A DNA stretch of 52,100 nt from an uncultured bacterium. Lineage in GTDB: Bacteria; Acidobacteriota; Thermoanaerobaculia; Thermoanaerobaculales; Thermoanaerobaculaceae. Position numbers and translations under genes: made by a program. How positions within the stretch are numbered: the first letter of the stretch is position 1; every line of letters starts with the position of its first letter. Under the pieces are notes generated by a model. It saw only the letters and a list, made by a program, of their open reading frames with translations, was not told the origin of the DNA and did no database searches. Positions 1-52,100 of this stretch are shown in pieces. The DNA is taken from contig CALEVZ010000062.1 of assembly GCA_937924755.1 (NCBI GenBank), positions 1 through 52,100 of the forward strand, written 5' to 3'.

Positions 1-549
1 TGCGCGGGCCTCCGGCCCGCCCTCATGGACGGTATGCCGGGCTGCGGCCGGAGTCGAGCGAGGCGGCGATCATCGCCGAGGAAGCCGAGCTTCGCCTGGC
101 AGGTCGGCCGGCGGGAGGCGGATCAGCCTGGGCGCAGCGCCTGCTCACCAGCCGGGGTCACGACACTGGGCTGGCGGTTGCCCAAGCAGCTCAACCGGGA
201 GCGTCTGGCCAAGGCGATGTGCGCGAAGGAGCTTTTTTGAGGACCCCGCCGCGCTCGTGGCGCCGCTGGTGCTCCAGCGGCCCTGGAGCTCGCGGAGTCC
301 GACCTCACCGGCCTCCACGAAGGCCCCCGAGAGTGCCAATTAAACCGACGATCGGCAGTCACCCGAACCGCAGGCGCTCCGGCTTCACCATCCTGCCTGG
401 CTGCCCGGCCGGTCGGCCGCTCCGCTTCGCAGGGCTGCAAGCCCTCCCGGCCGCGCCGCTCGTCTACCGCCCCACCGCCCCCAACCGCTGCCCCCCGCGC
501 CCCAGCTCGACACGATCGACCTACTCATGGAGGCAACTGGGGGATCTTT
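1..549. other. No intact gene; possible decayed coding stretch
   Basis: No complete gene is supported here. Frames on the + strand before 360 look coding-like in pieces (for example a piece reading PKQLNRERLAKAMCAKEL just before a T6 run at 233-238), and the sense continues in another frame after that run, which would fit a frameshifted gene remnant. I recognise no family. From about 360 to 549 I see nothing but the downstream flank of the M16 peptidase gene. With decayed transposases at the other end of the window, this may also be old mobile DNA, but nothing here proves it. Confidence 0.25.
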
Positions 550-3225
550 TTACGGCGCATGCTTTTGGGGATCGACCGGGACCACCGGTCCGAGCTCCAG
601 GGCGACGAGATCCGCTTCCATGGCGGCGCGGTCTCCCACCATGGCGATGGCGGCCACCGACGGCCGGGCGATGTCGGCGGCGAGCTCGGCCAGCTGGGCG
701 GGGGTCACGGCGGCCACCCGCGCGGGAAAACTCTCAAGGGTGTCGACGGGCAGGCCGTGGAGGGCCACGTCCGCCAGGGCGCGGGCGAGCTGGGCGGAGG
801 TTTCAAAGCCGCGGGGGTGGCCGTTGATGAGGGAGCCAGAGGCGTAGGCGACCTCTTCGGGCGTGAGAGGACGAGCGCCAGCCAGCGCCTCCAGTTCGTT
901 CAGGATTTCTCGCAAGGCAGCCGCTGCGATCCCCGTTTCCACCTGGGTGGTGATGATCCATTCCCCGGCCCACCGGTGGTAGGCGAAGTGGGAGCGGACG
1001 CCGTAGGTGTAGCCCTTGTCCTCCCGTAAGTTGAGGTTGAGGCGGGAGACGAACTGCCCGCCGAAGGCGGTGTTGAGCACCTCCAGGGCGGGGTGGTGGG
1101 GGGTGGCGCGGGGCAGGCCGGGCAGGCAGATGCAAATGACGCTCTGGGGGGCTCCCGGGCGGTCCACCAGGTGAATGGTTCGTGAAGGCTGTGGGGACAG
1201 GGGTGGAAGATCGATCGTGACGGGCTCCCCTTCCCAGTGGGGGAGGGTGGCCTTCAGGATCTCCTCGAGCTTCTCGGTCGAGAGATCTCCCACCACCACC
1301 AAGGTGGCGTTGCCGGGGACAAAGGCGCGGGTCCACGCGGCGCGCACCTCCTCCGAGCCGGCACCCTCCACCCCGGCCGGGGTGCCCAGGGTGGGGCGCC
1401 CGTAGGGATGCTGACCGAAGAGAGCCTTGCGTGCGGCGGCACGAGCCAAGTAGTCGGGCTGGTCCAGGAGCTGGCGCAGCTGCACCAGCCGGCGGACGCG
1501 CTGGCGCTTTACCTCCTCGGCCGCCAGGTGCGGTCGAGCAGCCACATCCGCCAGCAGGGCCAGGGCTTCGCTGGCATGCGCGGAGAGGGCGGAAAGGCTC
1601 AAGAACGTGGCGTCCGCGCTGGCGGCGGCCCCCAGATGGGCCCCCCAGCGTTCCAGCGCCTCCGCCACCCCCAGGGCGTCACGCTCTCCGGCACCTTCCG
1701 GGAGCACCGCGGCGGTGAGAGCGGCGAGGCCAGATGCGCCCGGGGGATCGCTGACGGCCCCGCCCCGCACCACCAGCACGGCGGCCACCATGGGCACGTC
1801 CCGGTGCTCCCCGTGGAGCACCTCCAGGCCGTTGGGGAGGGTAAAGCGGTGAACGGGCGGCAGAAGGAAGGGTCGGTGTTCGCCGGGCCCCGGCATCACC
1901 GTGCGGTCCAGGGTGCCCGGCGAGACGACGGTGCCGGAGGCGGGCCGCGGGAGTACCCGCACCGCCACCCTCCCCTGGCCGAGGTAGCGGCGCGCGGTGT
2001 CAGCCACCCGGTCCGGGGTCAGGCCGAGGGTGCGCTGCAGATCCCAGCGGAAGCGGTCGGGTTCCCCCAGATAGTGGAGGTAGTGGTTGAGGCGGTCGGA
2101 GAGACCGTCGAAGCCCCCGACACTCTGCATGGAGCGAATGAGGCGGGAGGCGGAAACGGCCGCTGCCCGCTGCAGCTCGTCGGCGGTGGGGCCGTGCTCC
2201 TGTAGCTCCTCCAGCACCCGCCACGCCTCCCCCTCCACCTGCGCCAGGGAATGGCCGGGGCGGGGGGTGAGAACCAGGGTGAAGGCTCCCGCCAGCTGCG
2301 CGCTCCAGTGGGCGGCGGTGGCCTCCTGGGCAATCCCCAGCTCGTACACCAGCCGGCGGTACAGGCGCGAGGTGCGGCCCTGGCCCAGGATATGGGCGAG
2401 GGCATCGAGGGCGGCATCGTCGGCGTCGTAGAGAGGCACTGTGAGCCAGGCCAGGTAGGTGCGCGGCAGCTGCACCCGGTCCTCCAGGATGAGGCTCACC
2501 TCACTGGCAGGGGATGGAGGCACCCAGCGAGCCAGTTGGACCCCGGGTGGTCCCGCAGGAAGTGGATCGAAGTATTTCGCTACGAGTTCTTTGGTGGCAT
2601 CAAGGTGGATGTCGCCTACGATACACAGGGTGGCGTTGTTGGGGCCGTAGTGGGTAAGGAAGAACTCCCGCGCCTCCTCCAGGGTGGCGGCGGCAATGTC
2701 GGCGGCAAAGCCGATGGTGGGCCAGTGGTAAGGGTGGTTGGGGGGGAAGAGGAGGGCGAGCAGCTTTTCCCATACCGCGCCGTAGGGGCGGTTGTCGTAG
2801 TTCTGCCGCCGCTCGTTGAGGACCACCGAGCGTTGGTTGTCCAGCCGCTCGCGGGTGAGCCCGTCGAGGAAGAACCCCATACGATCGGATTCCAGCCACA
2901 GGGCGCGCTCCAGATAGGCCGAGGGCAAGAGCTCCCAGTAGCGGGTGCGGTCGACGTTGGTGGCCCCGTTGACCGCCCCTCCCACGTCCTGCAACGCCCT
3001 GAAGTAGTCGTTGTTGAAGTGTCTGGAGCCCTGAAACATGAGGTGCTCGAAGAGGTGGGCAAAGCCGGTCCGTCCCGGCCGCTCGTCCTTGGAGCCGACG
3101 CGGTAGTTGACGTTGACCCCCACCAGGGGGACTCGGTGCTCCTCCACCAGGATCACCGCCAGCCCGTTGGATAGGGAGTACACCTCATGCGGCACGCTGG
3201 GAATGGGATTGTCGCGTCTCGACAC
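550..3225 (-). CDS. M16 family zinc metallopeptidase (insulinase/pitrilysin-like, fused two-half form)
   Basis: This 891-residue protein is an inverzincin-type peptidase predicted to degrade peptides or process small proteins. The inverted zinc motif HLFEH lies at residues 57-61, and the third zinc ligand is probably Glu138 in VVLNERR, about 77 residues on, as in the family. The protein contains two M16 homology halves. The C-terminal half (from about residue 450) has no HxxEH but keeps the family's Arg/Tyr region (FVSRLNLNLREDKGYTYG), so it is the usual inactive partner half of a clamshell. Start is GTG 3225, with GGGGGAG eight bases upstream. I see no signal peptide, so the protein is either cytoplasmic or exported by a route I cannot see. 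It is divergent from the PAS-GGDEF gene. Confidence 0.93.
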   Translation of the reverse strand: MSRRDNPIPSVPHEVYSLSNGLAVILVEEHRVPLVGVNVNYRVGSKDERPGRTGFAHLFEHLMFQGSRHFNNDYFRALQDVGGAVNGATNVDRTRYWELLPSAYLERALWLESDRMGFFLDGLTRERLDNQRSVVLNERRQNYDNRPYGAVWEKLLALLFPPNHPYHWPTIGFAADIAAATLEEAREFFLTHYGPNNATLCIVGDIHLDATKELVAKYFDPLPAGPPGVQLARWVPPSPASEVSLILEDRVQLPRTYLAWLTVPLYDADDAALDALAHILGQGRTSRLYRRLVYELGIAQEATAAHWSAQLAGAFTLVLTPRPGHSLAQVEGEAWRVLEELQEHGPTADELQRAAAVSASRLIRSMQSVGGFDGLSDRLNHYLHYLGEPDRFRWDLQRTLGLTPDRVADTARRYLGQGRVAVRVLPRPASGTVVSPGTLDRTVMPGPGEHRPFLLPPVHRFTLPNGLEVLHGEHRDVPMVAAVLVVRGGAVSDPPGASGLAALTAAVLPEGAGERDALGVAEALERWGAHLGAAASADATFLSLSALSAHASEALALLADVAARPHLAAEEVKRQRVRRLVQLRQLLDQPDYLARAAARKALFGQHPYGRPTLGTPAGVEGAGSEEVRAAWTRAFVPGNATLVVVGDLSTEKLEEILKATLPHWEGEPVTIDLPPLSPQPSRTIHLVDRPGAPQSVICICLPGLPRATPHHPALEVLNTAFGGQFVSRLNLNLREDKGYTYGVRSHFAYHRWAGEWIITTQVETGIAAAALREILNELEALAGARPLTPEEVAYASGSLINGHPRGFETSAQLARALADVALHGLPVDTLESFPARVAAVTPAQLAELAADIARPSVAAIAMVGDRAAMEADLVALELGPVVPVDPQKHAP

Positions 3226-3347
3226 GGGTCAGGCTCCCCCTTCGCCGGCCAACGCGGGGCGGCGCCCAGCCATTCTGACATCGTCCAGCCGGTAGTTGGC
3301 CAGAACGGTCCGTGACGGGCCGGCAAAGCGTTCTTGTCAATCCTTAC

Positions 3348-3364
3348 AAGGAGACGTGTCTTTG
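3348..3364 (+). promoter_or_regulatory. Ribosome binding site that selects a TTG start
   Basis: AAGGAG at 3348-3353 lies eight bases before an in-frame TTG at 3362. It is 26 bases before the first good ATG (3380), and the ATG at 3296 lies upstream of it. The TTG is therefore the best-supported start for the PAS-GGDEF gene. Confidence 0.55.
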
Positions 3365-4270
3365 CGGCAAGCAATCGCCATGTCGGTACACGCTCCTGCC
3401 TCCAAGTCCCGTCGGCGCCACCGTACGCTCCAGGACCCCAGGGGGCTCGCTGATTTCGTGCGCAACCTGCAAGAGGGGATTTACGTGACCACGGCGGACG
3501 GCCGCATCCTTGACGCCAACCCGGCGTTTCTGCGCATGTTGGGCGTGGGCTCGCTGCTCGAGCTGCGGCGATTCACCGCCGACCAGCTGCTGATCGACCC
3601 GGCGAGGCGAGCCCAGGAGCTCCAAATCCTGGCCCGCGATGGGGCAGTGCGGGAGTTCGAGCTGGAGATCCGCCGGCCGGACGGTGAGGTGCGCACGGTG
3701 CTGGACACCGCCCATCAACGAGTCGACGAGGCGACCGGCGAGGGGTACTACCACGGTATTCTCATCGACATCAGCGAGCGCAAGAGGCTGGAACGCAAGC
3801 TGCGCGACAGCGCCATCCGCAACGCCCTCACCGGCTGCTACAACCGCCACTATCTGCACGAACAGGAGCGCCGCCTGGACGCCTCGGGGGCGCCGTGGGG
3901 GGTCATTGTCATCGATGTGGACCACTTCAAGGAGTACAACGACCGCTTCGGGCACCACACCGGCGACCAGGTCCTGCAGGGCCTCGCCCGCTTTCTCATG
4001 GCCACGGTGCGCACCGAGGATGCCGTCATCCGTATTGGCGGCGACGAGTTTTTGATTCTCCTTCATAAATCGGCGGCGCCAGCCACCGACGAGGTGGCCA
4101 ATCGCCTGCAGGAGCTCGGTCCCACGGCCGCGCCGGTATCGTTTTCGCAAGGGTGGGCGGTGAAGAGCGAGGGCCAGACCCTCAAGCGCACCATTCGCCG
4201 CGCCGATCGCCAGCTCATCCAGGTGCGGGTGCGCGAGCGCCGCTACCAGCCGCCCCGCGCTGCCCACTGA
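3362..4270 (+). CDS. PAS-GGDEF diguanylate cyclase
   Basis: This is a predicted cytoplasmic enzyme that makes cyclic di-GMP from two GTP. An N-terminal basic stretch is followed by a PAS domain (about residues 25-140; DFVRNLQEGIYVTTADGRI, then a PAC-like YYHGILIDISERKR end). A C-terminal GGDEF domain follows, with intact active site RIGGDEF. An RTED sequence sits five residues before GGDEF, which matches the RxxD inhibitory I-site, so product feedback is likely. There are no membrane segments, so the PAS domain would sense a cytoplasmic signal or bound ligand. The start is uncertain: TTG 3362 has the RBS; ATG 3380 is the alternative. Confidence 0.9.
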   Translation: MRQAIAMSVHAPASKSRRRHRTLQDPRGLADFVRNLQEGIYVTTADGRILDANPAFLRMLGVGSLLELRRFTADQLLIDPARRAQELQILARDGAVREFELEIRRPDGEVRTVLDTAHQRVDEATGEGYYHGILIDISERKRLERKLRDSAIRNALTGCYNRHYLHEQERRLDASGAPWGVIVIDVDHFKEYNDRFGHHTGDQVLQGLARFLMATVRTEDAVIRIGGDEFLILLHKSAAPATDEVANRLQELGPTAAPVSFSQGWAVKSEGQTLKRTIRRADRQLIQVRVRERRYQPPRAAH

Positions 4271-4335
4271 CCCCGGTCGGCCCGGCGGCCCCTCGCCCGC
4301 TGTCCGTCGGAATGGCCATGGGGAACGCTGCGGTT

Positions 4336-4360
4336 GCATTGCAATGCGGGCGCTGCAGCG
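4336..4360. promoter_or_regulatory. Two adjacent perfect palindromes before the AbgT gene
   Basis: GCATTGCAATGC (4336-4347) and CGCTGCAGCG (4351-4360) are both perfect palindromes three bases apart, 34-58 bases before the AbgT start. They could be operator half-sites or dimer sites for an unknown regulator. No regulator gene is adjacent, and short GC-rich palindromes can arise by chance. Confidence 0.3.
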
Positions 4361-4393
4361 ACGCAGTCCGAGCAAGGGGGGAAAAGGCAAGAG

Positions 4394-5926
4394 ATGAAAC
4401 AGCGCAGCGCCGGCTCGCGGGTTTTTGAGGCCCTGCTCCGCCTGATCGAGCGAGCAGGTAACGCCCTGCCGCACCCGGCCACGATTTTCCTCCTGCTCGC
4501 TTTGGCCACGGTGGCGGCCTCGGCGGTGGCGTCGTGGGTGGGGCTGTCGGCCCTGCGCCCCGGCACCGGCGAGCTCATCACCCCGGTGAACCTGCTCACC
4601 GTCGAAGGCCTCCACCACATGCTGGAGAAGACGGTCACCAACTTCACCAGCTTCGCACCCTTGGGAACCGTGCTGGTGGCCCTGCTCGGGATCGGCGTCG
4701 CCGAGGGCAGCGGCCTGCTGGGGACTGGCTTGCGCCTGTTGGTGCTGGCAGCTCCGCGGCGCTTGCTGACCTTCGTGGTGGTTTTCGCGGGAATTTTGTC
4801 CAACGCCGCCAGCGAGATCGGTTACGTGCTGCTGATCCCCCTGGCGGGGGTGATCTTTCTGGCCGCCGGGCGCCACCCCATCGCCGGAATGGCGGCGGCC
4901 TTCGCCGGGGTTTCCGGCGGCTATAGCGCCAACCTGGTGCTGGGGACCATCGATCCGCTGCTCGCCGGTCTCACCCAGGAGGCGGCCCACATCGTCGACC
5001 CCGCCTACGAGGTCAACCCAGCGGCCAATTATTACTTCTTGACGGTGTCGACGGTGCTGGTGGCGTTCCTGGGAACCTGGGTGACCGAGCGCATCGTCGT
5101 TCCCCGACTGGGTTGTTACAGCGGGCCAAAACAGAGCAACGGCGAACTCCAGCCCCTGTCCGCCGCCGAGAAGCGCGGACTGCGGTGGGCAGCGGTGGTG
5201 GTCCTGGCCTTTGCCGCCGTGGTGCTGCTGGGGGTGCTGCCGGAGGGGGGCTTCCTGCGCGATTTGAAAACCGGCGGGATCCTCCGCTCACCGCTGCTCA
5301 CCGCCATTGTGCCCTTCATCTTCCTGGGCGGGGCGCTGGCCGGCGTCGCCTACGGCCTCGCCGCCGGCACCATGCGCTCCGACGCCGACGTCATGAAAGC
5401 CATGGGCAAGTCCATGGAAACGCTGGGCTCCTACATCGTCCTGGTGTTCTTCGCGGCGCAGTTCGTGGCCTACTTCAACTGGTCGCACCTCGGTCTCATC
5501 GGTGCGGTGAAGGGAGCCGAACTGCTCCAGGCCTCCGGGCTGGGGGGGATTCCCCTGATGCTGGGGTTCGTGCTCCTGTCGGCGGCGGTGAACCTCTTGA
5601 TGGGCAGCGCCTCGGCCAAGTGGGCCGTCATGGCGCCGGTGTTCGTGCCCATGCTCATGCTGCTGGGCTACACCCCCGAGCTTACCCAGGCCGCCTACCG
5701 GGTGGGGGACAGCGTCACCAACGTCATCTCCCCGACCATGTCGTACTTCGCCCTGATCCTCGCCTCCGTACAGCGCTACGACTCCAGGGCCGGGCTCGGC
5801 ACTCTCATCGCCACTATGCTGCCCTACACTCTGGCCTTCCTGCTGGGCTGGAGCCTGCTGCTGGTAACCTGGATCGCCCTGGGTCTGCCGGTGGGCCCGG
5901 GCGCCGGTCTGCGCCTGGCAGGGTGA
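4394..5926 (+). CDS. AbgT family transporter (p-aminobenzoyl-glutamate / antimetabolite family)
   Basis: This 510-residue multi-spanning inner-membrane protein is close to the usual AbgT/MtrF length. Family members import p-aminobenzoyl-glutamate (folate breakdown product) or export sulfonamide-type antimetabolites; the direction cannot be read here. Recognisable family blocks are the N-terminal region with [12 protein letters not shown], the re-entrant block around [38 protein letters not shown] in the middle, and [19 protein letters not shown] with [13 protein letters not shown] near the end. The start at ATG 4394 follows a purine-rich AAAAGGCAAGAG. The gene is monocistronic, followed by a hairpin at 6005-6020. 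Confidence 0.92.
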
Positions 5927-5984
5927 GCCCGGGCGGCGAGGTCGGGAAACCGGCCCGATGGGGGTGTCTGTGCTCCACCGCCGA

Positions 5985-6020
5985 GGTCACGGGCACGGCC
6001 AGGGCGGGGCGACAGCCCCG
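5985..6020. terminator. Repeat word plus GC hairpin between convergent genes
   Basis: GGTCACGGGCACGG (about 5985-5998) is one copy of a short intergenic word also seen near 9614 and 25208. It is followed by a perfect hairpin, CGGGGC (6005-6010), loop GACA, GCCCCG (6015-6020). It lies between the AbgT gene and the convergent ChaN-like gene and probably ends transcription, but there is no strong T-run. Confidence 0.4.
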
Positions 6021-6049
6021 ACTTGACCGCTGTCGCCGTGCGTCAGGGG

Positions 6050-7039
6050 TTAGGGCGACGGGGTGACGGCAGGCTGTCGCGCGCGCAGCTTTTCGAGCTG
6101 CTCGCGGAACTTCTCGCAGGGATCGTCGTCATCGAGGCGGGGGGTAAACCATAGGTAGTCGAAGGGCAGCACCCCCTCGAACCCCTCCCGGGCGGAGCGG
6201 GGATCGTCGAAGCCATCCCGCACCTCCACGAAGGCCACGGCCCGCACCCCGTCGCCTGCCCCCCGTGCAGCCAGGTACCAGGGGACGCCCCGGTCCCGCC
6301 GGGCGTGTCCCGCGCCGCAGATCAGCACCCCGCCGCGCTCTCCCGCGGCCAGCAGGGCATCGGCCATCTCCGCGTCCCGGGCGCGCTGTACGGCGATCAT
6401 GCTGGCTACCACAGCGGGGGTGGCGTAGCCGCAGTGGGAGGCCTCGATTTCGGCCGCCAGCGACGCGCGTTCCGCCTCGCCCAAAGACTGGTCCAGGCCC
6501 AGCCCCGCCACCCGCTCCGGCCCCAGGGCTGCCAACCCCTCGGCGGCGACGAGGCGCACTTCCTGGGGTGACAGGTTGGCGGTGGCGATCGGCCAACCAG
6601 CCCGGAGGGGCACGGCAAACACCGGCTCGTACAGCTGCCACGCGGGCCACCCCGAGGCGGCCCACCCCACTGCGTCGGCGAAACCCTCCAGCTGCCCCGG
6701 GCGCTCCCCCAGGTGGCGGGCCAACCCCTCCCGCTGGCCGGGGTGCAGCATCTCGAACGCCACCAGCGGGGCCCGACCCCGGGCTTGGAGCTCCGCCAAC
6801 ACCCAAGCCTGTAGCCGGTGGTGATCGGGGTTATCATGTTTTTCCCCCAGCAGCACGTAGGGGGCCGTGGTGAGGTCGGCCACCAGCTCCGCCGGGCTCA
6901 AAAAGCGCTCCCGCTCCACATCCCAGATGCGCCCCAACAGCGCGTGTTGCCGCCCCAGTGGCGCCTGCCACGCCGGCAGCGGCGTGACCGCCTCTCCGCC
7001 GCCCGCCATCGTCATCATCACAGCAAGTATGTGCAACAT
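6050..7039 (-). CDS. ChaN-like haem-binding / iron-regulated lipoprotein-family protein
   Basis: This predicted exported protein of about 329 residues belongs to the ChaN / 'cofactor haem-binding uptake' family (PF04187 type). It has a short hydrophobic N-terminus (MLHILAVMMTMAGGG) acting as signal peptide. It then has the family hallmark LLGEKHDNPDHHRLQ, conserved GAGHARRDRGVPWYL near residue 250, and a C-terminal FDYLWFTPR block. Known members bind haem in the periplasm or at the outer membrane; the physiological role is unclear. The start is ATG 7039 or the preceding ATG 7042; TGGAGG upstream is at better distance from 7039. I see no lipobox Cys. The gene is divergent from the M28 peptidase. 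Confidence 0.85.
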   Translation of the reverse strand: MLHILAVMMTMAGGGEAVTPLPAWQAPLGRQHALLGRIWDVERERFLSPAELVADLTTAPYVLLGEKHDNPDHHRLQAWVLAELQARGRAPLVAFEMLHPGQREGLARHLGERPGQLEGFADAVGWAASGWPAWQLYEPVFAVPLRAGWPIATANLSPQEVRLVAAEGLAALGPERVAGLGLDQSLGEAERASLAAEIEASHCGYATPAVVASMIAVQRARDAEMADALLAAGERGGVLICGAGHARRDRGVPWYLAARGAGDGVRAVAFVEVRDGFDDPRSAREGFEGVLPFDYLWFTPRLDDDDPCEKFREQLEKLRARQPAVTPSP

Positions 7040-7148
7040 CATAAGCCTCCAGTGGTACACCGAGGGGTCGTCAGGTTTGTCGCCTCGCTCGCCCCTCGCG
7101 CACCCTTTGAGGGTACACTGCACCGCTGACGGCGAAGTAGGGGGGGAT

Positions 7149-8513
7149 ATGAGAAACCGTCCACTCGCAAGGCTCTTGCTTGTTCTCCTGGCCCTGGTCA
7201 TCCTTCGTTTTTCCGCTGCGGCGGCGCCCCCCAGCGAGCCGGTGGTCACCTCCCCCGCGCCCGCCGAGCTGCTTCCCCGCCTACAGGAGGCAGCGCGCTC
7301 CAGCGACAAGGCCTGGGAGCGCCTGGCGTACCTCTGCGATCGCATCGGCGCCCGCCTCTCCTCCACCCCTGCCATGGCCCGGGCGGTGGAGTGGGCGGTG
7401 GCCACCCTCACCGCGGACGGGCACGACAACGTCCGGCGCGAGCCTGTCCTCGTCCCCGACTGGCGCCGGGGGCGGGAGCGCCTAGCCATGCTGGCGCCGG
7501 TGGAGCGGGAGCTGGCCGTGCTGGGGCTGGGCGGCTCTGTGGGTACCCCGGGGATCGAGGCCCCGGCTGTGGTTGTGCGCTCCTTCGCCGAGCTGGGTTC
7601 CTACGTACAGGGCCACATCGTGGTGTTCAACGTCCCCATGGAGAAGGGCCTGCCCACGATTCAGCACTACGGCCCGGCGGCCGCCTACCGGGTGGGCGGT
7701 GCCGCCGCCGCCGCCCGACACGGGGCGCTGGCGGTTCTCGTCCGCTCGGTGACCACCCGCTCCCTGGCCACCCCCCACACCGGCATGGTGGCGTACGCTG
7801 AGGGGGTCCCCCCCATCCCCGCGGCCAGCATCACCACCGAGGAGGCCGACACCATGGATCGCTTGGCGAGTGCCGGCCTGCCTATCCGCCTGCGCCTGGA
7901 GATGAGGGCCAGCGACCACGGGCAGGTGGAAAGCCACAACGTGCTAGCCGAAATCCGGGGTCGGGAAAAGCCGGAGGAGATCATCCTCCTAGGCGCCCAC
8001 CTGGACTCCTGGGACGTCGGCCAGGGGGCTCACGACGACGGCGCCGGGGTCATCCACGTCCTCGAGGCAATGCGCCTGATCCGCGCCCTGGGTGTGCCGC
8101 CGCGGCGCACCATCCGGGCGGTCCTGTTCACCTGCGAGGAGCAGGGCATCTACGGCGGCCGCGCCTACGCCGAGGCCCACGGGCACGAGCGCCACGTGGC
8201 CGCCATTGAGAGCGACCTAGGGGGCTTCCGCCCCCGCGCCTGGGGGGCATCCGGAACCCGGGAGCAGCTGGGCTGGCTGGCGGATGTGGCGCGCCCGCTG
8301 GGCATCCCCATCTTTGCCGGGGGCGGCGGCGCCGACATCGGCCCCCTGGCCGCCCGGGGGGTGCTGACCATCGGTCTCTACCCCGAGGACGCCCACTACT
8401 TCGACGTCCACCACTCCCCCGCCGACACCCTTGACAAGGTGGACCCCGAGGAGCTGCACGAAGGATTGGCCGCCGTCGCCGGACTCGCCTGGCTGCTGGC
8501 CAACGGAGAGTAG
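7149..8513 (+). CDS. Secreted M28 family zinc aminopeptidase
   Basis: This 454-residue di-zinc exopeptidase is predicted to be periplasmic or secreted. Its signal peptide is MRNRPLARLLLVLLALVILRF..AAA. An inserted PA-like region (about 130-250) precedes the catalytic domain. Ligands are visible in order: LLGAHLDSWDVG (His, Asp), AHDDGAGV (bridging Asp), FTCEEQGIYGG (catalytic Glu plus Glu ligand), ESDLGG (Asp) and DVHHSPADT (His). The layout matches the carboxypeptidase Q / aminopeptidase branch of M28. Start ATG 7149 follows AGTAGGGGGG. TACACT at 7114-7119 is a possible -10 with no clear -35. Confidence 0.94.
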   Translation: MRNRPLARLLLVLLALVILRFSAAAAPPSEPVVTSPAPAELLPRLQEAARSSDKAWERLAYLCDRIGARLSSTPAMARAVEWAVATLTADGHDNVRREPVLVPDWRRGRERLAMLAPVERELAVLGLGGSVGTPGIEAPAVVVRSFAELGSYVQGHIVVFNVPMEKGLPTIQHYGPAAAYRVGGAAAAARHGALAVLVRSVTTRSLATPHTGMVAYAEGVPPIPAASITTEEADTMDRLASAGLPIRLRLEMRASDHGQVESHNVLAEIRGREKPEEIILLGAHLDSWDVGQGAHDDGAGVIHVLEAMRLIRALGVPPRRTIRAVLFTCEEQGIYGGRAYAEAHGHERHVAAIESDLGGFRPRAWGASGTREQLGWLADVARPLGIPIFAGGGGADIGPLAARGVLTIGLYPEDAHYFDVHHSPADTLDKVDPEELHEGLAAVAGLAWLLANGE

Positions 8514-8623
8514 CGCGCTTTGACGCCGCAGGCCGCTCTCTCCGAGCCCCTCGTGAGAATTGCGAAGATGTCTATACCAGGTACCCCTCAAAAGGACTAC
8601 AATTCCCCGCTGCGGAGGTGACT

Positions 8624-9580
8624 GTGGCAGGAGACCTGCACGTGGTGGTGGGGGCAACCGGGGCGCTGGGAGCGGCGGTGGTGCGCCACCTCCAGGCGGC
8701 GGGAATGCCGGTGCGCGCCGTGGTGCGCGACCGGGAGCGGGCGGGCGAGCTGCTGCCGGCAGACGTCGAGCTGGTAACCGCTGACGCCACCGACCGCGAC
8801 GGGGTGGTGGCAACGTGCGCCGGTGCCCGAGTCATCTATCACTGCCTCAACGTGCCATACCAGGAGTGGATGGCGGTGATGCCCCAGGTCACCACCAACG
8901 TGTTGAAGGCGGCGCAGGAGCACGAGGCGGTGCTGGTATTCCCCGGCAACGTGTACGGCTACGGCAAGTTCAAGCGCATCCCCACGCCCGAAACCCACCC
9001 CCTCACCGCCACCAGCCGCAAGGGGTTGCTGCGCAACTCTCTGGAACAGACCCTCATGAATGCCCACCGCGGCGGCCAGGTGCGAGTGGTGATCCCTCGT
9101 CTGCCCGATTTCTTCGGGCCCAACGTCACCAACAAGCTGTTCGGCGAGATGATCTTTGCCGCCGCGGTGCGCCACCGTAAGGTGAAGTGGTTGGGGCGCC
9201 TCGACGTCCTCCACGACTTCGTGTTTATCGACGATGCTGCCGCCGCCTGCGTGCTGCTCGGCCAGGTTGAGGCCGCCTGGGGGGAGAGCTGGCACGTCCC
9301 GGGAGCTGGCGCCGTCACCGCCAAGGAGTTTCTCTCCACGGTGTGCCGAGCCGCCGGGGCACCGGTACGCATTTCGGCTCTGCCTGGCTGGATGCTCACC
9401 GTGGCCGGCTTTTTCGACGACGGCGCCCGCGAGCTGGCGGAAATCTCCTACCTGTTCACCCAGCCCCAGGCGCTGGACGGGAGCAAGTTTCGCGCCGCTT
9501 TCCCCGATTTTCTTTTCACCCCCCACCAGGAGGCCATTGCCCGCACCGTGGAGTGGTTTCGCACCCGCCCACACTCGTGA
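8624..9580 (+). CDS. Atypical SDR / NAD-dependent epimerase-like protein
   Basis: This Rossmann-fold protein of about 318 residues is predicted to bind NAD(P)H in the cytoplasm. The N-terminal VVVGATGALGAAVVRHL is the GxxGxxG dinucleotide loop. GNVYGYGKFK is the usual Tyr-containing segment, followed by ETHPL as in extended SDRs, but the usual S-x-Y-x3-K placement is altered, so activity is uncertain. It may be an epimerase, reductase or non-catalytic binder. GGAGG (8614-8618) favours the second GTG (8624) over GTG 8618. TACAAT (8598-8603) is a likely -10. The neighbours do not form an obvious pathway with it. Confidence 0.8.
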   Translation: MAGDLHVVVGATGALGAAVVRHLQAAGMPVRAVVRDRERAGELLPADVELVTADATDRDGVVATCAGARVIYHCLNVPYQEWMAVMPQVTTNVLKAAQEHEAVLVFPGNVYGYGKFKRIPTPETHPLTATSRKGLLRNSLEQTLMNAHRGGQVRVVIPRLPDFFGPNVTNKLFGEMIFAAAVRHRKVKWLGRLDVLHDFVFIDDAAAACVLLGQVEAAWGESWHVPGAGAVTAKEFLSTVCRAAGAPVRISALPGWMLTVAGFFDDGARELAEISYLFTQPQALDGSKFRAAFPDFLFTPHQEAIARTVEWFRTRPHS

Positions 9581-9613
9581 AACAGCAGGGCGGGGGCGCC
9601 CCTCGCAATCCCT

Positions 9614-9734
9614 CGGTCACGGCCACGGTCACCGACATGGACACGGGCACCGTTCCGGCCGGGGCAAAGCATACCGACCGTGAGAGCGGGCCCGAGGCCC
9701 GCGCACCCAGCAGCACAGGCACGGTCACTGTGCC
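9614..9734. repeat. Intergenic GGTCACGG/GACACGG-type repeat with hairpins
   Basis: GGTCACGGCCACGGTCACC and nearby GACACGGGCACCG words (about 9614-9654) are followed by a perfect hairpin GCGGGCC-CGA-GGCCCGC (9686-9702). A second hairpin, GGCAC-N7-GTGCC, occupies 9718-9734. The same words recur at 5985 and 25208. The region lies between the SDR gene and the esterase promoter and may end the SDR transcript. Confidence 0.5.
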
Positions 9735-9796
9735 ACCTATCTCGGCAACGCCAAAAAAAGGTCGCACCTGGTACCTGGCGTTGAGCAAGCTCTGCA

Positions 9797-9826
9797 TTGA
9801 CGCCGGGTGCATCGAGCCGTTACACT
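9797..9826 (+). promoter_or_regulatory. Sigma70-type promoter of the ATP-grasp cluster
   Basis: TTGACG (9797-9802) and TACACT (9821-9826) are 18 bases apart, which is close to consensus. Transcription would start about 9833, giving a leader of about 50 bases to GTG 9883, whose SD is GGGGAG at 9871-9876. No second comparable promoter is seen before 13762, so the four + strand genes are probably one transcript. Confidence 0.6.
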
Positions 9827-9882
9827 CACCATCGCTTGAGACAGCGTCTCGGCGCAAGGCCGGCGAGGTCGGGGAGTCCAAC

Positions 9883-10593
9883 GTGCATGGCGAGTACCGG
9901 CGGTGGTGGAGCCCCTCCCTGGGGCGAGAGATGGAGATGCTCGTCTACGGCCACGCCGGGGTGCCGGTGCTGGTGTTCCCTACCAGCATGGGCCGCTTTT
10001 ACGAGTGGGAGGGGTTCGGGATGGTGGCTACCCTCACCCGGCAGCTGGAGGCGGGGTGGAACACCCTGTACTGCCTGGACTCGGTGGACACCGAGGCGCT
10101 TTACAACCGCGCCGTCCACCCGTCCGCCCGCATCGCCCGCCACGAGCAGTACGAGGCGTACGTGGTGCACGAGGTGCTGCCCATGATCGCCGCCGAGCGG
10201 GGAGACTTTCTCATCGTGGCGGGGGCAAGCTTCGGCGCCTACCACGCCGCCAATTTCACTTTCCGCCACCCCGCCCGGGTGGGCAAGCTCATTGCCATGG
10301 GCGGAGCCTACGACATCAAGCCGTTCCTGAACGGGTACTACAGCGAGGCGGTGTATTTCCACAACCCGGTGGACTACCTGGCCAATCTCACCGATGAGGC
10401 CTACCTCACCCCGCTGCGGCGGGTGGACCTGCGCCTCCTGGCCGGTGAGCACGACTTCTGCCGCCACTCCACCGAGCATGTGGCGGGGCTGCTCGCGGCC
10501 AGGGGGGTTCCGTGCCGGCTGGAAATCTGGGAACATGGCGCCGGCCACGACTGGCCCTGGTGGCGGGAGATGCTGGCGGTTCACATTGCCTGA
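9883..10593 (+). CDS. Alpha/beta-hydrolase esterase (COG4947-like)
   Basis: This 236-residue cytoplasmic alpha/beta hydrolase has nucleophile elbow GASFG (Ser in VAGASFGAYHAANF), a probable acid in LLAGEHDFCR and catalytic His in HGAGHDWPWW. There is no signal peptide. Start is GTG 9883, with GGGGAG six bases before it; longer in-frame extensions upstream run through the repeat region and the promoter and are rejected. It is the first gene of the ATP-grasp cluster, 13 bases before the next gene. By context it could hydrolyse or transfer an acyl or peptidyl ester/thioester of the cluster's product, or release the product; the substrate is unknown. Confidence 0.85.
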   Translation: MHGEYRRWWSPSLGREMEMLVYGHAGVPVLVFPTSMGRFYEWEGFGMVATLTRQLEAGWNTLYCLDSVDTEALYNRAVHPSARIARHEQYEAYVVHEVLPMIAAERGDFLIVAGASFGAYHAANFTFRHPARVGKLIAMGGAYDIKPFLNGYYSEAVYFHNPVDYLANLTDEAYLTPLRRVDLRLLAGEHDFCRHSTEHVAGLLAARGVPCRLEIWEHGAGHDWPWWREMLAVHIA

Positions 10594-10606
10594 GAGGGAG
10601 TTGCGA

Positions 10607-11548
10607 ATGGCGCAAAGGATAGGCGTCCTGCACGGAATGGAAACCACCTTCCCCGAGGGGCTGGTGGCCTACATCAACGACCGCTACGGCGCCCAGGGGG
10701 TGATGGCCGAGCCGGTACGGGTGGGGGCGGTGCGCTTTGACGAGCCGCCACCCTATGCGGTGATCCTGGATCGCATCTCCCACGAGGTGCCCTTTTATCG
10801 GTCCTATCTCAAGCTGGCGGCGCTGGCGGGCACCCGGGTGATCAACGACCCCTTCTGGTGGAGCGCCGACGACAAGTTCATCGATAACCTCATCGCCGAG
10901 CGGGTGGGAGTGGCGGTGCCCCGCACCGTGATCCTGCCCCACAAGCAGCACCCCCCCCACACCCAGGCCACCAGCTTCCGCAACCTCGTCTACCCCCTGG
11001 ACTGGGACGCCGTCTTTGCCTACGTGGGGTTTCCGGCCTTCCTCAAGCCCCACGACGGCGGCGGCTGGCGTAACGTTTCCAAAGTCCGCTCCCCGGAGGA
11101 GTTCTTCATCGCCTATGAGGCCAGTGGGGATGCCTGCATGATGCTGCAGGAGGGGATCGAGTACCAAGAGTACTACCGCTGCTACGGGGTGGGGCAGCGG
11201 CAGGTGCGGGTGATGCGCTACAACCCCGCCGCCCCCCATCACGAGCGCTATTCGGCGGTGCCCCCCGAGCCCATCCCAGAGGCCATGCTCCAGAAGCTGG
11301 AACGGGACGTGCTGGCCCTCTGCCGCGCCCTGGGGTACGACCTCAACACCGTGGAATTCGCCGTGCGCGACGGGGTGCCCTACGCCATCGACTTCATGAA
11401 CCCCGCCCCCGACGCCGATTACCACTCGGTGGGGGAGGAGAACTACCGCTGGATTGTCACCGCCATGGGGGACTTCCTGGCCGAGCTGGCCCTGATCGAG
11501 GAAGCCCCCGCCCCGGAGCTTCCCCACCATGTCCGACCCGCGCTCTGA
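10607..11548 (+). CDS. ATP-grasp carboxylate-amine ligase (RimK/Ddl-like)
   Basis: This 313-residue cytoplasmic ATP-grasp enzyme should activate a carboxylate as acyl phosphate and couple it to an amine. The N-terminal pre-ATP-grasp region is about residues 1-90. FLKPHDGGGWRNVSKV (near 145) supplies the nucleotide-binding Lys and glycine loop; MLQEGIEYQEYYRCY and NTVEFAVRDGVPYAIDFMN carry the hinge and the metal-binding Glu/Asp-x-Asn. Start ATG 10607 follows GAGAGGGAG. The gene overlaps the next by 20 bases, so expression is tightly linked with the second, differently folded ligase. The substrates are not readable from the sequence. Confidence 0.9.
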   Translation: MAQRIGVLHGMETTFPEGLVAYINDRYGAQGVMAEPVRVGAVRFDEPPPYAVILDRISHEVPFYRSYLKLAALAGTRVINDPFWWSADDKFIDNLIAERVGVAVPRTVILPHKQHPPHTQATSFRNLVYPLDWDAVFAYVGFPAFLKPHDGGGWRNVSKVRSPEEFFIAYEASGDACMMLQEGIEYQEYYRCYGVGQRQVRVMRYNPAAPHHERYSAVPPEPIPEAMLQKLERDVLALCRALGYDLNTVEFAVRDGVPYAIDFMNPAPDADYHSVGEENYRWIVTAMGDFLAELALIEEAPAPELPHHVRPAL

Positions 11549-12893
11549 GCTGGCCGTCGCCATCGCCCGCTACCACCAGCTGATGCGGGAGGACCTCGAC
11601 TCCCCCCGGCAGCTTGCTGAGCTGCTGGAGCGACAACGGGGGGAGAACATCCTCTTCGGCGGACGGGCCATGGCCACCTGCCTGCGCCCGGCCTTCCTGA
11701 CCGAGGAGCTGTACCGGCGGGTGGAGTGGGCGGCGGGGGCGGTGCGGGCCGCTCTGGATGCGGTGAGCCCCCGCATTCTGGCCGAGCCCGGGCTGCAGGA
11801 GTCCCTGGGGCTGACCCCCTTCGAGCGGGAGCTGGCGACCATCCCCACCCCGCTGCGGCGCCTCTCCCATACCACGCGTCTGGACGCCTTCTTCACCGCC
11901 CAGTCTTTCCGCTTCGTGGAGGTGAACGCCGAGTCCCCGGCGGGGCTGGCCTACTGCCACCATCTGGCTCGGCTGTACCGGTCCCTTCCGGTTTTCCAGC
12001 GCTTCGCCGCCGAGCACCCGGTGCGCTTCATCTCCCCCCTGGAACACCTGCTGCACGGGTTGCTGCGGGTATACCACGAAGAGGCCAGCGGCGCCGCCAG
12101 TCATCCCACCTTTGCCATCGTCGACTTTCTCGACATCCCCACCTACCCCGAGTTCCTGTTGATCAAGGAGTACTTCGAGCGCCACGGCTTCCCCTGCCTC
12201 ATCGGCCACCCCCGGGAGGTGGAGGTGGACGGCGAGGGGTGGGCGGTGCTTCAGGGCCGCCGCATTGACGTGCTCTACCGGCGCTTGCTGGTCAACGAGC
12301 TCTACCCCATCCGGGAGGAGGCCAGGGACCTGCTGGCCGCCTACCGGGCGGGGCGCACCGTGTTCGTCAACTCATTTCGCTCCAAGCTTTTGCATAAGAA
12401 AGCCATTTTCGCCCTACTGAGCGATCCGGCCTTCACCGGAGGGCTGGCCGCAGACGTGCAGCGGGCTCTGGCGGAGCACGTGCCCTGGACCCGCCGGCTG
12501 GTCCCCTCCTTCGCCGAAGTGGACGGTAAACGCGTGGATCTTTTGGAGTACGTGCGCCGGCAGCGGCCGCGCCTGGTCCTCAAACCCAACGACGAGTACG
12601 GCGGCAAGGGGGTGGTGCTGGGATTTGCCGCCAGCGATGGGGAGTGGGAGGAAGCCATCGCCCAAGGCAGCGACGGCAGTCTGGTGGTGCAGGAGCTGGT
12701 GGAGATTCACCGCGAGCCCTTCCTGCATCACCTGGAGGGAACCTGGCAGGAGGTGCAGAGCGTGGTGGACCTCGACCCCTACCTCAACGGCCCCCTGCCC
12801 GGGGGGTGCCTGGTCCGCATCTCCTCCACCAATCTGGCCAACGTCACCGCCGGCGGCGGCACCCTGCCGCTGTTTCTCCTCACCGACCGATGA
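11529..12893 (+). CDS. Circularly permuted ATP-grasp ligase-like protein
   Basis: This 454-residue protein has a C-terminal circularly permuted ATP-grasp core, related in layout to glutathionylspermidine-synthase-like and DUF407-type enzymes. It shows FRFVEVNAESPAG (acidic-metal block, about 128-140), LVLKPNDEYGGKGV (Lys and glycine loop, near 350), VVQELVEIHREPF, and the closing RISSTNLANVTAGGGTLP, where the NVTAGGG is typical of this group. Family members form peptide or amide bonds. ATG 11529 lies inside the previous gene, and its TGA shares ATGA with the amidotransferase start. Two ATP-grasp folds in one operon suggest two successive ligation steps. Confidence 0.88.
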   Translation: MSDPRSELAVAIARYHQLMREDLDSPRQLAELLERQRGENILFGGRAMATCLRPAFLTEELYRRVEWAAGAVRAALDAVSPRILAEPGLQESLGLTPFERELATIPTPLRRLSHTTRLDAFFTAQSFRFVEVNAESPAGLAYCHHLARLYRSLPVFQRFAAEHPVRFISPLEHLLHGLLRVYHEEASGAASHPTFAIVDFLDIPTYPEFLLIKEYFERHGFPCLIGHPREVEVDGEGWAVLQGRRIDVLYRRLLVNELYPIREEARDLLAAYRAGRTVFVNSFRSKLLHKKAIFALLSDPAFTGGLAADVQRALAEHVPWTRRLVPSFAEVDGKRVDLLEYVRRQRPRLVLKPNDEYGGKGVVLGFAASDGEWEEAIAQGSDGSLVVQELVEIHREPFLHHLEGTWQEVQSVVDLDPYLNGPLPGGCLVRISSTNLANVTAGGGTLPLFLLTDR

Positions 12894-13762
12894 GGCCCAT
12901 CCGCTTTGCCGTCGTGGACATGTATGCCGGCTACCCGAACCAGGGGCTGGCCTGCATCGTGGAGTTGCTGCGCCAGACCTCCCGGCGCTACTTCGCCGGG
13001 GCGGCGCCGGTGGACGTGTTCGACTGCCGGGGTGGCGGGGAGGTGCCCTCGCTGGCCCACGAGGTGGTGATCTCCTCCGGCGGGCCGGGCAGCCCCTACG
13101 AGGGGGTGGGGCAGGAGTGGGAAGCGGCCTACTTCCGCTACCTGGAGCGGCTTTGGGGAGCCGACCAGGCGGTCGGCGCCAGCCCCCGCTTTCTCTTTGC
13201 CATCTGCCACTCCTTCGAGCTGGTGGCGAGGTTTTTCGAGCTGGCCGAGGTGATCCCGCGGCGCTCCCCCTCCTACGGGATCCTGCCCGTGCACCTGACG
13301 CCGGAGGGGACAGCCGATCCGCTCTTCGCTCCGCTGGGCAACCCCTTCCTGGCCGCCGATTTCCGCGAGTGGCAGGTGGTGCAGCTGCGGGAGGAGCGGC
13401 TGGCGAAGTTGGGGGGGGCGCTGCTGGCAAGGGAGAAGATCCGCCCCCACGTGCCGCTCGAGCGGTCGGTGATGGCCCTGCGCCTGTCCCCCCACTGGGT
13501 GGGCGTGCAGTTCCACCCGGAGGCGGAGCCCGCCCGCATGCGGGCGCTGTTCACTCGCCCAGAAAAGCGTGAAGAAGTCCTCTCCCGGCACGGGGAGCAG
13601 AAGTACGCGGCCATCCTGGAACTCATCGACGATCCCGACGGCTTGCCGCGCACCTACGCCACTCTCCTGCCCCGCTTCCTGCACACGGCGGTAACCACCC
13701 TGCGGCCCGAGCTGGCCACCCCCGTCGATGAAGACGGGGCGATCTGCGCCGCCGCTACTTGA
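12890..13762 (+). CDS. Class I glutamine amidotransferase-like protein
   Basis: This is a 290-residue cytoplasmic protein with a GATase class I fold, which releases ammonia from glutamine for a partner synthetase. SSGGPGSPYEG is the oxyanion-side glycine loop. FAICHSFEL carries the expected nucleophile Cys but departs from the usual G-x-C-x-G elbow (A-I-C-H-S), and GVQFHPEAEP gives the His-x-Glu of the triad. About 90 C-terminal residues extend past the core. It begins in an ATGA overlap with the ligase gene and ends 8 bases inside the convergent GCS2 gene. By context it either supplies ammonia to amidate a ligase product or acts as a gamma-glutamyl hydrolase. Confidence 0.85.
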   Translation: MRPIRFAVVDMYAGYPNQGLACIVELLRQTSRRYFAGAAPVDVFDCRGGGEVPSLAHEVVISSGGPGSPYEGVGQEWEAAYFRYLERLWGADQAVGASPRFLFAICHSFELVARFFELAEVIPRRSPSYGILPVHLTPEGTADPLFAPLGNPFLAADFREWQVVQLREERLAKLGGALLAREKIRPHVPLERSVMALRLSPHWVGVQFHPEAEPARMRALFTRPEKREEVLSRHGEQKYAAILELIDDPDGLPRTYATLLPRFLHTAVTTLRPELATPVDEDGAICAAAT

Positions 13763-14939
13763 GGTCGGCGCCGGGTTCCACCGGCACCGCCGCCGGCCAG
13801 TCGGGCAGAGCCACCGGCACCCCGGACACCGTCTCGGCCATCAGGTGGTCCACCACCACCTTCAAATCCCCGGTGCGCTCGTAGACGGCCAGCTGCCGGT
13901 CCGCCGACGTCCCTTCGGCGAGGATGCGTTCCAGGTACGCCACCTCCTGCCGCGACCCCAGCATGTCCACCACGTCGTCCACGAACTCCAAAAGTTCCGG
14001 CAGCAGTTGCCTGGCCGGGATGGCCTGTTCCTTGCCAAAGTCAATGAGCTCCCCATCCAGGCCGTAGCGCACCGCCCGCCACTTGTTCTCATTGATCAGC
14101 GCCAGGGGGTAGACGCGGAAGGTCATGTTCTTCTCGAACAGCCGGTAGAGTTTGACGAAGACGGCCTGAATCAGGGCCGCTAGCGCCACCGCCTCGTCCA
14201 CCCGGGTGGCGACGTCGCAGATGCGCACCTCGATGGTGCCGAAGAAGGGATGGGGGCGTACGTCCCACCAGATTTTCTTGCCGTTGTCGATGCATCCAGT
14301 CTTGATGAGGAGGCTGACGTAGCGCTCAAACTCCGAGTGGGAAGCGAAGAACCCCGGGATGCCGGTGCGGGGGAAGTTGGAGAAGATGAGCGAGCGGTAG
14401 GACTTGAACCCCGTCTTGCGGCCCATCCAGAAGGGCGAGGAGGTGGATAGAGCGAGCACGTGGGGGAGGAAGTAGCGCACCACGTTTTGCAGCTTCATGC
14501 CGGTTTCCATGTCCGGCACCCCCACGTGCACGTGCATGCCGAAGATCAGCAGGCGCCGGGCGGCGTCCTGCATCTCCTGCAACACCCCGTAGTAACGCTC
14601 ATGGGGGTAGACCTCCTGCTGGTGCCACGACGAGAAAGGGTGCGTGCCGGCAGCGATGATCTCCGCCCCGTGGTTGCGGGCCAGGGCGGCGATGGCGCCA
14701 CGCAGGCGAAGGATCTCTTCCCGCGCCTGGCTCGCGGTGCGACAGACGCAGGTGCCCACCTCCACCACCGACTGCATGAGCTCGGGTTTGAGCTGCTCCC
14801 GCAGCACCAGCTTGCCCTTCTCCAGGATCTGGCTGACGTAGGACTGCAGCTCGCGGGTCTCCGGGTTGACGATCTGGTACTCCTCCTCCACCCCCAAGGT
14901 GAAGGCAAAGTCCTTGCTTTCCGGGTCGTACACGCTCAT
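13755..14939 (-). CDS. GCS2-family carboxylate-amine ligase (YbdK-like)
   Basis: This 394-residue cytoplasmic ligase belongs to the glutamate-cysteine ligase type 2 / YbdK family, which joins a glutamate-like carboxylate to an amine using ATP. Family blocks include FTLGVEEEYQIVNPETREL at the N-terminus, VGTCVCRTASQAREE, HPFSSWHQQEVYPHERY and GMHVHVGVPD. Start ATG 14939 follows GGGGGGATC; a GTG 18 bases upstream is possible. It is convergent with the amidotransferase and the stop codons overlap by 8 bases. A third, structurally unrelated ligase beside two ATP-grasp enzymes argues for a shared product, although it is transcribed separately. Confidence 0.92.
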   Translation of the reverse strand: MSVYDPESKDFAFTLGVEEEYQIVNPETRELQSYVSQILEKGKLVLREQLKPELMQSVVEVGTCVCRTASQAREEILRLRGAIAALARNHGAEIIAAGTHPFSSWHQQEVYPHERYYGVLQEMQDAARRLLIFGMHVHVGVPDMETGMKLQNVVRYFLPHVLALSTSSPFWMGRKTGFKSYRSLIFSNFPRTGIPGFFASHSEFERYVSLLIKTGCIDNGKKIWWDVRPHPFFGTIEVRICDVATRVDEAVALAALIQAVFVKLYRLFEKNMTFRVYPLALINENKWRAVRYGLDGELIDFGKEQAIPARQLLPELLEFVDDVVDMLGSRQEVAYLERILAEGTSADRQLAVYERTGDLKVVVDHLMAETVSGVPVALPDWPAAVPVEPGADLK

Positions 14940-14994
14940 CGATCCCCCCACTGACACCGCGCGCGTCTTCGGGTGTGGTGCGGTGTGATGTGAT

Positions 14995-15000
14995 ATTGTA
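14995..15000 (-). promoter_or_regulatory. -10 box of the GCS2 ligase gene
   Basis: On the minus strand TACAAT lies about 55 bases before ATG 14939. No good -35 is present at 16-18 bases. The leader between them contains CACATCACACCGCACCACAC, a run of short CAC repeats of unknown meaning. Confidence 0.35.
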
Positions 15001-15035
15001 GCGGAAACTGATCATCCTTTCGCCGACGGCGACGG

Positions 15036-16865
15036 TCAGGCCAGCGGGCGGGGCGGAGGGCCGGTCGCTTCTTTTCTGCCTGCGCCGACAACGCCCACCT
15101 GGTTTCGCCCCGCCCTCTTCGCGCCATACAAACCCTCGTCCGCCCGAGCCACCAGGGCGGCGAGTTCGTCGACGTGGCAGGGGACCATCGCAGCGACCCC
15201 GAGGCTGAGAGTCAACACCGCATGGGGGAAGGATCCGAGGTGAAAAACCCCCAGTGCCTCCACCTTTTGCCGCAACTGCTCGGCGATTTCTTTCCCCTCC
15301 TCCAGCCCCAAACCGGGTAACAGCAGGGCGAACTCCTCGCCGCCGTACCTGGCCACCAAGTCTCCGGGGCGGCGGCAGGCCCCCATAAGGACCTCGGCAA
15401 TCCTCCGCAACACCTGGTCGCCGCGCTGATGCCCGTAGTGATCGTTGAACAGCTTGAAGCGATCCACGTCCGCCAGGATCACCGTCACGGGGTTGCGGGC
15501 TCGGATCGCCCGCCGCCACTCCGCCTCCAGGTGGGCATCCCATCCCCGTCGGTTGGCCAGCCCGGTCAGCGAATCGGTGACAGAGAGGGCGACGAGGCGC
15601 TCGTTGGCCTGCTGGAGCTCGGCGGTTTGTTCCTGAACCTCTCTTTCCAGCCGCTGCTGATAGGCCCGCTCGGCCTGGCGGCGCTCCTGCTCCAGCTCGC
15701 GAATCCGGTGGCCCAACGCAAAGGCCAAAAGCAACATCTCCCCGGCCGAGCCCAGTTGGGCGCTGTAGGAAGTGAAGGAGTTGCTGGGCAGCACCCCGAA
15801 GAAAGTGAGCGTGTATATGGCCGTCCCCACCGCCACCAGGCCACACGCAGCGCAGTAGAACACGGCCGTCCTCAGGCCTCTGCGCCACGCTAATCCACCG
15901 CTGACCAGATAAACGCCGCAGGACAGCAGTGCCGCTGCCGCCAGGCTGTTCTCTGCCGCTGGCCATGCCGCCACCACCGCCATGGGTACGGTCACGAGTG
16001 CGACAAACGAGGACACATGCAAGAGCCTCCGCAGCCACCGGCTCCAGACCCTCATGCCAAGGAACTCGATGGTGAAGAGATTGCCGAAGACCACTGCGAC
16101 AACAATGAGGTAGAAACCGACCACCGCATCCCACCCGCTGGCCTCCGGCCACAGAAAGCGCAGTCCGGCGCCACCCTGAGTCATCCAGATGGCGCCAAAA
16201 CTCCCCGCGTAAACCACGTACAGAAAGTACAGTTTATCGCGCACACTTATGTAAAGAAATGCGTTATACAAGACTACGGCGAGGATGATGCCTCCGTACA
16301 CGCCGTTGAGGTGCCAGAAGCTCACGGCGGCATGGCTGAACTCGACCGACGACCGCGCTTCCACCTGTAGGCTGCGCAAGGTCCGGGTGGGCGAATGGGA
16401 AGAAACCACCCGCAGCCGCCACGTCCCCTCACCCGGCGGCAGCACGAAGCCGAGCACCGGTTGCGGATAGCCGAGGGAGCGTCGAGCGAGCGGGAGCAAG
16501 AACCCACTCCGGGCCACCGGTTCCATTTCGTCGCCGCGATACAGTTCGGCCAACCCAGGCTGACCATCAAAGCTCAGCACGCAACTGACGGGGGTGGGCG
16601 TGTGGTTGCGGAGCTGCAACTCGATCCAGTACTCGACGTCGGGTACAACTCGCCCGTCCGACGGGACATGGCGCCCCCGCTCGCCATCGACGGCGCCGGT
16701 CAAAGGCGTAGATCGCACCACGGCGGCGGCCAGCAGCTGACACGAGCGGCCAACCGCCAGCTCATGGGCCTGCAGGGCGGGAGAAAACGCGCACCCGCCG
16801 CCCACCGCCAGCGCCACCACCAGGGTCGGCGCCGCCAAGCGATTGCTGTTGCACTGCTGCCCCAT
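15036..16865 (-). CDS. 7TM-DISM receptor diguanylate cyclase
   Basis: This is a 609-residue inner-membrane signalling enzyme. It has a signal peptide (VALAVGGGCAFSPALQA), then a periplasmic DISMED2-like beta domain (about 30-170). Seven hydrophobic segments follow (about 180-390, starting WHLNGVYGGIILAVVLYNAF), then a coiled coil rich in Gln/Glu (about 395-440). The C-terminal GGDEF domain has active motif RYGGEEF and an RPGD I-site five residues before it. Such receptors bind carbohydrate-like or other periplasmic ligands and control cyclic di-GMP production. The start is supported by CAGGAACGCAAC upstream and a TAGGAT -10. The gene is unlinked to the nearby ligase cluster. Confidence 0.93.
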   Translation of the reverse strand: MGQQCNSNRLAAPTLVVALAVGGGCAFSPALQAHELAVGRSCQLLAAAVVRSTPLTGAVDGERGRHVPSDGRVVPDVEYWIELQLRNHTPTPVSCVLSFDGQPGLAELYRGDEMEPVARSGFLLPLARRSLGYPQPVLGFVLPPGEGTWRLRVVSSHSPTRTLRSLQVEARSSVEFSHAAVSFWHLNGVYGGIILAVVLYNAFLYISVRDKLYFLYVVYAGSFGAIWMTQGGAGLRFLWPEASGWDAVVGFYLIVVAVVFGNLFTIEFLGMRVWSRWLRRLLHVSSFVALVTVPMAVVAAWPAAENSLAAAALLSCGVYLVSGGLAWRRGLRTAVFYCAACGLVAVGTAIYTLTFFGVLPSNSFTSYSAQLGSAGEMLLLAFALGHRIRELEQERRQAERAYQQRLEREVQEQTAELQQANERLVALSVTDSLTGLANRRGWDAHLEAEWRRAIRARNPVTVILADVDRFKLFNDHYGHQRGDQVLRRIAEVLMGACRRPGDLVARYGGEEFALLLPGLGLEEGKEIAEQLRQKVEALGVFHLGSFPHAVLTLSLGVAAMVPCHVDELAALVARADEGLYGAKRAGRNQVGVVGAGRKEATGPPPRPLA

Positions 16866-16931
16866 GTTGCGTTCCTGAGAGCCATCCTACATGCAACCGC
16901 AACTCATTCGCAAGACATCGGATCAAGTCCA

Positions 16932-16949
16932 CCCCGACGACGATCGGGG
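16932..16949 (-). terminator. Hairpin after the membrane-protein gene
   Basis: CCCCGA (16932-16937), a six-base loop and TCGGGG (16944-16949) form a short GC hairpin just after the stop of the gene at 16953. No T-run follows, so it is at most a weak or Rho-assisted terminator. Confidence 0.3.
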
Positions 16950-16952
16950 CGG

Positions 16953-17771
16953 TCAAGGATTCAGGGAGCTCGCCCTCTCCATCGCCGCCCAGTCCAGCTG
17001 GGAGCCCCACACGCTGTGGGGGATGAGATAGACCGCCAGCGTCACCAGGGAAGCAGTCAGCACCGCCCAGCGAGCCGTCCGTTCGCGCCGCAGCCGGTAC
17101 ACCGCCCACGCCCAGGCCAGGCCGGCGACCAGCGTCTTGTTGTCGGTGAGGTCCCAGCCGAAGGGGACGCCCGTCCACCAGGCGCCGAACGCCGCCTGTT
17201 GCACCGCCGGCCCCAGGATGAACCCTCCCAGGAAGATGAGCGCCACCGCCCGGAGCACGTGGCGCCGTACTTCGGGACCGCGGATGAGAGCCTCGAGCCC
17301 GGCGCGGTTGGAGTACACCATCCCGACGAACATGGCGAGCACATGGGGGATCAGCAGCCAGGCGGGCACCGCCCCCTTGAAACGGGTGACCGCCGGTCGG
17401 GGGGGAAACACCGCCTCGGCCTCCCCGCGCCGCAGGTGCACCTGGTATTCCAGCTTGCCCGCCGGCGGCTGGTGGGGCAGCTCGGCATACAGCCACTCGC
17501 CGGAGCGGCGCAGCGGCACCACCGTCCAGGCCTCGGCGGTGGGGTAACGGCGAAACGCCACCTCCCCTCCCAGCTCGGGGTCGGGGGCGGCAATGCGCAC
17601 CGGCTGGTCCCCCGGCCCGCCGTGGGAGCGGGTCAGCCGCATCTTCACCGCCGCTCCATCCACCACCACCGTGCCCCGCACCGGGTAGGTCGGCCCGGTC
17701 ATGCGTTGCCACACCGCCGACGCCAGAGTCGCCACGACGGCCACCACCCACAGCACCCAGTTTCTCCTCAC
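16953..17771 (-). CDS. Unknown inner-membrane protein, 5-6 TM, with periplasmic domain
   Basis: I do not recognise a family for this 272-residue protein. It begins with one membrane segment (WVLWVVAVVATLASAVW), then about 100 residues of soluble, beta-rich sequence (residues 30-130). The second half has four or five hydrophobic helices, the first being VPAWLLIPHVLAMFVGMVY. Start GTG 17771 overlaps the stop of the YitT gene as GTGA, so the two are translationally coupled. Glycine/proline-rich loops such as GWDLTDNKTLVAG are visible. It might assist the YitT protein, but no function is claimed. Confidence 0.7.
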   Translation of the reverse strand: MRRNWVLWVVAVVATLASAVWQRMTGPTYPVRGTVVVDGAAVKMRLTRSHGGPGDQPVRIAAPDPELGGEVAFRRYPTAEAWTVVPLRRSGEWLYAELPHQPPAGKLEYQVHLRRGEAEAVFPPRPAVTRFKGAVPAWLLIPHVLAMFVGMVYSNRAGLEALIRGPEVRRHVLRAVALIFLGGFILGPAVQQAAFGAWWTGVPFGWDLTDNKTLVAGLAWAWAVYRLRRERTARWAVLTASLVTLAVYLIPHSVWGSQLDWAAMERASSLNP

Positions 17772-18661
17772 CCCTTTTCCTCCCGACTGTGGGAGGCGAA
17801 CCCCTCCCCCAGCACCTCTTGGGCCGGCAAGATGGTGACGAAGGCTTTGGGGTCCACCTCCGCCACCAGCCGTTTCAGGCGCCCCACCTCGTGGGCCGCC
17901 ACCACCACCATGAGCACCGGCCGGGCCTCGCCGGTGTAGCCGCCGAGGGCGTCCAGCACCGTCACTCCCCGGCCGAGGCGGGCGAAGACGGCGTCCATCA
18001 CCGCCCGCGGTTGGGCAGCAATGATGAGCGCCGTGCGTGCCACCGAGAACCCCGACTGCACCAGGTCCAGCACCCGGGCCGACACGAAGGCCAGGGCGAG
18101 GGCCACCATCACCGGCTCCGCCCCGAAGATGAACGCCGCCCCGCCGAAGATCACCACGTTGATGGCCAGCAGCGCCTGGCCGATCCCCACTCCCAGGTAG
18201 CGGTGGGCGATGCGCGCCAGCACATCGGTGCCCCCGGTGGTGCCGCGGCCGCGGAACACCAGCCCCATCCCCAGACCGTCCAGGAGCCCGCCGTAGCAGA
18301 TCACCAGCAGCCGGTCCTGGGTCGGCGGGGTGAGCAGCGGTGCGGTGAAATCGATGGTGGCGGACAGCACCAGCACCGAAACCACCGTGCGGACGAAAAA
18401 GCGCATCCCACCCACGAAGCGCCACCCCAGCCACAGCAGGGGGAGGTTCAGCGCCAATACCACCACCCCCACCGGGGTCTTGAGCACGTAATGACAGATG
18501 ATGGCGATGCCGGTGACACCGCCGGAGACCACTTTGTTGGGGACGAAGAACCAGTTGGTCCCCAGTCCCACCAACACGGAGCCGAGGATGACCTGGGCGT
18601 AGTCGAACACCACCTCGGCTCGCCCCCGGGGAGCGCGGAACACGCTCGGCACACGCCGCAT
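17768..18661 (-). CDS. YitT family membrane protein with DUF2179 domain
   Basis: This is a 297-residue inner-membrane protein. The N-terminal membrane part matches YitT (DUF161) proteins, with NWFFVPNKVVSGGVTGIA and GLLDGLGMGLVFRGRGTTGG, the latter a glycine-rich conserved loop followed by DVLARI. The C-terminal 75 residues are a DUF2179 (PII/ACT-like ferredoxin-fold) domain starting near VMDAVFARLGRGVTVLD. The family is widespread and its transport or regulatory function is not established. ATG 18661 lacks a clear SD. It is coupled by GTGA to the membrane protein downstream and divergent, 21 bases apart, from the cytochrome gene. Confidence 0.88.
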   Translation of the reverse strand: MRRVPSVFRAPRGRAEVVFDYAQVILGSVLVGLGTNWFFVPNKVVSGGVTGIAIICHYVLKTPVGVVVLALNLPLLWLGWRFVGGMRFFVRTVVSVLVLSATIDFTAPLLTPPTQDRLLVICYGGLLDGLGMGLVFRGRGTTGGTDVLARIAHRYLGVGIGQALLAINVVIFGGAAFIFGAEPVMVALALAFVSARVLDLVQSGFSVARTALIIAAQPRAVMDAVFARLGRGVTVLDALGGYTGEARPVLMVVVAAHEVGRLKRLVAEVDPKAFVTILPAQEVLGEGFASHSREEKG

Positions 18662-18682
18662 CGTGCCAGAGCCAGACCCGGC

Positions 18683-19696
18683 TTGCCAAGATCTGCCGCC
18701 AGACGTAACCTGTTGACCGTGGTTGCCGCCGTCCTGCCGCTCGCCTTGCCCCTGGCCCTTACCCTGCCACCGTGCGCAGACTGCCACCCGCGGCAGTACC
18801 AGGAGTGGGCCGCTTCCGCCCACGCCGCTTCGGCGGCCAGTCCCCTCTATCGGGCCATGCGCCAGTGGGCGTACGCCGACGCCGGCGAGGCGGTGGCCGC
18901 CCGCTGTGCCGACTGCCACACCGTGCCGACGGCCTCCGGCGAGCGCTCCGCCGCCGTGGAGTGTGGCGCCTGTCACCAGCTGGCAGCAGGAGCCGGCCCG
19001 GACACCTTGCTCATCGACCCGGACCGGCCGGTGCTGGCCCCACGAACCTCGGGGGACGCCCCCCACCCCGTCGCCGTCAGCGCCGCCATCGCCGCCGACG
19101 CCCCCTGCCTGCCGTGCCACGGTCAGCTCAGCAACCCCGCCGGAGTTCCCCTCTGCACCACCGGCCCGGAGGCGGCCGCCCGCACCGCGGGAGCTGCTTG
19201 TATCGCCTGTCACCGCCCCCACACCTTCGCCGGGGCTGCTGCCGCCGGCCTCCATCGCGCCGCCACCGTGTCCCTCGACCGGCGGGGCGAGATCCTGCGG
19301 GCGACGGTGTTAGCCCGCGGCGTCGGCCACGCATTGCCCACCGGACCATCCCTGCGACAGGTGAGGTTGGAGGTGGAGATCCTCGACCGGCGCGGCTACC
19401 GCCTCTTCGACAACCGCTCTGACCCCAGTGCCCTCTTCGCCCGTCTGCTGGCCGACCCCGCGGGAAACGTCCCGGCCCCCCCGTGGCGGGCGGTGGCGGT
19501 GGCGCAGGACACGCGGCTGGCGGCCGGGGAGCGGCGAACCTTCGACTACCCGCTGCCAGCCGGAGCCTGGAGCGCCGAGGCGCGCCTCGTCTACCACCGC
19601 GCCCCCCCGCCGCTGCTCCACCGCCTTGCCCTCGCCCAAGAGGCCAGCCTCGCTCCCCGGGTGATCGCCCGTGCCCGTCTCAGCCTCGTCGACTGA
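18683..19696 (+). CDS. Multihaem cytochrome c (five CxxCH, cytochrome c554-like)
   Basis: This exported electron carrier has five haem-binding motifs: CADCH twice, CGACH, CLPCH and CIACH. The first is followed by PRQYQEWAASAHA, the pattern of the c554/multihaem CxxCH family. The C-terminal third (from about residue 195) has no haem motif and looks like a beta-rich domain. The start is uncertain. TTG 18683 gives a good signal peptide (basic SAARRN, then a Leu/Val/Ala core); TTG 18713 and GTG 18719 are shorter options. No terminal reductase lies beside it, so its partner is unknown. Confidence 0.83.
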   Translation: MPRSAARRNLLTVVAAVLPLALPLALTLPPCADCHPRQYQEWAASAHAASAASPLYRAMRQWAYADAGEAVAARCADCHTVPTASGERSAAVECGACHQLAAGAGPDTLLIDPDRPVLAPRTSGDAPHPVAVSAAIAADAPCLPCHGQLSNPAGVPLCTTGPEAAARTAGAACIACHRPHTFAGAAAAGLHRAATVSLDRRGEILRATVLARGVGHALPTGPSLRQVRLEVEILDRRGYRLFDNRSDPSALFARLLADPAGNVPAPPWRAVAVAQDTRLAAGERRTFDYPLPAGAWSAEARLVYHRAPPPLLHRLALAQEASLAPRVIARARLSLVD

Positions 19697-19957
19697 TGGG
19701 TGCTTTCGGAGTTAGAGGAATACTCGACATGCGCTGAGCCCTTCTCCTCACCGAAGGGGAGGTGGCGTGCACCCCAAAAGACGAACCGACGAGCGGACGA
19801 CGGGGCGGCCACGCCGATCTCGAGCGGCTCGCCCGGTACTGTCGCCGGGCTGGCGTCTCGTGCCCCAAAAAGATGTCCCTCGGCGCCTCAAGGCCCTCTA
19901 CCCCTGCCCCCATCGCCGCAATCGTGCCGCGTGCTACTCCGCCGGCCTGGGGGCGAG
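19697..19957. other. Leader region before the MerR-B12 gene, with imperfect direct repeats
   Basis: There is no gene in this stretch. It holds a CCCTTC/GAAGGG hairpin near 19738-19759 that may end the cytochrome transcript. It also has two related words about 93 bases apart: TGCACCCCAAAAGACG ending at 19783 and TGCCCCAAAAAGATG ending at 19875, each a short way after TGGCGT. These could be sites for the regulator encoded next, but the spacing is long and no clear promoter is visible. Confidence 0.35.
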
Positions 19958-20932
19958 GTGAGCGCCGTGGGGTCCAGCACGAACGAGGCCGCCTGGTCGA
20001 TCGCCGCGGTGGCGCGTGCCACTGGCATCTCCCAGCACACCCTGCGCGCCTGGGAGCGGCGCTTCTCGTTCCCGGTGCCGCACCGACTCCCCTCCGGACA
20101 CCGGCGCTTCACCGACGAGCAGGTAGAGCGTCTGAAACTGATCAAGCGCGCCCTCACCCTGGGCCACCGGGCCAGTGCGGTGGTGCCCCTGCCGGTGGAG
20201 CGCCTTTTCGCCCTCCTGCCCTCCACGGAGGTGGAGCCCGACGCCAGCGCCCGCTGGTGTGCCGGCGTCGTTGAAAACCTCAAGACCTTCAACCTGGCCG
20301 CGGTGGCCAGTGCCCTACGGCACGCCTCGGCGGCTTTGGGGGTGCGGGTGTTTCTCGAGGACCGCGTCATCCCGCTCCTCATCGAGGTGGGAACGCGGTG
20401 GGAGAGGGGACACCTCGATATCCGCCATGAGCATCTCCTGTCCGAGGCCATCGAGGACGAACTGCGGGCGTTGCGGCTGGCCCTCGAGCCGGGAGCCGCC
20501 GGCCGGCCGCTTCTGCTGGCCGCCCTACCAGGGGAACAACACGGCCTCCCTCTGCACATCGTCGCCCTCGCCGCCGCGGCGCGCGGTCTGCGCGTGCGCC
20601 TTCTAGGGCTGGACACGCCCCCCCACGAGATCCTCGCGACGGCCCACGGTATCAACGCTCAGGTGGTGGGGATCACCGTCAGTGCCCCGAACGCCACCGC
20701 GGCCACGGTGGCTGCGCTCAATCACCTGTACACCGCCCTGGTGCCGCATGCCAGCATGTGGGTGGGGGGGTCCGGGAGTGCCGCTCTGGAGGGGCTGCAC
20801 CCCGCCATCGCCCGCACCACCGATTTCCAGGCGCTGGATGAGCTGCTCGCCCGCTTGCCAGCAGCCGCCGCTGTGGCCATGGCGGACCGGGACAGAAAGG
20901 GGGGGGGCCGTGGAACCAGTCGTCGCCCTTGA
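19958..20932 (+). CDS. MerR-type regulator with B12-binding domain (CarH/LitR-like photoreceptor candidate)
   Basis: This 324-residue predicted DNA-binding regulator has an N-terminal MerR winged helix (WSIAAVARATGISQHTLRAW, about 12-80). A four-helix cap (about 100-180) and a cobalamin-binding Rossmann domain (about 185-310) follow. The cap contains W-ERGHLDIRH-EH, the Trp-x9-Glu-His motif that lies over adenosylcobalamin in CarH. The B12 loop is GEQHGLP, giving the Glu-x-His expected of CarH-type proteins, but the usual Gly three residues after His is replaced. Known relatives repress carotenoid genes in the dark and release DNA in light. Start is GTG 19958 after GGGGGCGAG. The 3' end overlaps the ABC ATPase gene by 23 bases. 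Confidence 0.85.
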   Translation: MSAVGSSTNEAAWSIAAVARATGISQHTLRAWERRFSFPVPHRLPSGHRRFTDEQVERLKLIKRALTLGHRASAVVPLPVERLFALLPSTEVEPDASARWCAGVVENLKTFNLAAVASALRHASAALGVRVFLEDRVIPLLIEVGTRWERGHLDIRHEHLLSEAIEDELRALRLALEPGAAGRPLLLAALPGEQHGLPLHIVALAAAARGLRVRLLGLDTPPHEILATAHGINAQVVGITVSAPNATAATVAALNHLYTALVPHASMWVGGSGSAALEGLHPAIARTTDFQALDELLARLPAAAAVAMADRDRKGGGRGTSRRP

Positions 20933-21584
20933 CGGGGTGGGCAAGCGCTACCGCACCGGCGGCGCTACGGTGACGGCCCTCGAAGGGGTGACCCTGCGCC
21001 TGGCGGCGGGAGAGATGGTGGCCCTGGTGGGCCCCTCCGGGTGCGGCAAGTCCACCACCCTCAACCTGATTTCCGGCGTGGACACCCCCGACGAGGGGGA
21101 GGTGCGGGTGTGCGGCGTGGACCTGCGCCGCGCCGACGAGCGGGCCCTCACCCTGCTGCGCCGCCGCCAGGTGGGGATCGTTTTCCAGGCCTTTCATCTG
21201 GTACCTCACCTCACGGTGGAGGAAAACGTCGCCCTGCCCCTGGCCCTCGACGGCCGGCGGGATGGGGCGCGGGTGGCGGAGCTCATCTCGCGGGTGGGCC
21301 TGGCCCACCGCCGGCGCCACTTCCCCGGCGAGCTCTCCGGCGGGGAGCAGCAGCGGGTGGCGGTGGCCCGGGCCCTGGTGCACCGCCCCCGGGTGGTGGT
21401 GGCCGACGAACCCACCGGCAACCTGGACTCGGCCTCCGGGGCGGCGGTGCTGGAACTGCTCGATGAGCTGCGACGGGCCGAGGGGGCGGCGTTGGTGCTG
21501 GCCACCCACGACCGCCACCTGGCCGCCGCCGCCGAGCGGGTGCTGGCCATGCGCGACGGCCGCTTGTTGGGCCCCACCCCATGA
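20910..21584 (+). CDS. ABC transporter ATPase (LolD/MacB/YbbA type)
   Basis: This 224-residue nucleotide-binding subunit has Walker A GPSGCGKST, Q-loop FQAFHLVP, signature LSGGEQQRVAVARAL, Walker B VVVADEPTGNLDS and an H-loop in ATHDRH. The sequence type pairs with FtsX-fold permeases that extract lipids or lipoproteins or act as mechanotransducers rather than import solutes. GTG 20910 lies inside the regulator gene after AAAGGGGGGG. The downstream permease begins in an ATGA overlap. The ATPase, permease and AttH-like protein form an AttEFGH-like set. Confidence 0.93.
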   Translation: MEPVVALDGVGKRYRTGGATVTALEGVTLRLAAGEMVALVGPSGCGKSTTLNLISGVDTPDEGEVRVCGVDLRRADERALTLLRRRQVGIVFQAFHLVPHLTVEENVALPLALDGRRDGARVAELISRVGLAHRRRHFPGELSGGEQQRVAVARALVHRPRVVVADEPTGNLDSASGAAVLELLDELRRAEGAALVLATHDRHLAAAAERVLAMRDGRLLGPTP

Positions 21585-24124
21585 TTCTGCGGGCCCTCTC
21601 CCTGCGCCCCGCCCTGCGCCGCCCCCTCCGCCTCGTCGTCACCGTGGCCGGGGTGGCCGCCGGGGTGGCGGCGATGGTGGCCACGGTGGCCGCAAGCCGG
21701 GCCGCGGTGTGGGCCATGCGCGAGGGGGTAGTGGAGGTGGCCGGGGAGGAGAGCCTGGAGCTGACGGCCCCGGGCGGGGCGCCCACTGCCCTGCTGGGGA
21801 GGCTACGGCCGTTGGCGGCCGACGCCCGGCTGTCCCCGGTGCTGGAGGAGGTGGCGCTGCTACCCGGCACAGGGGAGCCGGTGAAGGTCCTGGGGCTTGA
21901 CCTCCTCACCGTGGACACTCTCGCCGACACGCCCCCCCTGCCCCACGGCACGCTGGACATCGAGGCCCTCGTCGGCCGCGGCGGGGTGCTGGTCCCCCAA
22001 CCCTTGGCCCAACGGCTGGGCCTTTGCCCGGGCGACGAGCTGCTGGTAACGGCCCGCTCCCGCCCGCAGGCGCTACCCGTCGCCGGGGTGTTCGCCCCGC
22101 AGCGGGCCGCCAGCATCTGGAGCCACACCGTGGTCATGGACGTGGCCGCGGCCCAAGAGCTGTTCGGCCGGCAGGGCTACCTGGACGCCGTGCGCCTCAC
22201 CCCCCGCCCCGGCGTGACCATGGAAGCCCTGCGCGCCCGCCTGACCTCTGAGATGGTGCCGCCGCCCGTGGCGGTGGGCGCCCCCCGCCCCCGTGCCCAG
22301 GGCTCGGAGCGCCTGCTGCGGGCCCTGGAGTTCAACCTGGCGGCCCTCTCCGGCATCTCCCTGTTGGTGGGGGCAGTGCTTGTGGCCATCACCTTGGCCA
22401 CCGCGGTGGTGCAACGGCGCCAGGTCATCGCCGTGCTGCGCTCGCTGGGGGCCAGCCCGGCCCAGGTGAGCCGGGCGGTGCTGGCGGAGGCGGCGGTCAT
22501 GGGGGTGTTGGGCGGGGCGGTGGGCGTACTGGCGGGGGGGGTGGCGGCCCGGGGGGCCCTGGTGGCGGTGCGCGCCACCGTGGCCACCGCGGTCCAGAGC
22601 GCCGTGCCCGCCACCGCCATCCGGGTCGACCTTCCCCTCGCCATGGTGGGGGTGGGGATGGGGGTGCTGGTGGGGGTGGCAGCGGCCCTGCTGCCCCTGG
22701 CGGAGGCCCGCTCCATCCCCCCCGTGCAGGGGCTGCGCGGCGAGCCGCGGGTCTACCTGTCGCCGCGCTCCCGCCGCCGCACAGCCCTGGTGGGCCTCGC
22801 CCTGCTGGGCCTGGGCGCCACCCTGGCTCGCCTGCCCGCCATGGCGGAGCTGCCGATCCCTGCCCTGGCCGGCTCCCTGGCGGTGCTGGTGGCGCTTCTG
22901 GCCACCGCCGGCCTGGCGGTAGACACCTTTGCCAGGGTGGAGGCCCTCCCGCCCCTGCGCCGGGCGGGGGTTCTCCTGCGCCTGGCCGCCGCTGCCCTGG
23001 CGGCGGGGCGGCGGCGGGCCGCCTGGGCAGCGGGGGCGGTGGGAGTGGCCATCGCCCTGGCGATAGCCATCGCCACCATGGTGCACTCCTTCCGCGCCAC
23101 GGTGCTGGCCTGGGCGGAGCAGGGGTTGCGCTCCGACCTTTGGGTGCGACCGGTGGCGGCGGCCGGGGTGCAGGTGGGGCGGCTCCACCCGGAGGTTGTT
23201 GCCGTGGCCGAGGAACTCTTCGGAGCCGATGCCGTCGACCCCTTTCACCTCACCGAGGTGCGCCTGGAGGGCCACTTTATCCCCCTGGGGGCCGGGGCTC
23301 TGGAGGTGGTGGCCCGGCACGGGGGGGTGCCATTCCGCGGCGGGCGCGATGGGCGGGAGGTGTTTGCCGAGACGCTGCGGCGCCGCGGGGCGGTGATCAA
23401 CGAGCCGCTGGCCTCGCGCTTCGGCCTGCGCGAGGGGGACGTGCTGCGGGTAGAGGCCCCCGGGGGGATCCTGGAGCGCCCCATCGTCGGCGTCTTCTAC
23501 GACTATTCCCGCAGCCAGGGGATGGCGGTGATCGACCGTGCCGACTTCCTGGCCCACTTCCCCGATTTCGGGCCGCAAGAGGTGGCCATCTTCCTTCCCT
23601 CCGGAACCGACCCGGAGGGGGCCCGCCGGCGGCTGCTGGCCGCCCTGGGGGACCGCTTTTTGGTGGAGGTTTTTCTCAACCGGGAGCTGCGCCGGGAAGT
23701 GCTCCAGGTCTTCAACCGCACCTTCGCCATCACCACCGCCCTGCAGTGGGTGGCGGTGGCGGTGGCGATGGTGGCGGTGGCCACGGTGCTGTCGGCGCTG
23801 CTCGCCGAGCGGGGGCGGGAGCTGGGCCTGCTGCGGGCGCTGGGGGCCGGGCGAGGCCAGCTGGCCAGAGTGGTGCTGGCCCAGGGGGGGCTGCTGGGCC
23901 TCATCGGCGCAGCGGGGGGGTTGGGGGCTGGGCTGGCGGTGGGAGTCATTTTGGTCAAGGTGGTCAACCTGCAGTCCTTCGCCTGGACCCTGGAGCTACG
24001 GCTGCCCTGGGCCGGCATCCTCATGACCGGGTCCGTGGTGGCCCTCGGGTCCCTGGTCGCCGCCGCGGCGCCGGCCGCCGCCGCCTGGCGGCTGGCCCCC
24101 GCCGAGGTGCTGCGTGAGGAGTAG
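21581..24124 (+). CDS. FtsX-type ABC permease, large two-module form (YbbP/AttFG-like)
   Basis: This 847-residue inner-membrane protein has an N-terminal anchor (LVVTVAGVAAGVAAMVATVA) and a first periplasmic domain (about 50-240). A first FtsX module of three helices spans about 255-370. A middle pair of hydrophobic segments precedes a second N-terminal anchor (AIALAIAIATMVHSF, about 485). A second periplasmic domain (about 510-710) and a second FtsX module (about 715-840) complete it. The two modules repeat the phrases VIAVLRSLGASPAQVSRAVL and LGLLRALGAGRGQLARVVL. It therefore carries both permease halves in one chain. It starts at ATGA with the ATPase and overlaps the next gene by 11 bases. 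Confidence 0.92.
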   Translation: MILRALSLRPALRRPLRLVVTVAGVAAGVAAMVATVAASRAAVWAMREGVVEVAGEESLELTAPGGAPTALLGRLRPLAADARLSPVLEEVALLPGTGEPVKVLGLDLLTVDTLADTPPLPHGTLDIEALVGRGGVLVPQPLAQRLGLCPGDELLVTARSRPQALPVAGVFAPQRAASIWSHTVVMDVAAAQELFGRQGYLDAVRLTPRPGVTMEALRARLTSEMVPPPVAVGAPRPRAQGSERLLRALEFNLAALSGISLLVGAVLVAITLATAVVQRRQVIAVLRSLGASPAQVSRAVLAEAAVMGVLGGAVGVLAGGVAARGALVAVRATVATAVQSAVPATAIRVDLPLAMVGVGMGVLVGVAAALLPLAEARSIPPVQGLRGEPRVYLSPRSRRRTALVGLALLGLGATLARLPAMAELPIPALAGSLAVLVALLATAGLAVDTFARVEALPPLRRAGVLLRLAAAALAAGRRRAAWAAGAVGVAIALAIAIATMVHSFRATVLAWAEQGLRSDLWVRPVAAAGVQVGRLHPEVVAVAEELFGADAVDPFHLTEVRLEGHFIPLGAGALEVVARHGGVPFRGGRDGREVFAETLRRRGAVINEPLASRFGLREGDVLRVEAPGGILERPIVGVFYDYSRSQGMAVIDRADFLAHFPDFGPQEVAIFLPSGTDPEGARRRLLAALGDRFLVEVFLNRELRREVLQVFNRTFAITTALQWVAVAVAMVAVATVLSALLAERGRELGLLRALGAGRGQLARVVLAQGGLLGLIGAAGGLGAGLAVGVILVKVVNLQSFAWTLELRLPWAGILMTGSVVALGSLVAAAAPAAAAWRLAPAEVLREE

Positions 24125-25196
24125 GGCCGCCGTGGCCGCCCTACTTTTGGCGGCGATGACCGCCGCCGAGGTCTGGCGCACCGTCACCGCGCCCCTGACG
24201 CTCACCTTCCCCGCCGACCACGGCGCCCACCCCGAGCACCGCACCGAGTGGTGGTACGTCACTGGGCTGGTGGAGACCCCGGTCGGGCGCCGCTTCGGCT
24301 ACCAGCTCACCTTCTTCCGGCAGGGGCTCAACCCCGGCCCGCCGCCCCCCGGTGCCTCCGAGCTCCACCCCCGCCACGCCATAGCCGCCCACCTCGCGGT
24401 GGCCGACCTGGCGGCGGGGCAGCTACGCCACGCCCAGCGCCTGCGCCGCGCCGCCGCCGGGCTGGCGGGCTTCACCATGGGGGACCTGCACGTCTGGGTG
24501 GAGGAGTGGGAGATGCGGCGCCACCAGGGAGACGCCCTCACCCTACTGGCTGGCGACCGGGCAGCTGACGTGTCCCTCGATCTGCGTCTGGTGCCCACCC
24601 GCCCCCTGGTATGGCACGGTGACGGGGGGGTCTCCCGCAAGGGCCCCGAGCCCGGCAACGCCTCCGCGTACCTCACCTGGACCCGCCTGGCCACCGCCGG
24701 CACCCTCACCGTGGGCGGCCGCACCTTCCCCGTCACCGGCACCTCCTGGCTGGACCACGAATGGGGCTCCACCCAGTTGGGGGCCGACGTGGTGGGGTGG
24801 GATTGGCTGGGGGTCCGCCTCGCAGACGGGCGAGACCTCATGGTCTACCGCCTCCGACGGGCTGACGGCAGCGCCTCGCCCCACTCCGCCGGCACCGTGG
24901 TCCACCCCGACGGCTCCATCCTGGCCTTGGGCGCCGACGACCTGCAGCTCGCCCCCCTCTCCCACTGGCGGAGCCCCCGCACCGGCGCCGCTTACCCCTC
25001 CCGCCTGCGCCTACGCATCCCCAGGGCGGGCCTGGACGTGACCGTCACCCCCCTCCTGCTTGACGCCGAAATCGACGCCCGCCCCTCCACCGGCGTCATC
25101 TACTGGGAGGGCCCCGTGGCCCTCTCCGGCACCGTCTCCGGCGAAGGGTACATGGAGCTCACCGGCTACGCCTCCTCCTTGACCGGGCGATTCTGA
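24114..25196 (+). CDS. AttH/CrtC-type lipocalin-like secreted protein (COG5621-like)
   Basis: This exported protein of about 360 residues has signal peptide RSRAAVAALLLAAMTAAE. The N-terminal lipocalin-like half has the family hallmark FPADHGAHPEHRTEWWYVTG. The second half includes TGTSWLDHEWGSTQLG with the conserved D-H-E-W, as in carotenoid 1,2-hydratase (CrtC) relatives and AttH. AttH-type proteins often accompany this kind of ABC transporter; their ligand is probably lipid-like but unproven. GTG 24114 lies inside the permease gene. It is the last gene of the run, followed by the repeat region at 25208. Confidence 0.9.
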   Translation: MRSRAAVAALLLAAMTAAEVWRTVTAPLTLTFPADHGAHPEHRTEWWYVTGLVETPVGRRFGYQLTFFRQGLNPGPPPPGASELHPRHAIAAHLAVADLAAGQLRHAQRLRRAAAGLAGFTMGDLHVWVEEWEMRRHQGDALTLLAGDRAADVSLDLRLVPTRPLVWHGDGGVSRKGPEPGNASAYLTWTRLATAGTLTVGGRTFPVTGTSWLDHEWGSTQLGADVVGWDWLGVRLADGRDLMVYRLRRADGSASPHSAGTVVHPDGSILALGADDLQLAPLSHWRSPRTGAAYPSRLRLRIPRAGLDVTVTPLLLDAEIDARPSTGVIYWEGPVALSGTVSGEGYMELTGYASSLTGRF

Positions 25197-25207
25197 GGCC
25201 CGCCCGA

Positions 25208-25311
25208 ACCGACACGGACACGGGCGCGGACACGAACAGGGGATCGGGCACGGGCACCGTTACCGACACCGTCACCGCCTTGGTCGCCGGCGCGGACACG
25301 GGCGACGGGCC
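25208..25311. repeat. Intergenic GACACGG/GGGCACGG repeat cluster
   Basis: The region contains repeated words GACACGGACACGGGCGCGGACACG, in which six-base periodic CACGGA/CACGGG units recur, then GGGCACGGGCACCGTTACC and GACACCGTCACCG, and later CGGACACGGGCGACGG. Related words occur at 5985 and 9614. It lies between the AttH-like gene and the convergent manganese operon and may act in termination of both. No T-run is visible. Confidence 0.55.
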
Positions 25312-25316
25312 GCCGC

Positions 25317-26444
25317 TTACCGGCGGGGACGGGGGGGACCCTCGGCGATGAGCTGGTGGGCGAGATGGCGACCCACTTCCGTGAGTTCCAACAGCCCCCC
25401 GGCGTTGCGCGCCAGGCCCTGGACGCTGGCGTGGCGAACCACTCGCTGGACGAAGTGCGACGACCATTTGAGATGGCGATGAAGCGCCTCGGGGCGGTTT
25501 TCGACCTCCGCCTCGGGCCGCCCCTCGTGGTGGGCCAGGTGCACCACCAGCATGCGAGCGGCGAATTCCAGCCGCTGACGCTGACGCCGCCGCATTTGCG
25601 CCAGCAAGCCACCCCGCGGTGTGAGCAGGAAGACGCCGACAAATTGCACGCCGGCCGCGGTGGCCATGGCGCCGGCGATGGACACGTCGGCGGCAAAGGC
25701 CACCGCCACGCCCGCCAGGGAGGCGGTCACGGCGAAGCCGGCGCTGGCCCACAGCATGGCGGAGAAGCGCCTGGCCACCAGATAGGCGGTGGCCGGCGGC
25801 GCCACCATCAGCGCCACCACCAGGATCGAACCTACCGCCTGGAACGCCCCCACCGCGGTCACCGAGACCAGCGCCATGGCGGCGTAGTGCACGAAAGTGG
25901 GCGAGAGACCCAAAAGCTTAGCCTGCCCCGAATCCACGATGGCCAGTTTCAACTCTTTGTAGGAGAACACCACCACCGCGCCATTGACAAGCAGGATGAT
26001 CCCCATGCTCCACAGCGCCCTGGGGCCGAGATTGACGCCCCCCACCACCAGCTCGTCAAAGGGCACTAGGGCGAGCTGGCCTAGCAACACCGCGTCCGTG
26101 TCCAGGTGCACACCCGCCGCCCCTTTGGACACCAGGATTACGCCCAGGGAGAAGAGGGCGGAGAACACCAGCCCGATGGCGGCGTCCTCGCCCACCAACC
26201 CGGAGCGGCTGACGGTCTCGATGAGCACCACGGTGAGGAGCCCGGTTGCGGCGGCGGCAAGCAGGAGCCAAGGGGAATTGAGGTCCCGGGTGACGAAAAA
26301 AGCCAGCACGATGCCTGGCAAGATGGCGTGGGAGATGGCGTCCGAAACCAGGGCCAGGCGCCGCAAGACCAGCACGGCCCCGGGCAGGGCGGCGGCCAGC
26401 GCCGTCACCACCGCCACCGCCACGATGGCGAGATCAGCTGACAT
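25317..26444 (-). CDS. Metal ABC transporter permease with C-terminal winged-helix-like extension
   Basis: This 375-residue inner-membrane permease is of the ZnuB/MntB/TroD family (ABC-3 type) with about eight or nine helices. The family block ALPGAVLVLRRLALVSDAISHAILPGIVLAF is at the N-terminus. From about residue 275 a soluble tail follows (RRRQRQRLEFAARMLVVHLA, then ELTEVGRHLAHQL). It resembles a DtxR-like or small winged-helix domain and is absent from plain ZnuB. It is the last gene of the manganese operon and overlaps the preceding permease gene by 11 bases. The two permeases probably form the TroC/TroD-like heterodimer. Confidence 0.9.
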   Translation of the reverse strand: MSADLAIVAVAVVTALAAALPGAVLVLRRLALVSDAISHAILPGIVLAFFVTRDLNSPWLLLAAAATGLLTVVLIETVSRSGLVGEDAAIGLVFSALFSLGVILVSKGAAGVHLDTDAVLLGQLALVPFDELVVGGVNLGPRALWSMGIILLVNGAVVVFSYKELKLAIVDSGQAKLLGLSPTFVHYAAMALVSVTAVGAFQAVGSILVVALMVAPPATAYLVARRFSAMLWASAGFAVTASLAGVAVAFAADVSIAGAMATAAGVQFVGVFLLTPRGGLLAQMRRRQRQRLEFAARMLVVHLAHHEGRPEAEVENRPEALHRHLKWSSHFVQRVVRHASVQGLARNAGGLLELTEVGRHLAHQLIAEGPPRPRR

Positions 26445-27567
26445 GGGAGTCTTCCTCCCGCTGGAGTGCCTTTTCTGCCTCCCGCCGCCCCAGCCAGGTG
26501 GGCGCCCACAGCTCTTCCCCGACTTGCTGCGCCAGCCCCCGCCGGGCGAGGCCCTCCAGCGCCGCCGTCACGTCCGTCTCCCGCGGGCTCATGGTGCGCA
26601 GCACACCCACCCGGTGACCATGCTCCGGTTCGTCGGGGTGCTGCCGAGACAAGGCGTACAGGTGCATGAGAACGGGATTGAGGCGCGGCGCCCGGCGGGT
26701 GCGGTACCGCCGGAGCCACCCCCACAAAAGGCCCCGTTGCGGCGCCACGACCATGGAAATCCCCACCGCCCCGGACAGGATCAGCACCACCGCGGGTCCG
26801 GTGGGCAACCCCGCTACCACCGACGAAACTACCGCCCCTGCCATCCCTCCGGCTGCACCCAGAACGCCCGCCAGCACCACCATGGTCCCTAGACGTCCCG
26901 TCCACTGGCGCGCCGCCACTCCGGGAGCCACCAGCATGGCCGCCATCAACACCACCCCCACGGTTTGCAGACCGAGGACGATGGCCACCACCAGCAGAAC
27001 CTGGAGTAACGCCTCGGCCCGGCCCATGGCCAGGCCTAGACTCGCCCCAAACTGGGCGTCACACGCCAGGAGCTTGAGTTCCTTCCAGGCCGCTGCCAGC
27101 ACGGCGAGGGCAACGACACCCAGAACCGCCATGGTCAGCACGTCTCCCTTGAGAAGCGCCGCCGCCTGGCCGAAAAGGAAGGTCTTGAGGCCCGCGTGAG
27201 CGGCATCCGGCCGTTTCTGCAGCACCGTGAGGAGCACCAGGCCGAAACCGAAGAACACCGACAGCACCATGCCGAGGCCGGCGTCGAAGGGGACCCGGCT
27301 GCGCCGGGCAACGGCGCCCACCGCCAGTATCCCCAGCCAGCCAGCCACCGCGGCGCCGCCCATCAACACCAGCGGCGCCTTCGAGCCGGTGAGCAGATAC
27401 GCCACCACGATCCCAGGTAAAGCGGCGTGGCTCAAGGCATCGCCCAGCAAACTCTGGCGCCGCAACACGGCAAAGCTCCCCAGGGCGCCGTTGACCAGGC
27501 CCAGCACGCCGGCGCCGACGGCGACCACCTGCAGGGTATGGTCCGAGAGCAGGTCGAGCACGCTCAC
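26434..27567 (-). CDS. Metal ABC transporter permease (first of a pair)
   Basis: This 377-residue permease is of the same ABC-3 family, with N-terminal [38 protein letters not shown] and a conserved [19 protein letters not shown] segment. It too has a soluble C-terminal tail of about 90 residues ([11 protein letters not shown], then [21 protein letters not shown]) that looks like a degenerate winged helix. Its start overlaps the ATPase stop as ATGA. Fused tails on both permeases suggest docking or metal-dependent regulation, which is an inference. Confidence 0.9.
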
Positions 27568-28328
27568 ACCCGCGCCGCGGCGGGACGCTCCGCCAGCACC
27601 CCCACCCGGCCGCCGAAGGTGACCCGCAGGTTCTCCTCGTTGAACACCCGAGCCACCTGACCCGCATTGATCAGCCGGACGTTGAGAAGCGCCACCCAGT
27701 CGAAGTACTCGGCCACCGTCTGCAGGTCATGATGCACCGCCAGCACGGTCTTCCCCGCCGCGGCCAGCTGGTTGAGCACTCCCACGATGGCCCGCTCGGT
27801 GGGAGCATCCACCCCTTGGAAGGGCTCATCCAAAATGAGAATGGGGGCCTCCTGCACCAGCGCCCTGGCCAGCAGGATGCGCTGTTGCTGTCCCCCGGAC
27901 AGTTCGGCAATGGGACGGGTGAGGAGATCCTGCATCCCCACCTGGATCAGGGCCCGGCGCGCCGCCTCCCGTTGCGCCGGCCCCGGCCGGCGCCACCAGC
28001 CGAGCTGCCCATAGGTTCCCATGGTGACAAAATCTTCCACATCGGTGGGGAAATCCCACGCCAGGCTGGCGCGCTGAGGCACGTAGGCTATCTCCCCGCG
28101 GGGACGGCGCAGGGCCTGCCCGAACACGCGCACCTCACCGGCCACCGCCGGCACCAGCCCCAGGATGGCTTTAATGAGGGTGCTCTTGCCCGCGCCGTTG
28201 GGGCCGACGATGGCCATCTTTTTGGCCCGCGGCACCTTGACGTCCACGTCCCAGAGCACCGGGTCGTCGGCGTAGGCCACGGTGAGGTCTTCCACCTCGA
28301 TCGCCCACTCGCTGGCGAAATCGCCCAT
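27564..28328 (-). CDS. Metal ABC transporter ATPase (ZnuC/MntB family)
   Basis: This 254-residue ATP-binding subunit has Walker [17 protein letters not shown], signature [15 protein letters not shown], Walker [16 protein letters not shown] and an H-loop in AVHHDL. It would power uptake of Mn(II) or Zn(II) through the two permeases. GGAGG lies a few bases before ATG 28328. A 16-base gap separates it from the outer-membrane-like gene, and an ATGA overlap couples it to the first permease. Confidence 0.94.
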
Positions 28329-28344
28329 CCCTCCACCTCCGCGC

Positions 28345-29118
28345 TTACCATCGTACGCTGGCGCCGACTCCGGCGAGCAGGTCCGGACCCTCGCTGGTGA
28401 GACGGCGGGAGAAGCGGACGTCGAGCTGGAAGTCCGCGCCTAAGCGGCGGGTCAGCCCGGTCTGAAGGATGAGGCTTCCCGGCCCGCCGGGCCGATCGCG
28501 CTGGGCAGCGACCAACTCCACGAACGCTCCGGTCCCATCGCCGAGGCCGAGACCTAGGGACGCGCTCAGCCAGGCGTGGGTGACGCGTTGGCCCTCCTCC
28601 GATGAGCGGGAAAGGCCGAGATTGGCACCGAGGGACCAGTCACCAACGAGCTCCCAGCCTCCCGCCAGGATGGCGGAGGGCTGCGGGACGCCGGCCGACA
28701 GCTCGTCGTTTCCAGTGGGCAGGGTGGTGGCCAGGATCAGCGCCCAGTCGGCAGCGAACAACCGAGGCTCAACTCCAGGAGGGGGAAATTGCATCTTGAT
28801 CCCCACCTCGGCGTCGCTGAACCCTCGGGCACGCCACCCGCGCCACGATTCCCGCTCCCAGCTGGGCAGTTGCAAGCGGAGTTCCAGCTGCGGCGCCACC
28901 CCCCACCGGAGGAGGGCCTCGCCTGCGGTCGTCGTCCTGACGCCGCCAGGCTCCTCTGCCCCGGTCACCCCAAACTCCAGCTGTAGGCGACCAACCGGCA
29001 CCACGACGGCGCTCTCGGTGAAGTCCGGCCGGTCCGTGACCAGGATCTCGCCGGCCGCAGCTGGACTTACAAGGAGGAGCACGGTACAGGGGAAGAGGAC
29101 GCCTGGCCGCTTCATCAC
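28345..29118 (-). CDS. Outer-membrane beta-barrel-like protein (phenol MetA-degradation family type)
   Basis: This 257-residue exported protein has a signal peptide ([17 protein letters not shown]). Mature sequence opens with [25 protein letters not shown], typical of PF13557-type 'transporter' barrels. Alternating hydrophobic strands and glycine/aromatic turns continue to a C-terminal ...[11 protein letters not shown] ending in an aromatic residue. Family members are poorly characterised and may be outer-membrane channels. Start GTG 29118 (GTGA overlap with the binding-protein gene) or ATG 29115. Its place between binding protein and ATPase implies a role in bringing manganese across the outer membrane. 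Confidence 0.8.
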
Positions 29119-30065
29119 TCCCCCTCCCCGCCGCCAGCCAGGGCGGTAACGATGGTTTCGAGGTTGGCCCGCACCGTGCCCACGTAGGACGCCGCCGCGG
29201 TGCCGGGGCTTCCCAGCGAGTCGGAAAACAGCGGACCGCCGATCGCCACGCGGTGGCCGCGCGCTGCGGCCGCCTCGGCCAGTGCCCGGATGGCCCGCGG
29301 TGGCACCGAGCTCTCCACGAACACCGCGGGGATCCGCCGGTTAACGATGAAGTCAGCCAGTTGCTGGACACTGCTGGCCCCGGCCTCGGCTACCGTCGAG
29401 ATCCCCAACAGGCCGCGCACCTCCACATCGTAGGCGCGGCCGAAATAGGCGAAGGCGTCGTGGGCGGTGATGAGAACGCGGCGCGCGGGCGGGATGGCCG
29501 CCAGCCGCTCCCGCACTTCGGCGTCCAGGGCCGCCAGCTCGGCCCCGTAGCTGTCGGCGCGGGCGCGAAAAGCCGCCGCCTTCTCTGGAACGAGCTCCGC
29601 CAGCGCCCCGGCCACGCAGGGGAGCGCCTCCGCCCACAACCCCACGTCGAACCAAACGTGGGGGTCCCTCATGGTGGGAGCTTCCGGCGTCGAAATGAGG
29701 CGGTCCGAGGGGATGCACTCGGCCACCGCGACGGTCTTCCGCCCCCGCTCCCGCACGCGGGCAAACAGCTCGGTCATCTTTCCTTCCAGGTGGTGACCGT
29801 TGTAGAAAATCACCCCCGCCCCGGCCATGCGGCGGATGTCCCCCGCCGAGGGCTCGTAGAGATGCGGATCCACCCCCGGCCCCATGAGGACCATCACCTC
29901 CACGTCAGGCTCCGCCACCCGGCGTACCAGGTCGGCGACGATGGTGGTGGTGGCCAATACCCGAGGTCGCTCCCTCTCGGCCTCGCGTCCCCCCCATTTG
30001 CAGCCGGACAGCAACACCGCAACCCCAAAGCCCATGATCCAGAGCCTGGCTCTGCCTCTACCCAT
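29115..30065 (-). CDS. Manganese/zinc-binding lipoprotein of ABC importer (MntA/ZnuA/TroA family)
   Basis: This 316-residue periplasmic solute-binding lipoprotein has lipobox LLSGC near residue 22. Cluster 9 (A-1) metal-binding landmarks are VDPHLYEPSAGDIRRM (first His), MRDPHVWFD (second His), TAHDAFAYFGRAY (third ligand region) and GGPLFSDSLG (Asp). The long acidic/His-rich loop of high-affinity ZnuA is absent, which fits manganese better than zinc. ATG 30065 lies inside the regulator gene (8-base overlap), and the stop overlaps the outer-membrane gene, so five genes downstream depend on one promoter. Confidence 0.93.
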   Translation of the reverse strand: MGRGRARLWIMGFGVAVLLSGCKWGGREAERERPRVLATTTIVADLVRRVAEPDVEVMVLMGPGVDPHLYEPSAGDIRRMAGAGVIFYNGHHLEGKMTELFARVRERGRKTVAVAECIPSDRLISTPEAPTMRDPHVWFDVGLWAEALPCVAGALAELVPEKAAAFRARADSYGAELAALDAEVRERLAAIPPARRVLITAHDAFAYFGRAYDVEVRGLLGISTVAEAGASSVQQLADFIVNRRIPAVFVESSVPPRAIRALAEAAAARGHRVAIGGPLFSDSLGSPGTAAASYVGTVRANLETIVTALAGGGEGE

Positions 30066-30525
30066 GGTCGCCTCCTTCAACACCTTCAAGGCGGTGATCG
30101 GCGGCCGGGATGGGGCGGCCGTGGGGATCCTCCGCCGGGTGGCCCAGCACCGCGGCGATGCGCTCCTCCAGGCGTCGCGAGAGCACGTGCTCCAGGCGCT
30201 CCGCCTCGTCGTGCGCCTCCACCCCTGCCAGACCCAGCACCTCCACCAGGAACGCCTCCAGCAACCGGTGGTGTCGCACCAACTCCACTGCGGCGCGGCG
30301 ACCACGCGCCGACAGCGACACGCCCCGGTACGGGCGGTGCTGCAAGAGTCCCAGCTCGGCCAGGCGGCGAACCATCTCGGTCACCGAAGGGGGTTTCACC
30401 TGCAGCGAGTCGGCCAGCGCCTGGGTGCTCACCCACCCCTCCCGGCCGCCCAGCCGCAGGATGTGTTTCAGGTAGTCCTCCTGCGCCGCAGAAAGCTGCA
30501 AACCCAAGGGGTCCCCGTGCATCAC
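30058..30525 (-). CDS. mntR: MntR-like DtxR-family metal-dependent repressor
   Basis: This repressor of about 155 residues has an N-terminal winged helix (QEDYLKHILRL and KPPSVTEMVRRLAELGLL, about 10-65) and a dimerisation/metal domain. HDEAERLEHVLS aligns with the HDEACRWEHV region of DtxR, with Glu in place of the iron-sensing Cys, as in Mn-sensing MntR. The SH3-like C-terminal domain is missing, again like MntR. Start is GTG 30525 or ATG 30522; there is no SD, and the -10 box is six bases from GTG 30525. It probably represses its own operon through the palindrome at 30533-30550. Confidence 0.88.
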   Translation of the reverse strand: MMHGDPLGLQLSAAQEDYLKHILRLGGREGWVSTQALADSLQVKPPSVTEMVRRLAELGLLQHRPYRGVSLSARGRRAAVELVRHHRLLEAFLVEVLGLAGVEAHDEAERLEHVLSRRLEERIAAVLGHPAEDPHGRPIPAADHRLEGVEGGDHG

Positions 30526-30531
30526 GGGCTT

Positions 30532-30560
30532 ATTTTAGGTGCACCTAAAAAACTCGTCAA
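30532..30560 (-). promoter_or_regulatory. mntR-operon promoter with embedded MntR/DtxR-type operator
   Basis: On the minus strand TTGACG (30560-30555), 17 bases, then TAAAAT (30537-30532). The perfect 18-bp palindrome TTTTAGGTGCACCTAAAA (30533-30550) covers most of the spacer and all but one base of the -10, so bound repressor would block polymerase. Transcription should start about 30525, at the GTG start codon itself, giving a leaderless message. Confidence 0.75.
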
Positions 30561-30600
30561 GACCGGCAGCAGGCGAGCTCTCCCTGCTCGCGTCGCGAGG

Positions 30601-30629
30601 TTGACAAACAAGGAGATGAGCATTAGTCT
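30601..30629 (+). promoter_or_regulatory. Promoter of the SLH protein gene
   Basis: TTGACA (30601-30606), 17 bases, TAGTCT (30624-30629). The leader then carries AAGGAGG nine bases before ATG 30672. A small direct repeat, TTAGTC TTAGTC, covers the -10. Confidence 0.6.
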
Positions 30630-30671
30630 TAGTCTCTAGGCTTGACAAGCCAGCCAAGGAGGACTTTCTCG

Positions 30672-31523
30672 ATGAAACATAAAAAAACCGGTGTGAAGAC
30701 TGCATTCATCACCAACCTCGGGAGATTACTTTCGGCCCTGGCGGTCATCGTTCTGCTTCGCCCCCTGCCAGCGCGGGCTGAGCCGCCCGCCGCCCCCCTC
30801 CAGGTGGAGGAGCCCCGGTCCCTCACCGGCAAAGTGGTGCAGCTGCCGGGGAACCCGGTCTCCGTCCGCAGGGAGGGGGAGGCCCCGGCGTGGGGCACCA
30901 CGACCCAGAGCATTCATCAGATTCACGCCCTGCAGTTCGTGCCCTTAGAATCCAGCACCACCTACTCGGGATCAGGGCCGACCGGCATGCGCCACCGTAC
31001 GGCAGGCTCGGAACCCTGGTTCATCGCCTCCCTCTCCCTTCCCACCGGGGTGCGTTTGCGCAGGCTCGAGGTCTACGCCTGCGATTTCAACCCTGGATTT
31101 GACATGGACATCTATGTATCCACCGTCGCCTACGATCCCAGCCCGCTGGAGTACGGAGGAACGGTGACCTCCGGCGCACCCGGCTGCGGCTGGTACTCCG
31201 TGGACCTCACGCCCGCCGACTTCACCGTCAACAACTACGAGATGGGGCACCTGGTGGCCGTGCGGCTTCCAGCCACCGACGACTCGACTCGCTTTCGCGA
31301 GGTCAACGTGTACTACCAGCTGCAGGTGAGCCCCCCGCCACCCAGCAATACCTTTGCCGACGTGCCCGTCACCCACCCCTTCTTCCGTCACGTGGAGGCG
31401 CTGGCGGCATCGGGCATCACCTCCGGCTGCGGCGGGGGCAACTTCTGCCCCGACTCTCCGGTCACCCGCGGGCAAATGGCCTCCTTCCTCGCCCGCGCCC
31501 TGGGGTTGCACTGGCCCTTTTGA
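30672..31523 (+). CDS. Secreted protein with C-terminal SLH repeat
   Basis: This 283-residue exported protein has signal peptide TAFITNLGRLLSALAVIVLL...ARA. A beta-rich domain of unknown family follows (about 95-225; LSLPTGVRLRRLEVYACDFNP). A single C-terminal SLH-type repeat comes last (FADVPVTHPFFRHVEAL, SGITSGCGGGNFCPD, VTRGQMASFLARALGL). In the host type I infer, many surface proteins end with this repeat. It may anchor the protein to the envelope. ATG 30672 has a strong AAGGAGG. The transcript ends at the hairpin at 31542. Confidence 0.87.
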   Translation: MKHKKTGVKTAFITNLGRLLSALAVIVLLRPLPARAEPPAAPLQVEEPRSLTGKVVQLPGNPVSVRREGEAPAWGTTTQSIHQIHALQFVPLESSTTYSGSGPTGMRHRTAGSEPWFIASLSLPTGVRLRRLEVYACDFNPGFDMDIYVSTVAYDPSPLEYGGTVTSGAPGCGWYSVDLTPADFTVNNYEMGHLVAVRLPATDDSTRFREVNVYYQLQVSPPPPSNTFADVPVTHPFFRHVEALAASGITSGCGGGNFCPDSPVTRGQMASFLARALGLHWPF

Positions 31524-31541
31524 GCCATCGGACAGACCTGC

Positions 31542-31570
31542 AACGGGCCTCCGCGGGGGCCCGTTCCTTT
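31542..31570 (+). terminator. Rho-independent terminator after the SLH gene
   Basis: AACGGGCC (31542-31549), eight-base loop, GGCCCGTT (31558-31565), followed by CCTTTTCC. The stem is perfect and a short T-run follows. Confidence 0.7.
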
Positions 31571-31630
31571 TCCACGGATCGTCCGACGCGACCATCGCCC
31601 GTCGGGCCGCCGTTGCCCGGTACGACCATC

Positions 31631-31689
31631 ACCGGGATCCCGGTCGCAGAAGCGAGGTCCCCTCCGCCGGCGGCCGGCCCGAGTACACT
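31631..31689 (+). promoter_or_regulatory. Palindrome and -10 box before the small-protein/nucleotidyltransferase pair
   Basis: ACCGGGATCCCGGT (31631-31644) is a perfect 14-bp palindrome. TACACT (31684-31689) is a -10 seven bases before ATG 31697, suggesting a leaderless start. No clear -35 is seen. The palindrome could be an autoregulatory site for the pair. Confidence 0.4.
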
Positions 31690-31696
31690 ATGGCGC

Positions 31697-31876
31697 ATGG
31701 CGTCAGGCGGCGAGCTCGACCCGGTCGTGGAAGCGTACAAGCGGGGCATCGATCGCACCCTCCTGCAGGAGAACCTGCGCCGCACCCCCGAGGAGCGGCT
31801 GCGGGAGCTGCAACGGCTGCTGCGCCTCGCGGCGGAACTGCAGCAGGCCGGCAGGCGCCGGAAGACGCGTCCATGA
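31697..31876 (+). CDS. Small helical protein, partner of nucleotidyltransferase
   Basis: This 59-residue protein is highly charged and helical (DPVVEAYKRGIDRTLLQENL, then RTPEERLRELQRLLRLAAEL). I know similar small proteins placed directly before nucleotidyltransferases but no assigned function. The stop overlaps the next start as ATGA, so the two are made together. The arrangement resembles a toxin-antitoxin or regulator-enzyme pair; which would be toxin is not clear. There is no SD and a -10 lies seven bases upstream. Confidence 0.6.
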   Translation: MASGGELDPVVEAYKRGIDRTLLQENLRRTPEERLRELQRLLRLAAELQQAGRRRKTRP

Positions 31877-32394
31877 CCGCCTTCGACCAGCTCATTCCTC
31901 GCCTGGCGGCGGCCGAGGTGGAGTTCATCATCGTGGGTGGGGTAGCGGCGACCATTCACGGTGCCAGCCGCCTCACCCGCGATCTGGACATCGTTTACCG
32001 GCGCACCGACGAGAACTTGCGCAGGCTCACCGCCGCCCTGCGACCCCTCAAGCCGTATCTACGGGGCGCTCCCCCTGGTCTGCCGTTCACCCTCGACGAG
32101 GCCACCCTGCGCCGCGGCCTGAACTTCACCTTGACCACCGATCTGGGCGCCCTCGACCTGCTGGGGGAAATCGTCGGTGGGGGGGGCTACGAGGCGTTGC
32201 TACCCTTCTCTCTGGAGATCGAGCTGTTCGGCAGCGTGGTTCGCTGCCTGGGCCTCGAGGCTCTGCTGCGAGCCAAGCGCGCCGCCGGCCGACCGCAGGA
32301 CCTGGAGGTGGTGGCGGAGCTGGAAGCGCTGCACGAGGAGCTGCTCCACGGCGAGCACGACGGCGCCGGCAGTGCCATCCATCGCGACGGTTGA
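31873..32394 (+). CDS. Nucleotidyltransferase-fold protein (MNT/AbiEii-like)
   Basis: This 173-residue cytoplasmic protein has the nucleotidyltransferase core FIIVGGVAATIHGASRLTRDLDIVY, giving the G-G/S motif and D-x-D metal site (DLDI). A likely third acidic residue lies in GALDLLG. The C-terminal helices (EALLRAKRAAGRPQDLEVV) follow the usual R-x2-K..D-x-x-D/E pattern of AbiEii-like proteins. Relatives include toxins that modify tRNA and harmless metabolic enzymes; the substrate is unknown. It starts by ATGA overlap with the 59-residue gene. Confidence 0.82.
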   Translation: MTAFDQLIPRLAAAEVEFIIVGGVAATIHGASRLTRDLDIVYRRTDENLRRLTAALRPLKPYLRGAPPGLPFTLDEATLRRGLNFTLTTDLGALDLLGEIVGGGGYEALLPFSLEIELFGSVVRCLGLEALLRAKRAAGRPQDLEVVAELEALHEELLHGEHDGAGSAIHRDG

Positions 32395-32419
32395 ACGCCG
32401 CGACGATACTCGGCGTTCA
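32392..32419. terminator. Hairpin overlapping both convergent stop codons
   Basis: TGAACGCCG (32392-32400), ten-base loop, CGGCGTTCA (32411-32419): a perfect 9-bp stem. The + gene's TGA is its first three bases and the minus strand small gene's TGA (32419-32417) is the mirror end. It could stop transcription from both sides; there is no T-run. Confidence 0.55.
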
Positions 32420-32596
32420 TGTCTGTGGCAGGCGATAGCTGCCCTCCAGGCGCGCCCACATCTCCTCCAGACGCCGCTCCACCTCGGCCAGGGCCGCCTG
32501 CACGGCGGCCTCATCCAGCTCCCCCTCCGCCTGCCGCCGCCGGAGCAACACCCTCTGCCGCTCCGCCCAGGCCTCGGGATCGAAGTTGTAGGTCAA
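32417..32596 (-). CDS. Small helical protein downstream of SDR gene
   Basis: This is a 59-residue protein of charged helices (FDPEAWAERQRVLLRRRQAE, then EAAVQAALAEVERRLEEMWA). Start is TTG at 32596-32594, five bases after GAGGAG, which itself overlaps the SDR stop codon region. The gap to the SDR gene is only nine bases. I do not recognise a family. Codon third positions are GC-rich, as in the neighbours. It may be a partner subunit of the SDR protein or a conserved small protein of its own. Confidence 0.55.
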   Translation of the reverse strand: MTYNFDPEAWAERQRVLLRRRQAEGELDEAAVQAALAEVERRLEEMWARLEGSYRLPQT

Positions 32597-32605
32597 TGGC
32601 GCTCC

Positions 32606-33340
32606 TCACACGGTGTGCAAGCCGCCGTTGACCGGCAGGTACTGCCCGGTGATCCAGCGCGCCTCGTCGCTGCACAGGAACGCCACCACGGCGCCGATGT
32701 CCTCGGGCTGCCCGATCCTCCGGAGCGGGGTCGCCCGCGCCACCGCCTGCTTCATCTCGACGGGCTGGTGCGCCGTGGCGTCGGTGTCCACCAGGCCCGG
32801 TGCAACCACGTTGACCGTCACCCCGTGCGGTCCCAGCTCTCGTGCCAGCACGCGACAGGCGCCATCCAGGGCCGCCTTGGCGGCGGCGTGGGCGCCGAAC
32901 CCCTCGTGGGCAAAGCGCGACAGGGTGGAGCTCACCGCGACGATGCGCCCCCACCCCCGCCCGACCATGCCGGGGCCGGTATGGGCGCAGAGGGCGTGAA
33001 ACGCCCCCAGCTCGCCCTCGAGCTTGGCCTGCACCTCGCGCCAGGGCAAGGCATGGAACGGGCCCATGGGGAAGGAAACGGCGGCGTTGTGCACCGCCAC
33101 ATCGACCGGGCCCAGGGCGCGCTCCACCGCCTCCACCATGGCCGCCACCGCCCCATGGTCGCGGGCGTCGGCCTGGAACACGGCGCCCTCGCCTCCGCTC
33201 TCGGCCAGCACCCGCCGCGCCCTGTCCTCATTGACCAGGTAATTCACGGCCACCTTGAACCCTTGCTCCGCCAGCGCCCGTACGATGGCCGCGCCGATGC
33301 CGCGGCTGCCTCCCGTCACCAAAGCCAGTCGCCTTTGCAT
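32606..33340 (-). CDS. SDR family protein (FabG-like) with catalytic Tyr replaced
   Basis: This 244-residue classical SDR has cofactor loop TGGSRGIGAAI, NAA motif (HNAAVSF), Ser in VSSTLS and the C-terminal PG block. The Y-x3-K motif reads HAAAK, so His stands where the catalytic Tyr should be. The enzyme may be inactive, have changed chemistry, or bind NADP only. Two adjacent ATGs (33343, 33340) exist; GGAGAGGA fits 33340 best. It is in an operon with the 59-residue gene. It probably does not serve core fatty-acid synthesis. Confidence 0.88.
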   Translation of the reverse strand: MQRRLALVTGGSRGIGAAIVRALAEQGFKVAVNYLVNEDRARRVLAESGGEGAVFQADARDHGAVAAMVEAVERALGPVDVAVHNAAVSFPMGPFHALPWREVQAKLEGELGAFHALCAHTGPGMVGRGWGRIVAVSSTLSRFAHEGFGAHAAAKAALDGACRVLARELGPHGVTVNVVAPGLVDTDATAHQPVEMKQAVARATPLRRIGQPEDIGAVVAFLCSDEARWITGQYLPVNGGLHTV

Positions 33341-33404
33341 CATTCCTCTCCTCTCCTCTTGTCCACTGCACCGCTCGCCCCCAGGGAGTCACCGCAAATG
33401 CAAC

Positions 33405-35165
33405 CTACTGGCTGGGAGGAGAGGGTGTCTCGGGCTTGCGCAGCTTCTCCCCCGCGTCCTGCACCACCAGGCGTCGCCAGCTCTCCGGGTAGGGCGGGTG
33501 TTCGGGGGCCACCGGGAACCCCCAGGGGTTGCGTTCGAAGGCCCCGTCCTTCTCCTTCTTGACGTTGCCGTCCAGGTACTTCACCAGCAGGTAGCGGTAC
33601 AGCTCCCGCCAGCGCTGCACCGCCGCCTCCGCCAGGCCGACGCTTACATCGGTGAGGAACTCCTGGGCGCGGGCCTGGTCCTGCCGCCACAGCGCCAGGG
33701 CGGCGGCGTCCAGGGCCGGGACGTAGGCGCGGTACTTCTCCTCCAGCTCGCCTTGCAGGCGGCGCACGTCCTCGCTCACCCGGTCGTAGCGCAGGTAGGC
33801 CAGGTGGGCCACGGCGCTGAAGGCCCAGAACGCCGAGGTCTCGGAATAGGTCAACAGGTCCCCGTTGCCCTCGGCGAGGCTGGGGGGCACCCGGGTAATG
33901 CCGGCGTAGAAGGGCATGTAGAGGGAGGTGGCGGCGTCGTCGACCCCGAACCAAAGGATGCCGCCGATGGGCGGCGGCAGGCCTCGACGCAGCTGGGCGA
34001 TGAAGGAAAACCCCGTCTGCTGGGTGGCGGTGGCTCGCTCGTTGACGTAAGTGCGCCCCTCGAACTCCCAGGTGAGGGGGCGCCAGCGGTAGGGCAGCCC
34101 GAAGGGCCCCGCGCCGGCGTCCAGGCGCATGTCGAAGGGGGTCCCCTCCAGGTGGTCTCGTTTAGCGGCCTTGAGGTCGGCCAAAGTCAGCGGTCGCTCC
34201 GGCTTCACCCACAACGGCATGCGGTTCGAAAGATTGTGGCCGCTGGCGAAGTCCTGGTACTGCTCCATGCCGGCGCAAAACTCCTTAAAGAAACTCCACA
34301 CCCGCATCTCGCAAAAGCGCGCCGCTTCAAAGTCCAGGGGGGCGTAGGCGTCGGCGAAGCTGAACGCGGTGTCGGGTCCCTCGAAGTACCCCATGCGCCG
34401 GGCCACCTCGATGACGTCGTGGGCGTACACCGTCTCCACCCGCGGCTCGAAGATGCGAGAGAGCTCCCGGGAGGTGATGGAGGTGCGCCCGTCGGCCAGG
34501 GGGAAGGTGGTGATGCGGGCCTGGTTGGCGTGGGCGGAGATGTACCCCTCGGGGAGGCGGCGTGCCACCCACACGGCGCCGCGGTGGCGGTTCACCTCCT
34601 TCCCCGTAGCCTCGTCCACCACCATCTCCGCCCCCTTGCCGATGAGCTCCATGATCCAGACCTCCTCGGGGTCGGCGATGGAGAAGGACTCGCCGGTGGA
34701 GGCGTAGCCGTGGGTCTCCACCAGCTCGGCGATCACCTTGATCGCCTCCCGGGCGCTGGAGGAGCGGTCTAGGGCCAAAAACATGAGGCTGCCGTAGTCC
34801 ACGACCCCGGTGGGGTCAGCGAGCTCCTTGCGTCCCCCGAAGGTACTCTCGCCGATGGCCACGGCGTTTTCGTTCATGAAGCCGAGCACCGTAAAGGTCC
34901 GGGGTATTTGGGGAATTTCCCCCAGGGGCTTCATGCTCCCCCGGTCGCGCAGCAGCACGGTGCTGCCCGCCGGCCACCGCCCCCCCCGGCGCAGGTAGAG
35001 CTCCCCGTAGCGCACGTGGGAGTCGGCGGAGTAGGTGATCATCACCGAACCGTCCGCCGAGGCCCCCCGGCTGACCAGGAAGTTGGTGCACCCCTCGGCC
35101 CCCCGAACCCCGCCCACCGCCACCGCAATGCCAGCTACCAGAAGCACGCTCCACCGACGCACCAT
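33405..35165 (-). CDS. C69 family dipeptidase (PepD/U34-like)
   Basis: This 586-residue Ntn-hydrolase peptidase is predicted to be exported. Signal peptide WSVLLVAGIAVAVGGVRGAEG is followed at once by CTNFLVSRGASADGS, in which Cys after cleavage is the N-terminal nucleophile, as in the family. Other blocks are GYASTGESFSIADPEEVWIM, ISAHANQARI and WFGVDDAATSLYMPFY. Such enzymes cleave dipeptides with broad specificity. ATG 35165 lies six bases after GGAGG. It is 47 bases downstream of SppA on the same strand, so one transcript for the two peptidases is likely. Confidence 0.93.
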   Translation of the reverse strand: MVRRWSVLLVAGIAVAVGGVRGAEGCTNFLVSRGASADGSVMITYSADSHVRYGELYLRRGGRWPAGSTVLLRDRGSMKPLGEIPQIPRTFTVLGFMNENAVAIGESTFGGRKELADPTGVVDYGSLMFLALDRSSSAREAIKVIAELVETHGYASTGESFSIADPEEVWIMELIGKGAEMVVDEATGKEVNRHRGAVWVARRLPEGYISAHANQARITTFPLADGRTSITSRELSRIFEPRVETVYAHDVIEVARRMGYFEGPDTAFSFADAYAPLDFEAARFCEMRVWSFFKEFCAGMEQYQDFASGHNLSNRMPLWVKPERPLTLADLKAAKRDHLEGTPFDMRLDAGAGPFGLPYRWRPLTWEFEGRTYVNERATATQQTGFSFIAQLRRGLPPPIGGILWFGVDDAATSLYMPFYAGITRVPPSLAEGNGDLLTYSETSAFWAFSAVAHLAYLRYDRVSEDVRRLQGELEEKYRAYVPALDAAALALWRQDQARAQEFLTDVSVGLAEAAVQRWRELYRYLLVKYLDGNVKKEKDGAFERNPWGFPVAPEHPPYPESWRRLVVQDAGEKLRKPETPSPPSQ

Positions 35166-35212
35166 GGGACACCTCCGCCGCCGTGCCACCGTCCTCGAAC
35201 CCCCTGCCCCGC

Positions 35213-37072
35213 TCACTCCACCGGCACCAAGGCGTAGGCCAGCACCCCGTGCCGGGCGGCGAGGGCTTGCAGCTCCGCCTCGTCCCTGGCCATCACCCGG
35301 GCCAGGGCGAGGAGGGGCGACGCCGCCGCCGAGGTGGCCGCCTCCGTCCCCGCCATTGCCGACGCCCGGCTCAGGAGGTCGCGCACGAGTCGCTCCTTGA
35401 ACTTCAGCTCCCTCTCGATATAGCGCACCGCGTATTTCTCCCCCAACCCGGCGCGGGCAGCGGCCGCTTGGATGGCATCGTCAAGGCTTCCCAGGTGGTC
35501 CACCAGCCCCAGCTGGTGCGCTCGGGCGCCGCTCCACACCCGCCCGCGGGCCACCTTGTCCACCTCCTCGGGAGCCATGGACCTGCCCTCGCTCACGACC
35601 CGGAGGAAATCTCGGTACCCGTTGTCGATGAGCGCCTGAACGGTGCGCCCCACCTCGGGATCCAGCGGCCGGTCGAGGCGCAGCGCCCCCGCCATGCGGG
35701 TGGTCCCTACCCCGTCCACGTAGATGCCCAGATGCTTGCCCATCGCCTTGGCGACGTTGGGGAACATGGCGAAGATGCCGATGGACCCGGTGATGGTGTT
35801 GGGGCTGGCCCACACCTCGTCGGCGGCCATGGAGATCCAGTAGCCGCCGGAGGCCGCCACCGACCCAAAAGAGGCCACCACCACCTTGCCGTCGGCCCGC
35901 GTCACCTCCAGCTCGCGTCGGATCACCTCCGAGGCGAAGCCGCTGCCCCCCGGCGAGTCGACGCGCAGCACGATCGCCTTGACGCCCCTGGTGTGGCGGG
36001 CCTGGCGGATGAGCGCCGCGGTGGAGTCGCCGCCGATCTGACCCGGCGGACGCGAGCCGTCGCTGATCCCCCCCTTGGCCACCACCACCGCCACCAGGTT
36101 TCCCTTGGCCTTCTTGCCGAAGCGGTCGCCGCCCTTCGCCTCGAGATAGTCGCCCATGGCGATCTGATTGAAGGAGTGCTTCTTGCTATCCTCGCCGGCG
36201 AGTTCGACCAGGCGCGCGCGCAGCACGTCGCGCGGCTCGACGCGGTCCACCAGTCCCGCTGCCAGCGCCGCTTTGGCAGCATCCCCCTGCGCCGCCTGCA
36301 TGTGGGCGGGGAAGTTGTCGACGTAGTCCTGCAGTTTCTCCGGAGTGGTCCGCCGCGCCGCCGCCACGTCCCGGAGGTAGCTGTTCCACAAGTCGGTCAG
36401 GTAGGACAGATTGGCTTCCTTCGCCTCCGAAGACATGTTGGACCGCAGGAAGGGTTCCACCGCCGACTTGTACTCCCCCACCCGGAAGATGTGCCACTCC
36501 ACCCCCAGCCGGTCCAGCCCCTCCCGGTAGAAACGGGCGAAGCGGGAGAACCCCTCGATGAGGACCATGCCCTGGGGGTTGAGCCACACCTCGTCGGCGT
36601 GCGCCGCCAGGTAGTAGCCGTACTGGTTGTAGCGATCGGCGGCGGCGATGACCGGTTTGCCGGCGCTGCGCAGCCGTCCCAGCGCTATCTTGAGGTCCTC
36701 CAGCTTGGTCATCCCCGCCGATTCCAGCTCCGAGAGGTCCAGCACCACCGCCTTGATGCGTCTGTCCTCGCGGGCCATGTCGAGGGCGTCGACCATGTCC
36801 TTGAGCAGGGTTTCGGCGCTGCCGACCCCCAGCAGCTCCGCCTGCAGGCGGTCCAGGGCGTTGCCCTGCAACTGCTCCACGATGGTGCCCTTGGGGGCAA
36901 TCACCAGGGCGCTGGAGGCCGGCACCTTGGGTTTGCCACCGCTGGCCAACGCCACCACTGCCACCACCACCACCGCGTAGAACACCGCGTTGACCACCAC
37001 CCGCCGGGTGGCCTCCAGCCCCCGTCCCAGCCTCCTCGCCAGCCCGACCCGTTGCCTGTGCTCCTCGTCCAT
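35213..37072 (-). CDS. sppA: Signal peptide peptidase SppA (67-kDa type)
   Basis: This 619-residue membrane-bound protease degrades signal peptides left after secretion; the length equals that of the E. coli type. The N-terminal membrane anchor VVVNAVFYAVVVVAVVALA is followed by two tandem S49 domains. The catalytic Lys is in SAGKPVIAAADRYNQYGYY (first half) and the catalytic Ser in SFGSVAASGGYWISMAADE (second half). GSIGIFAMFPN and RVWSGARAHQLGLVD are further conserved blocks. ATG 37072 is preceded by GGAGAGGGGG. It precedes the C69 dipeptidase, which could finish peptide breakdown. Confidence 0.95.
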   Translation of the reverse strand: MDEEHRQRVGLARRLGRGLEATRRVVVNAVFYAVVVVAVVALASGGKPKVPASSALVIAPKGTIVEQLQGNALDRLQAELLGVGSAETLLKDMVDALDMAREDRRIKAVVLDLSELESAGMTKLEDLKIALGRLRSAGKPVIAAADRYNQYGYYLAAHADEVWLNPQGMVLIEGFSRFARFYREGLDRLGVEWHIFRVGEYKSAVEPFLRSNMSSEAKEANLSYLTDLWNSYLRDVAAARRTTPEKLQDYVDNFPAHMQAAQGDAAKAALAAGLVDRVEPRDVLRARLVELAGEDSKKHSFNQIAMGDYLEAKGGDRFGKKAKGNLVAVVVAKGGISDGSRPPGQIGGDSTAALIRQARHTRGVKAIVLRVDSPGGSGFASEVIRRELEVTRADGKVVVASFGSVAASGGYWISMAADEVWASPNTITGSIGIFAMFPNVAKAMGKHLGIYVDGVGTTRMAGALRLDRPLDPEVGRTVQALIDNGYRDFLRVVSEGRSMAPEEVDKVARGRVWSGARAHQLGLVDHLGSLDDAIQAAAARAGLGEKYAVRYIERELKFKERLVRDLLSRASAMAGTEAATSAAASPLLALARVMARDEAELQALAARHGVLAYALVPVE

Positions 37073-37231
37073 GACCCACCCCCTCTCCGGCAGGCGCCTG
37101 GCCTGCCGCCGGCCCGCTCCGTTGCCCAAGCGTACGTCTCCGCTGCGGTGGGGTTGCACCGTTCACCTCGGGGCGCCCGGGCAGGGCCAGCACCAGCTCA
37201 CCGAGAGATGACCAGGGGGGCGGCTGCGCCC

Positions 37232-38989
37232 CTAACGCCTACCTCCTACGGCATTGACGATGGCGAAGAATACCTCCGTATTGTCCCGCACCCCGGCCAG
37301 CGCCGCGGACCCCGGCCCGTACGCCGACACCGGCACGTCCACCGCGGTGTGCACCGTCTGGGTGGGGGCGTACCCGCGCTGGGGGACGGTCACGGGTGTC
37401 ACCCCTCCCAGCCACACCCCGCTGCCGCCGTCCCGCTCGGGGTTGGGGATCACCAAGAGGTCGCGCCCCACCCGGCCCAGGGCCATGGGCACCGGGCGCG
37501 GCTGGGCGCGCCAGTCCTCGAAGCGATCCGGACCGGCGGCGAAGTGCATGGCCACCTTGCGCTCCCCGTCCACCACGTCGGGGAAGCCGTCACCGTCGGC
37601 ATCGCCGGCGGTGGGAAAGCCCCCGGCGTCGTAGGTGAGCAGGCAGTCCCGGCTGGCCCGGCAGTCGGAGCGCACCACGCCGGGCAGCACCAGGCCGCCG
37701 GTCTCGTGGTCGGAGGTCACAATGACCAGGGTGTCGTTGGCGGGGTCCCGGTCGCCGTTGGTGGCGCGGGCGAACTCCAGCGCCGCCGCCACCGCCCGGT
37801 CGAAGGCCAGCATGTCGAACACGACCCGCTCCTGGTCGCCGTTGTGGGCCTGTTTGTCGACCAGCGCCCCTTCGACCATCAAGAAAAAACCCTGCGGGTG
37901 TTGCGACAGCGCCGCCAGGGCTGCCCGGGTCATGGCCTCCAGGGAGGGCTGTTCGGGGAAATCCTTGACCACCTCGGGGCTGCCCCGGCGCTGGCGGTCG
38001 AACTCGGTGTTCATGTTGCCGTCGTGGAACAACCCCAGCAGGCGGGACGCCCGGTTCTTCAGGGCCTGCTCCAACTCTCCCGCCGTGCGCACCACGGCAA
38101 ACCCCTGCTCGGAAAACTCCTCCGGCAACCCGTCCGGCCCCACCCCGGCAAAGCGCCGCGCTCCCCCACCCAGCAGCACCCGCAGGTAACCCTCCGCCGC
38201 GGCGCGCCGGTAGGCCGCCACCACGCCGGCCTCCTCCCTGCGGTCGGCCACCGCCGCCACGAACGCCGCCGGGGTGGCGTCGGTGAGGTCGGCGGTGCTC
38301 ACGACGCCGGTAACCATGCGGCGCTCCCGCCACAGCAGGCTGGGCAGCTGTTCCACTCGGGGGTTGTCGTCGTCCCGGTCCGGGGTGTCGTCGGGCCACA
38401 CCCCCAGCATGCCGTTGGCGGTCTTGGTGCCCGTGGCCAGGGCGTGCCCGCCCGCCGCCGAGTCGGTGACGAGGCCGGAGAGCGAGGAGGTAGTCAGCAC
38501 CCCCTCCACGGGGAGGGTGTCCATGTGGAGCCACCCCCCCGCCTTTCCCCCCTGAAGGCCGTGCAGGGCCAGGCGCGCCGCGGTGCGGTGGGCGTGCCCC
38601 ATGCCGTCGGCGATGAGCAGAATGACGTTGCGCACTCCCCCCTTGCCCCGCCATTGGCGGCCAGTGAGGGTGGCCTCCGCCGCGCCCACCAGCGTGCCGT
38701 CGGCCCGCCACGCTTCGGCCCGCAGGCGGTGCGATCCGGCCCTGGCAAGGCTGACGTTCCTCGCCACGAAGGCCCCTGCGGTCGCCGGCGCCGGAGCCAG
38801 CTCGACCCCCTCCAGAGTCACCCGCCACCGCAACTTCTCACCTGCCGGTGCTGCGGCGCTCACGTCAAAGCGCTGGCCCACCGCCAGCTCCGTGCCGTTG
38901 CCCGGGACCAGCGTGACCTCCTGTGCTGCCGCCGCCGTCGCCGCGACAACGATGGCCACCGCCATCCACAACGAGAAATCTTTCCTCAT
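37232..38989 (-). CDS. phoA: Secreted alkaline phosphatase
   Basis: This 585-residue periplasmic phosphomonoesterase has signal peptide WMAVAIVVAATAAAA. A short Ig-like N-terminal domain (about 25-110) precedes the catalytic domain. That domain carries NVILLIADGMG (metal Asp), GLVTDSAAGGHALATG with the nucleophile Ser in T-D-S-A, EGALVDKQAHNGD (metal ligands) and IVTSDHETGG (Asp-His). It needs two zinc and a magnesium in known relatives. The start has GGAGG five bases before ATG 38989 and a promoter at 39033-39005. No pho-box was recognised. Confidence 0.94.
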   Translation of the reverse strand: MRKDFSLWMAVAIVVAATAAAAQEVTLVPGNGTELAVGQRFDVSAAAPAGEKLRWRVTLEGVELAPAPATAGAFVARNVSLARAGSHRLRAEAWRADGTLVGAAEATLTGRQWRGKGGVRNVILLIADGMGHAHRTAARLALHGLQGGKAGGWLHMDTLPVEGVLTTSSLSGLVTDSAAGGHALATGTKTANGMLGVWPDDTPDRDDDNPRVEQLPSLLWRERRMVTGVVSTADLTDATPAAFVAAVADRREEAGVVAAYRRAAAEGYLRVLLGGGARRFAGVGPDGLPEEFSEQGFAVVRTAGELEQALKNRASRLLGLFHDGNMNTEFDRQRRGSPEVVKDFPEQPSLEAMTRAALAALSQHPQGFFLMVEGALVDKQAHNGDQERVVFDMLAFDRAVAAALEFARATNGDRDPANDTLVIVTSDHETGGLVLPGVVRSDCRASRDCLLTYDAGGFPTAGDADGDGFPDVVDGERKVAMHFAAGPDRFEDWRAQPRPVPMALGRVGRDLLVIPNPERDGGSGVWLGGVTPVTVPQRGYAPTQTVHTAVDVPVSAYGPGSAALAGVRDNTEVFFAIVNAVGGRR

Positions 38990-39004
38990 ACGGCCTCCGA
39001 CGCT

Positions 39005-39033
39005 TTTTTACAAAACCCCGCCCCTGCCCGCAA
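39005..39033 (-). promoter_or_regulatory. Promoter of alkaline phosphatase gene
   Basis: On the minus strand TTGCGG (39033-39028), 17 bases, TAAAAA (39010-39005), about 15 bases before the start codon; GGAGG lies between. Confidence 0.5.
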
Positions 39034-39096
39034 CCTTCCCGGCAACAAAAAGACACGAGATGCCAGGTACCCCTATGCTGGCGGTACCATGCGAGC

Positions 39097-40119
39097 ATGG
39101 ACCGCCTGGGGATTGTGGTGACGGTGCTGCTGGCCCCATGGTGGATGACCGCGGCCGGCTCGGCCCAGCCCTGGCAGGCGGTGGCCACTCCGGTGACCAC
39201 CCCCCTGTACGCGGTCACCGCCACACCTGGAGGTGGCTTCGTGGCGGTGGGCGAGGGTGGCGTGGTGCTGACTAGCCACGATGGCCGCCACTGGACCCGT
39301 CGAGATACCCCCACGGTCGCCACCCTGCGGGGCGTGGCGGCGAGCGCTGCGGCACTGGTGGCGGTGGGCGACGGCGGCGTGGTCCTGACCAGTCGCGACG
39401 GCCAGGAGTGGCACCTGCGCGCCAGCGGGACGACGGGACGGCTCAACGCCGTCTCCTGGACGGGGGGTCGCTTCGTGGCTGTGGGGGCCTCCGGGAGCGA
39501 GTACCTGATCGGTCTCATCCTGACCAGCGAGGACGGGCAGCTCTGGCGCGATCGCACCCCCGCCGACGTCCGCCCCCTCTACGGCGTCGCTGCCCATGCA
39601 GGGCGGGTCCTGGCCGTGGGATGGACCGGCCAGGTCGCGGAAAGTATGGACGGCGAGCGGTTTATCTCCTCATCTTTGGGAGAGGTCATGCAGCAGTGCT
39701 GGTTCATGCTGCGCCCGTCGTTTCTCTACGGCGTGGCCGCCAGCCCGGAGCGTTGGGTGACGGTGGGCCTGGTGGTGGGAGACCAGTACCCGGGCGCCGG
39801 CGTGGCCCTCACCCAGCGCCGCCGGGAGCCCTGGCGATGCACCGTCACTCAGCTCCCCCCCCTGGAGTTTCAGTTCCGCGCCGTGGCAGCCGCGGGGGCC
39901 ACCTTCGTGGCGGTGGGCGTGGGAGGCATAGCGGAGAGCCCCGACGGCCTCTCCTGGTACCCCCAGTGGGTGGCTGCAGCCCCCCTGCTCCACGCCGTGG
40001 CCATCGGTGCTCGAAACTGGGCGGCGGTGGGTGACGGGGGCAGCATCTTCCTGCGCGACGCTCCCCCGCGCCACCCCTCGCGCCGGGTGGTGCGACCCTG
40101 GCCCGCCTTCGGGCCTTGA
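39097..40119 (+). CDS. Exported beta-propeller, Ycf48/WD-like repeat protein
   Basis: This 340-residue exported protein has signal peptide LGIVVTVLLAPWWMTAAGSA. At least six repeats of about 40 residues follow, with core G-x-F-V-A-V-G-x-x-G-x-x-L-T-S-x-D-G-x-x-W (for example FVAVGEGGVVLTSHDGRHW and LVAVGDGGVVLTSRDGQEW). This is the pattern of photosystem-assembly Ycf48-like and sialidase-like propellers. Many non-photosynthetic bacteria have such proteins, mostly of unknown binding role. ATG 39097 has no SD; possible -10 boxes TATGCT and TACCAT lie just upstream. It is divergent from the phosphatase gene. Confidence 0.83.
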   Translation: MDRLGIVVTVLLAPWWMTAAGSAQPWQAVATPVTTPLYAVTATPGGGFVAVGEGGVVLTSHDGRHWTRRDTPTVATLRGVAASAAALVAVGDGGVVLTSRDGQEWHLRASGTTGRLNAVSWTGGRFVAVGASGSEYLIGLILTSEDGQLWRDRTPADVRPLYGVAAHAGRVLAVGWTGQVAESMDGERFISSSLGEVMQQCWFMLRPSFLYGVAASPERWVTVGLVVGDQYPGAGVALTQRRREPWRCTVTQLPPLEFQFRAVAAAGATFVAVGVGGIAESPDGLSWYPQWVAAAPLLHAVAIGARNWAAVGDGGSIFLRDAPPRHPSRRVVRPWPAFGP

Positions 40120-40147
40120 CGCCAGGCGCCGGCGAATCTGGTATCGT
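40116..40147 (+). promoter_or_regulatory. Possible extended -10 promoter of RRM gene
   Basis: TTGACG (40116-40121) overlaps the stop of the previous gene. TGG-TATCGT (40139-40147) is an extended -10 after a long 20-base spacer. A leader of about 75 bases to ATG 40229 would result. Confidence 0.4.
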
Positions 40148-40228
40148 GCTGGGTGAAAGGACGTGCTCGAGGCGGTGCCGCTCCCGTTGTTGGAGCCGAA
40201 AACTTCCTTGGCACACGGGTGCGACACC

Positions 40229-40558
40229 ATGGACGTGTACTTCGGCAACCTCCCCTTCGCTTTCCGCGAGGAGCATCTGCGCGAGCTGGTTGCGCCCTTC
40301 GGAGAGGTGGGGTCCATCCGCATCGTCAGCGATCGCGACACCGGCCGCTCCCGGGGTTTCGCCTTCGTGACCTTCAACGACGACGCTGCGGCGAAGGCCG
40401 CCATCGCCAAACTCAACGGCCATGAGATCGAGGGGCGCGCCCTCGTGGTCAACGAGGCCCAGCCCCGCCCGGAGCGCAGTGGTCGGCCCCGCGGTCAAGG
40501 TGGCATCGGGCGGAGCCGCGATGGCGGCGGCTGGGGCGGTCGAAGCGGCCGCTGGTAG
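40229..40558 (+). CDS. RRM-domain RNA-binding protein
   Basis: This 109-residue protein is a single RNA recognition motif plus a tail. RNP2 is VYFGNLPF near the start and RNP1 is RGFAFVTF at about residue 44. The C-terminal 30 residues are Gly/Arg-rich and end in GRSGRW. It matches the small bacterial Rbp proteins of cyanobacteria and others, which bind RNA and are often cold-induced. The start is chosen at ATG 40229 because RNP2 follows at once; a GTG at 40163 would add 22 non-RRM residues. A long leader may allow post-transcriptional control. Confidence 0.93.
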   Translation: MDVYFGNLPFAFREEHLRELVAPFGEVGSIRIVSDRDTGRSRGFAFVTFNDDAAAKAAIAKLNGHEIEGRALVVNEAQPRPERSGRPRGQGGIGRSRDGGGWGGRSGRW

Positions 40559-40572
40559 GATGGATTTGCGAA

Positions 40573-40770
40573 GTGGCGCGCAAGAGCAGTGCCTCATTTG
40601 AAAAGCGGGCCCGGGAGCGGGCCCGCCAGGAGAAGCAGCGGGACAAGGAGGCCAGACGCCGGCAGCGCCAGGCGGAGCGCAAGGATCGCCCCGCCGGAGG
40701 AGGGGGCGACGACTTCGTGACCAACGAGGAGCTGCTACCGGTTCTCTCCCCCCTGCCGAAACCCGAGTAG
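40573..40770 (+). CDS. Small basic coiled-coil protein
   Basis: This 65-residue protein has an N-terminal, very basic helix (ASFEKRARERARQEKQRDKE) followed by a Gly run and an acidic end (DDFVTNEELL). Similar small proteins are widespread and uncharacterised; nucleic-acid or ribosome association is plausible from charge alone. GTG 40573 begins 14 bases after the RRM gene, so the two RNA-related proteins are probably co-transcribed. A hairpin at 40783-40798 follows. Confidence 0.7.
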   Translation: MARKSSASFEKRARERARQEKQRDKEARRRQRQAERKDRPAGGGGDDFVTNEELLPVLSPLPKPE

Positions 40771-40782
40771 AGGTCTGGCCTT

Positions 40783-40798
40783 CGCGCCGCCTGGCGCG
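40783..40798. terminator. Hairpin between convergent genes
   Basis: CGCGCC (40783-40788), loop GCCT, GGCGCG (40793-40798). It is placed between the stops at 40770 (+) and 40812 (-), so it could serve both; no T-run. Confidence 0.45.
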
Positions 40799-40811
40799 GG
40801 CGAACACGTCC

Positions 40812-42164
40812 TTACGGCTCGACTGGTCCGCCGCCCTCGCCCTTCTTCGCCCGCTCCCTCTCCTTCTTGGCCGGAGGCGGCAAGCCGTCGGGGAGCAGAC
40901 GCAGCGGCGGCGGTTCCTTCTCGATCAGATAACGGAACGTGCGCTTGAACTCGTCGAGGGAGATGCCGGCGGTGGCGGCCAGCTTGGCGATCTGGTGCAT
41001 GTCCTCGAAGTCGTCCCGGTTCAAGCGGATCATGTAGCGCCGGGCGATCCGGTAGCGCTCCGAGTTGATGTCCACCATGCGCACGCGCGTCTTGCCGGTG
41101 GTCGGGTCGATGTTCTCGGCGAAGGGCAACGCCTTGAAGCGGTCGCCGTCGATGGCCACGACCACGCCCGAGCCCCCCTCTTCCAGGTACTGGGCGGCGT
41201 AGAACCCCAGGTCGCGGGTGTACTCCATGTCCAGCGGGATGGGATCGGAGCAGCGCAGCTCGTAGCCGATGTTCTTCGCCACCACGGTGGTCGCCAGGTT
41301 GTACTTCTTCAGTCCCTCCAGAAGTTTCTCTCGCACGATGTCGGCGAAGTTGATCTCGGCGTAGCGCAGGTTGCCGTGGGCGTCGCGCTCCAGGTGGACC
41401 ACCTGCTGCAGGTCGGCCGGGTCCACGCACTCCACCAGCCCCTCCGCCAGCACCGCGACGCCGTGGGGCAGGCCGTAGGACAGCCGTTTGATCATGGCGC
41501 CGAGGATGGTGTCGATGATCTCCTGCAGTCGCACGGTGCCCTGGAACTCCTCGGGGATGAGGGTGAGCGCCGCCCCCGCCGCCTTGCCGATGCCGAGCGC
41601 CAGGTGGCCCACCTTGCGCCCCATGGTGACCACCAGGTACCAGCGGGAGGTGGCCTTGGCGTCCACCATCAGGTCGCGCACGATGCCCACGCCGATGTGA
41701 CGGGCGGTCTGGAAACCGAAGGTGTTGCCGCCTGAGGGCAGGTCGAGGTCGTTGTCGATGGTTTTGGGCACGTGCACCACGCGGATGCGGCCGCGGCTTC
41801 TTTCGTTGAGCATGTACGCGGAGTAGGCGGTGTCGTCGCCGCCGATCGTGATGAGCCGATCCACATTGAGGCGCAGCAACGAAATGACGCTGTTCTCCAG
41901 GTGCTGCTCGTGCTTGGTCGGGTTGGCGCGGGAGATGCCGATGTGGGAGCCGCCGCGGAAGTGGATGCGGCTGACGCTCTCGATGGTGAGCGGCATGACG
42001 TGATCGATGTTGCCCTCCATGATCCACTTGAAGCCATCGAGAATGCCTAAGACCTCGGAGCCGTTGAGGGCGGCGCGGATGGCCGCCGCACCCACCACGC
42101 TGTTGATCCCCGGGGCGGGGCCGCCTCCGGCCAGGATGGCCAACTTCTTCACGTTCGGGTTCAT
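40812..42164 (-). CDS. pfp: 6-phosphofructokinase, diphosphate-dependent type
   Basis: This 450-residue glycolytic enzyme phosphorylates fructose 6-phosphate reversibly. ILAGGGPAPGINSVV is the phosphate loop. ITIGGDDTAYSAY has Asp at the position where ATP-using enzymes have Gly, and VPKTIDNDLD is the PPi-enzyme form of the active-site block, so PPi is the likely donor. TMGRKVGHLALGIG and the sugar-binding GYELRCSDPIP region follow. A charged, Pro/Lys-rich tail (about 30 residues) ends the protein. Start ATG 42164 follows GGGAGGAG closely. TACTCT on the minus strand at 42189-42184 is a likely -10. Confidence 0.9.
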   Translation of the reverse strand: MNPNVKKLAILAGGGPAPGINSVVGAAAIRAALNGSEVLGILDGFKWIMEGNIDHVMPLTIESVSRIHFRGGSHIGISRANPTKHEQHLENSVISLLRLNVDRLITIGGDDTAYSAYMLNERSRGRIRVVHVPKTIDNDLDLPSGGNTFGFQTARHIGVGIVRDLMVDAKATSRWYLVVTMGRKVGHLALGIGKAAGAALTLIPEEFQGTVRLQEIIDTILGAMIKRLSYGLPHGVAVLAEGLVECVDPADLQQVVHLERDAHGNLRYAEINFADIVREKLLEGLKKYNLATTVVAKNIGYELRCSDPIPLDMEYTRDLGFYAAQYLEEGGSGVVVAIDGDRFKALPFAENIDPTTGKTRVRMVDINSERYRIARRYMIRLNRDDFEDMHQIAKLAATAGISLDEFKRTFRYLIEKEPPPLRLLPDGLPPPAKKERERAKKGEGGGPVEP

Positions 42165-42274
42165 GGCTCCTCCCGCATGCTTGAGAGTACCACCGCAGCC
42201 GCCGTCGTGGAAGATTTCACAAGAACCAGAGGGGATGTCCCAGCCGGCCGCGCGGCGGGGGCCGGCCGCGGCGT

Positions 42275-42304
42275 TTGACGGGCCGGCGTCGTTGCCGCTA
42301 CTCT
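42275..42304 (+). promoter_or_regulatory. Promoter of aldo/keto reductase gene
   Basis: TTGACG (42275-42280), 18 bases, TACTCT (42299-42304), then GGGGGGAGGG as SD before ATG 42324. GCCGGCCGCG occurs twice just upstream (42243-42252 and 42261-42270). Confidence 0.6.
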
Positions 42305-42323
42305 GTGGGGGGAGGGCCAGGCC

Positions 42324-43373
42324 ATGGCCGACAGCACCACCTCCAAGGGACTGCGCCGACGAGAGCTGCTGACCGCGGGTGGGGCCGCCGCCGCCGGTTT
42401 GCTGGCCGGACGGCTCGCCGCCGACGCACCGCGCGGCTTCCCCGCCCTGCCCCACAACCCCCGCACCCAGGGCGGCATGCCCACGCGCAATCTGGGGCGC
42501 ACCGGCTTCCAGGTCGGGCTGTTCTCCCTGGGTGGGCAGGCCGCCGTGGAGCAGCCCGACAACGAGGCGGTGGCGGTGCCCATTGTCGAGCGGGCGCTGG
42601 ATCTCGGCGTCAACTACATCGACACCGCCGCCCGTTACGGCGGTGACGCCCGGTGGAGCGAGCGCTATATCGGCGCGGTGATGAAGCGACGGCGTCAGGA
42701 AGTGTTCCTCGCCTCCAAGACCCGCGACCGCAGCCGGGACGGTTCCCTGCGCTCCTTGGAGACTTCCCTTAAGCTGCTACACACCGACCACCTGGACCTG
42801 TGGCAGATCCACAACCTGGCGCGCATGGAGGAGGTGAACGAGATCTTCGCCCCTGCCGGCGCCATGGAGGCGCTCCAGGCGGCGCGGGAGCAGAAGCTGG
42901 TGCGCTTTTTAGGGGTCACCGGGCACGCCGACCCGGCGGTGCTCATGGAAGCCATCCGGCGCTTCCCCTTCGACGCCGTGCTGCTCGCCCTCAACGCTGC
43001 CGACCCGCACCATCTCAGCTTCAAGAAGGATCTCCTGCCGCTCGCCGTGGAGCAGGAAATGGCCATCATCGGCATGAAGATCCCGGCGCGCGGTTTGCTG
43101 CTGTCCTCCTGGCGCCCGCCGGCGGAGGGAACCTCACGCCTGGCCGCCACCGTGCCGGGCACCCTCAACATGTCCGAGGCGATGCGCTACGTCCTTTCCC
43201 TGCCCGTCTCCACCGTCATCGTGGGCTGCGATTCGATCGCTCAGCTGGAGGAGAACGTGGCCATCGCCCGGGACTTCCGGCCCCTGGCCGACACCCAGAT
43301 GGCCGCCCTGGAGGCGAAGGCGGCCCCAGTGCACCGCCAGGCGCTGTTTTTCCGGCGCTGGGAGCAGGCCTAG
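42324..43373 (+). CDS. Tat-exported aldo/keto reductase
   Basis: This 349-residue NADPH-linked oxidoreductase-type barrel has twin-arginine signal KGLRRRELLTAGGAAAAGLL. The AKR tetrad is visible: Asp in NYIDTAARYGG, Tyr in the same segment, Lys in LASKTRD and His in LWQIHNL. MPTRNLGRTGFQVGLFSLGG is the usual barrel start. Tat export implies folding with cofactor before transport, as in periplasmic AKR-like proteins. The substrate is unknown. The stop overlaps the convergent protease stop by 4 bases. Confidence 0.9.
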   Translation: MADSTTSKGLRRRELLTAGGAAAAGLLAGRLAADAPRGFPALPHNPRTQGGMPTRNLGRTGFQVGLFSLGGQAAVEQPDNEAVAVPIVERALDLGVNYIDTAARYGGDARWSERYIGAVMKRRRQEVFLASKTRDRSRDGSLRSLETSLKLLHTDHLDLWQIHNLARMEEVNEIFAPAGAMEALQAAREQKLVRFLGVTGHADPAVLMEAIRRFPFDAVLLALNAADPHHLSFKKDLLPLAVEQEMAIIGMKIPARGLLLSSWRPPAEGTSRLAATVPGTLNMSEAMRYVLSLPVSTVIVGCDSIAQLEENVAIARDFRPLADTQMAALEAKAAPVHRQALFFRRWEQA

Positions 43374-44083
43374 CGGCCGCGCTCCAGGTTCACCGTCACC
43401 CGTACCAGCGCCACCGCCGAGGCCAGGGCGAGCGCCATCCACAGGACGCCCCAAAACAGCGGGGGAAAGAACAGCTCCCGCGACATCGCCCAGGCGTCCG
43501 AGCCCGGCACGGTGCGGCCGATCAGGTCTTGCTTGATGTCGATCACCGCGTACAGCACGCTGGTCACCCCGATGAGCTTGAGGAGCACGTCGTTGGCGGC
43601 GGCCGGCAGCCAGCGGGCGGCGGCCAGCAGGGCCAAACCGAAGCCGACCCCGAAGGCCAGGCCGAAGAGAGTGCGCACAAAAACCAACGTCAGCACCACC
43701 ACCGCCCCGCCCAGTACCCCTGCCAGCAGCTCGTCGCGCCGCACCCGGGCGCTGGCGAGGAGGATCAGGCCGCCGAAGAGCATGCTCCCCAGATACCCGG
43801 CCGCCAGCACCAGCGGCCGGAAGCCCCCGCGCGACCAGCACGCCCCGCCCAGATCGCCGCTGAGCTCGATGCGTTCGATGCTGCCGCCGGTGAGCACCGC
43901 CGCGGCGCCGTGCCCCAGCTCGTGCAAGAGCACCGTGAAAACCTTCAGTGGGTACACCAGCGGCGTGCCCCACGCCACCACCACGGCCAGCGCCAGCACC
44001 GCCAGCAGCCCGGGCCTCCCCGAGCCGGCCGCGGAGGCGGCGGGATGGTCAGCGCCGTGACCCGGCCGAGGCGTGGGAGACAT
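43370..44083 (-). CDS. M50B-type membrane metalloprotease
   Basis: This 237-residue integral membrane protein is of the Peptidase_M50B family (site-2 protease relatives). The zinc motif HELGH is inside the first long helix pair (FTVLLHELGHGAAAVLTGG). Five or six further helices follow (for example AGYLGSMLFGGLILL and GAVVVLTLVFVRTLFGL). A second Asp ligand is likely in VIDIKQDLIG near residue 180. The role of this branch is unknown. Start is ATG 44083; TACCGT six bases before it could give a leaderless message, and no good SD is seen. Confidence 0.85.
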   Translation of the reverse strand: MSPTPRPGHGADHPAASAAGSGRPGLLAVLALAVVVAWGTPLVYPLKVFTVLLHELGHGAAAVLTGGSIERIELSGDLGGACWSRGGFRPLVLAAGYLGSMLFGGLILLASARVRRDELLAGVLGGAVVVLTLVFVRTLFGLAFGVGFGLALLAAARWLPAAANDVLLKLIGVTSVLYAVIDIKQDLIGRTVPGSDAWAMSRELFFPPLFWGVLWMALALASAVALVRVTVNLERGR

Positions 44084-44230
44084 CAATCCACGGTAACACC
44101 GCCGGGAGCACGGCGAGCCGGGGGGTATCACTCGCTCGCGTATACTCCTCGTATCGAGGTGCCCCCGCCGTACCCCCCGAGAAACCGTCGCCGGGAGCGG
44201 CCAAGGCGAGCACCGCAAGGGAGGGCATCC

Positions 44231-44662
44231 ATGGGCATGTTCGGAGCGTCGTTCGAGGACAAGGTAAAGGGGGCCGTCGCCCAGGTGCAGCAACAAACCC
44301 CGGGGATTGCCTCGCTGGCCGCCCAGATCGATGGCAAAACCGTCACCCTCACCGGCACCGCCGTCAGCTTAGAGGCCAAGACCGCCGCCATGCAGGCGTT
44401 CAACGCCCTGGTGCAAACCGACAACACCATCAACATGATCCGGGTGTTGGCTCCGGCGCCGACAGCTCCCAAGGCGGTGGAAGCGCCGCCGCCGCAGGAG
44501 GTCATCCACGAGGTGCAGCGGGGAGAAACCCTCTCCGGCATCGCCAAGCAGTACCTCGGCAAGGCCAGCCTGTACATGAAGATCTTCGAGGCCAACCGGG
44601 ACGTGCTGGTCAACCCCGACCTCATCAAGCCGGGCCAGAAGCTGCGCATCCCCAAGCTTTAG
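44231..44662 (+). CDS. Kbp/YgaU-like BON-LysM protein
   Basis: This 143-residue protein has an N-terminal BON-like domain (residues about 10-75; IDGKTVTLTGTAVSLEAKTAA) and a C-terminal LysM domain (VQRGETLSGIAKQYLGKASL, then GQKLRIPKL). The order, size and lack of signal peptide match E. coli Kbp (YgaU), a cytoplasmic potassium-binding protein. By analogy it may sense K+; LysM-bearing relatives can also bind peptidoglycan. ATG 44231 follows GGGAGGG. TATACT at 44141-44146 is a possible -10 without a clear -35. Confidence 0.87.
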   Translation: MGMFGASFEDKVKGAVAQVQQQTPGIASLAAQIDGKTVTLTGTAVSLEAKTAAMQAFNALVQTDNTINMIRVLAPAPTAPKAVEAPPPQEVIHEVQRGETLSGIAKQYLGKASLYMKIFEANRDVLVNPDLIKPGQKLRIPKL

Positions 44663-44745
44663 CCGAGAGGACCGGGCTCACGCCGGCGCCGCGGCTGTCG
44701 TACACTCTTGGCAGGGCGCAGCGAAGAGTCGCCCGAAACTTGATC

Positions 44746-45558
44746 ATGTATCTGGATTTTTACGGCCTCACCGCGCCGCCCTTTGAGATCACCCCGGATC
44801 CTCGGTATCTCTTTTACTCGCGCCGGCACCGGGATGCGCTGGAACACGTGCTCTTCGGCCTGGAGCAGCGCAAAGGGTTCATCCAGCTCACCGGCGAGGT
44901 GGGGGCCGGCAAGACTACGCTGTGCCGGGCCATCCTGGCGCAGCTCAAGGACGGCTGGGCGACGGCGCTGATCCTCAACCCAGTGATGTCCTCCACCCAG
45001 TTACTGCGCTCCATCCTGGAGGAGCTGGGCCTGGAGGCGCGCGGCCATGACCGTGTGCGGCTCACTGGCCGGCTCAACCAGTTCCTGCTGCAGCGTGCGG
45101 TGGCGGGCGAGAACGTGGCGCTGTTCGTGGACGAGGCGCAGGACCTTTCCGATGCCCTCTTGGAGGAGTTGCGTCTGCTATCCAACCTCGAGACCGACGA
45201 CCGCAAGCTGCTGCAGATCGTTCTCATCGGCCAGCCGGAGCTGCGCGCTCGCCTGTCTGAGCCGCAGCTGCGCCAGCTCAACCAGAGGATCCTCGTGCGC
45301 TACCACTTGAAGCCGCTGGATCGCGGGGAAACCCGCGCCTACATCACCCACCGCCTTGCCGTCGCCGGTGCCAACGGCCGCCCCATCTTTACCGCCCCGG
45401 CCATCTGGTGGGTGCATCACCGCTCCCGGGGGATCCCTCGCCTCATCAACGCCCTCTGTGATACAACCCTGCTCGCCGGCTACGCCGAGGGGTGCGACGT
45501 GCTCACCTGGCGTCACGTGCATCGCGCCGCCCGCGCCCTGGCTGGGAGGGACACGTGA
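44746..45558 (+). CDS. GspA/ExeA-like AAA ATPase
   Basis: This 270-residue ATPase has MYLDFYGLTAPPFEITPDP, the diagnostic opening of ExeA/GspA. Walker A is GEVGAGKTTLCRAI, Walker B ALFVDEAQDLS, sensor IGQPELRARL and a C-terminal RGIPRLINALCD block. In Aeromonas and Vibrio, ExeA with ExeB helps the type II secretin pass the peptidoglycan. No membrane segment or C-terminal peptidoglycan-binding domain is present, so it is the short form. TACACT (44701-44706) may be its -10. The stop overlaps the GspB gene as GTGA. Confidence 0.9.
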   Translation: MYLDFYGLTAPPFEITPDPRYLFYSRRHRDALEHVLFGLEQRKGFIQLTGEVGAGKTTLCRAILAQLKDGWATALILNPVMSSTQLLRSILEELGLEARGHDRVRLTGRLNQFLLQRAVAGENVALFVDEAQDLSDALLEELRLLSNLETDDRKLLQIVLIGQPELRARLSEPQLRQLNQRILVRYHLKPLDRGETRAYITHRLAVAGANGRPIFTAPAIWWVHHRSRGIPRLINALCDTTLLAGYAEGCDVLTWRHVHRAARALAGRDT

Positions 45559-46454
45559 GCCTGATCCACGATGCTCTCACCCGCGCCCGTCGCGACGCCG
45601 CCGCCCGCGAAGCGGCCCGTCGCGGGCTGCCCGTCGCCACCTCGCCGCCGCGCCGCCCGCCGTCGCGGGCGGCGGCGGTGGTGCTCGCCCTGGCGGGGCT
45701 GGCCGCCGGCGGAGTTGGCCTGGCCTGGCTGATTGGCGGTCGCGACGGCTCCCCTCAGCCCGCGGCAGGAGTCGCAGCGACCTCAGCGACGACCTCGGCG
45801 GCATCTGCCCTGACCGCGTCGGCCCCACCGGCCGCTGCGCCGCGCCCGCCGGTGACTTCAGAGGCTGCCAGCCCGCCACCGCCGGTGACCCCATCGCCAG
45901 CCGCCGGCGGTGGCAGCGACGACCCACCAGCCGCGATGCTCAGCAGCCCCGGGCCGACTTCCTCCCCCACCCCGACGCCAACCCCGCCACCGCCCACCCC
46001 GACACTGGCCTCCGAGGTCGGCGACACCGTCGTCACCCGCTTCCTGCCTCCGGCCGCCAACGCCAGCGCTCCGCTGCCGGGGCGACCCAGACCTCCGGAT
46101 CGCGCCGCTGATCCCAGGTCAACACCCCCACCCCCAGCCGCGCCCACCCCATCGACGGCCACGGCGACCCCCACCACCGTACCGGCCACTCCAACGCCAC
46201 CCCCACCCACGCCGGCGCCCACCTCCGCGCCGACGGCCCGTCCCGCGCGTTCCTTCGTGCTCAACGCCGATCTGGGGCACACCAAGCTGCAGCTGGACTA
46301 CATCGTCTACAGACCTTCGGCGCCCTTTGCCGGCATCAACGGCCAGCGGGTGGTGGTGGGCACGATGATCGGCCAGGCCAAGGTGGTGGCCATCGAGGAG
46401 GAGGCCGTGCACCTGGAAGATCGCAGCGGCCTGGTGATCCTGCGGGCTCGCTAG
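45555..46454 (+). CDS. GspB-like protein
   Basis: This 299-residue single-pass inner-membrane protein opens with SLIHDALTRARRDAAAREA, the signature of GspB/ExeB. One membrane helix follows (AAAVVLALAGLAAGGVGLAW, about 40-60). A long Pro/Thr/Ala-rich periplasmic spacer (about 65-225) leads to a compact C-terminal T2SSB domain (LQLDYIVYRPSAPFAGINGQ, then VVAIEEEAVHLED). It probably works with the preceding ATPase to seat a secretin. Start is GTG 45555. The low-complexity spacer is unusually long. Confidence 0.85.
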   Translation: MSLIHDALTRARRDAAAREAARRGLPVATSPPRRPPSRAAAVVLALAGLAAGGVGLAWLIGGRDGSPQPAAGVAATSATTSAASALTASAPPAAAPRPPVTSEAASPPPPVTPSPAAGGGSDDPPAAMLSSPGPTSSPTPTPTPPPPTPTLASEVGDTVVTRFLPPAANASAPLPGRPRPPDRAADPRSTPPPPAAPTPSTATATPTTVPATPTPPPPTPAPTSAPTARPARSFVLNADLGHTKLQLDYIVYRPSAPFAGINGQRVVVGTMIGQAKVVAIEEEAVHLEDRSGLVILRAR

Positions 46455-46467
46455 GAACGCCGCTCGA

Positions 46468-46827
46468 TCAGGGCGATGAGGCCCTCGCCCCGACCTCTCC
46501 AGGGGGCGGTACCTCAAGCCGGGCCAGCACCTTCACCGGGTCGCGGTCGAACTGCTCGCGGCAGTGCTGGGAACAATGATAAAAGGTGTAACCCCGCCAG
46601 GTGGAGGTGATCTCCGGGGAGCCGTCCATCCCCAGCCCGCACACCGCGCAGCGGTGCACCACCCTGTCTTCACTCCCGTCAGCCTGATCGGCGGCCGCCA
46701 ACACGGCGTTGACGTCCAGCGCCGCAGCCGCGCCGGAGGCGGCGTCACCACCGGACCGGGAGCTGCCCCCTCCGCACCCCAGCGCCAGAAGAAGGGCAAG
46801 CGCGACAACAACCCTCAACGTCATCAT
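46468..46827 (-). CDS. Metal-binding lipoprotein with TRASH-like domain
   Basis: This lipoprotein of about 119 residues has a lipobox LALGC near residue 20, then a Gly/Ser linker. A cysteine-rich domain follows (HRCAVCGLGMD, then GYTFYHCSQHCREQF), with C-x2-C and C-x3-C as in TRASH/YHS-like heavy-metal domains and NosL-like relatives. It may bind copper, zinc or a haem-related metal in the periplasm. Two adjacent ATGs exist (46827, 46824). A -10 box lies seven bases before 46827 and no SD is present, so the message is probably leaderless. Confidence 0.78.
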   Translation of the reverse strand: MMTLRVVVALALLLALGCGGGSSRSGGDAASGAAAALDVNAVLAAADQADGSEDRVVHRCAVCGLGMDGSPEITSTWRGYTFYHCSQHCREQFDRDPVKVLARLEVPPPGEVGARASSP

Positions 46828-46834
46828 GGGATCG

Positions 46835-46863
46835 AGTATAAGCCGCGACAGGGCGGGGGACAA
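46835..46863 (-). promoter_or_regulatory. Leaderless-type promoter of the metal-binding lipoprotein gene
   Basis: On the minus strand TTGTCC (46863-46858), 17 bases, TATACT (46840-46835), then seven bases to ATG 46827. Predicted transcription starts at or next to the start codon. Confidence 0.55.
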
Positions 46864-46873
46864 GAAAGCAGGC

Positions 46874-46900
46874 CCGGCCGGCCTCGGGGAGGCCGGCCGG
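46874..46900 (-). terminator. Strong hairpin terminator of the tetrahaem cytochrome gene
   Basis: CCGGCCGGCCTC (46874-46885), three-base loop, GAGGCCGGCCGG (46889-46900): a perfect 12-bp stem. On the minus strand it is followed by GCCTGCTTTCTTGT, a broken T-run, ending the cytochrome transcript before the lipoprotein promoter. Confidence 0.65.
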
Positions 46901-46929
46901 AAAACGGCATCACCCTCGCGAAGGGCAAC

Positions 46930-47322
46930 TCACTGCTTGTGGCAGTCGTTACACTTGGCGGGGCCTTTGGCCTCTTTCTTGTGGCAGTCGATGCACAGCT
47001 TGTGGAAGGGGTTCTTGGTCAAGCTCATGTCGCGGATGGAGCCGATTTCGGGCTTGTCCGGGTCCAAGTGGCAGGCGGAGCAGGGCTGTACCTCCACCGT
47101 GTCGGTGGCCTTCAACCCCTTGTTGGTGTGGTGGCAGGTCTCGCAGGCGATGGTGTCGGCGTGCACCTTGTGGGGGAAGGAGACCGACGGCCGCTTGCTG
47201 TGGGCCTTGTCCAGCACCACCGACTCCGGCGCCTTGTTGGCCACCCCCGCGAACGCCACCGCGACCACCAGGGCGACTCCCACCGTTACACAAAACGTCG
47301 AGGCTTTCACTTTCATCGTCAT
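46930..47322 (-). CDS. Tetrahaem class III-type cytochrome c
   Basis: This periplasmic electron carrier of about 130 residues has signal peptide VTVGVALVVAVAFAGVANK. Four haem motifs follow in about 75 residues: CETCH, CSACH, CIDCH and CNDCH. FPHKVHAD before the first supplies likely axial His residues, and CHH-TNKGLKA follows. The spacing fits small cytochrome c3/c7-like proteins that shuttle electrons to periplasmic or extracellular acceptors. Start is ATG 47322 after AAGGAAGGGGGG (ATG 47316 possible). It has its own promoter (47369-47341) and the strong hairpin at 46874-46900. Confidence 0.92.
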   Translation of the reverse strand: MTMKVKASTFCVTVGVALVVAVAFAGVANKAPESVVLDKAHSKRPSVSFPHKVHADTIACETCHHTNKGLKATDTVEVQPCSACHLDPDKPEIGSIRDMSLTKNPFHKLCIDCHKKEAKGPAKCNDCHKQ

Positions 47323-47340
47323 TCACCCCCCTTCCTTACT

Positions 47341-47369
47341 ATCATACCGTGACACGGGACAGACGTAAA
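47341..47369 (-). promoter_or_regulatory. Promoter of tetrahaem cytochrome gene
   Basis: On the minus strand TTTACG (47369-47364), 17 bases, TATGAT (47346-47341), leaving a short leader with AAGGAAGGGGGG before ATG 47322. Confidence 0.55.
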
Positions 47370-47636
47370 GCTCTGCGCAGCCGACCCGCCACGGCTCGGC
47401 CCGTCGCCTTTCTGTCCACCCCCCAGCGCGGCGTGCCTTGCCGCGCAAAAGACGGCGCCGTGGTCGCCTCGGCCCTGCTGCCGGCCCACCTCGGCACCTA
47501 CTCGCTGCCGCCGTGGGTACACGAGCGGGCGGCAGCTGCGCCGCTTCGCTGGCGCGTCGAGGCGTTGGACCTCGATGGCGAGCGGATGGCTGCCACCGAG
47601 TGGCGGGAGTTCACTCTCGCTCCCCCGCCGCAGTGA
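47349..47636 (+). CDS. Hypothetical 95-residue protein or gene remnant
   Basis: The frame has the GC-rich third positions of real genes from about codon 14 on. It ends with WRVEALDLDGERMAATEWRE, which resembles the closing strand of fibronectin-like or anti-sigma/FecR-type domains. There is no signal peptide, SD or zinc-finger start, and GTG 47349 lies inside the cytochrome promoter. I therefore favour the 3' remnant of a longer protein, or an artefact. It overlaps the end of the ygbA-like gene (26 bases, convergent). Confidence 0.35.
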   Translation: MTRDRRKALRSRPATARPVAFLSTPQRGVPCRAKDGAVVASALLPAHLGTYSLPPWVHERAAAAPLRWRVEALDLDGERMAATEWREFTLAPPPQ

Positions 47637-47982
47637 CTATCCCCGGGTTCGGCCGGGCGGCGCCGCGGCGGGCGGTGCGGCGGTCACGGCGCTCGTCCAG
47701 CAGATGCCGGATGGCCAGGTAGGGGTGCCGCCAGAGCATGCGGGGGCCGGCCCAGCGCATCACCTCCCGCATGCGCTGGCGTTCGGCGGCGCGGTAGCAG
47801 TGGATGGGACAGGCGGCGCAGGTGGGCTTGTCGGCCGCGAAGGGGCAGCGGTCCAGCCGGTAACTGGCGTACTGCAGGAGCGCCTGGCACTGCCGGCAGA
47901 GAGCCGGACCGCCGTGATGAGCCCGGCAATAAATCCGCACCATGGCGGCCACCGTGGCGCGCTCCCGCTCCAGCCGCTCCAT
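47611..47982 (-). CDS. ygbA: YgbA family (nitrous-oxide-stimulated promoter) protein
   Basis: This 123-residue cytoplasmic, cysteine-rich protein carries the PF11756-type pattern: AAMVRIYCRAHHG, LCRQCQALLQYASYRLDRC, KPTCAACPIHCYR and VMRWAGPRMLWRHP. At least seven Cys plus His residues suggest a metal or Fe-S site. In enterobacteria ygbA is controlled by NsrR and induced by nitric oxide; it has been linked to recovery from nitrosative stress. ATG 47982 lies six bases after a TAGAAT -10 and has no SD, and a symmetric TTGA-N6-TCAA site lies upstream. Confidence 0.9.
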   Translation of the reverse strand: MERLERERATVAAMVRIYCRAHHGGPALCRQCQALLQYASYRLDRCPFAADKPTCAACPIHCYRAAERQRMREVMRWAGPRMLWRHPYLAIRHLLDERRDRRTARRGAARPNPGIVTAAGERE

Positions 47983-47988
47983 GGTCCA

Positions 47989-48030
47989 ATTCTACCTCGG
48001 GCTTGCCATCACGGCCTTGACCGGCGTCAA
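47989..48030 (-). promoter_or_regulatory. FNR/CRP-family-type site at -41.5 of a leaderless promoter (ygbA-like gene)
   Basis: TTGACCGGCGTCAA (48017-48030) has half-sites TTGAC and GTCAA and fits the TTGA-N6-TCAA form bound by FNR/FixK/DNR-type activators. TAGAAT (47994-47989) is the -10. If transcription starts at the A of ATG 47982, the site centre (48023.5) lies at -41.5, the classical class II activation position. The -35 itself is poor, as expected for an activated promoter. Confidence 0.6.
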
Positions 48031-48040
48031 CTTCGGCACT

Positions 48041-48985
48041 TCAGGAGGCGGTGCGGAAGGAAAAGGAGGTCGGTCCCGCCGGCGCGTTGCCGGCCAGGTC
48101 GCGCACCGCCTCGGCGTTGAGGGTGACGTGGAAGGTTTCTCCGGCAGGCAGATCCCCCGCCGGCACCCAGGTCACCCACCAGCGATCGAAGTCGAGGCTC
48201 ACCACCCCCGGGATAAGTCCCGAGCTCTCCCCCAGCACCGTCACCGCGTCGGCCCGCAGGGAGCGAGGGGCGAGGGGCTCGGAGAAAGCGAACAGCACTC
48301 GTGGCCGCCTGGCCGCCACCACCGCCCGGGCGGCGGGAAAGTGGGAGGTGACCAGAGGTGGCTGGCGGTCCCGCACCTCCTGCCAGGCGGCCATCTGGGC
48401 CAAATCGAGGGAGACGTAGAAGGCCAGCTCCGCCAGCTCCGGCGGGGGCAGCGGGGGTTTGGGCAGGTCGTGTTCATCCAGATATTTGGCCAGCAGCACC
48501 GCGGCTGCTACCACGGTCACCACCCCGACCGCCACCAGCGCCGGCGGCACGTGGGAGAGCGTCACCCGCACATCGGTGATCATCCCCTCCTGCACCCGAA
48601 AAGTGCGCTGCGCCGGGCGGGCCAGGCGCTGCACGTGCCCCTCGTCGGTCAGGCGCGCCGGCACGCGCACCCGGTAGGTCCCGGGCGGCAGGCCCACCAC
48701 TGCCCAGCTGGCGTTCAAGGAGCGAAACACCGCTCGCCACGCCCTCCCCTCCTGACGCTCCAGTTCCCCCAGCACCCCGTGCGGCCCCACCGCCCCGGCG
48801 CGGCGCGCATTGTCGGAGGCGTAGACCTCCACCGCCACGCCACCCCCCGTACCGGCGCCGGGGCGGGGGGCGCCGGTCCTCACCGACACGCAACCACCTG
48901 CGATCAAAACCAGGTGCGCTCCCACCAGCGCCGCCGCTGCAACGCGCGCCGGGCCACCGCCTGCGCGCCAAGGCCGTCGCTTCAT
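48041..48985 (-). CDS. Lipoprotein with C-terminal Ig-like (Big_5) domain
   Basis: This 314-residue predicted lipoprotein has lipobox LIAGGC near residue 32. A beta-rich domain (about 50-145) contains VVGLPPGTYRVRVP, a carboxypeptidase-regulatory-like fold. A hydrophobic segment (ALVAVGVVTVVAAAVLLAKYL, about 150-170) follows. A C-terminal Ig-like domain reads RVLFAFSEPLAPRSLRADAV, then AEAVRDLAGNAPAGP, the usual SbsA/Big_5 pattern. Function is unknown; a structural or adhesive envelope role is likely. It starts at ATG 48985 from a leaderless-type promoter and has no SD. Confidence 0.82.
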   Translation of the reverse strand: MKRRPWRAGGGPARVAAAALVGAHLVLIAGGCVSVRTGAPRPGAGTGGGVAVEVYASDNARRAGAVGPHGVLGELERQEGRAWRAVFRSLNASWAVVGLPPGTYRVRVPARLTDEGHVQRLARPAQRTFRVQEGMITDVRVTLSHVPPALVAVGVVTVVAAAVLLAKYLDEHDLPKPPLPPPELAELAFYVSLDLAQMAAWQEVRDRQPPLVTSHFPAARAVVAARRPRVLFAFSEPLAPRSLRADAVTVLGESSGLIPGVVSLDFDRWWVTWVPAGDLPAGETFHVTLNAEAVRDLAGNAPAGPTSFSFRTAS

Positions 48986-48992
48986 GTTACCC

Positions 48993-49020
48993 AGTCTAGC
49001 CTCCCCTGGGTGGGGGTCAA
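48993..49020 (-). promoter_or_regulatory. Leaderless-type promoter of the Ig-like lipoprotein gene
   Basis: On the minus strand TTGACC (49020-49015), 16 bases, TAGACT (48998-48993), then seven bases to ATG 48985. Confidence 0.6.
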
Positions 49021-49028
49021 CGGGCGCC

Positions 49029-49057
49029 TTGCTTCCCTCGCCCGGCAGCGCTACGGT
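49029..49057 (+). promoter_or_regulatory. Promoter of the UlaG-like hydrolase gene
   Basis: TTGCTT (49029-49034), 17 bases, TACGGT (49052-49057). A leader of about 30 bases carries GAGGAG (49086-49091) six bases before ATG 49098, so this divergent partner of the leaderless gene has a conventional start. Confidence 0.5.
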
Positions 49058-49097
49058 AGAGGCGAGGCGCCGAAAGGGCGCGCCCGAGGAGCTTCCC

Positions 49098-49823
49098 ATG
49101 CGGCTGGCCATCGCCACCCTCACCACCCTCCTGACCGTCGCCGTCGCCCCGGCGCAGCCGCCCCGGGACGTCATCCCCACTCCCGATGGGGAGCTGGAGA
49201 TCGTCTTCATCGGCCACGGCACCCTGATGCTGATCTGGAACGGCAAAGTCATCCACGTGGACCCGTGGACGCGGCTGGCCGACTACGCCACCCTGCCCAA
49301 GGCCGACCTGCTGTTGCTCACCCACGCCCACCGCGACCACCTCGACCCGGCGGCGCTGGCGCTGGTGCGCACCCCGGCCACCGCCGTCATCGCCGCCCCG
49401 GCGTGCGAGGGGCAGGTGGAGGGGGCGATCATTTTGGCCAACGGGGCTTCCTACACCGCGGCGGGGGTGCAGATCACCGCGGTGCCCGCCTACAACCTGG
49501 TGCACCGGCGGGAGAACGGCGAGCCCTGGCACCCCAAAGGGGAGGGCAACGGCTACCTGCTCACCTTCGCCAACCTCAAGGTGCTGATCGCCGGCGACAC
49601 CGAGAACGTCCCCGAGCTCAAGGAGCTCACCGGCATCGATGTGGCTTTCTTGCCCATGAATCTGCCCTACACCATGACGCCGGAGATGGTGGCCGATCTG
49701 GCGCGGGCCATGAAGCCGCGCATCCTCTACCCCTACCACTACGGCGACAGCGACCCCCGGCGCCTGGTGCAGTTGCTCGGGGACGCGCCCGGGATCGAGG
49801 TGCGCATCCGGCCGATGCGCTGA
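49098..49823 (+). CDS. Exported metallo-beta-lactamase-fold hydrolase (UlaG-like)
   Basis: This 241-residue protein has signal peptide RLAIATLTTLLTVAVAPAQ. The MBL-fold core has LTHAHRDHLD as the H-x-H-x-D-H zinc motif, VHRRENGEPWHPKGEGNGYL, LIAGDTENVPEL (Asp/metal) and YPYHYGD (final His). The organisation resembles the UlaG-like lactonase/phosphodiesterase branch (Lactamase_B_3). Export is unusual for UlaG itself, so a periplasmic lactone, phosphodiester or cell-wall substrate is possible. The start is supported by GAGGAG. Confidence 0.9.
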   Translation: MRLAIATLTTLLTVAVAPAQPPRDVIPTPDGELEIVFIGHGTLMLIWNGKVIHVDPWTRLADYATLPKADLLLLTHAHRDHLDPAALALVRTPATAVIAAPACEGQVEGAIILANGASYTAAGVQITAVPAYNLVHRRENGEPWHPKGEGNGYLLTFANLKVLIAGDTENVPELKELTGIDVAFLPMNLPYTMTPEMVADLARAMKPRILYPYHYGDSDPRRLVQLLGDAPGIEVRIRPMR

Positions 49824-49836
49824 CCTGCCACCCCCC

Positions 49837-50622
49837 TCACCGGCCCAGGAGCTCCGTCAGAAGATCCAGGCACACCCGCTCGGTGCTGCGATCCCCGTCC
49901 AGGGCCGGGTTCCAGCACGACACCGACACCGCCACCACCCGATCGGTGGCGCGCAGGTGGCGAAACACCAGGGCCAGCTCCTCGGGCGGGGGTCCTCCGG
50001 GGGCCGGGTAGTTCTGGGCGGGAGCCGCCGGGGGGCTGAGCACGTCGGTATCCCAGTGCACCCACAGGGGGCCGTCCCCCAGCGGCAGCTCCCGCAGGCC
50101 CCCCACCTGCGGCAGGTGGGTGAGGCGGGAAGAGGCCACCGCCGCCGCCTCCCGCGGCCGGTCCAGGTCGCGGGCGTCGGTGAGGATCACCCGCCCCTCC
50201 GACAGGGAACGCACCCCCACCGCCTGGCACAGAGCCTGCTCCCCCCGCCCCACCAGCATGGCCAGGGGCATTCCCCCCAGAAAGCCCGAGGGCGTCGTCT
50301 CGGGGGTGTTGAAGTCGCCGTGGGCGTCGAACCAAAGCAACAACGGCTCGATCCCGGCCCGCTGCAGGCCGGCGAGGACGGGGACGGCGGCGCAGCAGTC
50401 GCCGGCCAGCAGCACCGGGCGCCCCCCCGCCGCCAGCGTCTCGGCCACCCAGGGGGCGATGCCCCGGTGGACGGCGGCCAGGCGCTCCAGCTGACCGGCG
50501 GCCGGCAACTCGGGGGCATTCACCCCCCAGCCCTCCCCCGCCAGGTGGGCAAGTCCCGGCTCGGGCCGGTCGAGGAAGAAGGGGCTGAGCAGAAAGCGGT
50601 CGCCGGCCGGATGCGCCAACAT
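49837..50622 (-). CDS. Arginase/ureohydrolase-family protein, divergent
   Basis: This 261-residue cytoplasmic protein has the ureohydrolase fold. WFDAHGDFN is the DAHxD manganese motif and HWDTDVLSP corresponds to the D-x-D motif. Two positions differ from classical arginase: the first motif is LAGDCC, with Cys where the metal-binding His of G-G-D-H lies, and the last Asp of D-x-D-x-x-D-P is Ser. A one-metal or changed substrate enzyme is likely (amidine- or guanidine-like substrates). It starts four bases after the DinB gene stop and is co-transcribed with it. Confidence 0.85.
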   Translation of the reverse strand: MLAHPAGDRFLLSPFFLDRPEPGLAHLAGEGWGVNAPELPAAGQLERLAAVHRGIAPWVAETLAAGGRPVLLAGDCCAAVPVLAGLQRAGIEPLLLWFDAHGDFNTPETTPSGFLGGMPLAMLVGRGEQALCQAVGVRSLSEGRVILTDARDLDRPREAAAVASSRLTHLPQVGGLRELPLGDGPLWVHWDTDVLSPPAAPAQNYPAPGGPPPEELALVFRHLRATDRVVAVSVSCWNPALDGDRSTERVCLDLLTELLGR

Positions 50623-50626
50623 GGGG

Positions 50627-51211
50627 CTACGCCGGGGGCGTCCACGGCTCGTCGGCGCTGCCGCCGTAGACGCCGGGGACCTTGCCGCCTCCGGCCCGCA
50701 GGTCGGCGGATAGCTGCCCGCGGTGGTGAATAAAGTGGCTCTCGGCGAACCCCAGGTACGCCACCGCCGGGTCGTTGAAGGCCCCGAGAAAATCCACCGG
50801 AGGGGCGAGTTGCTCCGCGCTCACGGCCCGGGCGGCGGCCAGGGCCCGGGGGAAGTGTTCGTCGTGGAAGGCCAGCACCCCGGCCACGCTGTCCGGCATG
50901 GAGCCGCAGCGATTCTCCATGGAGAACTTCATCTCCGCGGTCTCGTGCAGCATCTGCACCCCGCTGGCCACGATGTGGCAGGCCAGCTCGAGGGCGCTGC
51001 GGGACGTGAGGTTCGGACGGTAGTTCCTGCCCGATTCGGGGATGGCGGCAATCCCCTTGCGGGTGATGGCCCTCTCCCACTGCAGGGTTTCACAGCGCAG
51101 GTCTCTCGGGGTGGTGGCGAAGTCAGGGGTCACGGTCTGCACCCGCTGCGAATACGCATACCTTACCTCCCCACGCAACGCTCTGTCGGTGCCCAGGCTT
51201 CCCGTCTTCAC
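50627..51211 (-). CDS. DinB-like metal-dependent four-helix protein
   Basis: This protein of about 194 residues has the DinB/YfiT four-helix-bundle pattern, with metal His candidates in ELACHIVASG and in ESHFIHHRGQL near residue 160 (H-x3-H). Members include thiol transferases that use bacillithiol or mycothiol and proteins of unknown function. GTG 51211 is the longest start; later GTGs (for example at the QRVQTV segment) are equally plausible since no SD is close. The gene is in an operon with the arginase-like gene. Upstream DNA is decayed transposase. Confidence 0.75.
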   Translation of the reverse strand: MKTGSLGTDRALRGEVRYAYSQRVQTVTPDFATTPRDLRCETLQWERAITRKGIAAIPESGRNYRPNLTSRSALELACHIVASGVQMLHETAEMKFSMENRCGSMPDSVAGVLAFHDEHFPRALAAARAVSAEQLAPPVDFLGAFNDPAVAYLGFAESHFIHHRGQLSADLRAGGGKVPGVYGGSADEPWTPPA

Positions 51212-51246
51212 TCCGCGGCGGACCCTCCGGGGAAGCTCGGCTTTCT

Positions 51247-51545
51247 TTCCTGTACCACCGCCCGCTCTTCGGGCGCCTGTGCCGGGCGGCGTACGAGACG
51301 GCGCGGGAGATGATCAAAGCGGCGCTGTCGGCGGAGGAGGGGATCATGCCCGGCATGATCGCGGTGGCGCGACGTTCGGTGGCGACCTCTCATGGCACCC
51401 GCACGTCCCCGCGCTGGTCACCCGTGGCGGGTGGGATCGAGCAGGGGAGCGGACGCCGGCGCCGTCCGTGGACGCCCAGGCGGCGGCGGTGGTGTGCCGG
51501 CAGAAGGCGTTCGGTACCGAGCCCCGCACCGTTCGCAAGATCGTG
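51247..51545 (+). pseudogene. IS91-family transposase fragment, frameshifted
   Basis: FLYHRPLFGRLCRAAYETAR and IKAALSAEEGIMPGMIAVA (from 51247) continue, after a one-base deletion near 51371, as TFGGDLSWHPHVPALVTRGG and VDAQAAAVVCRQKAFG. This order matches the central region of IS91-type (Y2) transposases, whose usual text is 'FGGDLSWHPHVHALVTRGGW'. Both ends of the gene are missing, so it cannot be active. Confidence 0.75.
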
Positions 51546-51619
51546 CGGCACCTCGCGGCGCACTCCCTGCACGCAGGCCCTCCGCCGAGACCCGCGCCTC
51601 CGCTAGGAGCCAGCACCTC

Positions 51620-52093
51620 GCCTCCCCAGCAGCCCCCGCCCACGTGCCCGGCGAGGTCCACCTCGATACACCCAGCCCGCGCCTCATCGCAGTCGGCAAA
51701 GGTCCGAATCGGGATGTGCTGACGCAGCAGCCTGCCCGGCGTGGTCGTGGCCCGATTCTCGAGCCTGCGACGTCTGCGCTCTCCGGCCGGCGGGCGATCG
51801 ATGGTGGCCGGCGCCATGACCGGCAGCTTGGACCGCACGACAGGCGCCAGCTGCAGCTCCCCGTGACGCTCCAACGCCTCGCTCACCCTGGGCAACGCCG
51901 GCGCCAGACGCGTGCCACACGGGTAGTCGCCGAGCTCCCACAATTGCTCGAGGCGCAGTAGCAACGCCGCACAGGACCGACCCTGGCCCGTCTGCGCCAC
52001 GAACTCATCCAAGAGCCTGCCTCGCTCTCTCTTGCCCCGGCAAGCCCGCCAACGCCGGCTGAAACGCTTGATCGGCACTGCCCTGTCACTCAT
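51620..52093 (-). pseudogene. Integrase-core (DDE) transposase fragment, decayed
   Basis: From ATG 52093 the protein has KRERGRLLDEFVAQTG, then an apparent internal deletion, LAPALPRVSEALERHGEL, IDR, RLLRQHIPIRTFADCDEARA and IEVDLAGHVGGG, matching the region up to the first catalytic Asp of a transposase group with text 'IPIRTFADWDEARPGFVEVDLVGHDGG'. Homology stops near 51620 and the other DDE residues are absent. The piece lies head to head with the IS91 fragment, and the window ends just beyond it. Confidence 0.72.
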
Positions 52094-52100
52094 CGGCGGC

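Follow-up and report, generated by a model that had tools for sequence, protein, structure and literature searches.

What controls ygbA in this genome? The window, by which we mean the whole 52,100-nucleotide stretch of Thermoanaerobaculaceae DNA analysed here, carries a copy of this gene, which in enterobacteria is a known target of NsrR (PMC2884951). A first-pass annotation of the window had noticed an FNR-family-type palindrome before ygbA and suggested that an FNR/DNR/HcpR-like activator replaces NsrR. Our analysis makes it highly probable, judging from sequence and its comparison, that the palindrome is the site of an NO-responsive CRP/FNR activator of the HcpR1/DNR kind, which would act in the class II manner on a leaderless ygbA belonging to a shared regulon.

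The ygbA box and the genes that share it

The gene lies on the minus strand at 47611..47982 and encodes a protein of 123 aa, residues 3-103 of which match YgbA_NO (PF11756) with an E-value of 1.6e-43 and 147.9 bits, against a curated cut-off of 25. Seven cysteines (19, 29, 32, 46, 55, 58 and 62) and two histidines (23 and 61) are invariant in 29/29 YgbA sequences and likely constitute a metal or Fe-S site. Reading along the gene strand, the box TTGACGCCGGTCAA (48030-48017; pattern TTGAC-N4-GTCAA, centre 48023.5) is followed after 22 nt by the -10-like TAGAAT (47994-47989), then by TGGACC and the ATG, whose A is at 47982. The centre of the box stands 41.5 bases before this A, exact to the base as the first reading of the sequence had it, and the -10 was correctly placed six bases before the ATG. 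If the A is taken as +1, TAGAAT spans -12 to -7, and the register of the -10 accordingly predicts transcription to start at the A of the start codon. Upstream, on the same strand, lies a lipoprotein-like gene with a Big_5 domain (48041..48985) whose stop codon comes 10 bp ahead of the box, so that ygbA has its own promoter. No sigma-70 -35/-10 pair was detected in 47500-48500; for this reason, and because it is separated from the -10 by 30 nt, the TTGAC half-site was rejected as a -35 element.

The ygbA box is not a chance occurrence. The exact pattern is present as a single copy in the window and is still the sole match when one mismatch is allowed, where the shuffled window gives a mean of 0.57 matches. 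Genome-wide (3.35 Mb), exact palindromes number 5, versus 1 for a reversed-pattern control, and one-mismatch palindromes 58 versus 20. Four of the five exact palindromes are intergenic; the fifth, on contig C57, lies inside a gene and was set aside as chance rather than a regulatory site.

The four intergenic boxes precede ygbA, a hemerythrin gene and two divergent pairs, FrdX-like ferredoxin/M14 peptidase and NapH-like polyferredoxin/flavin-reductase-like, and a one-mismatch box is found upstream of a DUF438-hemerythrin-PAS gene in the source genome. At the box of the second pair (contig C8), a -10 at 22 nt is present on the NapH-like side and none on the flavin-reductase side. For the hemerythrin box (contig C22) and the M14-peptidase side of the ferredoxin box (contig C28), the -10 is not exactly at 22 nt, and the membership of these two genes is uncertain. 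At locus L072 (7173-7221), where the ferredoxin box is shared with a divergent M14 peptidase gene, the ATG of the latter is likewise 41.5 bases from the centre, with TACAAT at a spacer of 23; bidirectional activation is possible there.

Among relatives, 14/21 ferredoxin orthologues have a perfect box directly upstream, as do two cupin-ferredoxin operons. A cupin gene precedes the ferredoxin gene in three loci of family f2 (L178, L185 and L187), and ygbA itself has a similar cupin-like frame before it in L107 (Bacteroidales). In genomes G005 and G008, a quinol NO reductase gene with a perfect box adjoins ygbA, and in G032, a perfect box precedes a DUF438-hemerythrin gene downstream of ygbA. One locus (L172, G002:C40:62928-64988) holds, in a row, a CRP/FNR gene, the box, an FrdX-like ferredoxin gene and a shorter, second copy of ygbA that overlaps the ferredoxin gene by 4 bp. 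The HcpR1-regulon motif, TTGAC-N4-GTCAA before an FrdX-type ferredoxin and redox genes, was found here, the ferredoxin being a putative FrdX. The first-pass annotation had advised looking for the box before hcp, nor or other NO genes: quinol NO reductase (G005 and G008) and other NO/redox genes do carry it, and hcp is absent.

A PF11756 search recovered ygbA in 29/100 genomes. For 28 ygbA genes, the preceding 160 bp were scanned, with dinucleotide shuffles providing the expectation. A perfect TTGAY-N4-RTCAA precedes 5/28 genes against 0.008 expected, all five in genomes of the order, and NTGAC-N4-GTCAN precedes 7/28 against 0.028; the box is therefore kept before ygbA in relatives, as the initial proposal required of orthologues. 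A small conserved membrane-protein gene often stands ahead of ygbA in families f5 and f14, making ygbA the second gene. In L017, L024, L027, L030 and L034, the box (mostly ATGAC-N4-GTCAT) precedes the membrane-protein gene, its distance from that gene being conserved; a degenerate form is readable also at L012 and L032. The membrane-protein gene, which is directly 5' of ygbA in all seven of these loci, starts approximately 35-37 nt past the ATGAC-N4-GTCAT-type box in most of them and farther away in L030; it is probably NO-related. A clear proximal box is absent at most ygbA genes of the sister family f2, despite a regulator that is 40-50% identical, a clear box is absent at both ygbA copies of genus g4, and the box is absent at 12 distant ygbA loci from other phyla.

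The candidate regulator

Searching the genome with a Crp-type HTH model gave three clear CRP/FNR genes, so that the regulator gene anticipated by the first-pass annotation is available. The candidate, on contig C28 (G000:C28:93921-94619), has the recognition helix TAPEVLSR with the matching core PEVLSR, placing Pro180, Glu181 and Arg185 at the CRP positions, and it is the only one of the three proteins that combines a non-Arg residue at 180 with Glu181. The other two carry Arg180; that of contig C53 is truncated (TSREVVSR), and that of contig C17 is CRP-like (RETVTR). In the HcpR1 branch, Ser/Pro180 together with Glu181 is linked to the motif wyTTGACnnnnGTCAArw (Rodionov et al., PMC1274295), and the C28 protein has these residues. 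In close orthologues of this protein (38-67% identity), CGT[AG]PEVLSR is kept in most members of the family and the order.

The distribution of the gene follows that of the box. An orthologue of the C28 gene is present in every genome of the family except those of genus g4, in which the regulator and the ygbA box are both missing. When matches were summed, the ratio of boxes to reversed controls was 53:14 for those genomes of the family that have the regulator and 4:5 in g4; in genus g22, where our search found no relative of the C28 regulator, it was 14:37. Regulator and box thus vary together, given the absence of both from g4 and the box excess of 53:14 against 14:37 in g22.

The alternative that survives best, although we consider it unlikely, is that the box is real and is bound by another CRP/FNR protein, such as that of C53 or C17. 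The recognition helices of both are intact as far as sequenced, and families f5, f11 and f14 have the box variant and lack a close C28 orthologue, which means that another CRP/FNR protein must act there; in f5 and f14, the box is kept under these circumstances. Against this reading, the Arg180 of the C53 and C17 proteins is associated with TGTGA half-sites and not with TTGA ones (PMC1274295), and covariation with the box within the family was seen for the C28 gene only.

It is improbable that ygbA is instead driven by an oxygen-responsive FNR, that is, by a general anaerobiosis regulator for which NO is not the signal. FNR does recognise the related TTGAT-N4-ATCAA, and the NapH-like and M14 peptidase members of the putative regulon are not NO-specific. 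However, the N-terminal Fe-S cysteine cluster of FNR is absent from the C28 sequence, whose three cysteines (168, 189 and 210) are all in the DNA-binding half, and the recurrent partners of the box are of the NO type, namely quinol NO reductase, hemerythrin and FrdX-like ferredoxin. In addition, the best PDB match of the C28 protein is DNR (E 2.7e-23, 86 bits), to which it is far nearer than to the solved FNR (1.8e-10).

We therefore return to the NO-responsive activator, for which the C28 gene product is the best candidate. Such a protein would sense a signal, most likely NO through a heme, and its dimer would bind TTGAC-N4-GTCAA at -41.5, recruiting RNA polymerase to a promoter that has no -35 (class II activation); the transcript would begin at the start codon, leading to leaderless translation of ygbA. 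The partners of ygbA in this predicted regulon would be the FrdX-like ferredoxin, the DUF438-hemerythrin protein and the NapH-like polyferredoxin, joined in relatives by quinol NO reductase.

The proposed replacement of NsrR agrees with our results for ygbA and fails as a statement beyond it. The genome encodes five Rrf2 proteins, among which no classic NsrR was found, the best scoring 46.8 bits against the NF008240 (NsrR) cut-off of 182. One of the five nevertheless heads an operon with hemerythrin and norB (quinol NO reductase) genes (L197, G000:C48:11079-14406), which has no CRP/FNR box, so an Rrf2-type NO regulator, an NsrR analogue, may still serve norB here. Prismane/Hcp is absent from the source genome (G000) and from 98/100 genomes searched, being found in 2/100. 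With no hcp gene for it to control in this genome, the C28 regulator cannot be classed as an HcpR on the strength of the target that defines that name. Its sequence suggests that it works like HcpR1/DNR, and it is a candidate, at most, for membership of HcpR1.

The -10 register and the start of ygbA

In an ungapped alignment of 29 box promoters (9 ygbA, 14 ferredoxin and 6 others), NAnnnT follows the box at exactly 22 nt in 23/29 and at 23 nt in three. Every other spacer between 14 and 33 gives it in 4/29 at most; among the six promoters of neither ygbA nor ferredoxin, a -10 at 22 is clear in only two. Because the boxes were chosen irrespective of the -10, the register speaks independently for class II activation. 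A box at -41.5 with a fixed -10 register, the arrangement of class II CRP/FNR promoters, is what we observe relative to the predicted transcript start, and the promoter geometry described by the first-pass annotation as self-consistent is repeated across this set.

The start codon of ygbA is 34 nt behind the box, at the predicted +1, in the window (L015) and in L010, L018 (GTG), L022 (GTG) and L025, and it is 35 nt behind, at +2, in L026 and L029. From this geometry, seen in five to seven orthologues, a conserved leaderless start can be inferred. Shine-Dalgarno-like leaders are present at the ferredoxin, NapH-like and DUF438 genes, which suggests that a leaderless start is peculiar to ygbA, with the operon form perhaps included.

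Transcription or translation might in truth begin elsewhere, leaving the box functional and ygbA not leaderless. The start in the window is a prediction, and the ygbA genes of L021 and L033 look leadered; we nevertheless regard this as improbable, given that the Pfam match already starts at residue 3 of YgbA and that start codons recur at +1 or +2 in the six other orthologues just named. Coincidence, or a role for the upstream gene such as that of a terminator, can practically be discarded as an explanation of the palindrome and of where it lies: the palindrome does begin just past the stop codon of that gene, but it has no T-tract, no terminator is predicted in 47500-48500, and five genomes of the order keep the box ahead of ygbA, at a fixed distance to the -10 and behind upstream genes unlike that of the window.

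YgbA among known nitric oxide regulons

The activator reading places ygbA, an enterobacterial NsrR target of unknown function, in a CRP/FNR-type NO regulon in this lineage. Most likely, ygbA is a new member of an HcpR1/DNR-type regulon, a kind already known. We lean, with some reserve, towards a broader interpretation in which an hcp-less NO regulon extends across the class, ygbA is controlled by a DNR/HcpR-like activator and not by NsrR, its mRNA has stayed leaderless because the class II promoter runs right up to the start codon, and YgbA has a core role in the repair of NO damage or in electron transfer. Such a core role is suggested by the tight link to FrdX-like ferredoxin and quinol NO reductase. 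YgbA gains genomic partners in these two and in hemerythrin, which makes its function testable, and the promoter set, with its strict -10 register and leaderless ygbA starts, offers a clean class II geometry that is predictable from sequence. In a literature search covering mostly freely accessible papers, we found no paper placing ygbA in a CRP/FNR-type NO regulon, and a search for HcpR with Acidobacteria returned nothing.

The closest known system is the HcpR1 regulon of Geobacter and Desulfuromonas, which has the same motif, wyTTGACnnnnGTCAArw, and the same residues, Ser/Pro 180 and Glu 181 (PMC1274295). HcpR also has like targets, including FrdX-type ferredoxin, hemerythrin and, in Synechocystis, norB, and it likewise has no FNR cysteine cluster (PMC1274295). 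It differs in that hcp is nearly absent in the class studied here and ygbA is not among the HcpR targets in PMC1274295. DNR of Pseudomonas aeruginosa (PDB 3dkw), the best solved-structure match by sequence, belongs to an NO-responsive class of activator, and its PETFSR shares the Pro-Glu-x-x-Ser-Arg pattern; the resemblance to the C28 regulator is distant (86 bits), the pseudomonad box is TTGAT-N4-ATCAA, with denitrification operons as targets. The NsrR regulon of enterobacteria likewise includes ygbA and other NO-stress genes (PMC2884951, PMC1274295). Unlike the arrangement in the window, however, it depends on a repressor of the Rrf2 family that recognises another operator, whereas the site before ygbA here is a CRP/FNR box placed where an activator would bind.
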